Positions 1 to 64,000 of a stretch of DNA of 64,000 nucleotides are shown here, piece after piece; position 1 is the stretch's first letter, and each line of letters begins with the position of its first letter. Below the pieces are notes generated by a model, which worked only from the letters and a program-made list of their open reading frames with translations, was not told where the DNA came from and ran no database searches. Origin of the DNA: Diphasiastrum complanatum (taxonomy: Eukaryota; Streptophyta; Lycopodiopsida; Lycopodiales; Lycopodiaceae); assembly GCA_029204225.1 (NCBI GenBank), contig CM055113.1, forward strand, positions 20,729,798-20,793,797, in the 5' to 3' direction. Both the position numbers and the translations under genes were made by a program.

Positions 1-1494
1 CCGATGAATGTGCAGCTAATATTGATGAGTAGAGTTCATGATCATTGTAGTTGTAGAGTCCTAGTTACAATCTTTGTCGCCATAATTATTGGACTTGTAA
101 TGTATTTAATTTAGTGAGTGTTGGCAGATTCCGAATCTACAACAAGGCCAAATTTGGCTCCAAAAGACGTGTAATTCCTTCTGTAAATTCGATTGTAAAT
201 CCAGTTTGGCAATTTTGTAGAAAGCCGACTTTTTGTATGCTAGGGTGTGGGTATGTCACCCTATTATAAGTAAATCATATTCCCTGGCATGTGTATTGTA
301 AGACCATGAGGAATCATGATGTAGAAAGTTTAACGGCTTTATGAAATTCTAAAGGTAGAAAATAGTTTCTAATTCTCAACCTTTAGAATATTGAAATAGT
401 AAATCACTAGTCTAAAAGGTTAAACTTCTACAAATTTGTCATCTTTTGTAATAGTCTCTTGACTAATGTAGGGCTTGGCCCAAGACTATCAATTATAAAT
501 ATGAAGTAGTATATAATTCAGTGATGTTTATGTTTCTTTTAAATATCAAATTAAGTTTATGTTTCTTTTGAAATTCTATATCAATGTTTATGTTTAAAAG
601 TTGTTTATGACACTAATTTTCGACAATTATATTAGGTGCTCATAGCTATTGGACAAAAGCATCAATAAATTTTAGAAAGTTAACTAAATTGTGACTTGTT
701 GATCAAATTTGTCTTGTTTGGCTTATAGTTGTAATGAAATGAGATTCGAACTTGAGAAAATCCCACTTCAAGAATCAGTAAGTTTTTGTTGTTTTTCTTA
801 TCTGGCTCTTTTGGTACCATGTGTAGAAAATAGTCCTAAATAAATTAAAAAGTCCAAAATTAATTGAAACAATATTTATTTCAAAGATCAACTCAAATCA
901 ACCTACTCAATTCAAGAAACAACAAGTCATATATTCAAAGCGAAAGAAATATCTTAAATGGAATATCTAAAGGAAGGAATATATGAAGAAATATCTTTTG
1001 ACCTTAACGAATATATGACGACCCGAATGAATCATGAAGGATCCTTGAAATGAAGATTATATGTTCACGAGGACATTTCACATTTGAGGAAGGGGATATG
1101 TGATGCCACAAATTTGTTAAATATCAAATATCAACCTAAATATGGCATGATATACTCGAATATGAGGATATGAGCTGGATAAATATAAATCATGAAGAGG
1201 CCTATATCATTTTTCGAGAATATAACTCCTAAAGACTTGTTTTGTATTTAAGAACAAGTCCTCCAGAAGTGAAACACTGCCTTGGATAGCCTTTACTAGG
1301 TCATGTTAGAAATCAATGATAAACTTCATTGTTACTATTTACGAGGTACATTAATGTTGACAGTTGTGACCAGTTGTCATTAGCCGTACGCTAGTCTATT
1401 AGTCTACTCGTAGGTTTTCTCTCTCTATCAGGGGTTCATGGTTTATTTGTACATTTTATATTCTGTATGAGTTAGTGTGATAGTGCGTGTTCTA
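1..1494. other. AT-rich intergenic stretch, no gene seen
   Basis: No reading frame of useful length and no recognisable protein similarity on either strand. The sequence is AT-rich with many short homopolymers. It may hold the eroded LTR of the copia element that follows: a TGTTAG start near 1,303 is a candidate edge, but I could not pair it with a second LTR. Confidence 0.5.
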
Positions 1495-1630
1495 TTTTTA
1501 TAATACTTCCTAGTTGTTGTGAAAAGCACAGTCTCGGAGGCATCAGAAAGGCTAGGGCAGCATCAGACAGACTGAAAATCTGTTGAGTAGGGGAGATTTT
1601 TACAATACTTCCTAGTTGTTGTGGAAAGTG
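1495..1630 (+). repeat. About 95-bp imperfect direct repeat in the element A1 leader/LTR
   Basis: The segment around 1,495 (ATACTTCCTAGTTGTTGTG) recurs near 1,590 with few changes. The inverted copy of the element keeps the second unit and then stops at 16,986. Confidence 0.6.
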
Positions 1631-1888
1631 CTATTTTTCTGAGAGGTTTGCCAAGAAATGTCTCATTTGTTTGTTTGGAGTAACACAAATCACACTAGAC
1701 AGTGTCTAGTACTGCCATTCAGAGTTAGGAGGCTTCATACTTTTCACATTATTGATCTCTGTCTTTTGAACGATCACACATTTTGAAATCTTTACAAAGA
1801 GGAGGCGGCGTAGCTACCGCGCCGAAGTGGGGAATCTAGAATATTTCCTCTGAAAGTTCTTATATTCTCTCTACTTTTCATCTTGTTT

Positions 1889-2140
1889 GTACCAATATCG
1901 GATCGACGCGCCAGAGGTAAAGAAAACCAAGAGCAGTCGTACATCCGCGCGTCATATTGATATCACATATCAGTACCAATATTGGAACGACAGGCCAGAG
2001 GTAAAGAAAATCCAGAGCAATCATCCATCCGCACGTCATACCGATATCGCATACCCGTACCAATATCGTATCCATGCATGCGAGCTAAAGAGAATCCCGA
2101 GCAATTGTGCACCCGCGCGTTGTTGTACCGATATCAGGTG
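1889..2140 (+). repeat. 84-bp minisatellite, three units, in the copia A1 leader
   Basis: Units start at 1,889, 1,973 and 2,057, each opening with GTACCAATAT. The period is 84 bp, which is 28 codons, so a long open frame passes through all units (1,887-2,207). The repeated peptide contains YQYRI, EVKK and SARHTDI with unit-to-unit substitutions. The inverted copy carries homologous units at about 16,450-16,700, so the array predates the split of the two copies. Translation is not shown; an untranslated leader array is equally possible. Confidence 0.8.
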
Positions 2141-2206
2141 TCCAACTAAAAAATTTACAGTTATGTGGTGTAATAAATTTTGTGATTCAGACTCATCTAT
2201 CCAGTA

Positions 2207-2792
2207 ATGGCAACTCTAAGTGAGAGTGTCCTTAATGAGTCAAGCAAATTGGAAGGTGTCGGCAACTATCCAATTTGGAAATTCAAACTGAAGAACATTT
2301 TGATGGAAAAGGAGCTATGGGAGATCATGACAGGTGAAGAGACAAGGCAAGTGATTGAAGAAAATCAGCGGGCATTTGATAGGAGAAAATGGAAAGCCCA
2401 AAATATCATCAACTTATCAATTAGAGATGCAATTATTCCCTATATTTCTAATTTAGAAGGACCAAACATTGTTTGAAATGACAAATACATCTCGAATACT
2501 ATTTTCGCAGACGAAGTTGCATACATTGCGGATGAATGATGGTGCAACTATTGCCGATCACATACTGAAGATCAAAGAGATCCATGACCAATTAGCAGCA
2601 GTTGGAGAGCGAGTACAAGATCGTGAGATCGTGCAATTGACATTGAATAGTTTGAGTGAGTCACATCAGATGTTTGTGATGAGTATAGCCACAAGAGAAA
2701 ATCTTCCAACTTATGAAGAACTAGGTGTCTTGCTTTTGCAAGAAGAGCAATGTCAAGAGAACTTGAATCATCGTAACAGGAGCTATGATTAA
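2207..2792 (+). pseudogene. Copia gag (UBN2/DUF4219-type) of element A1, frameshifted
   Basis: The first frame (2,207-2,476) starts at an ATG and carries the copia gag opening pattern of a YPIWKFK-like segment, then LWEIM and a QNIINLS-like helix. The second frame (2,469-2,792) continues it with LHTLRMNDG, HILKIKEI and a typical LLQEEQ end. The two frames overlap by 8 bases, so about one indel separates them. The product would be the capsid protein of the element; the CCHC knuckle lies further on, beyond more frame changes. Confidence 0.8.
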
Positions 2793-4840
2793 GCTCTTGC
2801 AATTAGAGGACGAGGTGGAAGATTTGGCCGTGGAAGGTATCAATCGAGAGGAGGAAACTCAAGCCAAGGATCAATTTAACAATTTCATGAGCAAGTCAGT
2901 GATAGTCCGAATCGAAGCAATTGAAATCAAGGTCGAGGTCAAGGATGCGGCTATTCAAGACAAAATAAACCTGGAAATTGTAGGTACTGCAACAAACCTG
3001 GCCACTGGGAGCGTGAATGCTTCAAGAAACAGAAGGAGATGGAACAAAGAAAAGACAAATGGCAAACATGAAATTATGTTGATCAACATCAACTTGATGA
3101 CTATTATTATGAAGACAATTATACTGATCAACATCAATACGATGATGATCAATATCAAGATGACACATGTTAGAGTTCAAAATTGTTCATTACAACATTA
3201 ATGACAAGTGATGAAGCCAAGGATACCTGGTACATTGATAGTGGTGCATCCAAGCACATGACTTCAAGGAAAGAGTGGTTTTTAGAACTCAAGGAAACTG
3301 ACAATGGTGATGAAGTTGGACAAGCTAATGGCAAATTGCTATCTGTTAAAGGAGTTGGAGTGGTACAAGTGAAGTTAGCCAGCGGAAAGATAAAGCGGAT
3401 AAGCAATGTGTAATGTGTACCTGGCTTAGCTAACAATCTATTTGTTGGGATGATGGCTGATCAACAGCTCAAGGTTGAGTTTGACAGTGACATATGTCTT
3501 GTCAAAGACATCAAGAATCACTGCAAAGTGATTGCTACAGTCGACTCTACAAATTGAATGCAAGATCTTTTACTCAAGCTATGGTAAGCATTGTTGATAG
3601 TCGAAGTGATCTTTGGCATCAAAGGTTTGGTCATATCAGTGCTCAAAGCTTGAAAATCCTTAAAAGAGGTAATCTAGTTGTTGGATTGCCTGATATCTCC
3701 ATGAGGGTTGCATTTTGGGAAAACAACATAGAGAGAGATTTCCCAAAGATGGAGCAAGAAGAGCCAATGGCATTCTTGATCTTGTTCATAGTGATCTGTG
3801 TGGACCAATACAAACTAGGTCCATTAGTAGTTGTTACTATTTCAGCACATTCATTGATGACTATAGTAGACATATCTGGATTTACTTCATAAGCAAGAAA
3901 TCTGATGCTTTTGCCAATTTTAAAGAGTTCAAGGCTCTAGTTGAAAAACAAACAGGTTGTTATATAAAGACCTTTAGATCAGATGGTGGCAGTGAGTATT
4001 TTTCAACAGAGTTTATAAAGTTTTGGAAGACAAAACACTACACCCTATTCACCACAACAGAACAGAGTTGCATAACGGAAAAATAGATCCATTGTGGAGA
4101 TGGCTAGGGCAATGCTTAAGAGCAAAGGTTTGACACATACTTTTTGGGTAGAAGTATGCAACACGGTTACTCATATCTTGAATCGGTGTCCTGCAAAGTC
4201 CGTGGAGGGTAAGACACCTTAGGAAGCTTTTACTGGAAAGAAATTTAATGTTTCTCATTTACGAGTATTTGGTTGTGATGCATACGCTCATGTACCTGAT
4301 GAAAAACGAAAGAAACTGGATGTAAAAGTTGTTGAGTGTATTTTCCTTGGATATGATGAAAGAGCCAAGGCATACAGGATGTATCACACAGACGCACAAA
4401 AGATCGTGATTTTCAAATATGCTACTTTTGATGAGATGGGTCAAAATGACCAAATAAAATTGACAATTGATCTCTTTGATGGCAAAGCTAAAGCGCAAGT
4501 GAAGGAAGAAGTTGGTGTCGATATGGAAGAGCCAATGGAAAAAGACAGGGTTAATAATGAGATTCCTAGGAGAGTGCCTAAGTGGTACTTGTCAGTAACA
4601 AGTGATGCTAATAAGGGGGAGATACTCCCGAATCAAGTGAGCAGGGAGAGCTTAGAAGATCAAGTAGAAATCGAAAACCTCCTGCAAGATTAGAGATGAA
4701 TCTAGCCCTAATGGAACCTGTGCTCAAGGCTCAAGAACCAAAAACTTTTGATGAAGCAAAGGAGCACAAGGAGTGGCGTGAAGCTATGGAAACAAAAATG
4801 GAAGCTATATCGAAAAAGAGGACATGGAGCTTGGTTGAGC

Positions 4841-5722
4841 TACCTTGTGGGGACAATTCTGCTTCATGCACACTGTCCTTCCTAAGATTCTTTTCTTTGA
4901 AAGCCTTTGACTTAGGATTGTACCAACACTCACTTGCATAGTGTCCTGTCTTCTGACAGTGAAAGCTAGTAACATCCTTCTTGTCCCGATTCTTATAACC
5001 GCCTGCATTCTTTGCTTCTGGCTGGTTGTTGCTTCTGGAGAAATCTCCTCACTGAGCGTCCTTCCCTTTCGCTTTTACAAATAGGGCCTTCTCATCGTCC
5101 TCCTTTTGCTCAGCCTTCTGTCATATCAACTTTTCCTCTACGACAACCTTTGTTGCATCGTCAAAGGTATTATTAGGCGATCACATTAAGATTGTTCTTA
5201 ATGACTGGTAATCTTGTGGAAGTGATCTAATTAGAAACATAAACTGCTGTGCAGGTGGTATTCTGTCCTCCACTCCTGCTGCCTCTAGTTGTGCAAAGAT
5301 GGTTTCCATCTTGTTCCCATGAGAATCAAGATCAACACCATTCTAGTTTAAGCTGAACAGTTGATTTGTTAGATGCAAGACCTCTGTTTTGTCTTTACCT
5401 CATACTCATACTTTTCCTGCAAGCTCTGCCAGATCTGTTGACTGTGATCAAGATCGTCAACATTCATCAAGATTTATTCTGTGAATGATAGAGTGATAGG
5501 AGCAACAACTTTATCATCCTTCCTTCTCCATTCGTTAATTCTGACTTCATACTCTTCTGGCATTGCTTCAGTGCCATCCGCAACGACGCCCCATAAATTT
5601 TCTCCTTTTACGAGAATCATGGTTCTTCTTTTCCACTGACCGTAATTCGATTCATCAAGAATCACAATGGTTTTTGTGAAATGTTGGAAACCATTCTGGC
5701 TCGTCTTGGAGTTCCACTCCAA
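4841..5722 (-). pseudogene. Copia gag of element B, decayed
   Basis: Read on the minus strand. The amino part (5,722-5,474) has NYGQWKRRT and LWGVVADG, typical of copia gag opening segments, and ends at a stop. The carboxyl part includes a zinc knuckle at about 4,928-4,972 whose first cysteine is changed to serine (SFHC instead of CxxC), followed by H and C at normal spacing. Frame changes separate the two. The segment is fused tail to tail with the broken RT of element A1 at 4,840/4,841. Confidence 0.75.
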
Positions 5723-5730
5723 AAACCTGC

Positions 5731-6190
5731 TCTAATACCACTGATAGAAAATGCGGAAGCTCAAATGTAGAAACAAGAATTATCTAGTTTCTACTATTGC
5801 AACATATGGCAGATAAAAATTACAGATTTACTACATGACAATGGAAATAATGGGCAAAAGAGAAAAATGAATCAATCAAACATAAAACAATTGTAGATAA
5901 CTACATCTAATGCACTCTTGCATTTATATCATCTGAATTACATATTTACAACAAAACTTGTGCGTTGTTTGCATCTCAAACAGCACGTCACCGCAAGAGA
6001 GCTACTCTCACTTACATCTGAATTACATATTTACAACAAAACTTGTGCGTTGTTTGCATCTCAAACAGCACGTCACCGCAAGAGAGCTACTCTCACTTAC
6101 GAACAACTAGTATCATGTACTAACGTGCTTTCTGTTTCGTTGATCATGTATATAGAGAATGGAGAGACAATTGATCAAATCTCTAGTGAT
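5731..6190 (-). mobile_element. Primer-binding site and LTR of copia element B (outer edge uncertain)
   Basis: On the minus strand the LTR ends in ATTTTCTATCA (plus-strand start at 5,742), followed by a TGGTATTAGAGC-like primer-binding site. That is the usual initiator-Met tRNA match of plant copia elements. The LTR includes an 85-bp tandem duplication. I could not fix its far end; it is placed near 6,190 only because composition changes there. Confidence 0.6.
5930..6099. repeat. 85-bp tandem duplication
   Basis: The 85-bp unit at 5,930-6,014 is repeated at 6,015-6,099 essentially without change. It opens with CATCTGAATTACATATTTAC and ends with GCTACTCTCACTTA. Near-identity suggests a recent duplication compared with the decay of its host element. 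Confidence 0.9.
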
Positions 6191-6199
6191 TGAAAGAAC

Positions 6200-6870
6200 A
6201 TCTTAACGCTAATTACTTCTACTTAGCTATCCTTTTCCATTTTGCTTTCCTGCATCGTCTATTCACGCTCTTGTTCCGTTTTCGCAAAAATGCGAAAAAT
6301 GTGAAACATGTGAAAAGTGCGACATGAGCCCAAAAATGCCTATCTTGCAAAATTGGCTTTGCGAAAAATGCGAAGGCTGAAAAACCTGAAAATCCCGAAA
6401 AACCCGAAAATGCCGAAGGTTTCCAAAGTTCACAGGTTTCCAACATGGAGTTATGCTCCACTAGAAGAACAATCACCTACATTATACATACAAGGAAAAC
6501 AAAACACAGATCCTCACTTACGTGCTATGCTTGAACACAAATTATCATCTAACTTAAAGCAATTTCATTAATGTATTAGTCCATCCTTCTCGATCATATT
6601 TGAAGCCAAAGTGAACTTGATCAGAACAAAGAAAAACAGACTTTCATTTAATTATTGTGTGAGGAAAAAGAATAACTGCATGATGGAGCTTATATACATG
6701 AACAGAACCACGATACAATTGTGAATGGAATCTAAAACTTCCTAGATGCTACTGTAGCTGATCATCAGGTGCAAAATCTTGCTGTGATACTTTAATAAAT
6801 GGATTTGATCGTAACTCTTGTATGTGTTGTTGATTCATGTGTTTCTCTTGATACATAGTGTCGAGAGCCA
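6200..6870. other. Spacer downstream of the DREB2-like gene, with short GAAAA-rich repeats
   Basis: No gene seen. At 6,290-6,420 the sequence is built from short related words (AATGCGAAAAA, CCCGAAAA, CCTGAAAA) spaced about 9-11 bp. The last few hundred bases before 6,870 would contain the 3' UTR of the minus-strand gene; no clear polyadenylation signal was identified. Confidence 0.5.
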
Positions 6871-6871
6871 G

Positions 6872-7705
6872 CTAGGGAGCTGGGTTATCGAGAGATGGAC
6901 CTGGTGGTTGATCGAAGGTCGACCATAGATCTATCGTCATATATTCTGAAAGTTCGTCACTTGGCAAATACCGGTCTTCATGCTCAGGCGACCACGTCAA
7001 CTCGAGGGCGGTAGTTGGTGAATCGGTCGGAAGCAATGCTTCACAAGCTTCCAATTCTAAATGAAGCGACGAGGATGGAGCTGTTGCCTGATCGGATATA
7101 TTCACACTCGCTGTTGCCTGATCGGATATATTCACACTCGCTGCTTCTGGCAGCAAGCTTTCGAGCTGCACCTTGCTGACACTGTAGACTGTTGAATCCG
7201 TGTCCGACTCTAATGAAACGACATCGCTACTCTGAGGGCAAATGAGGGCATGTGTAAAACAGCTATCGGAAGGCTTATTAATTTGATCTGAACTTGACTC
7301 ACCGGGGAAATTTAGCAGAGCGGAAGAACCGTATAGAACTTTTGCTGCTTCATCGTAAGCGCTGGCTGCCTCCTCAGCGGTGTCGTAGGTGCCAAGCCAG
7401 AGACGACAAGCTTTGCTGCCTAGATCATTTGGCACTCTGATCTCTGCCACCCATTTTCCCCACTTTCGTTGCCTCACTCCGCGATACCTGCACGTACCGG
7501 GGTCTGGCCCACCTTTCCCTTTCATGCAGCCCTTTTTGGGATCCCTTGGCAGGTCTCTTTCTTCTTGCTTTGCGGCCCGATCAGAGCTCCCCTGAATACT
7601 GTCTCGAGCTGCTGACCACCTCTCGTGATTCTCACTACTTAGAGTCTTCGATGTGCCAAAGGCGATCGCTCCGGATGCCGCATCGTAACTGATGAACGTC
7701 ATCAT
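6872..7705 (-). CDS. DREB2: DREB2-type AP2/ERF transcription factor
   Basis: A single-exon, 277-residue protein. The group-IV signature [11 protein letters not shown] lies at about residues 57-67 and the AP2 DNA-binding domain at 74-134 ([17 protein letters not shown] ... [13 protein letters not shown] ... LNFP). Proteins of this family bind the DRE/CRT element in promoters of drought- and heat-response genes in the nucleus. The valine of WVAEIR that is typical of DREBs is present. The following EIREP is EIRVP here, so the usual E19 is valine, and the loop before RLWLG is a few residues longer than usual (NDLGSKAC). The tail has a tandem ten-residue repeat ([10 protein letters not shown]) and an acidic, aromatic end containing [12 protein letters not shown], a plausible activation region. 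Two ATGs stand together at the start; the first was chosen. A frame opening at 7,826 overlaps the start. No disabling change was seen. Confidence 0.88.
7080..7139 (-). repeat. 30-bp in-frame tandem duplication inside the DREB2-like gene
   Basis: Two identical 30-bp units (7,080-7,109 and 7,110-7,139) encode the peptide [10 protein letters not shown] twice. The frame is kept, so the duplication lengthens the serine-rich region between the AP2 domain and the acidic tail. Confidence 0.95.
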
Positions 7706-7826
7706 GAGCCATGCAAATCAAATTAGGATGATCCATCTCTATGGCCGATTCAGCCGCTACGTAGACTTTCTGCTTTTCCGGCGGATTAAGGCCACACGGA
7801 ATCAACCACGCGAATAATTCGTCCAT
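7635..7826 (-). CDS. Upstream ORF overlapping the DREB2-like start codon
   Basis: An ATG at 7,826 opens a 63-codon frame that runs past the main start (7,705) in another frame and stops at 7,635, an overlap of 71 bases. Its peptide resembles no family I know. If it lies in the transcript it would be read first by scanning ribosomes and would lower translation of the main protein. An unrecognised short intron or a sequence error joining it to the main frame is an alternative, though the main frame already has its own tandem ATGs. Confidence 0.4.
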
Positions 7827-7849
7827 ACCTTTGCTCTGATGCAGCAGCT

Positions 7850-8743
7850 CAAAGCTAAATTACCGACTCTCACCTCCCTTAGTTGTTCAGTTGGCGTCAG
7901 CACATTTCTGACGAGTAGATGGGTATGCCAGCATGATACCCAATTCCAGACGCACATCATCGAGGCTGACGTCCAGTTTGCGACGATGTGTGAGCTCATG
8001 ATTCACGAGGAGAGGCAAGGCCGAAATGAGGAGGAAAGAGGCAGAAGCAGGCAAGAAGGCAAGTAAGTGCTGCTGGCTTTTTCTTGCTGCGAAGGGCCAG
8101 GCTCAAAAGGTTTTGCCACGTAATGTTTTTGTTAAATTTTCAAGAGGTCGACTAGTGGGACTTTTGAAGGTTTCAAACTTCAAAGGACTTAGTCCATGAG
8201 CCTAGAGTGTACCCTCTATATATGTCACCTCTATATATGTTAATCTTAGATATTGGTTAATTTTTGGCTGCTCCCAAAGATTTTACGAGTAAAAATGTTT
8301 AACTGTTACGAGAATTTATTCTCGTGCTTCAAGAAATTGACCTGGTTAAATGTTATTTTAAAGATAGGGGAGGGTTATGTCCAACAATTTGGGTTTTTAG
8401 GGCACATTTTTTTAAAGCGTTTTGCTCGTGCATAATGACATCTATCACTACTTTTGAAATGCCCACGAACATGAGAACCAATTAACTAGAGTACCATTAA
8501 ACAGGAGGGACATTGTTGTAAACCAATTCTTCCCAACCAAACCCCTAGCCCCCGAACAACGGGGAGAAAGGCAAAATTGATCAATAGATGTGCTTTCCAA
8601 ATCCAATAGATCGAGGTTGAAATCCCTACATAAACATAAACAGACTATAACCAATAGCCGAATGCTCACCACTACTTTAGACAAACTTTATCAAGGATAA
8701 ATACTTCTCTCAATGAGATTGTCATCAAGAGACATATGCCCAT
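7850..8743. other. Upstream region of the DREB2-like gene
   Basis: No convincing gene. Purine-rich sequence at 8,015-8,060 codes on the plus strand only for a low-complexity peptide. The stretch presumably holds the 5' UTR and promoter of the minus-strand gene. Confidence 0.4.
8213..8240 (-). promoter_or_regulatory. Possible TATA region upstream of the DREB2-like gene
   Basis: Two direct copies of CCTCTATATATGT (8,213-8,225 and 8,228-8,240) lie about 510 bp upstream of the main ATG. Read on the minus strand they give ACATATATAGAGG twice, a plausible TATA box. No other TATA candidate was searched for systematically, so this is only positional inference. Confidence 0.25.
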
Positions 8744-9223
8744 TGTTATGTCCATGACTAGAATATAGGATTCAATATACTCCTAGTCTTGGATACCCGG
8801 TAGTGAATCAAGTTCATTAGTTATGCCACGTCATACTGGATGTGACTCTCAATGTAATTAATGACCTTGTGAGGCCCAGACACATTAATTGGAGTTACTA
8901 GTACAAGGTTTGAGACAATCAATGCACGTGTAGAGTATCAATAGCAAATGAATCTATCTATAGAGGAGTTGGGTCCTTGTATTATTGTATGCATAGGAGG
9001 GTCTTAGGCCTATATAAGGAGCTGGACAAACTCGCCCTACTTCAAGATAGTTTGGTTGATTCATTGCCAGGTCCTCTCTCTAATCTCATGTTTCCTAATC
9101 CTTGTCTTGGGGTGAAGCTTCTAGAGATTGATTGATTGCTTTTACTTGGTTGGGTGGTTTCTCCATAGTGTGTTCACTATTGTTTTGTCTTGTAAGCAGG
9201 ATCTTGAGGAGCTTTCCCTTACA
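8744..9223 (+). mobile_element. LTR of retrotransposon family F2
   Basis: It starts TGTTATGTCCATG and ends CCCTTACA, 480 bp, immediately followed by a primer-binding site. A 340-bp piece of the same LTR lies on the minus strand at 63,438-63,777, and a more diverged one starts at 32,794. At 33,300 that diverged LTR is followed by Ty3 gag, so F2 is probably a gypsy family. Confidence 0.8.
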
Positions 9224-9224
9224 T

Positions 9225-9236
9225 TGGTATCAGAGC
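9225..9236 (+). other. Primer-binding site of the F2 element
   Basis: TGGTATCAGAGC, complementary to the 3' end of initiator Met-tRNA, begins 2 bases after the LTR terminal CA. Confidence 0.8.
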
Positions 9237-9540
9237 AATGGAGTGGTGTTGGTTTTTGCTGAAATTCTGGTGTGTATCAATTGGTATTCTCATCTTGATG
9301 AAAACAAGGTTGCAAGTGAGTGTATTCTCTCAATTTCCATTTGCATGTCGCTAAGACCCGTTTCTCTCGAAATGTTTTTTGGGTTTTATGGAAAATTGTC
9401 CTTGGAAGCTAATTTGTGATGTTTTTTTGGAGCTTTTTTTTGTGTAGCTCAAATCTTATGTAGATCTGAATTTCTCAGCAAGTGTATTTTCATTTTAGGG
9501 ATCATTAATGATGAAATTAATGATGCATACTAGTTATTTT
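9237..9540 (+). mobile_element. F2 leader, truncated
   Basis: This segment matches the minus-strand sequence at about 57,940-58,250, including a block around GGATCATTAATGATGAAATT. No gag is reached before the sequence changes character near 9,540. Confidence 0.6.
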
Positions 9541-10335
9541 CAAGATTTATGGTTCTACATTACAACATTTTGGAGGTTTTCCAACCCTATTACAAGGGCT
9601 TTTATGAGGAATTTTTTTTTGAAAAAAGATCCAAAATCTCGGGATATACCTTGGTGTATATCTCGGAAAGAGATTTTTGATAATTACCTCGGTAATCGAG
9701 GCTTTTTTCATCTCATTGTTGCTTTGTTTATAGCATGTTTAAGCCGAGGGATATATCGAGGGACCTCAATATATCCCTTTAAAATGGCTGTTGGTGGCAT
9801 ATCTTTTCCGAGGGATATACCAAGGGATGGTATATCCCTCTTAACAAGGCACCCTATTCCGAGGCTGCATTATGGAAAAAAAATTTTTAGGGCAGAATGA
9901 AGCCAGGAAACTGGCTCCATTCTGTCCTAAAAATGGACTCCATCCAACTCTAGGAGTCATTTGCACCAGTTCTTATGAAGTTGGTAAGCAAAATCATTTG
10001 TTCATAATTGATAAATAAAAGAATTGCAAACATTTAAATTACATTCCATGCAAATGAAGATTCACGTAGAGTGCTTAACTTGTCGTCATCACTTTGTTTG
10101 CACCAGTCCTTGAAAATGTCCTTGTTGAAGACATGTGTGAGTTGCCTCATGCGAGTGATCACACGACCAACCCGCTCATCCTCCACTATGTTAGCGTGGT
10201 GGTCGTGTGATCACTCGCATGAGACAACCTACGAAACGAGAGGATGTTGACGAGTAGGATGCTCATTATTGATAAATAAAAAAATTGCAAAAATTTAAAT
10301 TACATTCCATGCAATTGAACATTCATGTAGAGGAC
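9541..10335. repeat. Spacer with hairpins and a direct repeat
   Basis: At 9,630-9,840 several inverted words built on GGGATATA recur. At 9,883-9,934 there is a 24-bp inverted repeat with a GAAA loop (22 of 24 pairs). The block beginning ATTGATAAATAAAA at about 10,007 recurs near 10,267. Between these two, 10,080-10,200 is a fragment of the Transposase_24-like sequence found complete at 10,810-10,930. Confidence 0.7.
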
Positions 10336-10486
10336 TTAACTTAAACAAATTATATATATTAATACATAAATTTTCCAATTACAAACATGTATAAGAATGA
10401 AGCGTCTAATTATTAGATTCAGTTGAATCGTCCCCCATCTGGCCATGGTCATCAGACTCATGTGACTGCGATGCATGAGAATGGGA

Positions 10487-11767
10487 CTACGATACCTGGT
10501 GCAATAAAGATGTGTAGATCCTGTACCCGCCACTGCCAAGGTGAGAAGGCCCTACAATCTCTAGTCGCTTCTTAGCTGCCTCTCGTTGTTGCTTGAAATG
10601 ATCTGGATTTTCTCGATTTTTTTTTGCAAACTTCCAGTCTTCCTTATGCATGTGGTATGGCCTAGATTTGCCAGCTCTCACCGCATCTCGGATCTTTGAT
10701 TTGTGGTGGCTCATCACGCCTCCCATGCGACGTGACATCCAGATTCGATCAAATCCCAAATCAGGAGAGGGGACTGGAAACTCTCTATACAACTGGTCAA
10801 TGACATAATTTTTGTCATCATCACTTTGTTTACGCCAGTCCTTGAAAAGGTCCTTGTTGAAGACCACATGCGTGAGTTGCCTCATGCAAGTTATCACACG
10901 ACCACCGCGCTCGTCCTCCACTATGTGCTTCTCTGCATCTATGTCATAATATGGCAAGACGTCAGCTAATGGAGAGGTGGCAGAGGGAGTGTCGAGAGGA
11001 GTGGCGTCGGGCCAGGGAAAAGTGGGTGGATTGGGGAAAGTGACGATCGCGAGAAGGTCAGGGAGGTGGCTGAAGAGGAGAAGGTTGGGGAGGAATTTGA
11101 GTGGGAGTGTAACCAATAGGGGTCTAAATGGGAATAAAAATGGGTGGAGTGGCCTAGCAAGAGGGATCATGGTGCCATGGAGTCCCGATAGGGGGCGTGG
11201 GTACCGAAGAAAGAAAAATATGAGGAGAGAGCGTAGGGGTGTCGGGATACTCAGGTGTGACAGATGCAAGAGTCATGGTATCACGTGCCATCCACGTTTC
11301 TTCTTGAATTATTGTTTCTCAAAGTAAGAAATCCCTATGACGAGGTCTGCTAGATGGATGTGCTGGACTCGAGGCTGTATGAAGCACGACGTCATCAGCA
11401 TCACTGCCACAACAAGAGCCACCGCTGAGGCGACTCCTCCTATGATCTCTCTTTTTTTGGCCGGAATGCCCGGAAGAGGCACTGGCATTAGAGTGCACGG
11501 GGGAGGGATTCCCGTCGGATAGACCCTCGTGGAAGAGAGAAACACCTCGGTCGAAGGGTTGTGGAGACTGGATCTCCTCAAAACGAGAGGCTATGGATGG
11601 GTAGTTGACCACCAATGTACTGGAACTTCATGCCTCCCAACGAGCCCGTAGTCTCTCCATAATCCTGCCCGCACGCAAGGGAGACATCTCATCCATATAA
11701 CTGAGGACCTCATCGTCACTCATGGATGAAAAACGGGACGACCCGCGACTGCGGCCAGATCCGTGTC
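10487..11767 (-). pseudogene. Transposase_24-like (Ptta/En/Spm) gene, copy 1, broken
   Basis: On the minus strand an exon opens after a TTGCTCCAG acceptor at 11,768 with a serine-rich segment (SRGSSRFSSMSDDEV). It meets a TGA near 11,630 and continues with a proline-rich middle. It ends in a conserved block containing DWRKQSDDDKNYVIDQL, then MSHHKSKIRDAVRAG, DWKF, KKNRENPD and SHLGSGGY near 10,540. The order of helical, charged segments and the SHLGSGG end are typical of the plant Transposase_24 family, whose members accompany En/Spm-like transposons. I recognise the family by pattern only. A paralogue lies directly upstream at 12,162-13,600. Confidence 0.6.
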
Positions 11768-11769
11768 CT

Positions 11770-12150
11770 GGAGCAAGCAACAAAAGATAGTTTTAGAAAA
11801 TACACCCCTATAGAATGAATGAGTGTAAGAAATAAATTCAAATATATAAGTTTAGGGTCGAACAAAATAAGTCACTCCTTACATTCAACCATAGACAAAT
11901 AAATTATATTACACCCTAATAATCACAAAAACTGAAATTACATGTCGTGCGAGTCAATACATGTGAATAATTAAACTTTAAAACAAACAAATAAAATATT
12001 CCTACATGGTTTTGGGGCCAAATATCGTTCAATTACATAACTAGTCAGAGTTCAAAAATACATATAAACTAGCTACATTGATGTACAAATCAAAACGATA
12101 GATCTAAAAACATTTACATAAGTATTCGTAAACATGGAAAGATTGTTATA
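11770..12150. other. AT-rich spacer between the two Transposase_24-like copies
   Basis: No gene seen. If copy 1 has an upstream exon, it would lie here or further toward 12,150; I could not identify one. Confidence 0.4.
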
Positions 12151-12161
12151 GAGCTAAAACA

Positions 12162-13600
12162 CTAGCTAGATCTATCTGATCCATCCTCATCGTGTTCATC
12201 ATATGGGGCTTGTTGTTCCTGCACATGCAACAGACATGAATTAGTCTTCTGATAAATGTATTGGAAGTGAGAGAGAATAGCGAATTTAAAGACCATAAAA
12301 TGTATTTGATGTCGTACCCGAGGAGTAGCATCCCAGTTTATCTGCAGGCCCCTCTCCAATCGAGTATACCCCTCGTTGCCACTGCCCAAGTGAGAAGCCC
12401 CTATGGTCTCTAGTCGACTCAAGCTGTCTCTTGCTGCTGCTTGAAGCGATCTAGATTATTTTTACATTCTTTATTTGCATACTTCCAGGCCTCTTTATTC
12501 ACGTAGGAGGGCCTACTTCTGCCAAATCTCACTACATCTCAGATCTCCGATTTGCGCTGGCTCATCGCGGATCCCATGCGGCTTCTCATCCATTTTCGTG
12601 CAACCTCCATTTTCTCAGATGAGACTGGGAACTCAGTACGCAGTTGATCAATGACGCGATTCTTGTGGTCATCGGTAACATTGTTCCAATCATGAAATAT
12701 GTCTCGGGGAAAGTATATATACATGAGATCCCTCATGCGCATGATCATCCTCTTGCCACTGACATTCTCAATGATGTGACCATTCCTGTCTATGTCATAC
12801 GATGGCAGGATGGTAGCTGGTGGAGATGTGGCCATGAGAGTGTCTACGGAGGTGGCCTCATATATGGGAGATGCCTCACTAAAGGGAGAATACTGAGGTT
12901 GTGAGGTGTGTGTATTGTGCTGGGGGGGAGAATAGCCAGGGGGGGTGGTGGGTCAGGAGGGGAGAATAGCCAGGGGCGACTGGAGGGGAGTGGCATGACC
13001 CCATGGTGAAGCGTGACCCCATGGAGTATAGCCAAAAGGATAGGTGTACTCAAGGTCAGTGGTTCCAGAGGTAGAAAAAATGTGAGGGGTGAACGAGGGT
13101 GTGTTGGGATTATTAGGTGTGAGAGAGACAAGAGTCGTAGTATCGTGTGCCCTACGTGCTGCCTCTTGGGTCAGTGTCTCTCGAAGTAGGGACTTCCCAC
13201 GATGAGATTTGCTTTGCGTACATGCATGACTTATGACCACATTGTCATCGCCACATCCTCCACAACAGGATACACTGAGACAACTCCTCCTATTTTGAGA
13301 GTGTTGGGAGGAAGCACTGGCAGTAGCGCCATGAGTGAGGGGGGGTCCCTCATCGGCGTGACCCTCATAGGAAGCAAAAACATGCGTGCAGTCTACATGA
13401 GGAGTCGACTGAATCTCCTCGGAGGATGTTGAGTATCCAACTATCCTGCTAGAGCTACAAGCCGCTCATCGAGCCCTCAGTCACTTTATCCTGTTGTGAG
13501 GAAGGCAACTGACCAAGTTAGCTGATCACCTCATCCTTGCTCATAGAGGAAAAGCAGGATGACCCGCGACTATGGCCTGACCTCTGGCTAGGGGATGCAT
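12162..13600 (-). pseudogene. Transposase_24-like gene, copy 2, broken
   Basis: A tandem paralogue of copy 1 in the same orientation. It opens with SRGSSCFSSMSKDEV near 13,570, has an in-frame TGA near 13,475, and then SSEEIQS. The core at 12,835-12,539 has YDIDRNGHIIENVSG, DWNNVTDDHKNRVIDQL and MSQRKSEI, and is followed by SHLGSG near 12,390. The in-frame stop is at a different codon from that of copy 1. A stop also separates the core from the SHLGSG end. A 134-bp (GA)n run lies just upstream on this strand. Confidence 0.6.
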
Positions 13601-13622
13601 CGGTTGACAGAATGGGAACAAC

Positions 13623-13759
<137 letters not shown>

Positions 13760-14515
13760 GCTACAATATATAGTATTGTGAAACGGATGTCAAGACTTTT
13801 ATGTATACTGACCATTCAATACCAATAAATATATTGTCCGTTCATGACCATTTCAAGTCCAAACAACAATGGGGTTTGCAACTTCCATAAAACCGTGGAA
13901 AAAAAAAAAAGAAAACTCGTTTCAAAACTATGAGGAAAAAATGAAAGGTGCATTAATTAATGGTGGCAATATTAATGATGATCCAAATTAAACCCCATTG
14001 AGGATTACACCTCAAAAGAGACTCACTGGACCTACAAGTGACTTGTATGTAACGAGAGGTGGTTACATTTCAAAGTGGTTACATGTGGGTCATCTAAATT
14101 CAAACAAGTGTCAACGTCTTGACAACGGAAGATCTAGAATATAGAAGATCCTCCGCCATCAAATTACGTTGACACTTGTTTGAATCCAAATGAACCTCAT
14201 GCAATCTTTTAGAGTTATTGAGTTTGAAGTAGCCGCAACATTATTCTCTCTTCGATGTGGTAAACCATTAGGATCAAGAATGCCGATGGCTTGTACACCA
14301 TCGGCCTCTTCAGTGGTGTCATAGCTAGAAGAAATACCCAATCGGCACAGACAACTCGATTCTAGAGCCAGTGAGTCCCCTTTGACTCCTCAATGAATTT
14401 GTGTCATCATTAATATTCCAAAAATTCATTGCACGTCCTAATCTTTCATCATAGTTCTGCAAGGTGCTGCCCACAGTGTAAGCACGGGTGTGTCGTTTGT
14501 CTCTTGATCCCCTGA
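13760..14515. other. Spacer with an 88-bp hairpin and a LARD internal fragment
   Basis: No gene. A hairpin with 20-bp perfect outer arms lies at 14,098-14,117 and 14,166-14,185. A short piece at about 14,458-14,497 (GTGCTGCCCACAGTGTAAGC) matches the LARD internal region near 58,690. Confidence 0.6.
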
Positions 14516-14519
14516 TCCT

Positions 14520-16986
14520 TGCAGAAATTTATAAACTCTGTTGAAAAATACTCATCGCCACCATCTGATCTGAGGGTCTTAATATAATAATCTGTTTGTT
14601 TTTCAACTAGAGCCTTGAACTCTCTAAACTTGGCAAATATTTCTTGCTTATGAAATAAATCCAGATATGTCTACTGTAGTCATCAATAAATGTGATGAAA
14701 TAGTAACAACCACTAATGGACCTAGTTTGTATTGGTCCACACAGATCACTATGAACGATCAAGAATGCCATTGGCTCTTCTTGCTCCATCTTTGGAAAAT
14801 CTCTCTCTATGTTGTTTTCCCAAAATGCAACCCTCACAAATTTTTCCTTCAAAAGAGATATCAAGAAATCCAACAACTAAATTACCTCTTGAAGTATTTG
14901 CAAGCTTTGGGCACTGATATGACCAAACCTTTGATGCCAAAGATCACTTTGACTATCAACAGTGCTTACCATAGCTTGAGTAAAAGATCTCGCATTCAAT
15001 TTGTAGAGTCAATTCCCGTTGACTGTAGCTCCTGTAGCAATCACTTTGTAGTGATTCTTGATGTCTTTGACAAGACATTTGTCACTGTCAAACTCAACCT
15101 TGAGTTGTTGATCAGCCATCGTCCCAACAGATAGTAGATTGTTAGCTAAGCCAGGTACATATTGCACATTGCTTATATGCTTTATCTTTCCGTTGGCTAA
15201 CGTCACTGGTACCACTCCAACTCCTTTAACAGATAGCAATTTGCCATCAGCTTGTCCAACTTCATCACCATTGTCAGTATTCTGGAGTTCTGAAAACTAC
15301 TCTTTCCTTGAAGTCATGTGTTTGGATGCACCACTATCAATGTACCAGGTATCCTTGGCTTCATGACTTGTCATTAATGTTGTAATGAACAATTTTGAAC
15401 TCTCACCTGTATCATCTTCATATTGATCATCATCGTATTGATGTTGATCAGTATAATTGTCTTCATAATAATAGTCATCAAATTGATGTTGATCAGCATA
15501 ATTTCTCGCTTGCCATTTGTCTTTTCTTTGTTCCATCTCCTTCTGTTTCTTGAAACATTCACACTCCCACTGACCAGGTTTGTTGCAGTACCTACAATTT
15601 CAAGGTTTATTTTGTCTTGAATAGCCGCGTCCTTGACTTTGGTCTTGATTCCAATTATCTCGATTCAGAGTATCATTGACTTGCTCATGAAATTGTTGAA
15701 ATGATCCTCGGCTCGAGTTTCCTCCTCTCGATTGATACTTTCCATGGCCAAATCTTCCACCTCATCCTCTAACTGCAAGAGCTTGATCATAGCTCCTGTT
15801 ACGATGATTCAGGTTCTCTTGATGTTGCTCTTCTTGCAAAAGCAATCCACCTAGTTCTTCATAGGTTGGAAGATTTTCTCTTGTGGCTATACTCATCACA
15901 AACATCTGATGTGACTCACTCAGACTATTCAATGTCTATTGCACGATCTCACGATCTTGTACTCGCTCTCCAACTGCTGCTAATTGATCACGGATCTCTT
16001 TGATCTTCAGTATGTGATCAACAATAGTTGCACCATCATCCATCCACAATGTATGCAACTTTGTCTTTAGAAATAGTATTTGAGATGTATTTGTCATTTC
16101 AAAAAATGCCTTCAATGTATCCCACGCTTCTTTTGGTCCTTCTGAATCTGAAACTTATAGAATAAATGCATCTCTAACTGATAAGTTGATGACATTTTGG
16201 GCTTTCTGTCTTCTCCTATCAAATGCCCGCTGATATTCTTCAATCACTGCCCTTGTCTCTTCACCTGTTACGATCTCTCATAGCTCCTTTTTCATCAAAA
16301 TTTTTTAGTTTGAATTTCCAAACTGCATAGTTGTTGGCACCTTCCAATTTGCTTGACTCATTAAGGACACCCTCACTTAGAGTTGCCATTATTGGATAGA
16401 TGAGTCTGGATCACAAAATTTATTCACAACACAGAACTGTAAATTTTTTGGTTGTACACCGGATATCAGTATGACGCGCAGGTGCACGACTGCTCGAGAT
16501 TCTCTTTACCTCTAGCGCGTCGCTCTGATATTGGTACTGATATGTGATATCGGTATGACGCGCGAATGTACGACTGCTCTTGGTTTTCTTTACCTCTGGC
16601 GCCTCGATCCGATATTGGTATGGATATGCTATATCTGTATGACGCGCGGATGTACAACTGCTCAAGATGTTTCCGACCTCTGACACATCGATCCAATATT
16701 GGTACGAAAAAGATTAAAAATAGAGAGAATATAAGAACTTTCAGAGGGAATATTCTAGATTCCCCACTTCGGCGCGGTAGCTACGCCGTCTCCTCTTTGT
16801 AGAGATTTCAAAATGTGTGATCGTTCAAAAGACAGAGATCAATAATGTGAAAAGTATGAAGCCTCCTAACTCTGAATGGCAGTACTAGACACTGTCTAGT
16901 GTAATTTGTGTTACTCCAAACAAACAAATGAGAGATTTCTTCGCAAACCTCTCACACAAATAGCACTTTCCACAACAACTAGGAAG
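14520..16986 (-). mobile_element. Decayed Ty1/copia element, copy A2, inverted relative to A1
   Basis: The same family as 1,495-4,840, on the minus strand. The integrase fragment (HSDLCGP ... FIDDYSRHIWIYF) lies at 14,607-14,876, the pre-integrase and CCIL..KQHRE segment at 14,749-14,940, and the protease (WYIDSGASKHM) at 15,297-15,370. The CCHC knuckle is near 15,560-15,600, the gag region at 15,640-16,390 and the 84-bp leader repeats at 16,450-16,700. It is broken on both sides: inside the integrase near 14,520, and in the leader at 16,986, where a LARD LTR begins. It contains stops and frameshifts throughout. Confidence 0.85.
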
Positions 16987-17352
16987 TATGCTTCAATGTT
17001 AATAAAAAGTGGCCAGTAAACTAAGTATTGTGCCAAGTAGATCAAATGTATATTTAATTTTAATTGGGAGACACCTTTACTTTAATTTGACATCTGATGA
17101 GGACATCAGATTTTATAAAGGTGGGGTGGATGTTGTAAAGTTACCTTTACAAGCTTTACTTTCGGCGCCAGCATTGTTCCTGGCGCCCGCAGCACCCCTG
17201 CTACTCCTGGCACCGCTCCCGGTGCCGCTCCCGGCGCCACTGTAATCAGGCGATGCCAAGTTCCTATGGCTGAAAATCTTTGATCGGTTCTAGCGAAGTC
17301 CAAAGAGCTCAGATCGAAGTGCAATCACCTCACACGATCTAGGCATGATTAA
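16987..17352 (+). mobile_element. 5' part of a LARD-family LTR, truncated
   Basis: It starts GCTTCAATGTTAATAAAAAG and matches the LTR starts at 47,432 and 61,023. It carries the GC-rich block of GGCGCC-like words at 17,162-17,243 and ends abruptly after CATGATTAAAG, where a CCA/CCT microsatellite begins. About 900 bp of the LTR are missing. Confidence 0.8.
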
Positions 17353-17476
17353 AGCACCACCTCCACATCCACATCCACCTCCACCTCCACCTCCATCTCC
17401 ACCTCCACCTCCACCACCTCCTCCTCCACCACCACCACCACCACCACCTCCACCACCTCCACCACCACCACCTCCA
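17353..17476. repeat. (CCA/CCT)n trinucleotide microsatellite
   Basis: About 124 bp of CCA and CCT triplets. The plus frame reads as a run of prolines, the minus frames as glycine or tryptophan runs. It lies between the truncated LARD LTR and the H3-like relic. Confidence 0.95.
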
Positions 17477-17686
17477 AGTTCTGCCGTAGCTGGCCCAAGT
17501 AGGACCGTAGAGCGTGGCAAGGGTAGGCCGGCCCCTCGTGCAGCACCATGGGCTGGAAAGGAGCTCCATAGGATGCAGCCACCACCTCCTTGACCGTGCA
17601 GGAAGCACAGGATAGCTAAGCAATTAGCTCGAATGTTGATCATCCTCATGCACCAAACTAACTTTAAAAAAACCAATGCACAAAGG

Positions 17687-17977
17687 CATACAAAAAAACT
17701 TACAAAGTGGCTCCAAGATATAAGGAGGTATCAGAAGTCTGTAAAATTTCTAATACCTAGGGCCCCATTTGTGAGACTTGCTAAAGAAATAATCGATGAA
17801 TTTTTCTTGGGGAACAAAGTTATGGCAGATGTTGTGTCCGTGATACCAGAGTTTGCGAAAATGTACCTAATGCAGCTTTTCGAGGACTCATTTTTGTGTG
17901 CAGTACACGGGAAGAGAGTCACAATACTCCAGAAGGATCTCCACCTAGCTAGAAGGCTAAGGAGAGAGCGCAATTAA
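17687..17977 (+). pseudogene. CENH3-like histone H3 fold, without its N-terminal tail
   Basis: The last 97 codons of the frame ending at 17,977 align without internal gaps, apart from one loop residue, to the histone-fold part of H3. Helix N/alpha-1 reads [20 protein letters not shown], alpha-2 contains LMQLFED, and the end reads [11 protein letters not shown] then [15 protein letters not shown] and a stop. Three features point to centromeric H3 rather than canonical H3. LIPxAPFVRL replaces LIRKLPFQRL. Loop 1 is one residue longer than in H3. The segment before KD carries Q instead of P. The loop-1 tryptophan common in CENH3 is absent, and the alpha-2 start is diverged. No H3-type tail precedes it, so this is most likely a fragment or pseudogene. 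An unseen upstream exon is possible. Confidence 0.72.
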
Positions 17978-18560
17978 AAATATCATGTACATGATTTTAT
18001 TTATAATATACTGAAGATTTGGTGTTAAATATATTGAAGAATTTCAGGTTATATGAATGCATATTGTTGTGATTGAGTTTAATATCTAATTTCAGTACTA
18101 TTTATATGAATGCAGTGATTTGAAAATTTTAGTACCATCTATGTGAATGCAATGATTTAAAATTTTTAGTACTATGGGAATGGTGGTTTCTTGTAGCATG
18201 TTGTGGCTAAGATAGGTTTCCTTGCCTTGCGTGAAAATCATGCCCAGGTGCGACCAGGGGCTGTTTGACCAGGTCAAACGGCCCCTGGTCGCGGCTTGGC
18301 ATGATTTTCATGCCAGGGCAAAGACCCAAGAAATTTTTATCAGAGAAAAAAAAATTAAATTCTAAATTCAAAGAATAAGCACATCATATAATTACAACAG
18401 ATAATTAGGAGAGTCCACAAGAAAAAAACGACAAAATCTTTATTCACGTTCAGTCCATTTCCTTCAGAGAGGACTTCAGCTTCTTTGATCGATTTTCTGA
18501 TGACATTATTGGTTTTAACATTTCTAATGCTAATTTAGGAGCATCACTCTCATTCTCATA
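17978..18560. repeat. Spacer with a near-perfect long palindrome
   Basis: At 18,219-18,323 two arms of about 50 bp meet with almost no loop (centre GTTTGACC/AGGTCAAAC near 18,270). Before it, at 18,050-18,175, an AT-rich unit containing TGAATGCA(G/A)TGATTT occurs twice. No gene seen. Confidence 0.8.
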
Positions 18561-18563
18561 AGG

Positions 18564-19855
18564 TTAAACTCGAGAGAATGAGCCGGGTCTCGAATCAAGG
18601 ACAGAAATCATCCAAAATGGCTTTTCAGAGGACAAAGTAAGTCTTTGGAATTGACGATGACAACTCCACCTCACCAATGTGCTTGGAGAGCGCTTTGCAT
18701 TTAAGAAGCTCCATTGGTCCATTTGGACTGTACTTGTTGCTGAAGTAGAAAATAAAGTTGTTGGGCAAGTTCCCAATGTAGTGGGCCATAGACCTGTCCA
18801 GAGTTCCTGCTTCAACTTTCTCTCGAACGCCACCCCTTCGCATAGCAAATGCATCAAGCTCCACTGCATCCTGCATTTGGTTCACATTATTGCAAAATGA
18901 GTATAATGAAGACAAAGAAATATAACAAAAATACACAAGTGGAAGCTGAATTCCTTTGCCTTTGTACTTCACGTCAGCAGTTTTCCCTTCGAGTACTTTG
19001 AATGGCCTCATTTGAACTGGTGGTGGTTGAAGCGTTTTCAATTGGCAAAGCACTCTTTCCAGTGCTTGCTCGATGCTGTCCATGTCATGGCCGATCAACT
19101 TCTCATATGTGTCGTCGGGCTAGGTGTGGTCGAAAGTGGAACTGCCATTCTGCAAATTTACCAATGCCGCCAACATCTTATCTTCTCGCAAGTCAAAAAT
19201 ATGTTGCAAGTCATGCATGAACACATACTCTTGCCCATCAATGATGATTGGAGCAAGGCCATGGATTCGAAGCACGACATCATCGACTCATCTATATCGT
19301 CTGACTCCGTTGATGTGGATGCACCTGTTGTCTCTTGCGCAGCCAAGATTGTTTCGTGCTCCGCGGATAAATCTTACTCTTCTTTAGAGTCGTCCATCTC
19401 ATTCACCTGCTCACTAGGATTGTGTTTGTTGCGGGCCACAGTCGTTGGAAACTCATTAAGCAAAAAAATAACAGTAATCTCATTGGATAGAAACTTCCTT
19501 CCTACACTTTCAAAATCAAAAGTTTTCAGTTGATCCTTGGTCAGCTCCAAGTAATGATCGTTACCCAAGTGACTAATAAATCCGTTGAGACAAGCGATAA
19601 ATGGTCTATCTCCTTTCCATATATAACTAAGCAATTTATATAGAATCCACATGATAGTTGAGCCAGAAATTTGTATGGCATAAGGCTTCAAAGTCTCATC
19701 TATATACTCACTCACATACGTGAATGCATCCGTATTAGCCCATAGAGTGGCAAGCGTGTCTATTCTACCGGTGAACATACAATAAATATGACCTAATTGA
19801 TCTAAAACCTATGTGGGGGCTAGCAGATTGGCCAACTCTATTTTAGAGTATGACA
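18564..19855 (-). pseudogene. Unidentified multi-segment gene, broken
   Basis: Read on the minus strand. A frame opening at an ATG near 19,855 (MSYSKIELANLLAPT) meets a TAG and continues in frame to 19,374, with LDQLGHIYCMFTGRIDTLA and FISHLGNDHYLELTKDQL. A second block near 19,270-19,130 reads IDGQEYVFMHDLQHIFDL and is followed by a stop. A third (19,098-18,625) contains DMDSIEQALERVLCQL and, after a likely 66-bp intron with a GT start and TGCAG end near 18,880, a block with EAGTLDRSMAHYIGNLP. I recognise none of these. It lies downstream of RAG1-like copy 1 on the same strand, so it could be a second protein of that element or an unrelated gene relic. Confidence 0.4.
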
Positions 19856-20466
19856 TTGTGATGCAACAGAACATTAATTTACCAGCAAACTAGTAGTCTA
19901 ATTAAACAAGACAAACTAAATTACGAGGACAGAAATTTCAACAAAGCAAGAAGTGACAACAAAATGAAAACCCACACTCTTATATAGAGAGATGTGTTTC
20001 CAAAAATAGATATTATTATAAAACAAAATAAAACAATTTCTATTTATAACAACAATCCAATTCGTCAGTACTATTTATCACAAAGGAATATTCGAATTAC
20101 AATCCAACATAAATTGCTTTTATTCCATCTCATATGTTCCATAGCTTCTCTAGCGTTGTTTTTCAAAACATTGGATGTTGGTGTCCTCGGCATCCATCTC
20201 TTTCCAACTCGGACTCTAGACATCCTCCATTCTTGATGCCTTGGAGATTATTGAACTCAACTCTTCAGTTCTTGTGTTTTGAAAGTGTCCTCGGCCCAAA
20301 ACTCCTCTGTAAAATCATTGGAATATCTCAACCAATGCATTACTAAGACCCTTTCCGCCGCCATTTTGAAATATGCAGCCTTTGCCTTGTAATGACTCTT
20401 TTCCATGCCTTGCGTATTCCAGATGGCTAATGATCCATAGGTTTTCATAAACCAAGGTCCATGAGC

Positions 20467-20556
20467 CTAAGATGTGTTGTTCATAAAAAAATTTGTATTA
20501 GTTTAAATCTTTATAAATACATAAATACGAAAGTAAAAAATATGAGACACACATAC
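20467..20556 (-). other. 90-bp intron in RAG1-like copy 1, just before the glutamate exon
   Basis: The donor reads TATATG|GTATGTG and the acceptor ATCTTAG|GCTCAT. Splicing joins THYM to AHGPWF in frame (phase 0), placing the histidine pair next to each other as in RAG1. Copy 2 has an intron at the same place, but its donor is weak (GTCAAT). Confidence 0.8.
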
Positions 20557-21573
20557 CATATAGTGAGTTATGTGTGTTTCTCCCCATGCATCGATCATCG
20601 ATTCAATAAATGTTTTGACTTCTCTTGCGTATCTATCCAAATATTCATCTCTCACAATCTTTTTGTTGATAGTTTGTGACAAGGCATCAAATGCTTGCCA
20701 AACCTTAGCACGTGTACTTTCCATGCGAGGACCTGAGCCAATATTTGTTGTGCATTGACATATTTTTTTCTAGTACTCCCATTCAACACTGCTTTCACGT
20801 GCAGTATGATTTGACAATAAGTGTCTTGCTTTCGCACCACCCATTGAAACTTTTGTTGGAACATCTTGCATTTTTCCACTCATCTCAACGTCTTTGGTAA
20901 GACTCACATGGCCCCCATGCAATCCCATATCAGATAAAATTTATCTCTAGATTTTTAATGCTAACATCTGCTCTTGATTTGGGCCACATTTTCCATGCGT
21001 AACAACAATGCAAAAATAATAATTTGTCCAGTATTCGTAATTCACCATGCATTGTGCAAAAATGAACTCTTTCGAGAGGAATGTTCAACACAGGACTCCA
21101 AGCTTTGTCAAGATTGTGCCTATTTGGTGCAAGACGTTGGTTGCAATTCGAAATACTTTTGTTCCGCCCAGATTCAAACATACAATATATACAAAAATTC
21201 TTTGCATTTGCACCCAAACCACAACCGTACATGCATTCCAAGGTCTTCAAATCAGCAGCTAGGTGCCATTCTACAGCAAAGCTTTCTCCTTCAACATTGA
21301 GCTTTTTGCCTTTATTTTGTGCATGTATTATCTTAGATATACTACATTTTTCAAATAGCCACTCTAGTATGTCATGAGACTCCTTAGAAACTTCAAATGC
21401 AGCTATCCACCATATGTGATTTTTGGATTGCACGCTAAATTCTTTACAATAATTTTCGCCAAACTGTTGCAATTCACGATTCATCAAGGTGATTGTGACA
21501 CATTCAAGTTTACGCCCTTTTATGATTTCTGTTTCGTCCAACTTAATAACAAATATAACTTTACCTTCAAAAT

Positions 21574-21660
21574 CTGTAAAACAAAAAATTCATTACGAAA
21601 ACATATTGGTTGAAGAAAAGCATACAATTGAATACTGAAATTCACAATAAATGTTCTCAC
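21574..21660 (-). other. 87-bp intron in RAG1-like copy 1
   Basis: The donor reads AAATG|GTGAGA and the acceptor TTTTACAG|ATTTTG on the minus strand. Splicing joins KVETN to DFEGKVIFVIKLDE in frame (phase 1). Copy 2 has no intron at this position. Confidence 0.75.
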
Positions 21661-22859
21661 CATTTGTTTCAACTTTGTAATGTCGAATCATCATCGCTTG
21701 GACCTTTTCCAGACCTAAGAATATATTGTTGCCTTGACGATAATAAAAACATGTCGAAGGTCCTTTCTTCTTATTGGTTACTGCAAAAGAATCCTCAATA
21801 TGCTGAAACTCTCCTAATTCAGAGAGCAAAATCGAATTGCATTCTCGTTTGGTAGATTCAACAAGTTTATAAGTAGGTATTATTTGATGGCGTTTTAACC
21901 CATTTTTGTCAGAGCGTTTCATATACTTCTTCAAAGATCTATACCCCTTGCGAGTCACACCTCCTTGGTCACATGCATACACCATCTCTTTAACATTTGG
22001 ATTTGGCTTGAACTTGTCGACTAGTTTTTTTGCAATTCTCAAGCGAATTGAATCATTTGTTTCATCTTCCACAATCTTAATCAAATCTTTACCCTTCAAA
22101 AAATGTTTCATATATTTTTCGGCAATAAAATCTTTTCCATCCATCTTTTGCAAGAACTCTTTTGTGTCCCTCATACATCTTTTATTGGCACCACCACCTG
22201 GTGCCAAAGCTTCTAGTTTGTGTCTCTTAGTATTTTCATTTTTTGCTTGCTGATCCATCGAGACTCTACGCTTTCGTTGTAAGCCATATATTGTCCTCTG
22301 AAATATACTGATTGAAGATTGCAATTCTTCAATTTTTGCAACAGAACTGGCAAGCTCTATTTTCAAACCGTTTATCTCCTGTTCCAATTTCATATTTATT
22401 CCATGCAATGACTTTAAATTGTCATTCATACTCAAGATATGAATGTTTGCCGTATTTGCCAATGTCTCAGCTTGGATTCTTCGAGAATCCATTGCTTGAC
22501 AATAGCCAAGCAGATTATTTCAACCATCCCCAATGAACGTTAACAAACTATGTACATCAAAAAATTTAGGAGGAGCATTTACCAGTGGATTATGAGGGTA
22601 TAAATCATCTCTTACCCATAGGTCAATATGTTTTTTGCCTTCTAATCTCCAACAATGCATCTCATACGAATTTAAGTTAACACCCCATGCAGCTTTGGTG
22701 GTTGCATAATCCTTCTCTATCTAGCAAACCATTCAACATAACCTGGACTATTTCACCATCTTTATGCTTTCATCAGTGCATGCTAGATCATCACTTAAGG
22801 ACTTAACCCTCAAGACAAATGCATGAGCACTTTCTCCCTCTCTTTGTCTACTAGAAAAT

Positions 22860-23190
22860 ATTTGCCTCCTTAGGTCAATACCCTAGATGTGGACTTGTAT
22901 TCAAAGAGTTTCTTCAAGGCATTCCATGCCTCACTTGCACTTTGAATTTTATCAACTTCCTTGAGAAGTTCATTGGTAGCATTCATTTTAATGATATGAA
23001 GAGACCTTTTAGTCCTCTTATCAAACCTTTGTTGCTTTTGAACTGTGGCTGGTCTCTCTTCAGTTTTTGCAACTATGTCCATGAGTTCATTCAACTCAAG
23101 TAAGGATTTCATCCTCACTTTCCAGGTAGAGTAGTCTGATGAACTCAACCTATCATTAGTTTCTAACATGATCCCACCATTGGAAGCCAT
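22860..23190 (-). pseudogene. Copia gag fragment (element D)
   Basis: A minus-strand frame with an ATG at 23,190: DYSTWKVRMKSLLE, then TKRSLHIIKMN and EAWNALKKLFEYKS, the usual opening of a copia capsid protein. It continues weakly to about 22,690 and ends near RAG1-like copy 1. At 23,191-23,240 it abuts plus-strand copia sequence head to head. Confidence 0.8.
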
Positions 23191-23240
23191 GAATATAATG
23201 ATTCTTCAACAATCCAAGTATGCTCTTTCAATGGTAAAAA

Positions 23241-23740
23241 AAGTTCAATATGCTAGATTGTAAGAGTATTGGTACTCCTATGGAGCAAATTGTAAAAGAC
23301 CCTAACAAAGGTGATGAAAGATCCTTTGTGGACATCACTCTATTTAGAAGTCTTATAGGCTCCTTAATTTGGCTCACCATAACTAGGCCTAATGTAGGTT
23401 TTAATGTTCATAAGTTGAGCCAAGCTATGCAAAATCCTACTATTCATCATTGGAAAATGGCCAAAAGGGTACTTAGGTACATATCTTCAACTATGATTAT
23501 GGTTTGCTATACAAAAGTGAAGATCTTTCTATTGTTGGCTATTCTGACTCGGATTTTGCTAGTGATAAAGTAGATTGGAAATCTACAAGTGCATATGTTA
23601 TATACCTTGGAGGAAATTTAATATCTAGGCTTTCCAAAAAGCAACATACCATATTACTCTCATCTTGTGAAGCTAAATATAAGGCACTTATTACTACAAC
23701 AAAAGAAGTGCTTTGGATCAAGAGTTGCTTGTGGAACTAA
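23241..23740 (+). pseudogene. Copia RT carboxyl end and RNase H fragment
   Basis: The plus frames contain CKSIGTPME, then FRSLIGSLIWLTITRPN, HWKMAKRVLRYI and SDSDFASDKVDWKSTSAYV, then SSCEAKYKA. This is the end of copia RT and the RNase H domain, with one frameshift near 23,510. It is followed at 23,740-24,000 by what may be LTR sequence. Confidence 0.8.
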
Positions 23741-25398
23741 AGATTATCAAGGAAGATGATGTACCAGTTGAAAAATGTAAAATCGTCTATCTTGAATTTA
23801 GACTTTTGTCAAAGGATTTTGTATGTCTATGTGATGTTTCATATTGTAAATGCCAAATTTGGCCTAGAAGAAACTCGAGCTACATGGTTTCTTGAGACTA
23901 GTTGGTCATATACAACATGCATATAGAATATAGACATAGAAATGTTAATTATGGGCTTGTAGAAACTCGTGGCACATCACATGCAACGGTTGTAAGTGTT
24001 CCATAGTGACATGGAAATAAGGATAATGCACATCTAATTAGATGCATACGCTAGCAAAGAATTTCTTCATGACAATACTACCATAGAATCTGATACAAGA
24101 TCTGATGATAAATAGTTGACACTTTGTATAATACAATCAATACATTTACATTAGGTATTGCTCCTCTCTTGTTCAATGAATTTGCAAAGCAATTCTGAAC
24201 ATGTCATGATGATCTTCTACTCAACAATCATCTAATTTTCTCTTCTTGTATGAACTTGCATGCTTTTCTAAACTTGTTATATTGTGTGGACTTTGTTATA
24301 TGTCGAATCTGAACTCTACGGTAGAACCACTAAAACAATTGACAAATGTAGTTTCGTTTTTCAATGGTTCCTCCATGTTGTGTGAAATGCTGCTTGTGCT
24401 TGCTAGTGTGACTTCTCCATCCCTTGCGATGACCATACACTCAAGCTTCCATATGTATTTGCAAAAAATGTTGTATGATCTCTTAGTATGTGCTGCATTT
24501 GTCAAAATCATAATGTTAGTCTTATGTTTAGATCTAAATATATATGAAAATTTGAAAGCATTTTGAAAATTTTATATTGACCATGTAATGAGTGATGTGA
24601 TTTTCTCCCCATGCTTTTGATATTGCATTAACAAACTCGACACAAGTCCTTTGGACAGCTTTCTTATCAATATCTAAGTATTTTTCTTTTCTTAAAATAG
24701 CAATCATACTATCAAGTTTTTTCCATACATCAACTTTTAGTACTTTGGTTTTGCCGTCTTTCTCGAAGTCTTGAGTGGCAGCAATAATATATGTCCAGAC
24801 TGAGTGTTGAATATTAGAAGCCTTACCAATATGATTTGATAGAAAACGACGTGCTTTTGCTCCTCCTATGCTTGGCTTAGTTGGCATGTTCCCATTCTTT
24901 CTTGAAAGCTTTTCATCTTTTTGAATTTTGACATGTCCTTTATGGAGTCCTGCTTTTGATAAAACATCTTCTAATCGAGAGATAGCTTCCTTTGCTAATG
25001 ATGCTGGCTTAGTATTCCAAGCAGAAACTATATGAAGATAAATGATCTTTTCTATTAATCTAACTTCTGCATGAAGAGTGCAAACATGCACATTTTTTAA
25101 GGGGATAGGCAGCACATGCTTCCAGTTTGGATCTGCATATTCTCTAGTAATTCTTGTACTCCTAGTTACATCTTTTGCCATTTTCATGCAATACAAACAA
25201 GGGTGTTTTGATGTAGCACTGTGAGAGACATTATACATACATTTCAATGTTTTCAAATCACCTACTAAGTGCCATTCAACATTGAAGTCTCCAACTCTTG
25301 GAACATTGAGAAATCCTCCATCCATATGGTCCTTGATGATCCTAGGATAAGATATCCTTGAGAATATCCATTAATATATCATGATCCTCTTTCAGCAC

Positions 25399-25479
25399 CT
25401 GTCCAAAGAATTAATCATACTTAGTTTACAATGTATTAATACTATTCAATGAATGTAATGTAATAATGAGGCTAGTTAC
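25399..25479 (-). other. 81-bp intron in RAG1-like copy 2
   Basis: The donor reads TTTCAG|GTAACT and the acceptor TTTGGACAG|GTGCTG. It joins AAFQ to VLKEDHDIL; copy 1 reads AAFEVSKESHDIL without any interruption, so the intron is present in one paralogue only. Confidence 0.75.
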
Positions 25480-26149
25480 CTGAAACGCTGCCAACCACCA
25501 TATATCATTTTCTGACTGGACACTGAATTTAAAATCTTCTTGATTCTCTATGTGGGATAGAGCACCATTCATGAAAGTTATACTAACCCTTTCCATCTTC
25601 TACCCTTTCACAATTTCTGACTCATCTAACTTAAGTACTATGATTATTTTGCCATTCACCTTTTCATAGGTTATATCATAGAATGTGACGATGTATTTCA
25701 GCAAGTAATTTAGATCAACAAATAAATTGTTTGATGAATTATAGGATATCGATCTTCCATCAGTTTCATACACCTCCTCAATATGAAATGGAGTTTCAGT
25801 GATCTTACGCATACCTATGTTTAATGTATCTCTCTCTTTCTTCAAGTGGTATGTCTTAGGGATTGGGACTTTTCTAATTTGAACTTGCTTAAAAGCTTCT
25901 CTAATTAGTTTAAATATTGTTGCATATGCTTCCCTACTAATACCTGCAAAATCACAAGCACCCTGAACTATAGTCTTATCTAAAATATTTTGAATGTCCA
26001 CCATCAAAGACTCTGTTATTTTACACTTTATATTTGAAATCCTATTGTTCATCATGATATGCTTAGTGGATTTGCAAGTCAATATTGTGCCCAATGACAT
26101 TCCTAGTGAAGCACTGTCTTTAATATTTCGAGGAACTACTAATGCAGAT

Positions 26150-26243
26150 CTGCAAAAAAAACAGATAGTTAACAGAATATCACCATAGCTGAAATTAAAT
26201 TCAAATGTCATTGAAAAACTTACAAAATTTAGAATATGCTTAC
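26150..26243 (-). other. 94-bp intron in RAG1-like copy 2
   Basis: The donor reads TTCAA|GTAAGC and the acceptor TTTTTTTGCAG|ATCTGC on the minus strand, joining the basic amino region to the ALVVPRNI segment. Confidence 0.7.
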
Positions 26244-26869
26244 TTGAATGCACGGATCCTTCTATTTCGATAACCTCCTTTTGAAAGCGTTTGAATATCC
26301 TTGCAACTTTGTCGCTTTCGCTTCTTACTTTCAGCCTTCTTCTTTACCAAATCCACATCCTTCAGTAATTGTAAGTTTTCAATACAAATAGACTGTAAGA
26401 CTGAATGCATCTACTCTAGTTTTGATTTGATATTAATTGCTATCTTCTGTAATGATTCGTTATTTTTTTTAAGTTGTTCATTTTCTTCTAACGTCTTTTG
26501 GAGATGACAATCTCTATTATGACAATAAGAGGATATCCAAATTAACTCACCTTCTAAAAAGTGAATTTTATTTATATAAAGATGTTTTCCATGGTTCAAT
26601 CTTTCACAATATCCTAGTAATCCACTATGCCCATTGCATATCCATGTAACTAAATGAGTTATTGAAGAGAATGTGGGATGTGTCAAAGTGCTTGGATCTT
26701 GTGGATATAATGTTCCATCTGTCCACAAATCCACGTTTTTTTTTTCCTTCTGCCTTGTAACGAGAACAATCTTTAGCAGATATTTGAACTCCTTTGCCTC
26801 CTCTTCTCTGCAAAGGTGCCAAATCAACAGGGATATCCACATGTAGATGATATAATGTCATCATAAAAA

Positions 26870-27700
26870 TAATAATAGAGTAATCAGTTGCATCAAAGTA
26901 CTATGACCAGATTCTATGAAGCAAAACAAAATACTCATCTTTGATTATATTATATACTATGTACGATCAATCCAATTTCCATGCTTGTATGCTTGATTCA
27001 AATTTGGAAATGCCGCTCATTTTTTCATTCCAATAGGTAGTTGGCGCTCATATTTCCATTATCGTGGAAGGAATGCATATGTAAACATTTTGCAATTTTT
27101 CCTAATTCGAATTTGGGGATGGCAGTCATATTCTAGATCTAGTGAAAATATTGCCCTTTTCGTAACCAATGGACAGAATATTTTTGAATTTAGTCAAGTT
27201 ATACTGCAAACTGTTAACAGTTCTTAACTGTGACTATAGAAACTGTGGTTAGATCATTGGGAGTTGGGGAGGCCTTGGGAGTGGTGTGGGCAAGCAAATA
27301 AACAATATTGTTTTATTTATTTTGATATTTTTGTATATCCTACATGGCATTCCTTAAAGGGTCTTTTTGATATTGAGAACTCCTCTAATGGAAGGTGACA
27401 TTCCCCTCCTTGAAAAAATGTAGACATCCATGTAACAGTTTTGACATCACACAATAAAATATTCACATTAAAGTATGAGTATATTGAGCACACATAATAG
27501 TGGACACTTCATTAATAAATGGTAAACTACCTTTTCGCTTGCAATAATACCAATCTAGAGGTTGCTAGCACTCCAAGGAAAAAAAATGGCCAAATATCAT
27601 GCAAAATTTTAAAGGCAATGCAAACAAACATAAAAGGTGCAGAAATACCTCCACACCATCCTCAATCCTACCAAATGGTTCCACGCCACATAGCACCACT
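26870..27700. other. AT-rich spacer, no gene seen
   Basis: No convincing frame. The right part (27,420-27,700) may be the LTR of the copia fragment that follows, but no paired LTR was found. Confidence 0.4.
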
Positions 27701-27728
27701 CTTCATCGAACATCAAATCCATGTCTCC

Positions 27729-28360
27729 TCACACTCCCTCTTCAACTAGTTTTAGCATAGATTTAGATAGTACACCAAGAGATGTTCTATGCTTCATAAG
27801 CAAGTCCTTTCCCAATGCTTTGGTGAAGATATCAACCACACACTCCCTTGATGAGACATGTTGAAGCTCCACCTCTTTTGCCATGACTTGTTCTCTCACA
27901 AAATGATAAGCCACTTCAATATGCTTGCTCTTGGCACTCTGAAAAATCCAGGAAGTGAAAATCCATTACCACCCTTTTGATCCAAAGCATCTCCTTTGTG
28001 CATGAAGTCAAGGCTTTGTACTCGACCTCACTAGAAGATAATGAGATTGTTGTTTGTTTTTTTGACATCCATGAGATAGCTCCATCACTTATGAAAATAG
28101 CATGAGCACTTATGGATTTTTATGAATTTGATCTCCAGCAAAGTCGAAATCTAAAATTCCATATAGGTTAGGCGATGATCCTCTATAAACAATGCCAAAA
28201 TATCTAGAACTTGAGATGTATCTCAATACTCTCTTGCCTAGCTTCCAATGCTCCACACTAGGATCATGCACAAATTGACTTAATCTATCAACACAATAGG
28301 TAAAATAAGGTCTTGTGATGGTTAGATATATGAGTGAACCAACTAGCTTCCTCACCTCTA
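27729..28360 (-). pseudogene. Copia RT carboxyl end and RNase H fragment (element C)
   Basis: On the minus strand 28,355-28,110 reads RKLVGSLIYLTITRPY, then HWKLGKRVLRYI. Further on, 27,914-27,729 has AYHFVREQV and VDIFTKALGKDLL, the RNase H end. Frameshifts and stops separate the two blocks. Confidence 0.8.
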
Positions 28361-28399
28361 GGAGTTGTCTTAAACTCCAAAATTTTTGCTTTCCAATAA

Positions 28400-30253
28400 T
28401 ATTTGTATGTCATTTTTGCTCTTTTCTTTTGTCGGAAATTATCCTTTCATGATGGATGTAGCAACACCTATGAATTCTTCGTATATTTTGTTGTCTTCCA
28501 CTTATCAACTTCATATTTCTCATTGTGAAAAATCACAGACTCAATTGCAGATCTTGGTCTCTTTGCCATTATTAATTCCAAAGCTTGGGCACCAAAATCT
28601 CTTAAGTATGATACTCAATTTATTTTTTCGTATCACCATTAACCTCGTGAAAAAATCACAATAACAACATCAGGCTACTGTGCATATTGTAATTTTGTAA
28701 CTGTAACTAGTCTAGTTAGCAAATTTTACTATACTAACCAATGCAGTTAAACAAATTTAACCTAAGGTATTGTCGTCAAGGCAGATTAGCACATATTGGG
28801 CAAGAAGAACCAACCAATAAGATACATCCATAATGTCCGGCGACAATTTCAAAGTTTGCTAGAATATATTTTTATTTTCCGATTTATTTGACCTACGTTA
28901 CATAGATTTGAAATGTGTGCACTTTGATTGGGCCAAGTGATGGTCGAAACTAAAGTAAAAAAATAAAGATATCTTTACAAAGGGTCATTTTTTATTTTGA
29001 AATTTCTCTAATGGATTGGATAAGTTTTCGACTCGTTCTTTTCAATTTCTAAATCTGTCAACTTAAGGGATATTAGGACGAGATCTAAAATCTTTTCTAG
29101 TGACTGAAAAGATTAAAAAAAAAGAGAGAAAGAAGATATACGTTGAAATTCTTACTATGAAGTTGGTGTGAAAGATTTCAACTAGTTTAGTCAAAATTGT
29201 TACATTTGTTTATATGGCATTTGAGGCCAATTTCATATTAGACTTAGAGTTTGACTTTTCAAAGTTATATTAGTCTAAAATCATTTGAATAAGCACTTTT
29301 GGAAAGTGTGAAAAATTGTAGAACACAAGTTTTGGAGGGATTCAATTTGAGTAGTAGAAATAACAGTAGGGTTTTTTACTATGGAGGGAAACCAAAGTTT
29401 GAACTTAGGTTTGGACCTGTTCTAAAAGGTTGTAACTCATGGGAAGAGAAGACATTCTCTCTCTCTTATCTCATTCATGCTTATACATGGTTCTCTTGGG
29501 TTCTACTATCCATTGGTGCACTATACTTGTGATATCTTGCAATTTTATGTGTAGAATGCTTATTAAATGTTATTTTTAGATCCACACATGTAAAATACAA
29601 TAGCTTACTATTTGTGTATGGGTAGAAACTTCTATTTATATTTTGATTGAAGTTTGATGAATATCTATTAGCGTTTGCATCTCATTCATAGAGTAGATGC
29701 GGATTTTTCTACATTGGCAAGGTTGGTGATTTGCTTGTCTATCTAACCCATGATCAAGGGAACATTTTGGACCTTAATGATCTGAAATTCTTCACATGGT
29801 ATCAGGTCTATTGTGTTTTTGGTTATGAAGGAAGCAATCACATCTATCAATTATTTGGAGAAGATATCAATGATAAGGCATGCGAGATTGGATTCTACAC
29901 CAAAATCGAGTTTCTTGCATATGTAAATTGGATCTTTTGTAGATCAAAACTCTGTTATTTAGGTTTATATTAATTATCAATTCCAATTTCTCACATTACT
30001 TGTTGGATTTGGCCAATTTTTAGAGCATTGGAAAAGCCTAAGTGGTGGCTACAAGATTGCATATCAAGTTATTAGCAATTGCATGTAGATTTTGAAATAG
30101 TCAATTTTTTGTGATTTTTTGGTGATGAGTACTATTAAGTTCAAAGCTTTTTGTAATGAGCATGAAAATTAGAACTGATCTGATTTATATTTTGTAAAAT
30201 CAAATGTAATTATTGTAATTATTGTACAGTTAGTCAGATTTAATATATTCAGT
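28400..30253. other. Long AT-rich spacer with one primer-binding-like site
   Basis: No gene recognised. At about 29,798 CACATGGTATCAGG resembles an LTR end followed by a primer-binding site and may mark an old LTR element, but neither the opposite LTR edge nor coding sequence was found. Confidence 0.4.
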
Positions 30254-30631
30254 TGTGTTCGGAATGTGACCCGCTATGGACATATCGGTCGGACACTGAT
30301 CCCATAGTTGGCTACTTGGGTTAGCCGAGTAGCCACATGTAGAGAAATTAGCTTGTACTTTGTATTGTTTATGACGCTTGTTATACTCAGGGGCATGTCT
30401 TGAGTTTGTCAGTCTTTTAGCCCATGTTGGGCCTATTAGTTAGATAGGTGCCTATTTCAGTGTGTTGACACTTGTCAAGCCCATGCATGCTGGGGATTTT
30501 ACTATATGTACAGATTTCTCTTTGTAATCAATAACTTGCGTTGTACCATCTTTGAGAGCTTGAGAAGAGTGGCTATGGTGATTGATTGATGTGATCTGCA
30601 TATTGCACTAGATTCTAATTGAATTTTAACA
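30254..30631 (+). mobile_element. Isolated LTR (about 378 bp)
   Basis: It begins TGTGTTCGGAATG and ends TTTTAACA. It is followed directly by TGGTATCAGAGT, a primer-binding site for initiator Met-tRNA with one difference from those elsewhere in the window. No second copy was seen here. Confidence 0.6.
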
Positions 30632-32793
30632 TGGTATCAGAGTGGCAAGGTGTTGCAGGTATGCACGAGCCGGTGAAGCCAACCTCAGCATCTTTCACTA
30701 GGAAAAATGGCACTCTGAGCATCTTAGGAGAGAGGACTTTATACGGGGTATCGGCAGTCCGGATGGCAGGAGACAACAAAGTCCCTTCGATCAGAGCTTC
30801 GAGGAAGTGATTAGAACGACTGTCCCAAGGAAAATTCATAGAAAAATTTGGATAAACTTGTAGTTTCGTGGCTTTTGGAAAATCATCGGTAATGGCCTCA
30901 TGATTCGCTATTTGGAAAGTCGTTTGGTGCAACGAGCCTACAAGGGATTTGCAAAAAGTAGTGACAGAGACCCATAGCAATTTACAAGGTCAGATTGGGT
31001 GGAAATCTAAGAGAATTGTGAAATTTTTAGATTCTATGAGCTATTGAAGGCTTTCTTAGAAAAGCGGATTGTTAGCGGAGAATTTGATACCAATCAATGA
31101 ACTATAAATTGGATCAGAAAGGCAGAGGTAGCACGACCTCTGTGGAGTTGTGAATACAAGAGAAACCACATGGAATTGTGGTGTAAAAAGCCCAAAGATT
31201 CTCTCTCTCTCTCTTTCTCTCTCTATGGACTGGGGTTTGCAGGTGGAAAACTTTTGATCTCCCACTATAGGTAGCCATTTATGAAGCTGTAAAACCTTAC
31301 AATAGGGCATTTTTGTGGGGCAAACCAATAGCTAGAAGGCCATGGACTTTTGTGAGCAGTAGATCAAGGCTGCCGTGGGGAGGGTCTACCATATCTATGG
31401 CTTGGAGAAGGAGAGATGGCTAAGGAGAAGGGCGCGACCCTCGCGTGCGCCAAGTAGAGGTCAAGCCATAGTGCACGTAGGGCCTTAGCCCCTACAAGGC
31501 ATGGATTCGGTGTGCAAAGAGGATGACAGCCGCACGATTGGACTCTAGATGGATCAACGGTGAAAAGAACATTTGATGAGGATCGTTGGATGAAGGACGG
31601 CCGTTGAGATAAGGTTGAAAATGGACCCTGAAGAAATGAGAGGTAAAAAGGACCTTCTTTTCTTTACAAATTTTTAAGTTACAACAAATGTGGTATGGGG
31701 ATGAATGATAGCGAAATTGTGTGGAGAAAGCTAGTGTTGGCGACGAAAGTGCAGTTTGGTGGCATGACTACTCATCATTGGTGACAATTATGAGAGGGCA
31801 AGCAATCACAAGTGAGAGGTAGGCATGGTATGCCGATTATGGGCAAAAAATCATCGTGATCAGGTTCAACTCTTGGAGTTAGAACCGACCAACGTCACGT
31901 GGCGATTTGGAAGAACACTTTCACAGGCATGATCGGCAGTGGCATTATCGAGTCAAGTGATAGCTGCAGTGACACACACATCTGCGACCTAGAAATTTCT
32001 CGTTTGGAAGGAAATGTGGGCTAGCTTGGAGCTACACACATCTTGACGGGCACGGGTGATTGAAGTGAAAGGTGGTGCCAGTTGGAAGCCATTGGGTAGA
32101 AAAGTGAACTTGCATTGGATGAACTGTGTGTGGGACATGCAGGAGATGAAGAAGGGATTAATGATCACACTTTGGAGACTCTTGGCGAGTGATGAGTGTC
32201 ATGTTTTGCAGGTTTTGCAATTGGTAATTCATATCAGATCAAGTCAAATTAGTTGTGGAGTAGTGTATCAGGTTTATCTTCAGGGAGATACACTTCAAAG
32301 GCCTATTTTGGATAAGTCAAGTTAATTTGATGTATCAGTGTTGCATCAGAGATGTAGAGGCAGGTGATGCTTCGGTGATCGGCTTGGATAGCAGGATGGT
32401 GACCATGATGGAAGACATTAGGTGAGCATAGTATGTGGATGATGAGTCCATTATGGTGGCACTCAGGGAGATGCTACAGTTGCCTAGGTATGATACATTA
32501 TTGTATGCATATTGGATGTTCTTTAGCTGGTGCATCATGGTTGGTGACCTAGGGATAGGTCATGTTAGGCAACATGGAGTGTACTTGGAGGTGGTACATA
32601 TCTAGAGGGCATGGAGTGCATTTTGTGGTGATGTGAATATAGCCTGCCAATGGTTGTGAGCCAACAAGGATGGAGATGATTACTCAAGGAATAGTTGTTG
32701 ATACTTTGGTGAGTATATAGGTGAGCTGCATGGTTATATGCAAAATGGTCTCCAGGTTGGTGTCACATGTTGTTTTTTATCCATCATTCTTTG
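30632..32793 (+). mobile_element. Non-coding internal region behind the isolated LTR
   Basis: About 2.1 kb follows the primer-binding site without any recognisable gag or pol frame on either strand. A minus-strand open frame at 30,615-30,980 covers the primer-binding site itself and is probably chance. The region ends where an F2-like LTR starts. It could be a long leader interrupted by the F2-like insertion, or a non-autonomous element. Confidence 0.45.
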
Positions 32794-33270
32794 TGTTATG
32801 TCCATGTCATGTATAAGAAAATCGGAATAATTCTTGATGTGGCTAGCCGCTCACTCCAGTTCTATGTGGTTATTAGTTATGCGACGTCATTTCGGACGTG
32901 GTCATTACAAGTAATTAATTACTATATGAAGGCCCAGACCTATAATTGGACATAGGAGCACTTGCATGGTGTTTTGACTGCTATAATGCAAGAATAGGAG
33001 ATCAATAGCTTAATATAGGCTGCACGAAGATCCTAAGAAGAATATTCTTTTCTCTTGGAGAGAATACATACCATGGAAACTTGCACATTTTCCTATTGGA
33101 ATTTTATATTCTTGAGCCAGTTTTTCTCTCCTCTCTTGTATTCATTCACTGTGGCTTGGGGGTGAATTGGTTAGGGTATTGACTAGCCTCTTCATGTTGG
33201 TTGGGTGGTTTATGCTCTGTAGGTGTCCTTTTGGTGTGCATGTGACAGGATTCTTGAAGATCTTCACTTG
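32794..33270 (+). mobile_element. Diverged F2-type LTR
   Basis: It starts TGTTATGTCCATG as at 8,744. Downstream it shares the ATTAGTTATGC(G/C)ACGTCAT block and the AGGCCCAGAC block with the F2 LTR. The 3' end and the primer-binding site are eroded (CATTATAAAAAA where CATTGGTATCAG would be expected). Confidence 0.65.
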
Positions 33271-33279
33271 GCGATCATT

Positions 33280-35500
33280 ATAAAAAAAACTCGAAGTTGT
33301 AGATGACTAGTTAGCCAAGTGGTCCGGTTATTTTAATCTACACAGAATTCTTGAAGATAAAAAAATTGAGAGTGTTATTCTGTTCTTCAAGGGAAAGCTT
33401 CGTTGTGGTGACGTGACCTTCAACCAAAACCTACCACATGGGAAGAATTCAGAAAGTCGTTTGTGGTTGTAGATGACTCGGACTTCTACCAAAGATTTGT
33501 CGATCTCCAAATGGGTACTTGGAGTTTGGACTCGTACTTGCAAGATTTTATGGATTTATGAAATAAGATTCCCTCATTCGATGCAAAACTAGCACTATGG
33601 CGGTTTATCCTAGGTCTGCCTACAGATTATTAGAATGAGTGCAAGCGTAATGTGCTTCAAACTTTTGATGACGTCGTACAAGTCGCGAAAGCATATCATT
33701 CCACATTGGTGGCATCCAGAAAGCAATTACAGGCTAATCCATTTGGATCATCTGGACCTAGTCAGAACAAAGGAAAGAAAAGAGTTTGTGGTAATAAAAA
33801 TAAATCCAAGTATTTTGATGAACTAGATCAAGTTGCATCTGAGTTTAGACAAAAAAAAAAAAATTGTCTCGAAAAAAGACTAGAAGAAACAATTTGTCTT
33901 TTCATTGTAGTAAGCCTGGACACGTTATGAAATTCTATCCAAAATAAAAGAAAGACGCAACTCAAGTCATTGAGATGCCAAATAAAGAAAATCTTAAGTT
34001 GGAAATTAATAAGGTTAATTGTGAGTGTGATTGTGTACTGTTTCATTCTTGCCAAATGAATTATTTCGTTCGAAAGACACTGTTAAAGGACATGAAGTTA
34101 GTATTTTAGTGGACAATATATCTACTCATAATGTCATTAACTATGGTCATGTGTAGAAACTCGGCCTGGAAATTGAAGCCAGTAACAATAGATATTGAAT
34201 ATATCTAGCTTCAAGTGCAGAGTTGGAGACATGGGATGTTAAAGTTCCAAGACTCCCAGTTTGGATACAAGATTATAGAGAATTGATAGATTTCCATGTT
34301 TTAGGTTTAGCGCATATAGATATAATTCTAGGATATGAGTGGTTATTTAATAAGCATCCTGATATAGATTTTGAGAAGCATGTTCTCTCTTTTCAGGAGG
34401 ATAATGAAATAGTTACATTGTTTGGAGACAAATATGTGTATCCATCTGGGATGAGTCCATTTGCCAATGCAATGGAAATTTTTAATTTGTAGTATAAAGC
34501 TTATTCTTTATTTGCTAAGCCAATTTTGACTTTATCTGAAATGCATCTCAGTTGTGAATTGTCACAGATTCTTAACTCAGTATACTTAGATTAGGAGCAA
34601 ATTGATAAGAATATGATATTGTCTGAATTTAAAGATGTATTTCAGAAGAATTACCTCATGGAATACGTTGTCCAGATCGGTAGACCATAAGATTGAGTTA
34701 ATTACAGGTAGTCACCCTATCTCTAGACAACCATATAGGTTTTCCCAGGTAATCACCCTATCTCTCAGAAAGAAGAGATAGAGATTACTAAGCAAATTGA
34801 AAATTACTTGAAGATGGGTCATATTCAGCCAAGTAAGTTACCTTGGGGTGTTTCTTCTAAAAATAAAGAAAGATGGAGGCTTTCGATTGTGTGTTGACTA
34901 CAAGGGGTTGAATAAGGTAACTATTAAAAATAAATATCCTTTGCCTCCTATGAATGATCTGGTAGATCGATTAGGTGGAGCTAAATACTTCACAAAGATA
35001 GATCTTAGAACCGGATATCATCATATTAGGATTCATCCGAGTGATGTGCAAAAGACATGTTTTCAGACGAGATTCGGTCATTATGTTTTTCTCATGCTTC
35101 CTTTTGGATTGACGAATGCACCAGCTATGATTTTTTTTTACTATATCTAGGAAAGTGTGTGGTTGTATTCTTAAATGACATTCTCATCTATAGTAGGACT
35201 CTTAAGGAGCATTTGAGTCATCTTAAGACTGTCTTAGATATTCTCAGACGAGTGAAACTGTATGCTAAAGAATCTAAACTTGAGTTCTTTAAGCATGAGT
35301 TATTGTACCTTAGTCATAAGATCACCCGTAGTGGGTTGAAGATTGATGAGAGTAAGGTCAAGATAGTGCTTTTGAGAGGCCAATACCGAAAATGATTAGA
35401 GAAGTTAAATTTTTTATTGGTTTTACAGCTTTCTTTCATAAGTCAATTGAAGAGCATGCAAAGGTAGTTGGACCCTTAAATAATTTGACTACAGGTAGAG
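33280..35500 (+). mobile_element. Decayed Ty3/gypsy element G (gag, protease, RT)
   Basis: Gag remnants occupy 33,300-33,960, with a late CxxC/HxxxC-like knuckle around 33,900-33,945. The retropepsin-like region at 34,080-34,490 includes DIILGYEWL. RT spans about 34,700-35,390: [16 protein letters not shown], then [22 protein letters not shown] and LPFGLTNAP. The active-site box reads FLNDIL where FxDDIL is expected, so one catalytic aspartate is lost. The element breaks off near 35,500, before RNase H and integrase. Stops and frameshifts are frequent. Confidence 0.85.
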
Positions 35501-35546
35501 TTAATAAAAGAAAAAGAGAGGTCAACCTACTTAGAATCTGCTTCGA

Positions 35547-35780
35547 ACAGGAACGCAAATCATGCTAGACAGTAACATAGACAAAAAGCACTCTCCACAA
35601 CAAGCTCACATAGCAACTGTATTTCTCAAAATGAAATTACACTGTACATATAGTTCTTCACTCAGACAACCCATGCATGACCCAAGTTGTCATTGACGGG
35701 ACGTGTGTCCCGTCGACTCGCCTCGTGACGAGGCCAACTGATCCTTATCAACTGATAGGACCCACAGTGACACAATGATT
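35547..35780 (-). mobile_element. 3' LTR of copia element E (approximate edges)
   Basis: This segment repeats at 44,945-45,086 (GAACAGGAAC through GACAACCCATGCA). On the minus strand it follows a purine-rich tract (AAGGGAGAGAG near 35,800), as a 3' LTR should. The downstream copy is cut short by the LARD insertion at 45,087. Confidence 0.65.
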
Positions 35781-35851
35781 CTACTTTAATTCTAACTCTC
35801 TCCCTTAAAGTAGAGTCTACTTTTTATATAGTCATATACATAGCTTTAAAG

Positions 35852-38192
35852 TCAACAAACTTTAAGTACAAAATGTTTTGATTTAAACTTATCAAACTTT
35901 TCTTTAACAAGTGGCTTAGTGAAAATATCAACTAATTCTTCTTTTGTACTACAATGAACAACATGAATTTCATGACTCAGCAGCCTATCACAAATAAAGT
36001 GATACTGAATATCAATGTGTTTGGTTCTCGCATGGAACACTAGACTCTTTGCTAGCTGAATGCCACTTTGACTGTTGCTATGTATAGTTGTGGGATTTTT
36101 CTGTTTCATGCCAACTTCTTCCAAGATCTGTCTCAACCATATAGCTTCCTATGCTGCACTACACATTGCCTTATACTATGCTTCTATGGTGGATAGAGCA
36201 ATTGTACTTTGCTTCTTACTAGACCAGGAAAAGCAACTGCCACAAAGCTAGAATACATACCCTATGGTGGATCTACGATCGTCATAGTCACCTCCCCAAT
36301 CTGCATCCACATAGCCACATAACTTAGGTAAACCCTCATGCTTCCTATAGACCAAGCCATAATTTGAACTGCCTTTGACATAATGCAAAATGTGCTTAGC
36401 TGCCTTCCAATGTATTTTCGTAGGTGCTGTCATAAACTGACTTACAATACCAACAACATAGCATATATCTAGTCTAGTCGTGGTAAGGTAAATCAAGCTC
36501 CCTACTAACTGCCTATACAGCATAGCATCAAATGGCTGTGACTCATCAAGCTTAGAAAGCCTTTTACCTGGTTCAATAACAGTAAAAAAAAATGACAACA
36601 TTCTTGCAATGGTTGAGGTCGAGGTTCACTGGCTTGCAATCCTGCAACCTGAACTTGTGCAGCAACTCTCTGACATACTGCACCTGTGTTAAACCCACTT
36701 CGTGTCCTTTTTGCCACACCTCTACTCCAAGGCAATAATGCATTAGACTGAGATTTGTCATCTTGAAGTTCCATGAGGTCTTTCTTGATCATGTCTATCA
36801 TCTCTTGATTATTTTCCGTAATAATCAAGTCATCAACATAAAGAGAAATCAAAGTAACCATACCATCAAGGCATAAGACGTAAAGATTTGGATTAGAATG
36901 TGTTCTCACCATCCCCTTTGAACGAAAGTAGACATTAATCCTACTATACCACGCACGTGGTGCCTGTTTAAGACCATAAAGCACTTTCTTCAAGTGACAT
37001 ACTTTATTTTCCTATCCTTTCACTACAATGCCTTCAGGTTGATCCATGAACACCTCTTCTTCTAGCTCACCATTTAGAAAAGCAGATTTCACATTTATTT
37101 GATGCAAAGGCCAACCAAAATGTGAAGCTAAAGCAGCAAGTAGACGTAGAGTATTCCAGCTACATACTGGCTCAAAGGTCTCCTCATAGTTGATCCTTTT
37201 ACTTTGTGCATACCCTATGATCACCAATCTTGCTTTGTGCTTTGTTATACTTCCATCTGCATGGTACTTAGTCCTGTATACCCATTTTCAGCCAATGGGT
37301 TTCATACCCACTAGTGGTTCCACTAAGTCCCATGTGATATGCTTAGCAATTGACTCCATCTCCTCTCCCATGGCCTTGAGACAAATGTCATCATCCTTCG
37401 CTTCACCATAAGTCAAAGGTTCTTTGCTTTGAATAGTGCTAGATAAGAGAGCATAATTTGCTTCATACCTTTCAGGTTGTGTCTTCTCTCTTGTTGATCT
37501 TCGTAGCTCTCCCTGGCTAGATGATCCTGGAAAGTCATCCATGTCGCGGCTCTCCAACAATCTCTCAAACCACTTAGGGAGCTTCTTGTCAAGTGATCGG
37601 CTTCCTAGTGAAAATGTATCCCACGATACATCTTTCTCCTTGCATTTGTCACCTACAACTTCAATCCTTATTGCACCAAAGGATTTGTCCCTACCTCTCC
37701 AATCTGTATCTTGAGGTTGAGTAGTAGTATCTTGAGGTGTATCCTCGTGTCCATCACTAGGAAAGTCAATAAATGGATCATCATCAGGAGGTATCCTCAC
37801 TGTACCATCTTTTTCACTGGATGTGTCCGTCTTCTCAGCATCCTCGTCTTCATACATCTTAGATTCATCAAAGATGACATCATGGATGACATGTATTTTG
37901 TTCTCCACTGGATCAAAACATCTATAGCCCTTCACACGATCATCATATCCTAGGAATATACACTCGATAGCTTTCACATCAAGTTTACATCTCTCTTCCT
38001 TCGGAATGTGTACAAAGGCTTTACATCCAAAGATTCGCAAGTGGTTCACCTTTGGCTTCTTCTTCGTGAATGTCTCCTCAGGTATTATCTTTGGTATGGC
38101 AATGGTAGGACTTCTATTTTGAAGATAGATTGCCGTATTGCATGCTTCTGACCAAAAATCTTTTGGTAGTTTCATCTCAGCTAGCATAGATC
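35852..38192 (-). pseudogene. Copia pol of element E: integrase end, RT, RNase H (broken)
   Basis: Read on the minus strand from 38,192: LAEMKLPKDFWSEA and LRIFGCKAFVHIP (integrase end), a linker, RT amino segment GYAQSKRINYEETF, SAFLNGELEEEVFM, YGLKQAPRAWY and the catalytic box SLYVDDLI near 36,830. RNase H parts (YVDADWGGD, then TKHIDIQYHF, VDIFTKPL) end at 35,852. Frameshifts lie near 37,010 and 36,720. The protease, gag and integrase core are missing where element F is inserted. Confidence 0.85.
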
Positions 38193-41100
38193 TGATGGCG
38201 AAAAAAAATGCACTCAGAAAATGCAAATTCCAACTAGAACTCTGGTGACAAACTGATAAATATCTTGAACGATTCGCGAATAGTTTCATGAAACTTGAAT
38301 TATTTCTATTCGAGAATAATTCATGCCTGGATCAATCAGGCTTTGTAACACAATGAAACAAAACGAGACGAAATCTAAACGAAAACGAAATAAAGTGAAG
38401 TGAAGCGAAACTTAAACGAGCTCTAACATTGATTCATGCTGGAAGCATAGGGATCGCGAAATGACATGAAACAAAACGAAGCACAAGCATTCATGAAAAG
38501 ATCAATTAGGCTCTGTAATGAGATGAGACGAGACAAGGTGAAACAAGACGAAATGAAACGAAGCAAAACAAAACTTAGGTGAGCTCTGAAATTGATCTAC
38601 CCTTATAGCCAAGTGATCGCGAAGCGAAACACGAAGCGAAAGAATTCACGAACAAGATCAGTTCATCAAGAATTCAGATATGATTGTTGGTCACTACCGG
38701 CTATATCAATTTGACAATCCTTCAGAGTGTAGACAGACACTGCTGATTTACATTAACAGATTGATATAGCATTCAACAAGATTAAACCAAAGTGCGAAAT
38801 TGAATAGACAAGTGAATCAAACACATGAATTGTAGCAGACAAATTTTTATTCAAGATCATACAATCATACTGAATAATATGTGCACAACAGCTACAATAT
38901 TATCTATTGATCTTCTTGATTCTTCAAGCACTGCATGACAAATCCACGCAGTGCATTGGCGTGAGAGAAATACAGTTCTCTCACAAATTGTGTCTCACTT
39001 ACTAGTGGATTTTTGGATCTACAAATCCTCTACAAAATTGTCTCGCATGCAGGCGAACAAGTATTCTATATTTTTTCGTCTTCTGACTTCTTGTCTTGCT
39101 TACTAGCTTATAGTATTATGCATCAGACAGAAAGTATATAGTTTGCAAGCTTTTTCGTGTAGAGTCGTGTAACTTCCAGATTAGAAAGATGAAACATTTC
39201 CAACTAATTGCGAATTACAAGAGTGGCAGACTAGCCACAATCTAGAATAGTTTTGCTGATGTCATGATATCAGATCAAATATTTGTACCCCTTGGTACTT
39301 GGCTGATCTTCTTGGCCGTTCGTGGAGCAAGAATGATTTTGTGTCACAAAACAATTTTGTGTCGTGTGTCGCGAAATTGTTCGTGAACAATTTCGTTTTT
39401 TGTGTCTTTTCTATCAAAATCTGAGTGGAGAGCTAGCAAGGCTTTGGCACTAGAAACATTTTGTTTCTTCAGCTCCCTCTCAAAGCATGATAGCTTGATG
39501 ACTCCAAGATTGCTCCTCTGTTTCTCGAATAGACCTTTGTCTAAGGCCTTTTTGAAAATGGCAGCAACCATATCTTTCGTTCCAAAGAATGGTCTGCAAC
39601 ATCTTCTTCCCAATCAGATTCCTAATCAAGTGGTACTTGACTGCAATGTGTTTCGTCCTTGAGTAGGGTCTTTTGTCAGATATATTGCAGATGTATTGTC
39701 CATCTGCAAAACTAGAGGTTCATTTCTCGTTTTGCCTAATTCGTCAAGGAACTGTCTGAGCCAAATTATTTCGTTGGCCATCTTTGCTACTGCACATACT
39801 CTGCTTCGTAGGATGACTGAGCTACAATGGTCTGCTTCTTGCTGACCTAGAGAATTGCTACACCTGACGCGATGGTGCATCCTTCTGAGACACTTTTACA
39901 GTCATCCTTGAGAGATGCCCATCTAGCATCATTAAAGGAAAGCATCTGGAACCCTGTATAACGACAATAATACAATCGAAAATCTTTTGTTTATTGAAAA
40001 TACTGCAAAATTTGTTTTGCAATCTTCCAATGTGTCAAGTCTAGATTCGTGCAAAATTGTCTCATCCTGAACATAGCATAAGCAATGTCAGGACATGTGT
40101 TATCTACAAGGTACATCAACAATCCTATCAATTTCATGTATGGTGTGAGCTGCATCAATTCTCTCTCTTCTTCAGTCCTTGAACAGTTTTCATTCGTCAG
40201 TACTGTTCCTGCAAGCATTCGAGTATTCGCTCCTTTGCAATTCAGCATCCCGAAATCTTCTCGGAATTTCTGGGTGTATATGGACTGATAAAGATACAAC
40301 TTACCTCCCTCATAGTCCCTGTCAATATGTAAGCCAAGGTAACACTTGGCTTCTCCCAGATCTACAATCTCAAAATGTTTTAAAATATCATTCTTCACTT
40401 CAACAATCAACTTCTCACTCTTGCAGAGTATCAGAGTGTTGTCCACATACACAACCACAATGATGATCTTCCCATCTGTAATCCTCACATAGACATTGGA
40501 ATCAGCCATAAGTGGCTTGAATCCTAAGGACTTCAAGGCTTGATCTTTCTTCTTGTACCATTGTTGAGCTGACTGCTTCAGACCACAGATACTCCTATGC
40601 ATTCTGCATGTATAATTAGGAAGTGAATTTGAGACATATCCTGGGGGTTGATCCATGTAGACCTCTTCATCTAGCTCACCATGCAAGAAGGTTGTCTTCT
40701 CGTCTACAATGTGGTTCCTGAGGTCATAAGCAGCTGCATATGCAAATAGTAAACATAGGGACGAATGTTTCACGACAGGAGAGAACATCTTAGAATAGTC
40801 AATACCATATCTCTGAGAGAATCCCTTTGCTACAAGTCTTGCCTTATATTTTGAAACATATCCATCTGGTCCATACTTTAGCTTGTATACCCATTTGCAT
40901 TTTACAACCTTTCGCTTATCTGGTAATGGCTGCAACGTCCATACTTGGTTCTTCCTCATGGATTCCATCTCTTCATTCATGGCTTGGATCCATTTGTCCT
41001 TCTTTGGACATTCAATTGCCTCCTCGAATGTCTGTGATTTGCCACTGAATTCACAGAACTCTTCTGATTAGAAGTAGAGCTGCCTGGCACATATCTTGCT

Positions 41101-44100
41101 GGTGCTCTTCATTGTCTTGTTGACCTTCTAGGAGACCCTCCTATAACTACAATGCCTTTTCCTTTGTCTGATTTACTAGGTCCGAAACCATCTTGGTTTA
41201 TAGGTACTGTAGCAGAAGGCTGTCTCTCGAATCTTTCATCTTCTGATTCATCACTTGAATGCGAAGCGACTCAAAAATCTTCGTTTTCGTGTTCGTCTTC
41301 TACTCCCTTTGTCAATATAGTCGGCAAATCATAGTACTATCTTTCAAGAACTTCATAGCTGACAGGATCATCATTGGCCATTGTTCTGCTCTCATCAAAT
41401 CTGACATCTCTAATTGTCTTCACAAAGTTCATCTTTGGCATGTAGACTTTGTAGTATGACAAATTGTTGTCATATCCTACCAGATATCTCTGTTCAGCTT
41501 TCTCATCAAGATTCTTTTGAAGCTTATCAAGAATATGTGCATAAGCTACACAACCAAAATTTTTGATGTGAGCCAGATTGGGTTTTCTACCCCACCATTA
41601 TTCGTGTGGTGTCGTGTGAGGGACATTGGACTTTCCTGTCTAGTTCTAAATGTATGCAGCTATAACTACTGCTTCAACCCACAGTACTCTTGGAGCTTTT
41701 GAGTAGGCCATCATGCATCTAGCAGCTTCCATCAGAGGTCTATTCTTTCTTTCTACAACACTGTTGTGCTATAGTGTGTAAAATGCAGTCCTTCTATGAA
41801 TGATACCACAATCATTGCAGAAGTCAGTGAAACGATTTGAGATGTATTCACCACCTTGATCCAATATGATCTCCTTCACTTTGTTGCCAGTGCATCTTTT
41901 TTCCCAATTCACATACTTTGTCAATTTGTCAAATGCTTCTAATTTATTCTGAATAAAATACACTCTGGCAAATTTACTATAATCATCAATGAAGGTAATG
42001 TAATATTTCAAGTCTCCTACTGAGATCACATTGAAAGGCCCATAGATGTTAGAATGCACTAACTCCAGAATCTTGCTCATTTTGTAGGAGTCCTTAACAA
42101 ATGGAGTGCGTGACATCTTACCCTTCAGACATGCATCATAGGTGGTCGAACTGTTCACATTCGAGATGCTCACCCTTGTGATTGCTCCATGATGGCTTGC
42201 TTGGTATAGTGCCATTGAATTCATATGGCATAGTCTCCTATGTCATACAGTGTCTGGCCAATCGTCATGGTCTGATGCAATTGATCTGCAAGCAGGAATA
42301 TCTTCAGGTGATACAAATTGTCTTTTCTTCTGCCTTGAGTGATCAGGGTACTGGTACTAGCATCAACAACATTGCATGCTTCGTCCGAGAACGTCACACG
42401 CATCCTTGCATCAGCTATTATTGCCACAAAAAACAAGTCCTGTTGTAGTGTAGACACAAACAGAACATATTCAAGTCGTCTGTCTCTGCCATTCGTGTTG
42501 AGCCATAGTGAACCAATACCATTCACTTGATGTTTGGATTCATTTCCAAGAACAATGAATCTTGATGGATCTGCACTTCAAAAATCACACATGATTCGTC
42601 TTGATGTTATGAAGTGTGAGATAGCTCCTGAGTTTAGGATTACCTCCTGTGTCTTAGGTGTTGACAATACACACACATCTGCACAGATGTAGGTGGTCGA
42701 ATTATTTCTGTTCGATCTTTCTTCGCCCATTTTTGAGCTCTCTGGCTCCTCGACATAGGATGAACTATTATTGTTCTCCTGTCCACTTTGTGCTGATTTG
42801 TTTCATGGGTTCAGGTGGCAGTCCATGGCTGCATGACCCTTCTTGTGGCAGTGGATACACTCAATTTTTGGACTGAGCCAACACGAATCGATTGTGTGTC
42901 CTTCTCGTTTGTATCTCATGCGCACTTTGCTATTTTGACCTCCCCTTGTTCTTCCATTTGCCTATCCTGGTTCCCTCTGCTTGCCAATCACGATCCTGCT
43001 TTCAATCTAACTCCCTCTTAGGCTTGAATTGTTTCTTTGTCTTTTCTTTGTTGCCATAGAGGGCTTGGTCAGAAGCATCCTTGTGATCAAGGTGCTCTCG
43101 AGCCTCGACTTCTTCTCAAATCTCAAAAATTGCCTTTCCAAGAGTCATTGTAGGATCCTTTGCTAGTAGAATTCTGGTTGTCTGGCAGGATCTAGGTAAG
43201 GCTCTCAACAGATAAGTGAGCTGCTCCTCTACTGACACTACATTTTTTGCTCCAGAAATATGTAGTGAAAGGATTACATCCTAATAAAGGAAGTGAGATT
43301 TTTGTCATCCCACTGTAGGTTTGTCAGTTGATCTTCCAGCATCATTATTTGACTGCGTGATTTCGTTTGAAATCTATTGAGTAGTGTATCCCACATCTCT
43401 TTTGCTTTGGAGAGTGTAGCCATGTCAAGTGTGAGGCTATCCTCGATGGATGATGATAACAAGGATACTGCCTTTTCGTTCTTCTCCCTCCATTCACGTA
43501 GCTCCTTGCCTGTTGTTGTAGGCATCTCCTCGATGCCATCTACCCAGGGGAATAATCCTTCACCCTTTAGTATTAGCGAGGTCTGTATCCTCCATGCTAG
43601 GAAGTTAGATCCTGACGAATCCAGAACTGTACAGATCTTGGATTGTATGCTGCTGATTGCCATTGCTTCTGAATTCGTTTTCACTTGTTGATGGTTGTTT
43701 GTTTGAATTCTCAGCCCCTTGGATCTGATAGCTTTTTCAGCTATGTCATACTTTGACAAGGTAAGCTCTGATACCACTGATGGCGAAAAAAAATGCACTA
43801 AAAAAATGCAAATTCTAGCTAGAACTCTGGTGACAAATTGATAAAAATCTCTAACAATTCACGAACAGTTTTGCAAAACTCGAATTATTTATGATCAAGA
43901 ATAATTTGTGCTTGGATCAATCAGGCTCTGTAACACAAAGGAATGAAATGAGACAAAATCTAGATGCAAACGAAACAAAGTGAAGCGAAGTGAAGCTTAA
44001 ATGAGCTCTAACATTGATTCATGCTGGAAGCATAGAGATCGCGAAACGACACGAAATGAAATGAAGAACAAGCATTCGTGAAAAGATCAATTAGGCTCTC

Positions 44101-44783
44101 TAACGAGATGAGACGAGACGAGATGAGACAAGATGAAATGAAATGAAGCGAAACAAAACTTAGGTGGGCTCTGAAATTGATTTACCCTTATAGCCAAGTG
44201 ATCACGAAGCGAAACACGAAGTGAAAGGATTCACGAACAAGATCAGTTCATCAAGAATTTAGATATGATTGCTGGTCACTACCGGCTATATCATTGTTAT
44301 AATCCTTTAGAGTGTAGACAAACATTTGTACATTAACAAATTAATATAGCATTCAACAAGATCAAACCAAAGTGTGAAATTGAATAGACAAGTGAATCAG
44401 ACACACGAATTGTAGAAAACAAATTTTCATTCAAGATCATACAATCATACAGAATAATATGTGCACAACAGCTACAATATTATCTATTGATCTTCAAGCA
44501 CTGCATGACAGATCCACACAGTGCATTGGCGTGAGAGAACTACAGTTCTCTCACGAATCGTGTCTCGCTTACTAGTGGACTTCTGGATCTGCAGATCCTC
44601 TACAGAATTGTCTCGCATGCAGGCGGACAGGTATTCTGTATTTTTTCATCTTCTGACTTCTTGTCTTGCTTACCAGCTTACAGTATTATGCATCAAACAG
44701 AAAGTATATAGTTCGCAAAATTTTTCATATTACATCGTGTAACTTCCAAATTAGAAAGATTAAACATCTACAACTAATCACGC
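38193..44783 (-). mobile_element. Nearly complete Ty1/copia element F, nested in element E
   Basis: Two LTRs frame it. The 3' LTR is 38,193-39,272 (1,080 bp, TG...CA on the minus strand); the 5' LTR is 43,778-44,783 and lacks about 80 bp at its outer end. A primer-binding site with TGGTATCAGAGC lies inside 43,778. On the minus strand, gag starts at 43,663 (MAISSIQ) and the integrase is at 42,224-41,769 (FIDDYSK, LDQGGEY). RT is at 40,980-39,991, with its catalytic box read as YVDN instead of YVDD. RNase H pieces end at 39,344. Frameshifts separate gag, protease and RNase H. Both LTRs are rich in GAAAC/CGAAA words. Confidence 0.85.
39991..40980 (-). pseudogene. Reverse transcriptase of copia element F
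   Basis: An open frame of 329 codons: VWTLQPLPDKRKVV, then KYKARLVAKGFSQRYG, TFLHGELDEEVYM, ICGLKQSAQQWYKK and VVVYVDN. The last motif has N in place of the second catalytic aspartate, so polymerase activity is not expected. The frame ends just before RNase H at a stop. It is the longest intact retroelement frame in the window. Confidence 0.85.
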
Positions 44784-45086
44784 CTAGCAAACCTCTATAT
44801 GCTAGAAACCATGCACCAGTGCTTCACTTTCTATCTTTAGCCTGCTGTAGACCCCAAACTCTCAGAAGACTATTCTTCTCCCGAAGCTCTCTTCAACGAC
44901 GACACTATATTGTGGACATTCCCTGATCGGCTCTGATACCAACTTAAAATTTGCGAACAGGAACACAGATCATGCTACACAGTAACACAGACAGAAAACA
45001 CTCTCCACAACAAGCTCAAATAACAACTGTATTTCTCAAAATGAAATTACACTGTACATATAGTTCTTCACTCAGACAACCCATGC
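44784..45086 (-). mobile_element. 5' leader, primer-binding site and 5' LTR piece of copia element E
   Basis: On the minus strand the LTR piece (45,086-44,945) is followed by TTGGTATCAGAGCC (44,929-44,942) and a short leader that stops at element F. Gag through integrase core are lost between here and 38,192. Confidence 0.7.
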
Positions 45087-47431
45087 AATGTGCTGCCGTT
45101 AGGTTGGTGTAAGCACGGTCTGTGCCTTGTGGGGTGCGGGGTGACATATTTGCGATAGCCACCGTTCGTTTAGCTATAAGGGCTATCAACCAAATTTGGT
45201 GAGAGCGTTACTGAGGCAATCTGCTACCTAACAGTGAAAGCACGGGTGCGTCTATGATTGGGGTGGTATGCTGCCGATCGTTTAGCTATAAGGGCTATCG
45301 ACTAAATTTAGTGGGTGCGTTACTGAGGCAATGTGCTGCCTAACGGTGAAAGCACGGGTGCGTCCACATGGGTGGTATATTCAAGGATAGCTGTCGTTCG
45401 TTTAGCTATAAGGGCTATCGACCAAATTTGGTGGCGGCGTTATTGAGACAATGTGCTGCCTAACGGTGAAAGCACGGTTGCGTCCACGATTGGGTTGGTA
45501 TGTTGTCGATCATTTAGCTATATGGGCTATCGACTAGCTTTGGTGGGGGCGTTACCGAGGCAATGTTTCCCAACGGTGAAAGCACGGGTATCCACGAGGG
45601 TGGTATATTTGAGGATAACTGCCGATCGTTTAGTTATAAGGGCTATCGACCAAAGGTGGTGTGGCATGACTGAGGCAATGTGCTGTTTAATGGTGAAAGC
45701 ACAGATAGTTGAATGGGCGTTCTTTGTGGGCTGATTCTGTGATCGATCTGTATGGGCGCGGCCAGGAAAAGGTCCTTTGGCAGGACTATCTCAAAGGGGG
45801 ACCTTGTCTTTGTTACGTGTTAGTAAACTTGCCTGAGTGTCTTGCTTGCATTCATTCGTGGTGAGTCTTAGTACTCGTGCTTTGCCTGGTTTGCATGATT
45901 GATTGTGATACAAGGAGCTGATGGCTCGAGAAGGAACCTTTCTTTTGAAGGTTGACACCATCAAACAAAGAGGACTATAGAATCTATAGGGTTGATTCGC
46001 AGTTCAAGTACTCGCACGTGAACGGCAACGAAATGACTGGATGTTTGCAAAGGATTGATGGCTAGCCTATTTCTTGGGTTAGCTTCATTTGCGACGACGC
46101 CCACCAGACACAAGCAGAAGTCAAAAGCTGGAAAGCGCAATTTCAGAGGAGATCTTCTATGTAGTAGTTGGTCTTCATTTTGGGACGCCCACCTTCGGAA
46201 CTGAAACTCACTGAGCATGGGTGATATCCAGTATCAGTTGGGTTTTTCCTCAAAGGGGAAAAAGACTAGGATCCTCTTCAGATATTGGCAACAAGTTGGA
46301 TCAAGCCATAATCCTAGCAGATGGGAAGCAAAGTGTTGGAAAGGCTTTTTGTCTGAGAACTCTACTCGAAGTTTGATCCACTGTTTTTATAAGTGGAGGG
46401 GAACTATCACACACACCTCTCTCTTGGGGCAAATTTTGAATGAAAGTTGATCAAAATGGGGGCAAATTCAAGGTGACCTAGCCATACTCACACGAGGAGA
46501 CTAGCGAACTTTGGACATAATAAGTTGACAAGTTTTTGTTGTGGAAGGGAAAGCTTGTTATAGGCTTTCTCTGGACTAGCAATGATGAGGAGACATAATG
46601 AGTACGATGACTTGTGTTACGTGTAAGGCAGCTGATCAATGAAGGAACTGTGAAAGTTGAGTTTTGCATGAGAGACTTGGTACTTCGAACGAACGCTAAG
46701 GGACAGTTCGTGTTGAGATTGGACTAGTGCAAACTCTGGGTGCATGTGTCTGATTCAAGGAGAGCTACTTGAAGCCAAGCTAGATATACTCTTTGTTTTG
46801 ACTGTGAGCCAACTGACCAGTGATGGAATTGTGAAAGTCAAGTTTTGCGCGACGAGCATGGCGCTTCAAATGAACGCGAAGAGATAGTTCATATGCGGAT
46901 CAAACTGGTACGACCCCTTGGCTCTCCACGAGGTCAATGGTTACATTTGGATTGATTCAAAGACAGCTACTTCAAGCTAAGTGAGAGGTGAATTGCGGAG
47001 TACTCAATCTTTGCCTAACTCAAAATGCCAAAAATGAAAAGTATCAAGATCAGGCTGGGACAAGGAGAGAAATCAAGGTGCAGAAGCAACAAGGCAGAGT
47101 GTGGACCATAAAGTGAGCAATCAAACGATAAATCCCTTGGCTCACGGAGCCCTGATACCTATGCAGAACTGTTTAAATCTGGAGCTCAGGGAGCTCAACA
47201 CAAAGTGCATCAAGGACAAATCAGGAGCTCAAAGGAGTTTCAAAGTCAAAAGTCAGAAGCGACGGGAGCGAACATTTCACAAAAAGGCCTCTGGCAGCAG
47301 TTAATAAGGTTCTTGGGTTTTACGTAAGCGATATAAAATCTATGCTTTTCCTAGGCAAAGTGATATTTTTAAGTTAAATATTTTTCAGTACAGAGAGCTG
47401 AGCCTCCGACTTGTGGTGTGCCAGCTTCAAT
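45087..47431 (+). mobile_element. LARD-family internal region, copy 1, 5' truncated
   Basis: It matches 58,845-61,022 and has no long reading frame. It opens with GCTGCC...TGTAAGCAC words. Five minisatellite units follow, and then a segment whose two halves (near 46,628 and 46,806) both read QL-x4-G-x-VKV-x-FC. The junction with the copia E LTR is at 45,086/45,087. Confidence 0.8.
45169..45710 (+). repeat. Minisatellite, five units of about 110-120 bp, in LARD copy 1
   Basis: Units start near 45,169, 45,279, 45,399, 45,511 and 45,627, each with TTAGCTATAAGGGCTATC and ending in GGTGAAAGCACGG-like sequence. LARD copy 2 has only one unit (about 58,999-59,085). Confidence 0.9.
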
Positions 47432-48703
47432 GTTAATTATTAGTACTATGCCAAGTAGCTCAAATGTTTAGTTAATTTTAATTGGAAGACACCTTTACTT
47501 TAATCTGACATCTAATGAGGACATCAGATTTTATAAAGGTGGGGTGGATTATGTAAAGTTACCTTTACAAGCTTTACTTTTAGCGCCACCGGCGCCAACA
47601 TTGTCCCCGACGCCAGCAGCACCCCTGCTGCTCCCGGCGCCACTGTGACCAGAATCCAGCCGGCGTCAAATTCCTATGGCTGAAAATCTTTGATCGGTTC
47701 TAGCGAAGTCCAGAGAGCTCAGATCGATGTGCAATTACCTCACATGATCTAGACATGATTAAAGGAAGTCTGGGCATCAATAAATTCTAAAGAGAGAAAA
47801 TGTGCTTTACCAGCCTAAGTAGAGTACTTGGTATGAGGGGAGGTGGCGAATCCCACCAATACTATAGGAGAGTGTGTGTTGCGACTCAGGGTGAGCTCCA
47901 ACCAAGTCTCAGCCTCCCTTGTTGGAATGTTGCCCTAGCACTCGCCTTGGCATGCCAGCGCCCCGGAGACTAGGGTCGATCACACACTCGAAAACCTTCT
48001 CAGATTTATGAATAAAGTGGGATTTTTCTCAAACTGACTCTGATTACCTTCTGGGCTTCAGTGTTCGTTGTAAGGATGCTTCAAACTTTTTAATTTGGCA
48101 CATAGATGAGGGTCGTATCCCGGGACGCCAGCGGTATGCTGCCAGGACCATTCGGTCCGTGGCGCCAGTGGTATGCTGTCGGGACCATTTGGTCGAGGAA
48201 CTGGTTGTCTCCATATCTGTCGCGGCTTGTGGTTCTGAGTGTTCCTTGCATGAACGTGAATGGGTTAAGCTCTTGGGAAATGGGCTCTAAATTGTCGGTT
48301 GAGTTGGATGGCTTGCTTGGATAAACTTACCTGTTTATGGCTGTCCACTTAGGCGTGGTGCCAGGTTGGCTTCCAGCGCTCGTGACGAAGCTTTCAGTTG
48401 GTTAATTCTGATGTAAGTCAGACCGCTTGCTTGGAATGGGTGTTATTCGTTTGTAACGAAGCTTCGAGTTGGTTAAGTTTGATGTATGTCGGGTGGCTTG
48501 CTTGGAGTCACCCACATCGGGACCCCCGATCTGGCATGGCGCCAGGTTGGATCTCAATGTTGGTTTCTGAACTTCCAGTTGGTTAAGTCTGATCGTTTTT
48601 GGCGAGCTGGCTACTTGTATGTCAAGTGGGTTTGGACGGCAAGAGTTGATGGCTGGGAAGCTAAGTCATGGTTCCCGGCTCCCTTTGGAATGTCTACACT
48701 ACA
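47432..48703 (+). mobile_element. LARD 3' LTR, copy 1 (full length, about 1.27 kb)
   Basis: It begins TGTTAATTATTAG and ends CTACACTACA; the same boundaries occur at 61,023 and 63,437. It contains a GGCGCC-rich block near 47,583-47,650 and many short internal direct repeats built on GTTGGTTAAG. Unrelated gypsy sequence begins at 48,704. Confidence 0.8.
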
Positions 48704-50540
48704 ACTGAACAAGATTGAGTTTCTTGCTTTCATAAGCCACAGGATGTCCATCCTACATCAAAACAGCTCCAATAGCATAATTATTGGCATCGGTCCTAAC
48801 CACAAAAGCCTTATTAGAATTGCCAATGATTAGTATTGGTGCCGTAGTGACACTTTTCTTAAGCAACTCAGAACAATAATTCATATCCTTCGTCCACACC
48901 ACTAGCGAACTCTTAGCCCTCCTGCTTAGCTTCTTACAGCCTTTCAAGGCCTGTGTAAGGGGAAATGCCAGTCGAGCAAATTGGAAAATATGCCCACGGA
49001 AAAATCTTACAAACTCCAAGAAAGACTTGATTTTTTGAACTGTGGTGAGAATAGGCCAATCAATAACCCTCTGGATACAATCGGCCTCAATCTCCACTCC
49101 CCGTTTGAAAATCTTATGTCCCAAGTAGGACAATTCCTTCGCAAAAAAAGTCATATATAGACTCTTTGGCAAAGAGCTTTTCCCTTCTTAGGATGTCCTA
49201 GACAATCCTAAGAAGCTCTTTATGTTCCGCCAAGGTCTTTCTGAACACTAGGATATCATCTACGAATACCACTACGAATCTTTCAAAATATGGCCTGAAC
49301 AAATCATTCATCATCTATTGGAAAGTTGTCGGTGCATTGGTCAAACCAAAAGGCAACACCAAAAATTCGTAGTGACCAAAGCGAGTTCAAAACCTGGTTT
49401 TTGGTATATCTTCTACCTTAATGCGTATCTGATGGAATCCCAACCTTATATCTATCTTGGTAAAGTACCCAGCACCACCAAGATAATCTATTAGGTCATC
49501 CATCCGCGACAGTGGATATCTATTCTTAACGGTTACCTTGTTCAATTTCTTTACTTTTAATGCACTTAAGGTCATTAGCTCCAAAGACTAAAGAATAAGG
49601 ACAAAATACATCCATCTCATTACTTTGAGATAGATTATCTGAGGTAGAAGCTGGTTATTTGACGCAATCTTGTGCAAGGTGACCCTCGCCATTGCACTTG
49701 AAGCACAGGTTCTTCTTACGAGCTTCACCTGTATAATGCCACCTTGATGGTTTTTAAAGTTTTTCTTGGTTTTCTTAAGATTGTTGGAATTGGGATGTGT
49801 TTCACTAATAGCTTCCCTACCCCCCCCTCTTAAATTGAAAACTTTTTTTCTGCTCATTAGGCTGTCGACTCCTAGGTGGCTTAGGTGTAATTTTGCAGTC
49901 CTAATAGCATCTTCTAGGCTTTTTGGATGGTTCCTATGAACATCCACTTGATAATCTTTTGGTAACCCATCAATAAACATTAACATTTGTACCTTAGGTG
50001 GAATGTCACCATAAAGTGGATTCAGGTACTCATGAAAATCTTGAATAAATTGTTCCAAACCTTTATTCATTGATAAATAACTCAACTTTTGAAAGTGTTC
50101 ATAGTCATCTAAAAGTGGTAGAAAATAATCCCTACAAAGCTTGCAAAAATCATCCCATGTACAAGGTTGATTGCCCTTTGCAACTAAGTCATCCCACAAA
50201 ACTAAGGCTCTTCCTTCAAGAAACATGGTGACAATGGATAACTTTTCAGATTCAGGGAATTGGTTCATGGCAAAGTATTTGTTCCAAACATTTAGCCAAG
50301 AACTTACCACTTGTAAGTTCTTATCCTTCTTCTCCCCCTTAAACACTTTTACGGGAGGTGGAACTACATGTTTCTTCTGATTGGCTAAACTAGACTCTAA
50401 GTCTTGGTTTCTTTGATTAGTTTCAAGAACTGCTTATTAGTGGCTTGAATTTGTTGGTATAAAAGTTCAAGAGCTTGTGCCACATTGGATGGGTTTGATA
50501 GATCAAATGTTGGATTTTCATTGGTTTGATCCATTGGGGT
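48704..50540 (-). mobile_element. Decayed Ty3/gypsy element H (gag, RT, RNase H start)
   Basis: Read on the minus strand. Gag opens at an ATG near 50,534 (MDQTNENPTFDLSNPSN), meets stops, and continues at 50,346-49,640 with the capsid pattern WLNVWNKYFAMNQ, LEGRALVLWDDL and FLPLLDDYEHFQKL. A frameshifted CxxC knuckle lies near 49,690. RT segments [12 protein letters not shown] and [16 protein letters not shown] lie at 49,560-49,390, and YLGHKI with RNase H start at 49,172-48,753 (FVVRTDANNYAIGAVL). It ends where LARD copy 1 was inserted. Confidence 0.85.
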
Positions 50541-51080
50541 TGTTTTTGTGTTTTCCTATTATGCAAATACAACAACAAGTGCTCAAATTAGAATGATAGA
50601 AATGCTTCTATTGTTACATCCAATGCAAATAAAAAGTATTTACTTTTATTCCTTTAATCTTATTGTTTGTAAGCTCAATCCAAGCCTACTATTTGCAAGC
50701 TTAATCCAAGCTTAAGAGGAAAACAACAACAAGCTACATTTGCCTTAATCAAAAGCAAAAATAAAAACCAAATATTTATGTAAACTTCAATAAGATATTT
50801 CAAGCTAATGTTTACATAAAGTTCCCATTCCAATTCCAATTCCATTTGTCATTTCAAAAGCAACCACAGTTTTCACATTTCTCACTATTCTAGATTTCCA
50901 AAACCAAGAAATTAGTGTCTAGAAATGGATAACTAATGAAGCTTTATGAAAACTTAAATTTTCAAATCTGATTTTCAGATTTACAGGTCTAAAAATCAGA
51001 AAAATAACAAAAAAAAAAAAAAAGAATTTCAAAACTTGTTTTATGCACAAAGTTACACTACCATTCCCTTCCTACATTGC
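50541..51080. other. Probable leader/LTR of gypsy H, no gene
   Basis: AT-rich, without reading frames. The word CTGATTTTCAGATTTACAGGTCT occurs (in part) near 50,968 and again near 51,250, suggesting an internal duplication interrupted by the tRNA-like insertion. Confidence 0.4.
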
Positions 51081-51197
51081 CATTTTCATGAAACTACCCA
51101 ACGGGGTTGGCTCTGTTGGTTGGCTTGGCATCCAAAGTTTCTTTGGTCCCAGGTTCGAACCTCCCCTTGGAAACCAAGAAGCATTTTCATGAAACTA
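51081..51197 (+). mobile_element. tRNA-like 85-bp insertion with 16-bp target-site duplications
   Basis: CATTTTCATGAAACTA occurs at 51,081-51,096 and 51,182-51,197. The 85 bp between has a polymerase-III A-box-like word TGGCTCTGTTGG (51,108-51,119) and B box GGTTCGAACC (51,152-51,161), exactly 44 bp apart as in tRNAs. CCAAAG-TTT-CTTTGG forms a stem where the anticodon arm would be. The acceptor stem does not pair, so it is not a working tRNA gene. It is best read as a very short SINE or a tRNA retrosequence; there is no A-tail. Confidence 0.7.
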
Positions 51198-51999
51198 GGA
51201 GATAGAAAGGTGTAACTAATGAAGTTTAGATAAAAACTTCACTTTTTAGATCTGATTTTCAGATTTACAGGTCTGAAAAATAAAACTTCAGAATAAAAAT
51301 CAGAACTTCAAACACTGCATTTATGCAAAAAAAACACTAGTTTTGATCAGAATACATAGCTAGAATCAATCCTTTTGCAAAAGAAAGTTTGTGTATATAG
51401 AGGAAGACTTCCTCTAACCATCCCACAAATCTTTTTTCAGAACTTTTAAAAACCCAAAGCCCACTTTAAAACTTCTATAACATGATAAAAAGTCAGCCCC
51501 TAAACAATTCTATAAGCATCACTACTCTCTTCTAGATTCATTGGGTACTTCAACTACAAGCTGCCTACAACTAGAAAAGCCTATAATCTTCCCCAAAAAA
51601 AAATTTAGTTCAAGCTTCAAGATGCTCCCCAACTCCAAGCTAGGATGCCTCCACCTATAAGTAAGGATCTGCAAGCCTCCAAGGATCTCTCCTCCACCTG
51701 TGTCCCTACTCTTTAAACACAAAGATAGATAACAAGTTGGCCTCAAGTATTCACCACCCAACCATAGCTAGATCCAAGCTCCAAGCAAGACCTATCTAGC
51801 ACCCCCTTGCTAACCATAAACAAATCACAAGCATACCACAACACTCCATAGCATTCTCAAGATCCAAACCCTACTTATGTCCCATACCATAAGCAAGATC
51901 CAAACCTCAAGCATACTACCACAAGAAAGCACTCTACACACTAGTAACAACACTAGAGCATAAGCAAAGAAAACAAGAGAGATCGTCCCTCTCGTCCCT
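51198..51999. other. Spacer, no gene seen
   Basis: AT-rich and C-rich patches without supported frames. The minus frame at 51,522-51,761 has no family resemblance. Confidence 0.4.
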
Positions 52000-54892
52000 C
52001 TGTGATTTCGTAGCTTTTAGAAATCAAACTTTTCGTGTCTTTGATCAACAAGGAATTTCCTATCATCAGCGAATCATCCACGAAAATGGTCAGCATCACA
52101 AAATTCTTTCCTACTCTTTTAATGTAGACATTGCAGTCTGGTTGAGTAGGATTGAAGTCTAGAGACTTCAGAAGACCTTTTTATACCAGGCTTGTGATGC
52201 TTGTTTTAGACCGTAGATGCATCTCTGCAATCAATAGACATATTGTCTGTTGTCGGGGTCTTCATAGCCTTCAGGTTGCTTCATGAAGATTTCCTCCTCT
52301 AGATCTCCATGGAGAAAGGCTATCTTCACGTCAATCTGGTGAATTTCCAGATTGTATTGTGTGGCATATGCAAGGAGTATCCTTATGCTTGTCATCTTGA
52401 CCATGGGCGAATATGTGTCGAGATAATCGACACCATATCTCTGCGTATAGCCCTTCGCGACAAGTCTGGCTTTGTAGCGGCCAATGGTGCCATCAAATTT
52501 CATCTTTTTCTTATACACCCACTTGCAGTCAACTACCTTTATGTTTTCTGGCAGTGGCTCTAATGTCCATGCCTCGTTTCGCCTCATCGACTCCATCTCC
52601 TCTGACATTGCCTGCATTCATAATTCTCCCTCTGGACTCTGGATAGTCTCTTGGTATGTTGTTGGCTCTTCTGTGAAGCTGTAGTATTCAGATTGCATAT
52701 CTTCGCTCCATTGAAGATTGTCAGAGTAGTGGTCTGGAGGTCTTCTTTGTCTTGTTGACCTTCGAGGTTTGTTACGTCGCAACTCGAACGTTTGTTGTTC
52801 GTGAGATTGATCCTTTGCTTCCTGCTGCTCTGGAGTCTGCGGATCAGGCTTTTTGCCTGTCCACATCTCGTATGGTGTTTTGTTCTCCAGCGTTGACGTT
52901 GTAGATCTGTTCTGCAGGTGTACAACTGCAGCTATTGCCTCGGTCCAGAATTGACCTAGCAATTGAGCCTGTGCCATCATGCATCTGGCTCCTTCGACGA
53001 GCATTCTGTTTTTTCTTTCTGTCACACCGTTGTATTCTGGTGTGTATGCAGGAGCGAACTGGTGTTCAATCCCTTGTTCTTCGCAGAATCTTGAGAATTC
53101 TGTGCTTTTGTATTTACCTCCATTGTCAGATCTAAGGATCTATATCTTTTTCGAGGTGTGTCGCTCTACGACTGCCACGAACTTCTTGAAAGAATCAAAT
53201 ACTTCGGATTTCTTCTTCAAGTAGTAGATCATGGTCATCCGGTTGTAATCATCTATGAACGTCAGAAAGTATCTCAAACCTGAGAGCGAACCCATCTTCA
53301 TCGATCCACAGACATCAGAGTGGATGAGCTCAAGAACTTCTTTGGCTCTTCTTCCATCATGCGTCAATGGATTCCGATATTGCTTGCCTTTCTGACAAGC
53401 TTTGCAGAACTCAGTTTTGGGCTTTGAAATCTTGAGACCTGTGATGATGTCTTTTCTGCTCATGTCATAGAGGCTACGCATGTTTAGATAATACATTCTC
53501 CTATGCCAGAGCTGATCATCATTTTCAGATGTATTCAATATAAATCAGAGTTGCTGACTATTTTTGTCTGGTAAAGATTTCCTTCTCTGCATCCGACCGT
53601 CAGCAACTTGTTTGTCGTCTTCTCGATCATACGACAAGTGTTGTCGTTGAACAAAACTCGAATGCCTAGATCTGTCATCTTGGAGACAAATAGCAAATCT
53701 TTTCTGAGTGAGGGCACATAAAGTGCTCCTGGTAGCTCCGCTTGGCCTGATAGTGTTCGCAGCTGTAGAGTGTCGATGCCTTTGACATCGTGTCTTCTCC
53801 CATCACCTAAATCACTGCTTTGTTGTTTTTGAGTTCGTGAAAGTCGATCAAGACCTTCTTGTTGCAGGTTATGTGTGATGTTGCCCCTAAATCAATGACT
53901 ACATCGTAGTCGTGTTCAGAGTAGCTTGTTGAAGCTTCATTGAGTATCATGAAAGCTTCGTCACCTCTTTCAGCATCCTTTGATGACTCTGTAACGTTTG
54001 CCTTTTCAGCTTTGTTCTTTTTTTTTGGGTTGAATCTACAATCGTATGCAGAATGTCCTTTCTTCTTGTAGTGCATGCAAGGTATTGCTGGATTAAACCA
54101 ACATTTGTTGGCCATATGGCCTGGTTTGTGGCAATGATCGCAGGAAAAAGATTGCTGATTCAAAGACTTTCGTCTTTTCGAATCTTGGCTTGTTTTTGTT
54201 TTTCTTCTTCCCTTTCGTGAAGAGAGCCTTCTCTTGATCACTGCTTCCCTCTCTTTCGTCTCTCATCAATCTCTCATCAACGACAAGACTGACTGCTTTG
54301 TCGAATGTCATATTTGATAGACTCAGTATGAGCATTCTCAACGGTTGTTAGGACGTCGATAGAGATTTCATGAAATACATCAGCTGTTGTGGTGCTTGGA
54401 CCTAGTGCTCTTGTCCTGATGCAACGAGTTGAGCGAAGATCGTTCTGATCTTCTCAACGTGCTGATCCAACTGGTTGTCATCCCACCGTATGGATTGCAA
54501 CTGATTGTGAAGATGCATGACTGAAGCTGCAGTCCTCACTTCATACTTCTGCTTCAATCTTTCCCACTCTGCATGGCTGCTTTCACAGTCTTCAATCTGC
54601 ATGAGTAGATCTTCATTTATGGATGAAACGATGATTGCCATTGCACGTTCATCTTTTCTGATCCATTCAACTCTCCTCGGGTCTCTCTCTGGAGGCTGCA
54701 CCTCTGAGAGCTCGATCACCGACCAGATGCCTTTGCCATTCAGAAGCGTTTTGATTTTGAATTTCCAGATTCTGTAATTTACACCATCGAGACTGATTGT
54801 TATTCTTGTCTGGATTGTTGTAGCCATATTGTGTTGTTTGGAAGAATCACTGCTGGGATATCAGTAGTGAGAACCTGTGGGTTCTAATACCA
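52000..54892 (-). mobile_element. Decayed Ty1/copia element I (gag to RT, truncated)
   Basis: Read on the minus strand. Gag begins at 54,827 (YRIWKFKIKTLL, WSVIEL). CCHC knuckles lie near 54,150-54,060 (CDHCHKPGHMANKC, then a second degenerate one). The protease motif is DLGATSHIT near 53,890. Pre-integrase WHRRMYYLN lies near 53,510, the integrase HSDVCGS and FIDDYNR at 53,330-53,240, and NRSTTSTLENKTPYE near 52,880. RT runs from 52,617 (WTLEPLP, KARLVAKGYTQRYG, AFLHGDLEEEIFM) to an intact FVDDSL box near 52,070, where the element is cut. Stops are few, so it is one of the younger copies. Confidence 0.87.
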
Positions 54893-55660
54893 TGTAGCGG
54901 AAGCAAGGCTGTTTTCTTCTTCATCCTCGTCTTCTTATTAGCGAACAATTTTGTGTCTTTGAATTTTCTTTTGTGCGGAAGTTGTTTACAGGATCCCAAA
55001 CAAGGGACTACAAACATTCTATTCTAGCAATCAAGACAAATTGACAGCACAAGACAACGAGATGCACGAAAATAGAGCTACTGTATTATCAGTTTAGTTT
55101 TTAGAGAGAGATCGTCAGTGTCTCGCTCGTTGGCGGAATGACATTCTACTCTTTCATTGTGTTCTACTCGTTGGCAGACTTTCATGCAGAGCTATAGTTT
55201 CTTTTTTTTTTCTTTCTGCTCTACTCGCTACCTTTCTCTCTCTATCTCTTCCAGATCTCTCTATTCAGATTATCTTTTTTCCTTCTTGCTTTTATGATCC
55301 AGAGAGGATCGTTTATACCTCCATAGTGTGGAGTTTACAAGATGGCTAAACGTAGAATCACAAGACCAGTTAACGCCAATCAACTAGTTAGTTAGTCTCC
55401 ATTGTTGCCATTTGTTTCTATTGGGCGTGAAGTCTATGACTCCAAGCTCGTTGAGCTGTCAGCTGGCAGCGCGAAAGATTCTTCTTCATCTCTTTTGTAG
55501 TTTTTCGTTTCAGGAGGTGTGTTTACGATACACGAATGATTTGCGAATTGTTCATCTTTCGAGTCAAGGGACGTTGACTGTCACGAATTGTTCTCGTTCG
55601 ACCTTCGCTTTATGTTCGTGCTGCGACAAAGTTGCAGGAGTTCACCATTTCTGACGTTAT
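54881..55660 (-). mobile_element. Primer-binding site and 5' LTR of copia element I (outer edge approximate)
   Basis: On the minus strand the LTR ends CTTCCGCTACA (plus start 54,893) and is followed by TGGTATTAGAAC. The outer edge is put near 55,660, where composition changes to short AGCCTTCTTTATAGA repeats. Confidence 0.6.
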
Positions 55661-56100
55661 AGACTGCTCTAAGCCTTCATTATAGAATTAGTAATAAGCC
55701 TTCTTTATAGACTCTTCTGAGCCTTTTTTATAGAATTTATCAAAAAGCCTTCTTTATACTGTCTTTAAGCTTAGAAAGCTTCTTGATTCAAATCTTGTTC
55801 TTTTGGCACTTTCTTGAGTACCTGCACATACCCTCAAAGAGAGGTCAGTCCTTAAGCCCATAGGGCTTCTTATTCTTGCTCTGATTCATCATGTATGTTC
55901 ATGCATACCTACACATCCCTTCAAAGAAAGGTCAGTGTTCATAATACCATCAAACATGGTTCATAAAAGATTCTTAGTTCTACAAGTATCAATGCATGTT
56001 ACTCAATTTATTAAAGTAATAAATTCATACAATATCCTAAAATAATATTGATCATTGATAATTCTATTTCATCAAAGTCTATCTGGGTTTGAAGTTGGGA
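55661..56100. repeat. Short tandem-like AGCCTTCTTTATAGA repeats and spacer
   Basis: Variants of AGCCTTCTTTATAGA occur about four times between 55,670 and 55,780. The rest is AT-rich, with a repeated word CCTTCAAAGA(A/G)AGGTCAGT around 55,840 and 55,920. No gene. Confidence 0.6.
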
Positions 56101-56137
56101 AAGTCTTTATTACTTAGGGGCAATTTGTCTCTACGAA

Positions 56138-56390
56138 TTACACCATCTTCGGTATCAGCCACTCAACCATTGTCTTGACCTTACTCTCGTCAATCTCCAA
56201 CCCACTATGGGTGATCTTATGACCGAGGTACAATAACTCATGCTTAAAGAAATCCCATTTAGATTCCTTAGCATAAAGTTTCTCTCGTCTGAGAATATCT
56301 AAGACAGTCTTAAGATGACTCAAATGCTCCTTAAGTGTCCTACTCTAGATGAGAATATCATCTACGAATACAACCACACACTTCCCTAAC
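56138..56390 (-). pseudogene. Gypsy RT fragment (element J)
   Basis: On the minus strand: VVFVDDILI then SHLKTVLDILRREKLYAKES, YLGHKITHSGLEIDESK and a stop. It is very close in sequence to gypsy G (35,150-35,390) but keeps the DD pair. Confidence 0.8.
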
Positions 56391-56640
56391 CACTTTGAAA
56401 ACCGAGAAGGGGAAGAAGCATGGTCCAGACCAAGTAGGAAAATACTTTGACGAATTAGATCAGTTGACATCGGAACCCCATAAACCGAAAAAAAACAGAT
56501 GAAGAAGTCTATGTCCCGGATGAAGGCTAAGAGATAAAATTTGTGTTTCATTTGTAATAAGCCCGGGCATCTGATCAAATTTTGTCTAGAAAAAAAAAAA
56601 CTTGTGCCGCAGATGATTTACGTAATTTAAAAATTCGTCA
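56391..56640 (+). pseudogene. Gypsy gag fragment with zinc knuckle, opposite strand
   Basis: The plus strand carries YFDELDQL and a C-x2-C-x4-H-x4-C-like knuckle (CNKPGHL) near 56,550-56,580. The same order occurs in gypsy G near 33,810-33,940. It meets the minus-strand RT fragment head to head at about 56,390. Confidence 0.65.
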
Positions 56641-57671
56641 AAAACAGTCACTATTTAGGCAATCGAAATCGAAATCAATGAATCGATTTATAGTTCGAAT
56701 TCTGATCTTACTAATATAATGTCAGTCCAGCATGCAAGACATGTGACATTAAATGCTTTTATTTACTTTACGAAATTTTAGAAAAATTTCAGTTTTACGG
56801 AACTTGTCAACCTATTTCACTGATTTGTGACCCAACTATCAGAGCACATGGAATATCATAGCACTGATTTGAGCGTATGGACACTCGGAATATAAATTTT
56901 TCATGCATGTCAGAAACACACTGAGAATCAACATGCAATCAATCCATGCAAGCACAATACCACAATTTAGGAAAAAAAGCTAGCATGCAATCAGAACAAT
57001 TATGAATTTTGTCAATTTTGCTCACAAAACTGTCAAAATTTCAAACGGCCATAACTTGAACTACAATGCACCAAATTAAGCGCTCTAAAGCACAGTACAA
57101 AGGGAGACCAAGTGACCGAGATGCTTTCCACATCATTCTGCCACCTAGGCTTCACACGTGTGACAACGGAGTGACTAAAATTCTGTAGTAGGACGCACTT
57201 TTTCAAGGCCATGTACTACTGTAGAATCATGCAAACACCTCCCCAAGCCCAAAAGTGATGTACCTACAATCTTAAATGGTCTATTAGACTTCCATGAAGC
57301 ATTCATAGAGAAGCAGTATGAGCTGAGAACGAAGATTTCTTAATTTGTAGAAGGGATCTTGGCATCAAACTTGATGGAGACGGACCATAAGCCACCGGCC
57401 ATCAATTTATAGGTCTTATAGCTTGTTGGATAGGTCAAGAGGAGTACTAAATAGGCTGTATAATTTTCTAGCATGATCCACTTATGGATTGACAACAATC
57501 CACCCACCAAAAATCACCAAAAAAAGTTATTTACTCACTTTTTTCGGCCTTCTACAAGCTCAATTCATAGAATTCTTGGCTCTAACTTCAAGGACAGCTT
57601 CAAAATACTTTGATTCAACTTTTGGCAAACTCTACAAGGAGTTTTACAACATTCTACTATCCAACTTTATG

Positions 57672-57705
<34 letters not shown>

Positions 57706-57840
57706 AAGCAAATTGATGATTTTTAGCTATTTTCCAATTTTTTCTTTACCATAAAGTAGAAATTTATGACCTGCAACTCTTTCTCAACCATATGCAACTC
57801 AATTTAAAAATTATAGCCATCCTAATGATATGATCTTGCT
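56641..57840. other. Spacer with a 33-bp poly(A) tract
   Basis: No gene recognised. A run of 33 A at 57,672-57,704 could be a microsatellite or the tail of a retroposed RNA; no open frame precedes it that I can name. Confidence 0.5.
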
Positions 57841-57849
57841 GCATTTTAG

Positions 57850-58270
57850 CTATTAATATCAATTTCTAATCAAAAACCATGAAATACAAGCAATTTTTGA
57901 CCAAAAACATAGCCTAGAACCATAAATCTTAATAAAAATCGGCATGCATCATTAATTTCATCATTAATGATCCCTAAAATGAAAGTACACTGGTTGGAAA
58001 ATACAGATCCACATAAGATTTCAGTTACACAAAAAAATGCTCCAAAAAAAACATCACAAATTGGCTTCAAGGACAATTCACCATAAAACTCCAAAAACAT
58101 ATCAAGAGAAACGGATATTAGCAACATACAAATGGAAGAGATACACCCACTTGCAATCTTGTTCTCCACCTGGATGAGAATACCAATTAATCAACACCGA
58201 AATTTAGACGAAAAACAACACTTGTCCAAGTTCTCCAATCTTCATAAACCTTGCTCTGATACCCTAAAAC
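57850..58270 (-). mobile_element. F2 leader and primer-binding site, left half of an interrupted element
   Basis: The minus strand matches 9,225-9,540. The primer-binding site GGGTATCAGAGC is at 58,253-58,264. Its LTR should follow at once, but only CTAAAACC remains before the LARD LTR begins at 58,271. Confidence 0.75.
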
Positions 58271-58599
58271 CGTGACGAAGCTTTCAGTTGGTTAAGTTTG
58301 ATGTAAGTCAGACCGCTTGCTTGGACTGGATGTTACTCGTTTGTAACGAAGCTTCGAGTTGGTCAAGTTTGATGTATGTCGGGCGGCTTGCTTGGAGGAA
58401 AGTCACCCACATTGGGACCCCCGATCTGGCATGGCGCCAGGTTGGATCTCAATGTTGGTTTTCGGAACTTCGAGTTGGTTAAGTCTGATCGTTGTTGGCG
58501 AGTTGGCTGCTTGTATGTCAAGTGGGTTTGGATGGCAAGAGTTGAAGGCTGGGAAGCTAAGTCGTGGTTCCTGGCTCCCTTTGGGATGCCTGCGCTACA
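58271..58599 (+). mobile_element. LARD 5' LTR, copy 2 (only the last 329 bp)
   Basis: It matches the ends of the LTRs at 48,375-48,703 and 63,109-63,437, and ends TGCGCTACA. The first about 940 bp are missing. It is followed two bases later by TGGTATCAGAGCC. Confidence 0.85.
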
Positions 58600-61022
58600 T
58601 GTGGTATCAGAGCCGACTGGCCAGTCAACTATGTGGATCTCACAGAAATGGCCACGGTTTGGGGTTCATCAAGACAACTGTTGTGCAAGATGCTGCCCAC
58701 AGTGTAAGCATGGGTGCGTCCACGGTCGGGGTGGTCGGCAGAACAGGGGACTTGATGAGTCAAAGTGCTGCCCTTGAGGTGTAAGCACAGTCAGTTCTCG
58801 CGGTTCGGGCCTGGCGTTGTCTGCACGTAGGACAGATGAGACAGTGTGCTGCCATTAGGTTGGTGTAAGCACGGTCTGTGCCTTGTGGGGTGCGGGGCGA
58901 CATATTCGAACTGTACGGGTTAACCATTGATACAGAGATGTTGCTCGAATTCGGGTGTAAAGCACGGGTGGTTAGGTGCCGGTGCGGGATAGCTGCCGAA
59001 AGTTTAGCTATAAGGGCTATCGGCCAAAAAGTGGTGGGGCGTGACTGAGGCAATGTGGTGCTCAATGGTGAAAGCACGGATAGTTGGAGGGGTGTCCTAT
59101 GTGGGATGATTCCGTAATCGATTTGTATGGGCGCGGCCGTTGGCAGGACCATCTCAAACCTTGTCTTTGTTACTTGTTAGTAAACATGCCCGAGTGTCTT
59201 ACTTGTATGTATTTGTGGTGAGTCTTAGTAGTCGTGCTTTGCCTGGTTTGCATGATTGCTTGTGATACAAGGAGTTGATGGCTCGAGAAGAAACCTTTTC
59301 TTTTGAAGGCTGATACCATCAAACAAAGAGGGCTACAGAATCTGTGGGGCGGATTTGCAGTTCAAGTACTCGCACGTGAACGGCAACGAAACGACTCAAT
59401 GTTTGCAAAGGATGGATGGCTAGCCTGTTTCTTGGGTTAGTTTCATTTGCGACAACGCCCACCAAACGCAAGCAGGAAGTCAAAAGTTGGAAAGGGCAAT
59501 TTCAGGGGAGATCTTCTATGGAGCAGTTGGTCTTCATTTTGGGACGGCCACCTTCGGAACTGAAACTCACTGAGCATGGGTGATATCCAGAATCTGTGGG
59601 GCGGATTTGCAGTTCAAGTACTCACACGTGAACGACAACGAAACGACTCAATGTTTGCAAAGGATGGATGGCTAGCCTATTTCTTGGGTTAGTTTCATTT
59701 GCGACAACGCCCACTAGACGCAAGCAGGAAGTCAAAAGTTGGAAAGGGCAATTTCAGGGGAGATCTTCTATGGAGCAGTTGGTCTTCATTTTGGGACGGC
59801 CACCTTCGGAACTGAAACTCACTGAGCATGGGTGATATCCAGTATCAGTTGGGTTTTTCCTCAAAGGGGAAAAGACTAGGATCCTCTTCAGAGATTGGCA
59901 ACAAGTTGGATCGAGCCATAATCCTAGCAGATAGGAAGCAAAGTGTTGGAAAGGCTTTTTGTCCGAAGAACTCTACTCTAAAGTCCGATCAGCTGATTTA
60001 TTAAGTGGAGGGGAACTATCACACACACCTCTCTCTTGGGGCAAATTTTGAATTAAAGTTGATCAAAATGGGGGCAAATTCAAGGTGACCTAGCCATACT
60101 CACACGAGGAGACTGGCGAACTTTGGACCTAATAAGTTGACAAGTTTTTGTTGGGAAAGGAAAGCTTGTTATAGGCTTTCTCTGCACCAGCAATGATGAG
60201 GAAACATATGAGTACGCTGGCTTGTGTTACGTGTAAGGCAGCTGATCAATGAAGGAACTGAGAAAGTTGAGTCTTGCATGAGAGACTTGGTATTTCGAAC
60301 GGACGCTAAGGGACAGTTCGCGTTGAGATCGGACTAGTGCAAACTCTGGGTGCATGTGTCTGATTCAAAGAGAGCTACTTGAAGCCAAGCTCGATGTACA
60401 CTTCTTGTTTTGACTGTGAGGCAACTGACCAGTGATGGAATTGTGAAAGTCAAGTTTTGCGCGACGGACATGGTGCTTCAAACAAACGCGAAGAGATAGT
60501 TCGGATGCGGATCAAACTGGTGCGACCCTTTGGATTTCCACGAGGTCAATGATTACATTTGGGATGATTCAAAGAGCTACTTCAAGCTAAGTGAGAGGTG
60601 CATTGCGGAGTACTCAATCTTTGCCTACCTTAAAGAGCCAAGATGGAAAAGGATCAAGATCAGGCTGGGACAAGGAGAGAAATCAAGGTGCAGAAGCAAC
60701 AAGGCACAAAGTGGACCATAAAGTGGGCAATCAAACGATAAATCCCTACCTGTGCGGAACTGAACAAATCTGGAGCTCAGGGAGCTCAACACAAAAGGCA
60801 TCAAGGACAAATCAGGAGCTCAAAGGAGTTCCAAAGTCGAATGTCAAAAGCGACAGGGGCGAACATTTCAAAGAAAGACCTCTGCCACCAGTTAATAAGG
60901 TTCTCGGGTTTTACGAAAGCGATATCAAATCTACGCTTTTCCCAGACAAAGATATATTTCCAAGTTATGTAATTTTTCAGTACAAAGAGCTGAGCCTCCG
61001 ACTTGTGGTGTGCCAGCTTCAA
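58600..61022 (+). mobile_element. LARD internal region, copy 2 (complete, non-coding)
   Basis: It starts with the primer-binding site (58,602-58,614) and runs 2.4 kb to the 3' LTR. No gag or pol frame exists, only short frames with stops in every phase. It contains several GCTGCC...GTAAGCAC words at 58,690-58,870, one minisatellite unit (about 58,999-59,085) and a 252-bp tandem duplication. The absence of coding capacity in both copies marks the family as non-autonomous. Confidence 0.8.
59336..59839 (+). repeat. 252-bp tandem duplication in LARD copy 2
   Basis: The unit beginning CAGAATCTGTGGGGCGGATT at 59,336 repeats at 59,588 and ends with GGGTGATATCCAG. LARD copy 1 has it once (about 45,970-46,230). 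Confidence 0.9.
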
Positions 61023-63437
61023 TGTTAATAAAAAGTAGCCAGTAAATTGAGTACTGTGCCTAGTAGCTTAAATGTATAGTCATTTTAATTGGGAGACACC
61101 TTTACTTTAATCTGACATCTGATGAGGACATCAGATTTTATAAAGGTGGGGTGGATGTTGTAAAGCTACCTTTACAAGCTTTACTTGCGGCGCCATCGGC
61201 GCCAGCTATGTCCCCGGCGCCAGCTTGGGTAGAGTGCTTGGTATGAGGGGGGGTGCCGAATCACACCAATACTATAGGGGAGTGCGGGTTGCGACTCAGG
61301 GCGAGCTCCAACCAAGTCTCAGCCTCCCTTGCTGGAATGTTGTCATGGCTCTCGTCTTGGCATGCTAGCGCCCCGGAGACTAGGGTCGGTCACACACTTG
61401 AAATGTAACCTTCTCAGATTTATCAATAAAGTGGGATTTTCCTCAAACTGACTCTGATTACCTTCTGGGTTTCAGTGTTCGGTAAAAGCGCCAGTTGTAA
61501 GGCCGCTTTCAAAATTTTTAACTTGGCACATAGCTGAGGGTCGTATCCCGGGACGCCAGCGGTATGCCGTCGGGACCATTCGGTCCGTGGCACCAGCGGT
61601 ATGCTGTCGGGACCATTTGGTCCAAGAACTGGTTGTTTCCATATCTGTCGCGGCTTGTGGTTCTGAGTGTTCCTTGCATGAACGTGAATAGGTTAAGCTC
61701 TTGGGGAACGGGCTCTAACCTGTCGGCTGAGTTGGATGGCGGCATGGCGCCAGGTTGGATCTCAATGTTGGTTTTCGGAACTTCAAGTTGGTTAAGTCTG
61801 ATCGTTGTTGGCGAGTTGGCTGCTTGTATGTCAAGTGGGTTTGGATGGCAAGAGTTGAAGGCTGGGAAGCTAAGTCGTGGTTCCCGGCTCCCTTTGGGAT
61901 GCCTGCGCTACAGCTTGCTTGGGTGGATGTTACCTGTTTATGGCTGTCCAGTCTGGCGTGGCGCCAGGTTGGCTTCCAGCACTCGTGACGAAGCTTTCAG
62001 TTGGTTAAGTCTGATGTAAGTCAGACCGCTTGCTTGGAATGGATGTTACTCGTTTGTAACGAAGCTTCGAGTTGGTTAAGTTTGATGTATGTCGGGCGGC
62101 TTGCTTGGAGGGAAGTCACCCACGTCGGGACCCCCGATCTGGCATGGCGCCAGGTTGGATCTCAATGTTGGTTTTTCGGAACTTCAAGTTGGTTAAGTCT
62201 GATCGTTGTTGGCGAGTTGGCTGCTTGTATGTCAAGTGGGTTTGGATGGCAAGAGTTGAAGGCTGGGAAGCTAAGTCGTGGTTCCCGGCTCCCTTTGGAA
62301 TGCCTGCGCTACACGGCGCCACTGTGACCAAAATCTAGCCGGCGCCAAGTTCCTATGGCTGAAAATCTTTGATCGGTTCTAGCGAAGTCCAGAGAGCTCA
62401 GATCGATGTGCAATCACCTCACACGATTAAAGGAAGCCTGGGGATCAATAAAATCTAGAGAGAGAGAGAGAATGACTTTCTAGAAAGAGAAAATCCTAGA
62501 GAGAGAAAAATGTGCTTTACCAGCTTGGGTAGAGTGCTTGGTATGAGGGGGGGTGCCGAATCACACCAATACTACAGGGGAGTGCGGGTTGCGACTCAGG
62601 GCGAGCTCCAACCAAGTCTCAGCCTCCCTTGCTAGAATGTTGTCATGGCTCTCGCCTTGGCATGCTAGCGCCCCGGAGACTAGGGTCGGTCACACACTTA
62701 AAATGTAACCTTCTCAGATTTATCAACAAAGTGGGATTTTCCTCAAACTGACTCTGATTACCTTCTGGGTTTCAGTGTTCGGTAAAAGCGCCATTTGTAA
62801 GGCCGCTTCCAAATTTTTACGTTGGCACATAGCTGAGGGTCGTATCCCGGGACGCTAGCGGTATGCCGTCTGGACCATTCGGTCCGTGGCGCCAGCGGTA
62901 TGCTGTCGGGACCATTTGGTCCAGAAACTGGTTGTTTCCATATCTGTCGCGGCTTGTGGTTCTGAGTGTTCCTTGCATGAACGTGAATGGGTTAAGCTCT
63001 TGGGGAACGGGCTCTAACCTGTCGGCTGAGTTGGATGGCTTGCTTGGGTGGAAGTTACCTGTTTATGGCTGTCCAGTCTGGCGTGGCGCCAGGTTGGCTT
63101 CCAGCGCTCGTGACGAAGCTTTCAGTTGGTTAAGTCTGATGTAAGTCAGACCGCTTGCTTGGAATGGATGTTACTCGTTTGTAACGAAGCTTCGAGTTGG
63201 TCAAGTTTGATGTATGTCAGGCGGCTTGCTTGGAGGGAAGTCACCCACATAGGGACCCCCGATCTGGCATGGCGCCAGGTTGGATCTCAATGTTGGTTTT
63301 CGGAACTTCGAGTTGGTTAAGTCTGATCGTTGTTGGCGAGTTGGTTGCTTGTATGTCAAGTGGGTTTGGATGGCAAGAGTTGAAGGCTGGGAAGCTAAGT
63401 CGTGGTTCCCGGCTCCCTTTGGGATGCCTGCGCTACA
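61023..63437 (+). mobile_element. LARD 3' LTR of copy 2, rearranged into two LTR-like blocks
   Basis: The first block, 61,023-62,313, starts like a normal LTR but lacks the segment between two CCAGC words at 61,220-61,224. It also carries a 172-bp copy of its own 3' end (61,741-61,912) inserted after GTTGGATGGC. The second block, 62,314-63,437, starts at CGGCGCCACTG, inside the LTR, and runs to the normal end. Compare 47,432-48,703 for the simple form. Confidence 0.8.
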
Positions 63438-63777
63438 AGTAGAGAGAGAGGACTTGGCAATGACTCACCAAAAGAATGGTGGAGTAAGGTGATTTTGTCT
63501 ATCCTATATAGGCTTAAGACCCTCTTGTGCATTTAGTAATGCAAGGTCTAAACTCTCCTATTGATAGATCGAATTGCTATTGATACTCTACACATGCACT
63601 GACTGTCCTAAACCTTGTACTAACTCCAATTAGTGTGCCTGTGCCAAAAAGGTTAATAATCACTTTGTGGGTCACATCCAGTCTGACGTGGCATAACTAA
63701 TAAGCTTGATTCTCTGGAGTACCATGTATCCAAGACTAGGAGTATATTGAATCCTATATTCTGATATGGACATAACA
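63438..63777 (-). mobile_element. F2 LTR, right half of the interrupted element
   Basis: On the minus strand it starts TGTTATGTCCATAT at 63,777 and follows the 8,744 LTR for 340 bp to the CCTCTCTC block, where the LARD LTR cuts it. The remaining about 140 bp of this LTR are missing at the other side. Confidence 0.8.
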
Positions 63778-64000
63778 AGCCTAAAGTGCTAGACCATATT
63801 CAATTTTTAGCATAGTGGACACCATAATGCCTTATAATTACCCAAGTGATCTTTGTATTTAATACTTTCAATCATGTGGCTTTTTTATTGCCCAACGATG
63901 ATTTCCAAAGACCATTATAATAGTTAAAAGATAAGCATCAAATTTTTTTGAAAGTAATGGAGACCTTTTGCTTATTATGCCTTATTTTTTAGCATCTTAA
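63778..64000. other. AT-rich flank, no gene seen
   Basis: This is the sequence outside the F2 LTR. No frame or repeat was identified. Confidence 0.5.

Follow-up and report, generated by a model that had tools for sequence, protein, structure and literature searches.

RAG1 shuffles the antibody genes of animals. Transposases of the RAG1 type are known mainly from animals, and one of them became the V(D)J recombinase; the RSS heptamer is CACAGTG. The yardstick for Transib is Kapitonov and Koonin 2015 (PMC4411706), where the available part of the text states that Transib ends resemble the RSS heptamer. A Transib is reported in a mycorrhizal fungus in the accessible portion of PMC11075540, and an excerpted cork oak genome table (PMC5963338) gives 0 elements in the class that includes Transib. 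Among the matches listed in a literature search on plant Transib and RAG1, as far as their available text goes, there was no paper on a plant RAG1/Transib transposase. According to the available part of Kojima 2025, the C and H motifs are shared across the CMCT clade, so that they are by themselves not a mark of RAG1.

The window analyzed here, a stretch of 64,000 nucleotides from Diphasiastrum complanatum, holds two transposase copies, both on its minus strand. They are very probably dead copies, one from each of two diverged lineages, of a plant cut-and-paste DNA transposon with a high copy number, a RAG1-fold transposase and a histone H3-like gene as cargo. Both are decayed transposase genes with in-frame stops and frame breaks in each. 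Copy 2 (24415..26857) is read in several exons with stops and one frame break, and copy 1 (20257..22722), which also has stops and frame breaks, represents the second, diverged lineage; its span from about 20241 to 22722 is 92.9 to 94.5% identical to seven other loci. Across 140 core residues, the two copies are 40% identical. The window DNA is plant-like, with an AP2 domain and copia and Ty3-type pieces, and neither Rfam matches nor tRNAs were found in the window. A copia-type gag fragment (22873..23205, minus strand; PF14223, E = 1.6e-8) lies between the two copies and is part of neither.

The initial annotation had named an aspartate, a second aspartate, a C-x2-C pair, histidines and a glutamate in this order, and these residues were indeed present in the copies at about the spacings given. 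In copy 1, the first D lies in KLDETEI (21536-21538) and the second in AADLKT (21251-21253), 95 residues further on, as had been claimed; C-x2-C (21191-21193 and 21182-21184) is followed by the H in CTMHGE (21047-21049), the AHGPW H (20461-20463) and the E in QGMEKS (20401-20403), 20 residues past the AHGPW H. The corresponding residues of copy 2 are the first catalytic D (25624-25626), the second catalytic D at the position of RAG1 D708 (25257-25259), C-x2-C for RAG1 C727 and C730 (25197-25199 and 25188-25190), the CTLHA H, equivalent to the LHA histidine RAG1 H795 (25071-25073), and, past a last GT..AG intron of 89 nt (24493-24581), H-x4-H for RAG1 H937 and H942 (24490-24492 and 24475-24477) and the catalytic E for RAG1 E962 (24415-24417), again 20 residues past the second H. 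The distances of 20 from the second D to the first C and of 3 between the cysteines were confirmed in the copies, and that of 20 from the last H to E, noted for copy 1, holds likewise in copy 2. From the last C to the first H, copy 2 has 203 residues by its coordinates and not 200 as annotated (207 in RAG1). An H pair had been claimed for both copies; it is present as H-x4-H in copy 2, but the first H of copy 1 is unreadable in frame, which is broken around the last intron. Copy 2 can be read through this intron, and HILRDH..GSLSVWSSQGMEKSH aligns gap-free with RAG1 HKTLAH..GSIGAWASEGNESGN; a G-S-x3-W-x3-G-x-E pattern is in register with RAG1.

With the copy 1 read-through as the query, 4 proteins were obtained out of 6,165 candidates, and a profile built from the best relatives found 29 proteins at E <= 10 among 7,994 scored; all 29 reached E <= 1e-13, and each lacked a precomputed Pfam domain. 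The relatives with a named host, P0004 and P0029, are both from the fern Adiantum nelumboides; P0010 spans the entire core. P0004, an annotated protein with peptide-transporter Pfam domains, has C-terminal pieces of the transposase family (KLDECE, ESLAIWSTQGMEKTH) and is probably a transposon copy absorbed into a gene model. No homologue was found in viral_contigs (42 pattern stretches) or in prokaryote genome_contigs (18). None of 8 window pieces or 3 relatives reached the cut-off of any Pfam family, and PDB sequence searches with P0002 and with the family profile returned no transposase, the matches being mostly coiled coils. In an alignment of 17 rows, made of relatives plus the window copies, the first D was conserved in 17/17 rows, the second D in 16/17, the two C in 15/16 each, the H of LHA in 16/17, and the A and R of the A-R motif in 14/14 and 12/14. 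For the last two H and the E, the counts were 3/3, 4/4 and 4/4, with few rows behind these three because most relatives are trimmed where the frame enters the last intron. Judged from the aligned sequences, conservation of all these residues (D, D, C, C, H, A-R, H, H and E) is more than chance.

When AlphaFold models of two diverged relatives were compared with known structures, RAG1, amphioxus RAGL and HzTransib filled ranks 1 to 35 and 1 to 34. Foldseek on the same two models gave 2e-7 and 2e-8, and its matches at E <= 1e-3 were solely RAG1 and HzTransib (10/10 and 11/11, the models coming from different alignments). Both predicted models have an RNase H-like core and the RAG1 domain order, and the predicted match covers about RAG1 460 to 955. 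Profile comparison of the family core with mouse RAG1 by hhalign produced a single alignment of 321 columns, in which RAG1 D708, C727, C730 and H795 stand opposite family D508, C528, C531 and H591, and RAG1 R855, H937, H942 and E962 opposite R665, H761, H766 and E785 (RAG1 numbering derived from chain 503-1011). In addition to the predicted RAG1/Transib fold, the family has the second D, the E and the residues matching the RAG1 zinc site (C727, C730, H937 and H942) in RAG1 register. D600 of the D, D, E triad is placed only by its position in the first strand, since the local RAG1 alignment begins after it. The RAG1 hhalign score by itself is not significant, being equalled by 1 of 100 shuffles; no shuffle alignment exceeded 182 columns. 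Compared with 57 animal Transib proteins, the family core gave P values between 2.2e-4 and 4.6e-4, where the best of 60 decoys had 0.035, and with RAG1 added to the Transib set P was 1.2e-5; against single Transibs (n = 44), the best P was 9e-5, the median 0.017 and the worst 0.64. Longer profiles favored an N-terminal stretch. No hAT, CMC or KDZ models were among the Pfam matches and no such chains among the structure matches listed, which does not imply their exclusion. These data support the kinship of the transposase family with RAG1: neither another superfamily by HMM nor a fold unlike that of RAG1 emerged, and the RAG1-type core proposed in the initial annotation is supported.

The genome to which the window belongs (1.74 Gb, 5,176 contigs) was searched for further copies. 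The copy 2 core had 3,404 first-look candidates, 40 of which were scored and were 96 to 97% identical, and the copy 1 core had 718, the 40 scored being 94 to 95% identical (the window itself excepted in each case). Twenty loci of the copy 2 lineage were fetched for comparison. Ten left ends were inspected, including that of the window; eight began exactly with CATTAGAGGAG, one began with CACTAG and one copy was without the end. The left flanks differed among copies, except for L017 and L018. Three elements with both ends measured 9,480, 8,165 and 9,198 bp and had a 35-bp terminal inverted repeat (TIR) starting CATTAGAGGA; a fourth of 5,572 bp is internally deleted. A right end was sought and not found in L012, L026 and L028, and L023 had a poor match only. 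Exact copies of the 22-nt end number 1,437 in the genome, against 0 for its reversed control. The copy 2 lineage consists of elements 8 to 9.5 kb long that are bounded by TIRs. What the window retains of such an element is the 5' 3,379 bp (24012..27390, minus strand), with the left end at 27390 and the remainder missing; long alignments of this part with the left portions of the three TIR-bounded elements show 94.2 to 96.0% identity, and its left TIR of 35 bp (27356..27390, minus strand; CATTAGAGGAGTTCTCAATATCAAAAAGACCCTTT) matches their inverted right ends at 97 to 100%. The ends were derived from other genome copies; a scan for TIRs and target duplications within the window alone, reported without a shuffle control, gave only short scattered pairs. 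Downstream of the copy 1 transposase, the element continues over 18949..20243 (minus strand) in parts common to other copies (90.6 to 92.9%), and the ORFs at 18625-19119 and 19374-19808 had no Pfam family at E <= 0.01. On the opposite strand, copy 2 elements contain a frame beginning MASSSSSSQESGLSSF.. (MASSSSSS..), for example at L025:6600-7382, with a CPYCNKKC stretch and no Pfam match; most of the fetched copies have this frame, L017 and L018 twice.

The initial annotation had pointed to TIRs and 5-bp target duplications as features to be looked for. TIRs were found as described, but a 5-bp duplication was seen in 0 of 4 independent both-ended insertions, the flanks being gctat/ctccc (L017), ggtat/cattg (L025), ccaaa/aaacc (L019) and cgtag/ctccc (L027). 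A possible short duplication, AAA, was present in one of the four and none in the other three. L018 and L020 have both flanks in common with L017 and L019 and are duplicates, not independent insertions. The initial annotation contained neither the ends of the element nor its copy number nor the histone gene described below.

The ends are unevenly distributed. On contig C1, the stretch C1:64.97-66.68 Mb holds 28 of the first 100 ends listed, all of which are on C1 (up to 97.8 Mb), where 1.8 were expected; in 2,000 simulations, no 2 Mb held more than 11. An 84-nt left end, with 80 exact places (68 on large contigs), was also clustered, with 12 neighbors within 0.5 Mb versus 1.9 simulated, some contig sizes being estimated. 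Local hopping, a duplicated block or a centromere may underlie the C1 cluster. Centromere targeting of the elements was considered, but the marker of the copy 1 lineage gathers elsewhere: 0 of its 9 listed C1 places are in the cluster and all 7 listed C15 places lie within 1.2 Mb (C15:30.66-31.87 Mb). Moreover, the segmental duplicates (L017/L018 and L019/L020) inflate the cluster counts.

Downstream of the transposase, the copy 2-lineage element contains a gene that matches Pfam Histone (1.8e-26); its product is H3-like, with about half of the residues identical to H3 across the fold, and 15 of the 20 fetched loci have the gene. Among the 13 copies read, two, which are duplicates of each other and differ at 3 sites in the compared parts, were stop-free, and seven had one common stop. 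The window has an H3-like ORF of 127 aa as cargo of the copy 1 element (17594..17977, plus strand, opposite to the transposase; Pfam Histone, E = 4.4e-23), 40% identical to the H3 of the copy 2 element. Of 39 other scored genome places of this ORF, at least nine have a transposase or marker place 2.0 to 3.0 kb away in the orientation seen in the window (paired by eye among the places listed), and one more has such a partner at 6.4 kb; a further locus has a stop-free H3-like frame with 83% identity over 92 residues. The window ORF is part of the copy 1 lineage and has a fixed position in it, and both lineages carry an H3-like gene at a recurring place. To our knowledge, no other case of a core histone variant as transposon cargo is known. 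We do not class the element H3 as CENH3, since bits were higher to H3.1 than to an Arabidopsis CENH3 sequence (89 versus 69, 82 versus 72 and 106 versus 85). Beside the H3-like gene of the window lies a hairpin (18225-18317) of two 46-nt arms, 87% complementary and 1 nt apart, and immediately upstream of the frame a CCACCT-type simple repeat (17370-17490) with a poly-Pro or poly-Gly reading.

The strand of the H3-like ORF is not the same in the two lineages, and H3 genes in general are common, as might be expected if the ORF were a chance neighbor outside the elements, but this is very improbable in view of an H3 within three TIR-bounded elements and at a similar distance in both lineages. Another question is whether the family is a very divergent plant CACTA/EnSpm, with RAG1 at the top of the structure list merely for want of a CACTA structure. 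The CACTA consensus, with C-x2-C, H-x3-H and 20 residues from H to E, also combines these motifs, and the elements begin with CA and end with TG; motif sharing with CACTA is described in PMC12730594. On the other hand, PF02992 and PF13960 were absent at E <= 10 for the 8 window pieces and 3 relatives, although the CACTA consensus, as the positive control, matched them at 1e-114 and 1e-56. Nor was hhalign to this consensus better than shuffles (P = 0.037, reached by 4 of 100), though a single sequence is a weak test, and RAG1 alone was weak as well. H-x4-H and the G-x-x-A-R motif follow RAG1/Transib where CACTA has H-x3-H, and the ends read CATTA and not CACTA. We consider a CACTA origin unlikely.

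The initial annotation had spoken of a family in a plant genome related to RAG/Transib-type transposases; kinship with RAG1 is supported, but membership in Transib is not, the 5-bp duplication being absent in the four insertions. A true Transib in plants would fit the close fold and the best profile match among those tried, yet it is just as unlikely as CACTA: the duplication is absent in 4/4 insertions, the ends are CATTAGAGGAGTTC and not the RSS-heptamer-like ends of Transib, and there are the H3 cargo and a long coiled-coil N-terminal part. Because the 5-bp duplication and Transib-type ends were looked for and not found, we assign the family no further than to the land-plant transposons of RAG1-fold, CMCT type. 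C(2)C and H(3-4)H between the second D and E and 5'-CA..TG-3' ends (CATTAG..CTAATG), as in the CMCT clade, are present, and within this clade the RAG1/Transib side is favored by the fold, the profile scores, H-x4-H and the A-R motif. It could already bear a name, Lanisha, a superfamily named in 2020 and compared here by description only. Kojima 2025, in its available part, credits Lanisha to Maumus, McDaniel and Carey 2020 and places it in the CMCT clade with RAG1, and the motifs fit, but it is EnSpm-like there and our family had no match to the EnSpm Pfam model. Identity with Lanisha is somewhat doubtful, but a good deal less so than CACTA or Transib. Maumus, McDaniel and Carey reportedly work on moss genomes. 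In our preferred interpretation, the family forms a branch of RAG1-fold ("CMCT") transposases in land plants and may be the same as Lanisha.

Such a family would work like a RAG1-fold transposase. A transposase dimer would bind the 35-bp TIRs, its DDE site would nick and cleave at the C of 5'-CATTAG, and the element would re-insert, leaving a target duplication that is very short or absent; the H3-like protein may be an accessory acting on the chromatin of the element or the target. That an H3 variant was kept in two diverged lineages, with cores 40% identical, would suggest a use of the histone in transposition, for example in placing or shielding the element in chromatin. We tentatively propose, with a little more confidence than identity with Lanisha but short of an even chance, a separate high-copy land-plant branch of the RAG1 fold that kept its own H3 variant, uses it in transposition and makes no 5-bp duplication. 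A large plant branch with a RAG1 core would extend the known ancestry of the V(D)J recombinase, serve as a natural outgroup when deciding which RAG1 parts are old, and add a transposon with a core histone variant as cargo.

Compared with RAG1/RAGL (ProtoRAG), the plant family has no visible RAG2 partner, a TIR that is not an RSS, a plant host and, N-terminal to the region that matches, a long stretch predicted as coiled coil, but shares the predicted fold and, in register, D, C-x2-C, LH, A-R, H-x4-H and G-S-x3-W-x3-G-x-E. From Transib (HzTransib), it differs in TIR sequence, in the 5-bp duplication, which was not found, in its size of about 8 to 9.5 kb and in the H3 cargo; the fold, the profile-aligned LHA and G-x-x-A-R stretches and the H pair are shared. 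The CMCT clade, for which H3 cargo is not mentioned in the available part of Kojima 2025, differs in its 2- to 5-bp duplication, of which the plant family has no clear counterpart, and has C(2)C, H(3-4)H and 5'-CA..TG-3' ends in common with it.
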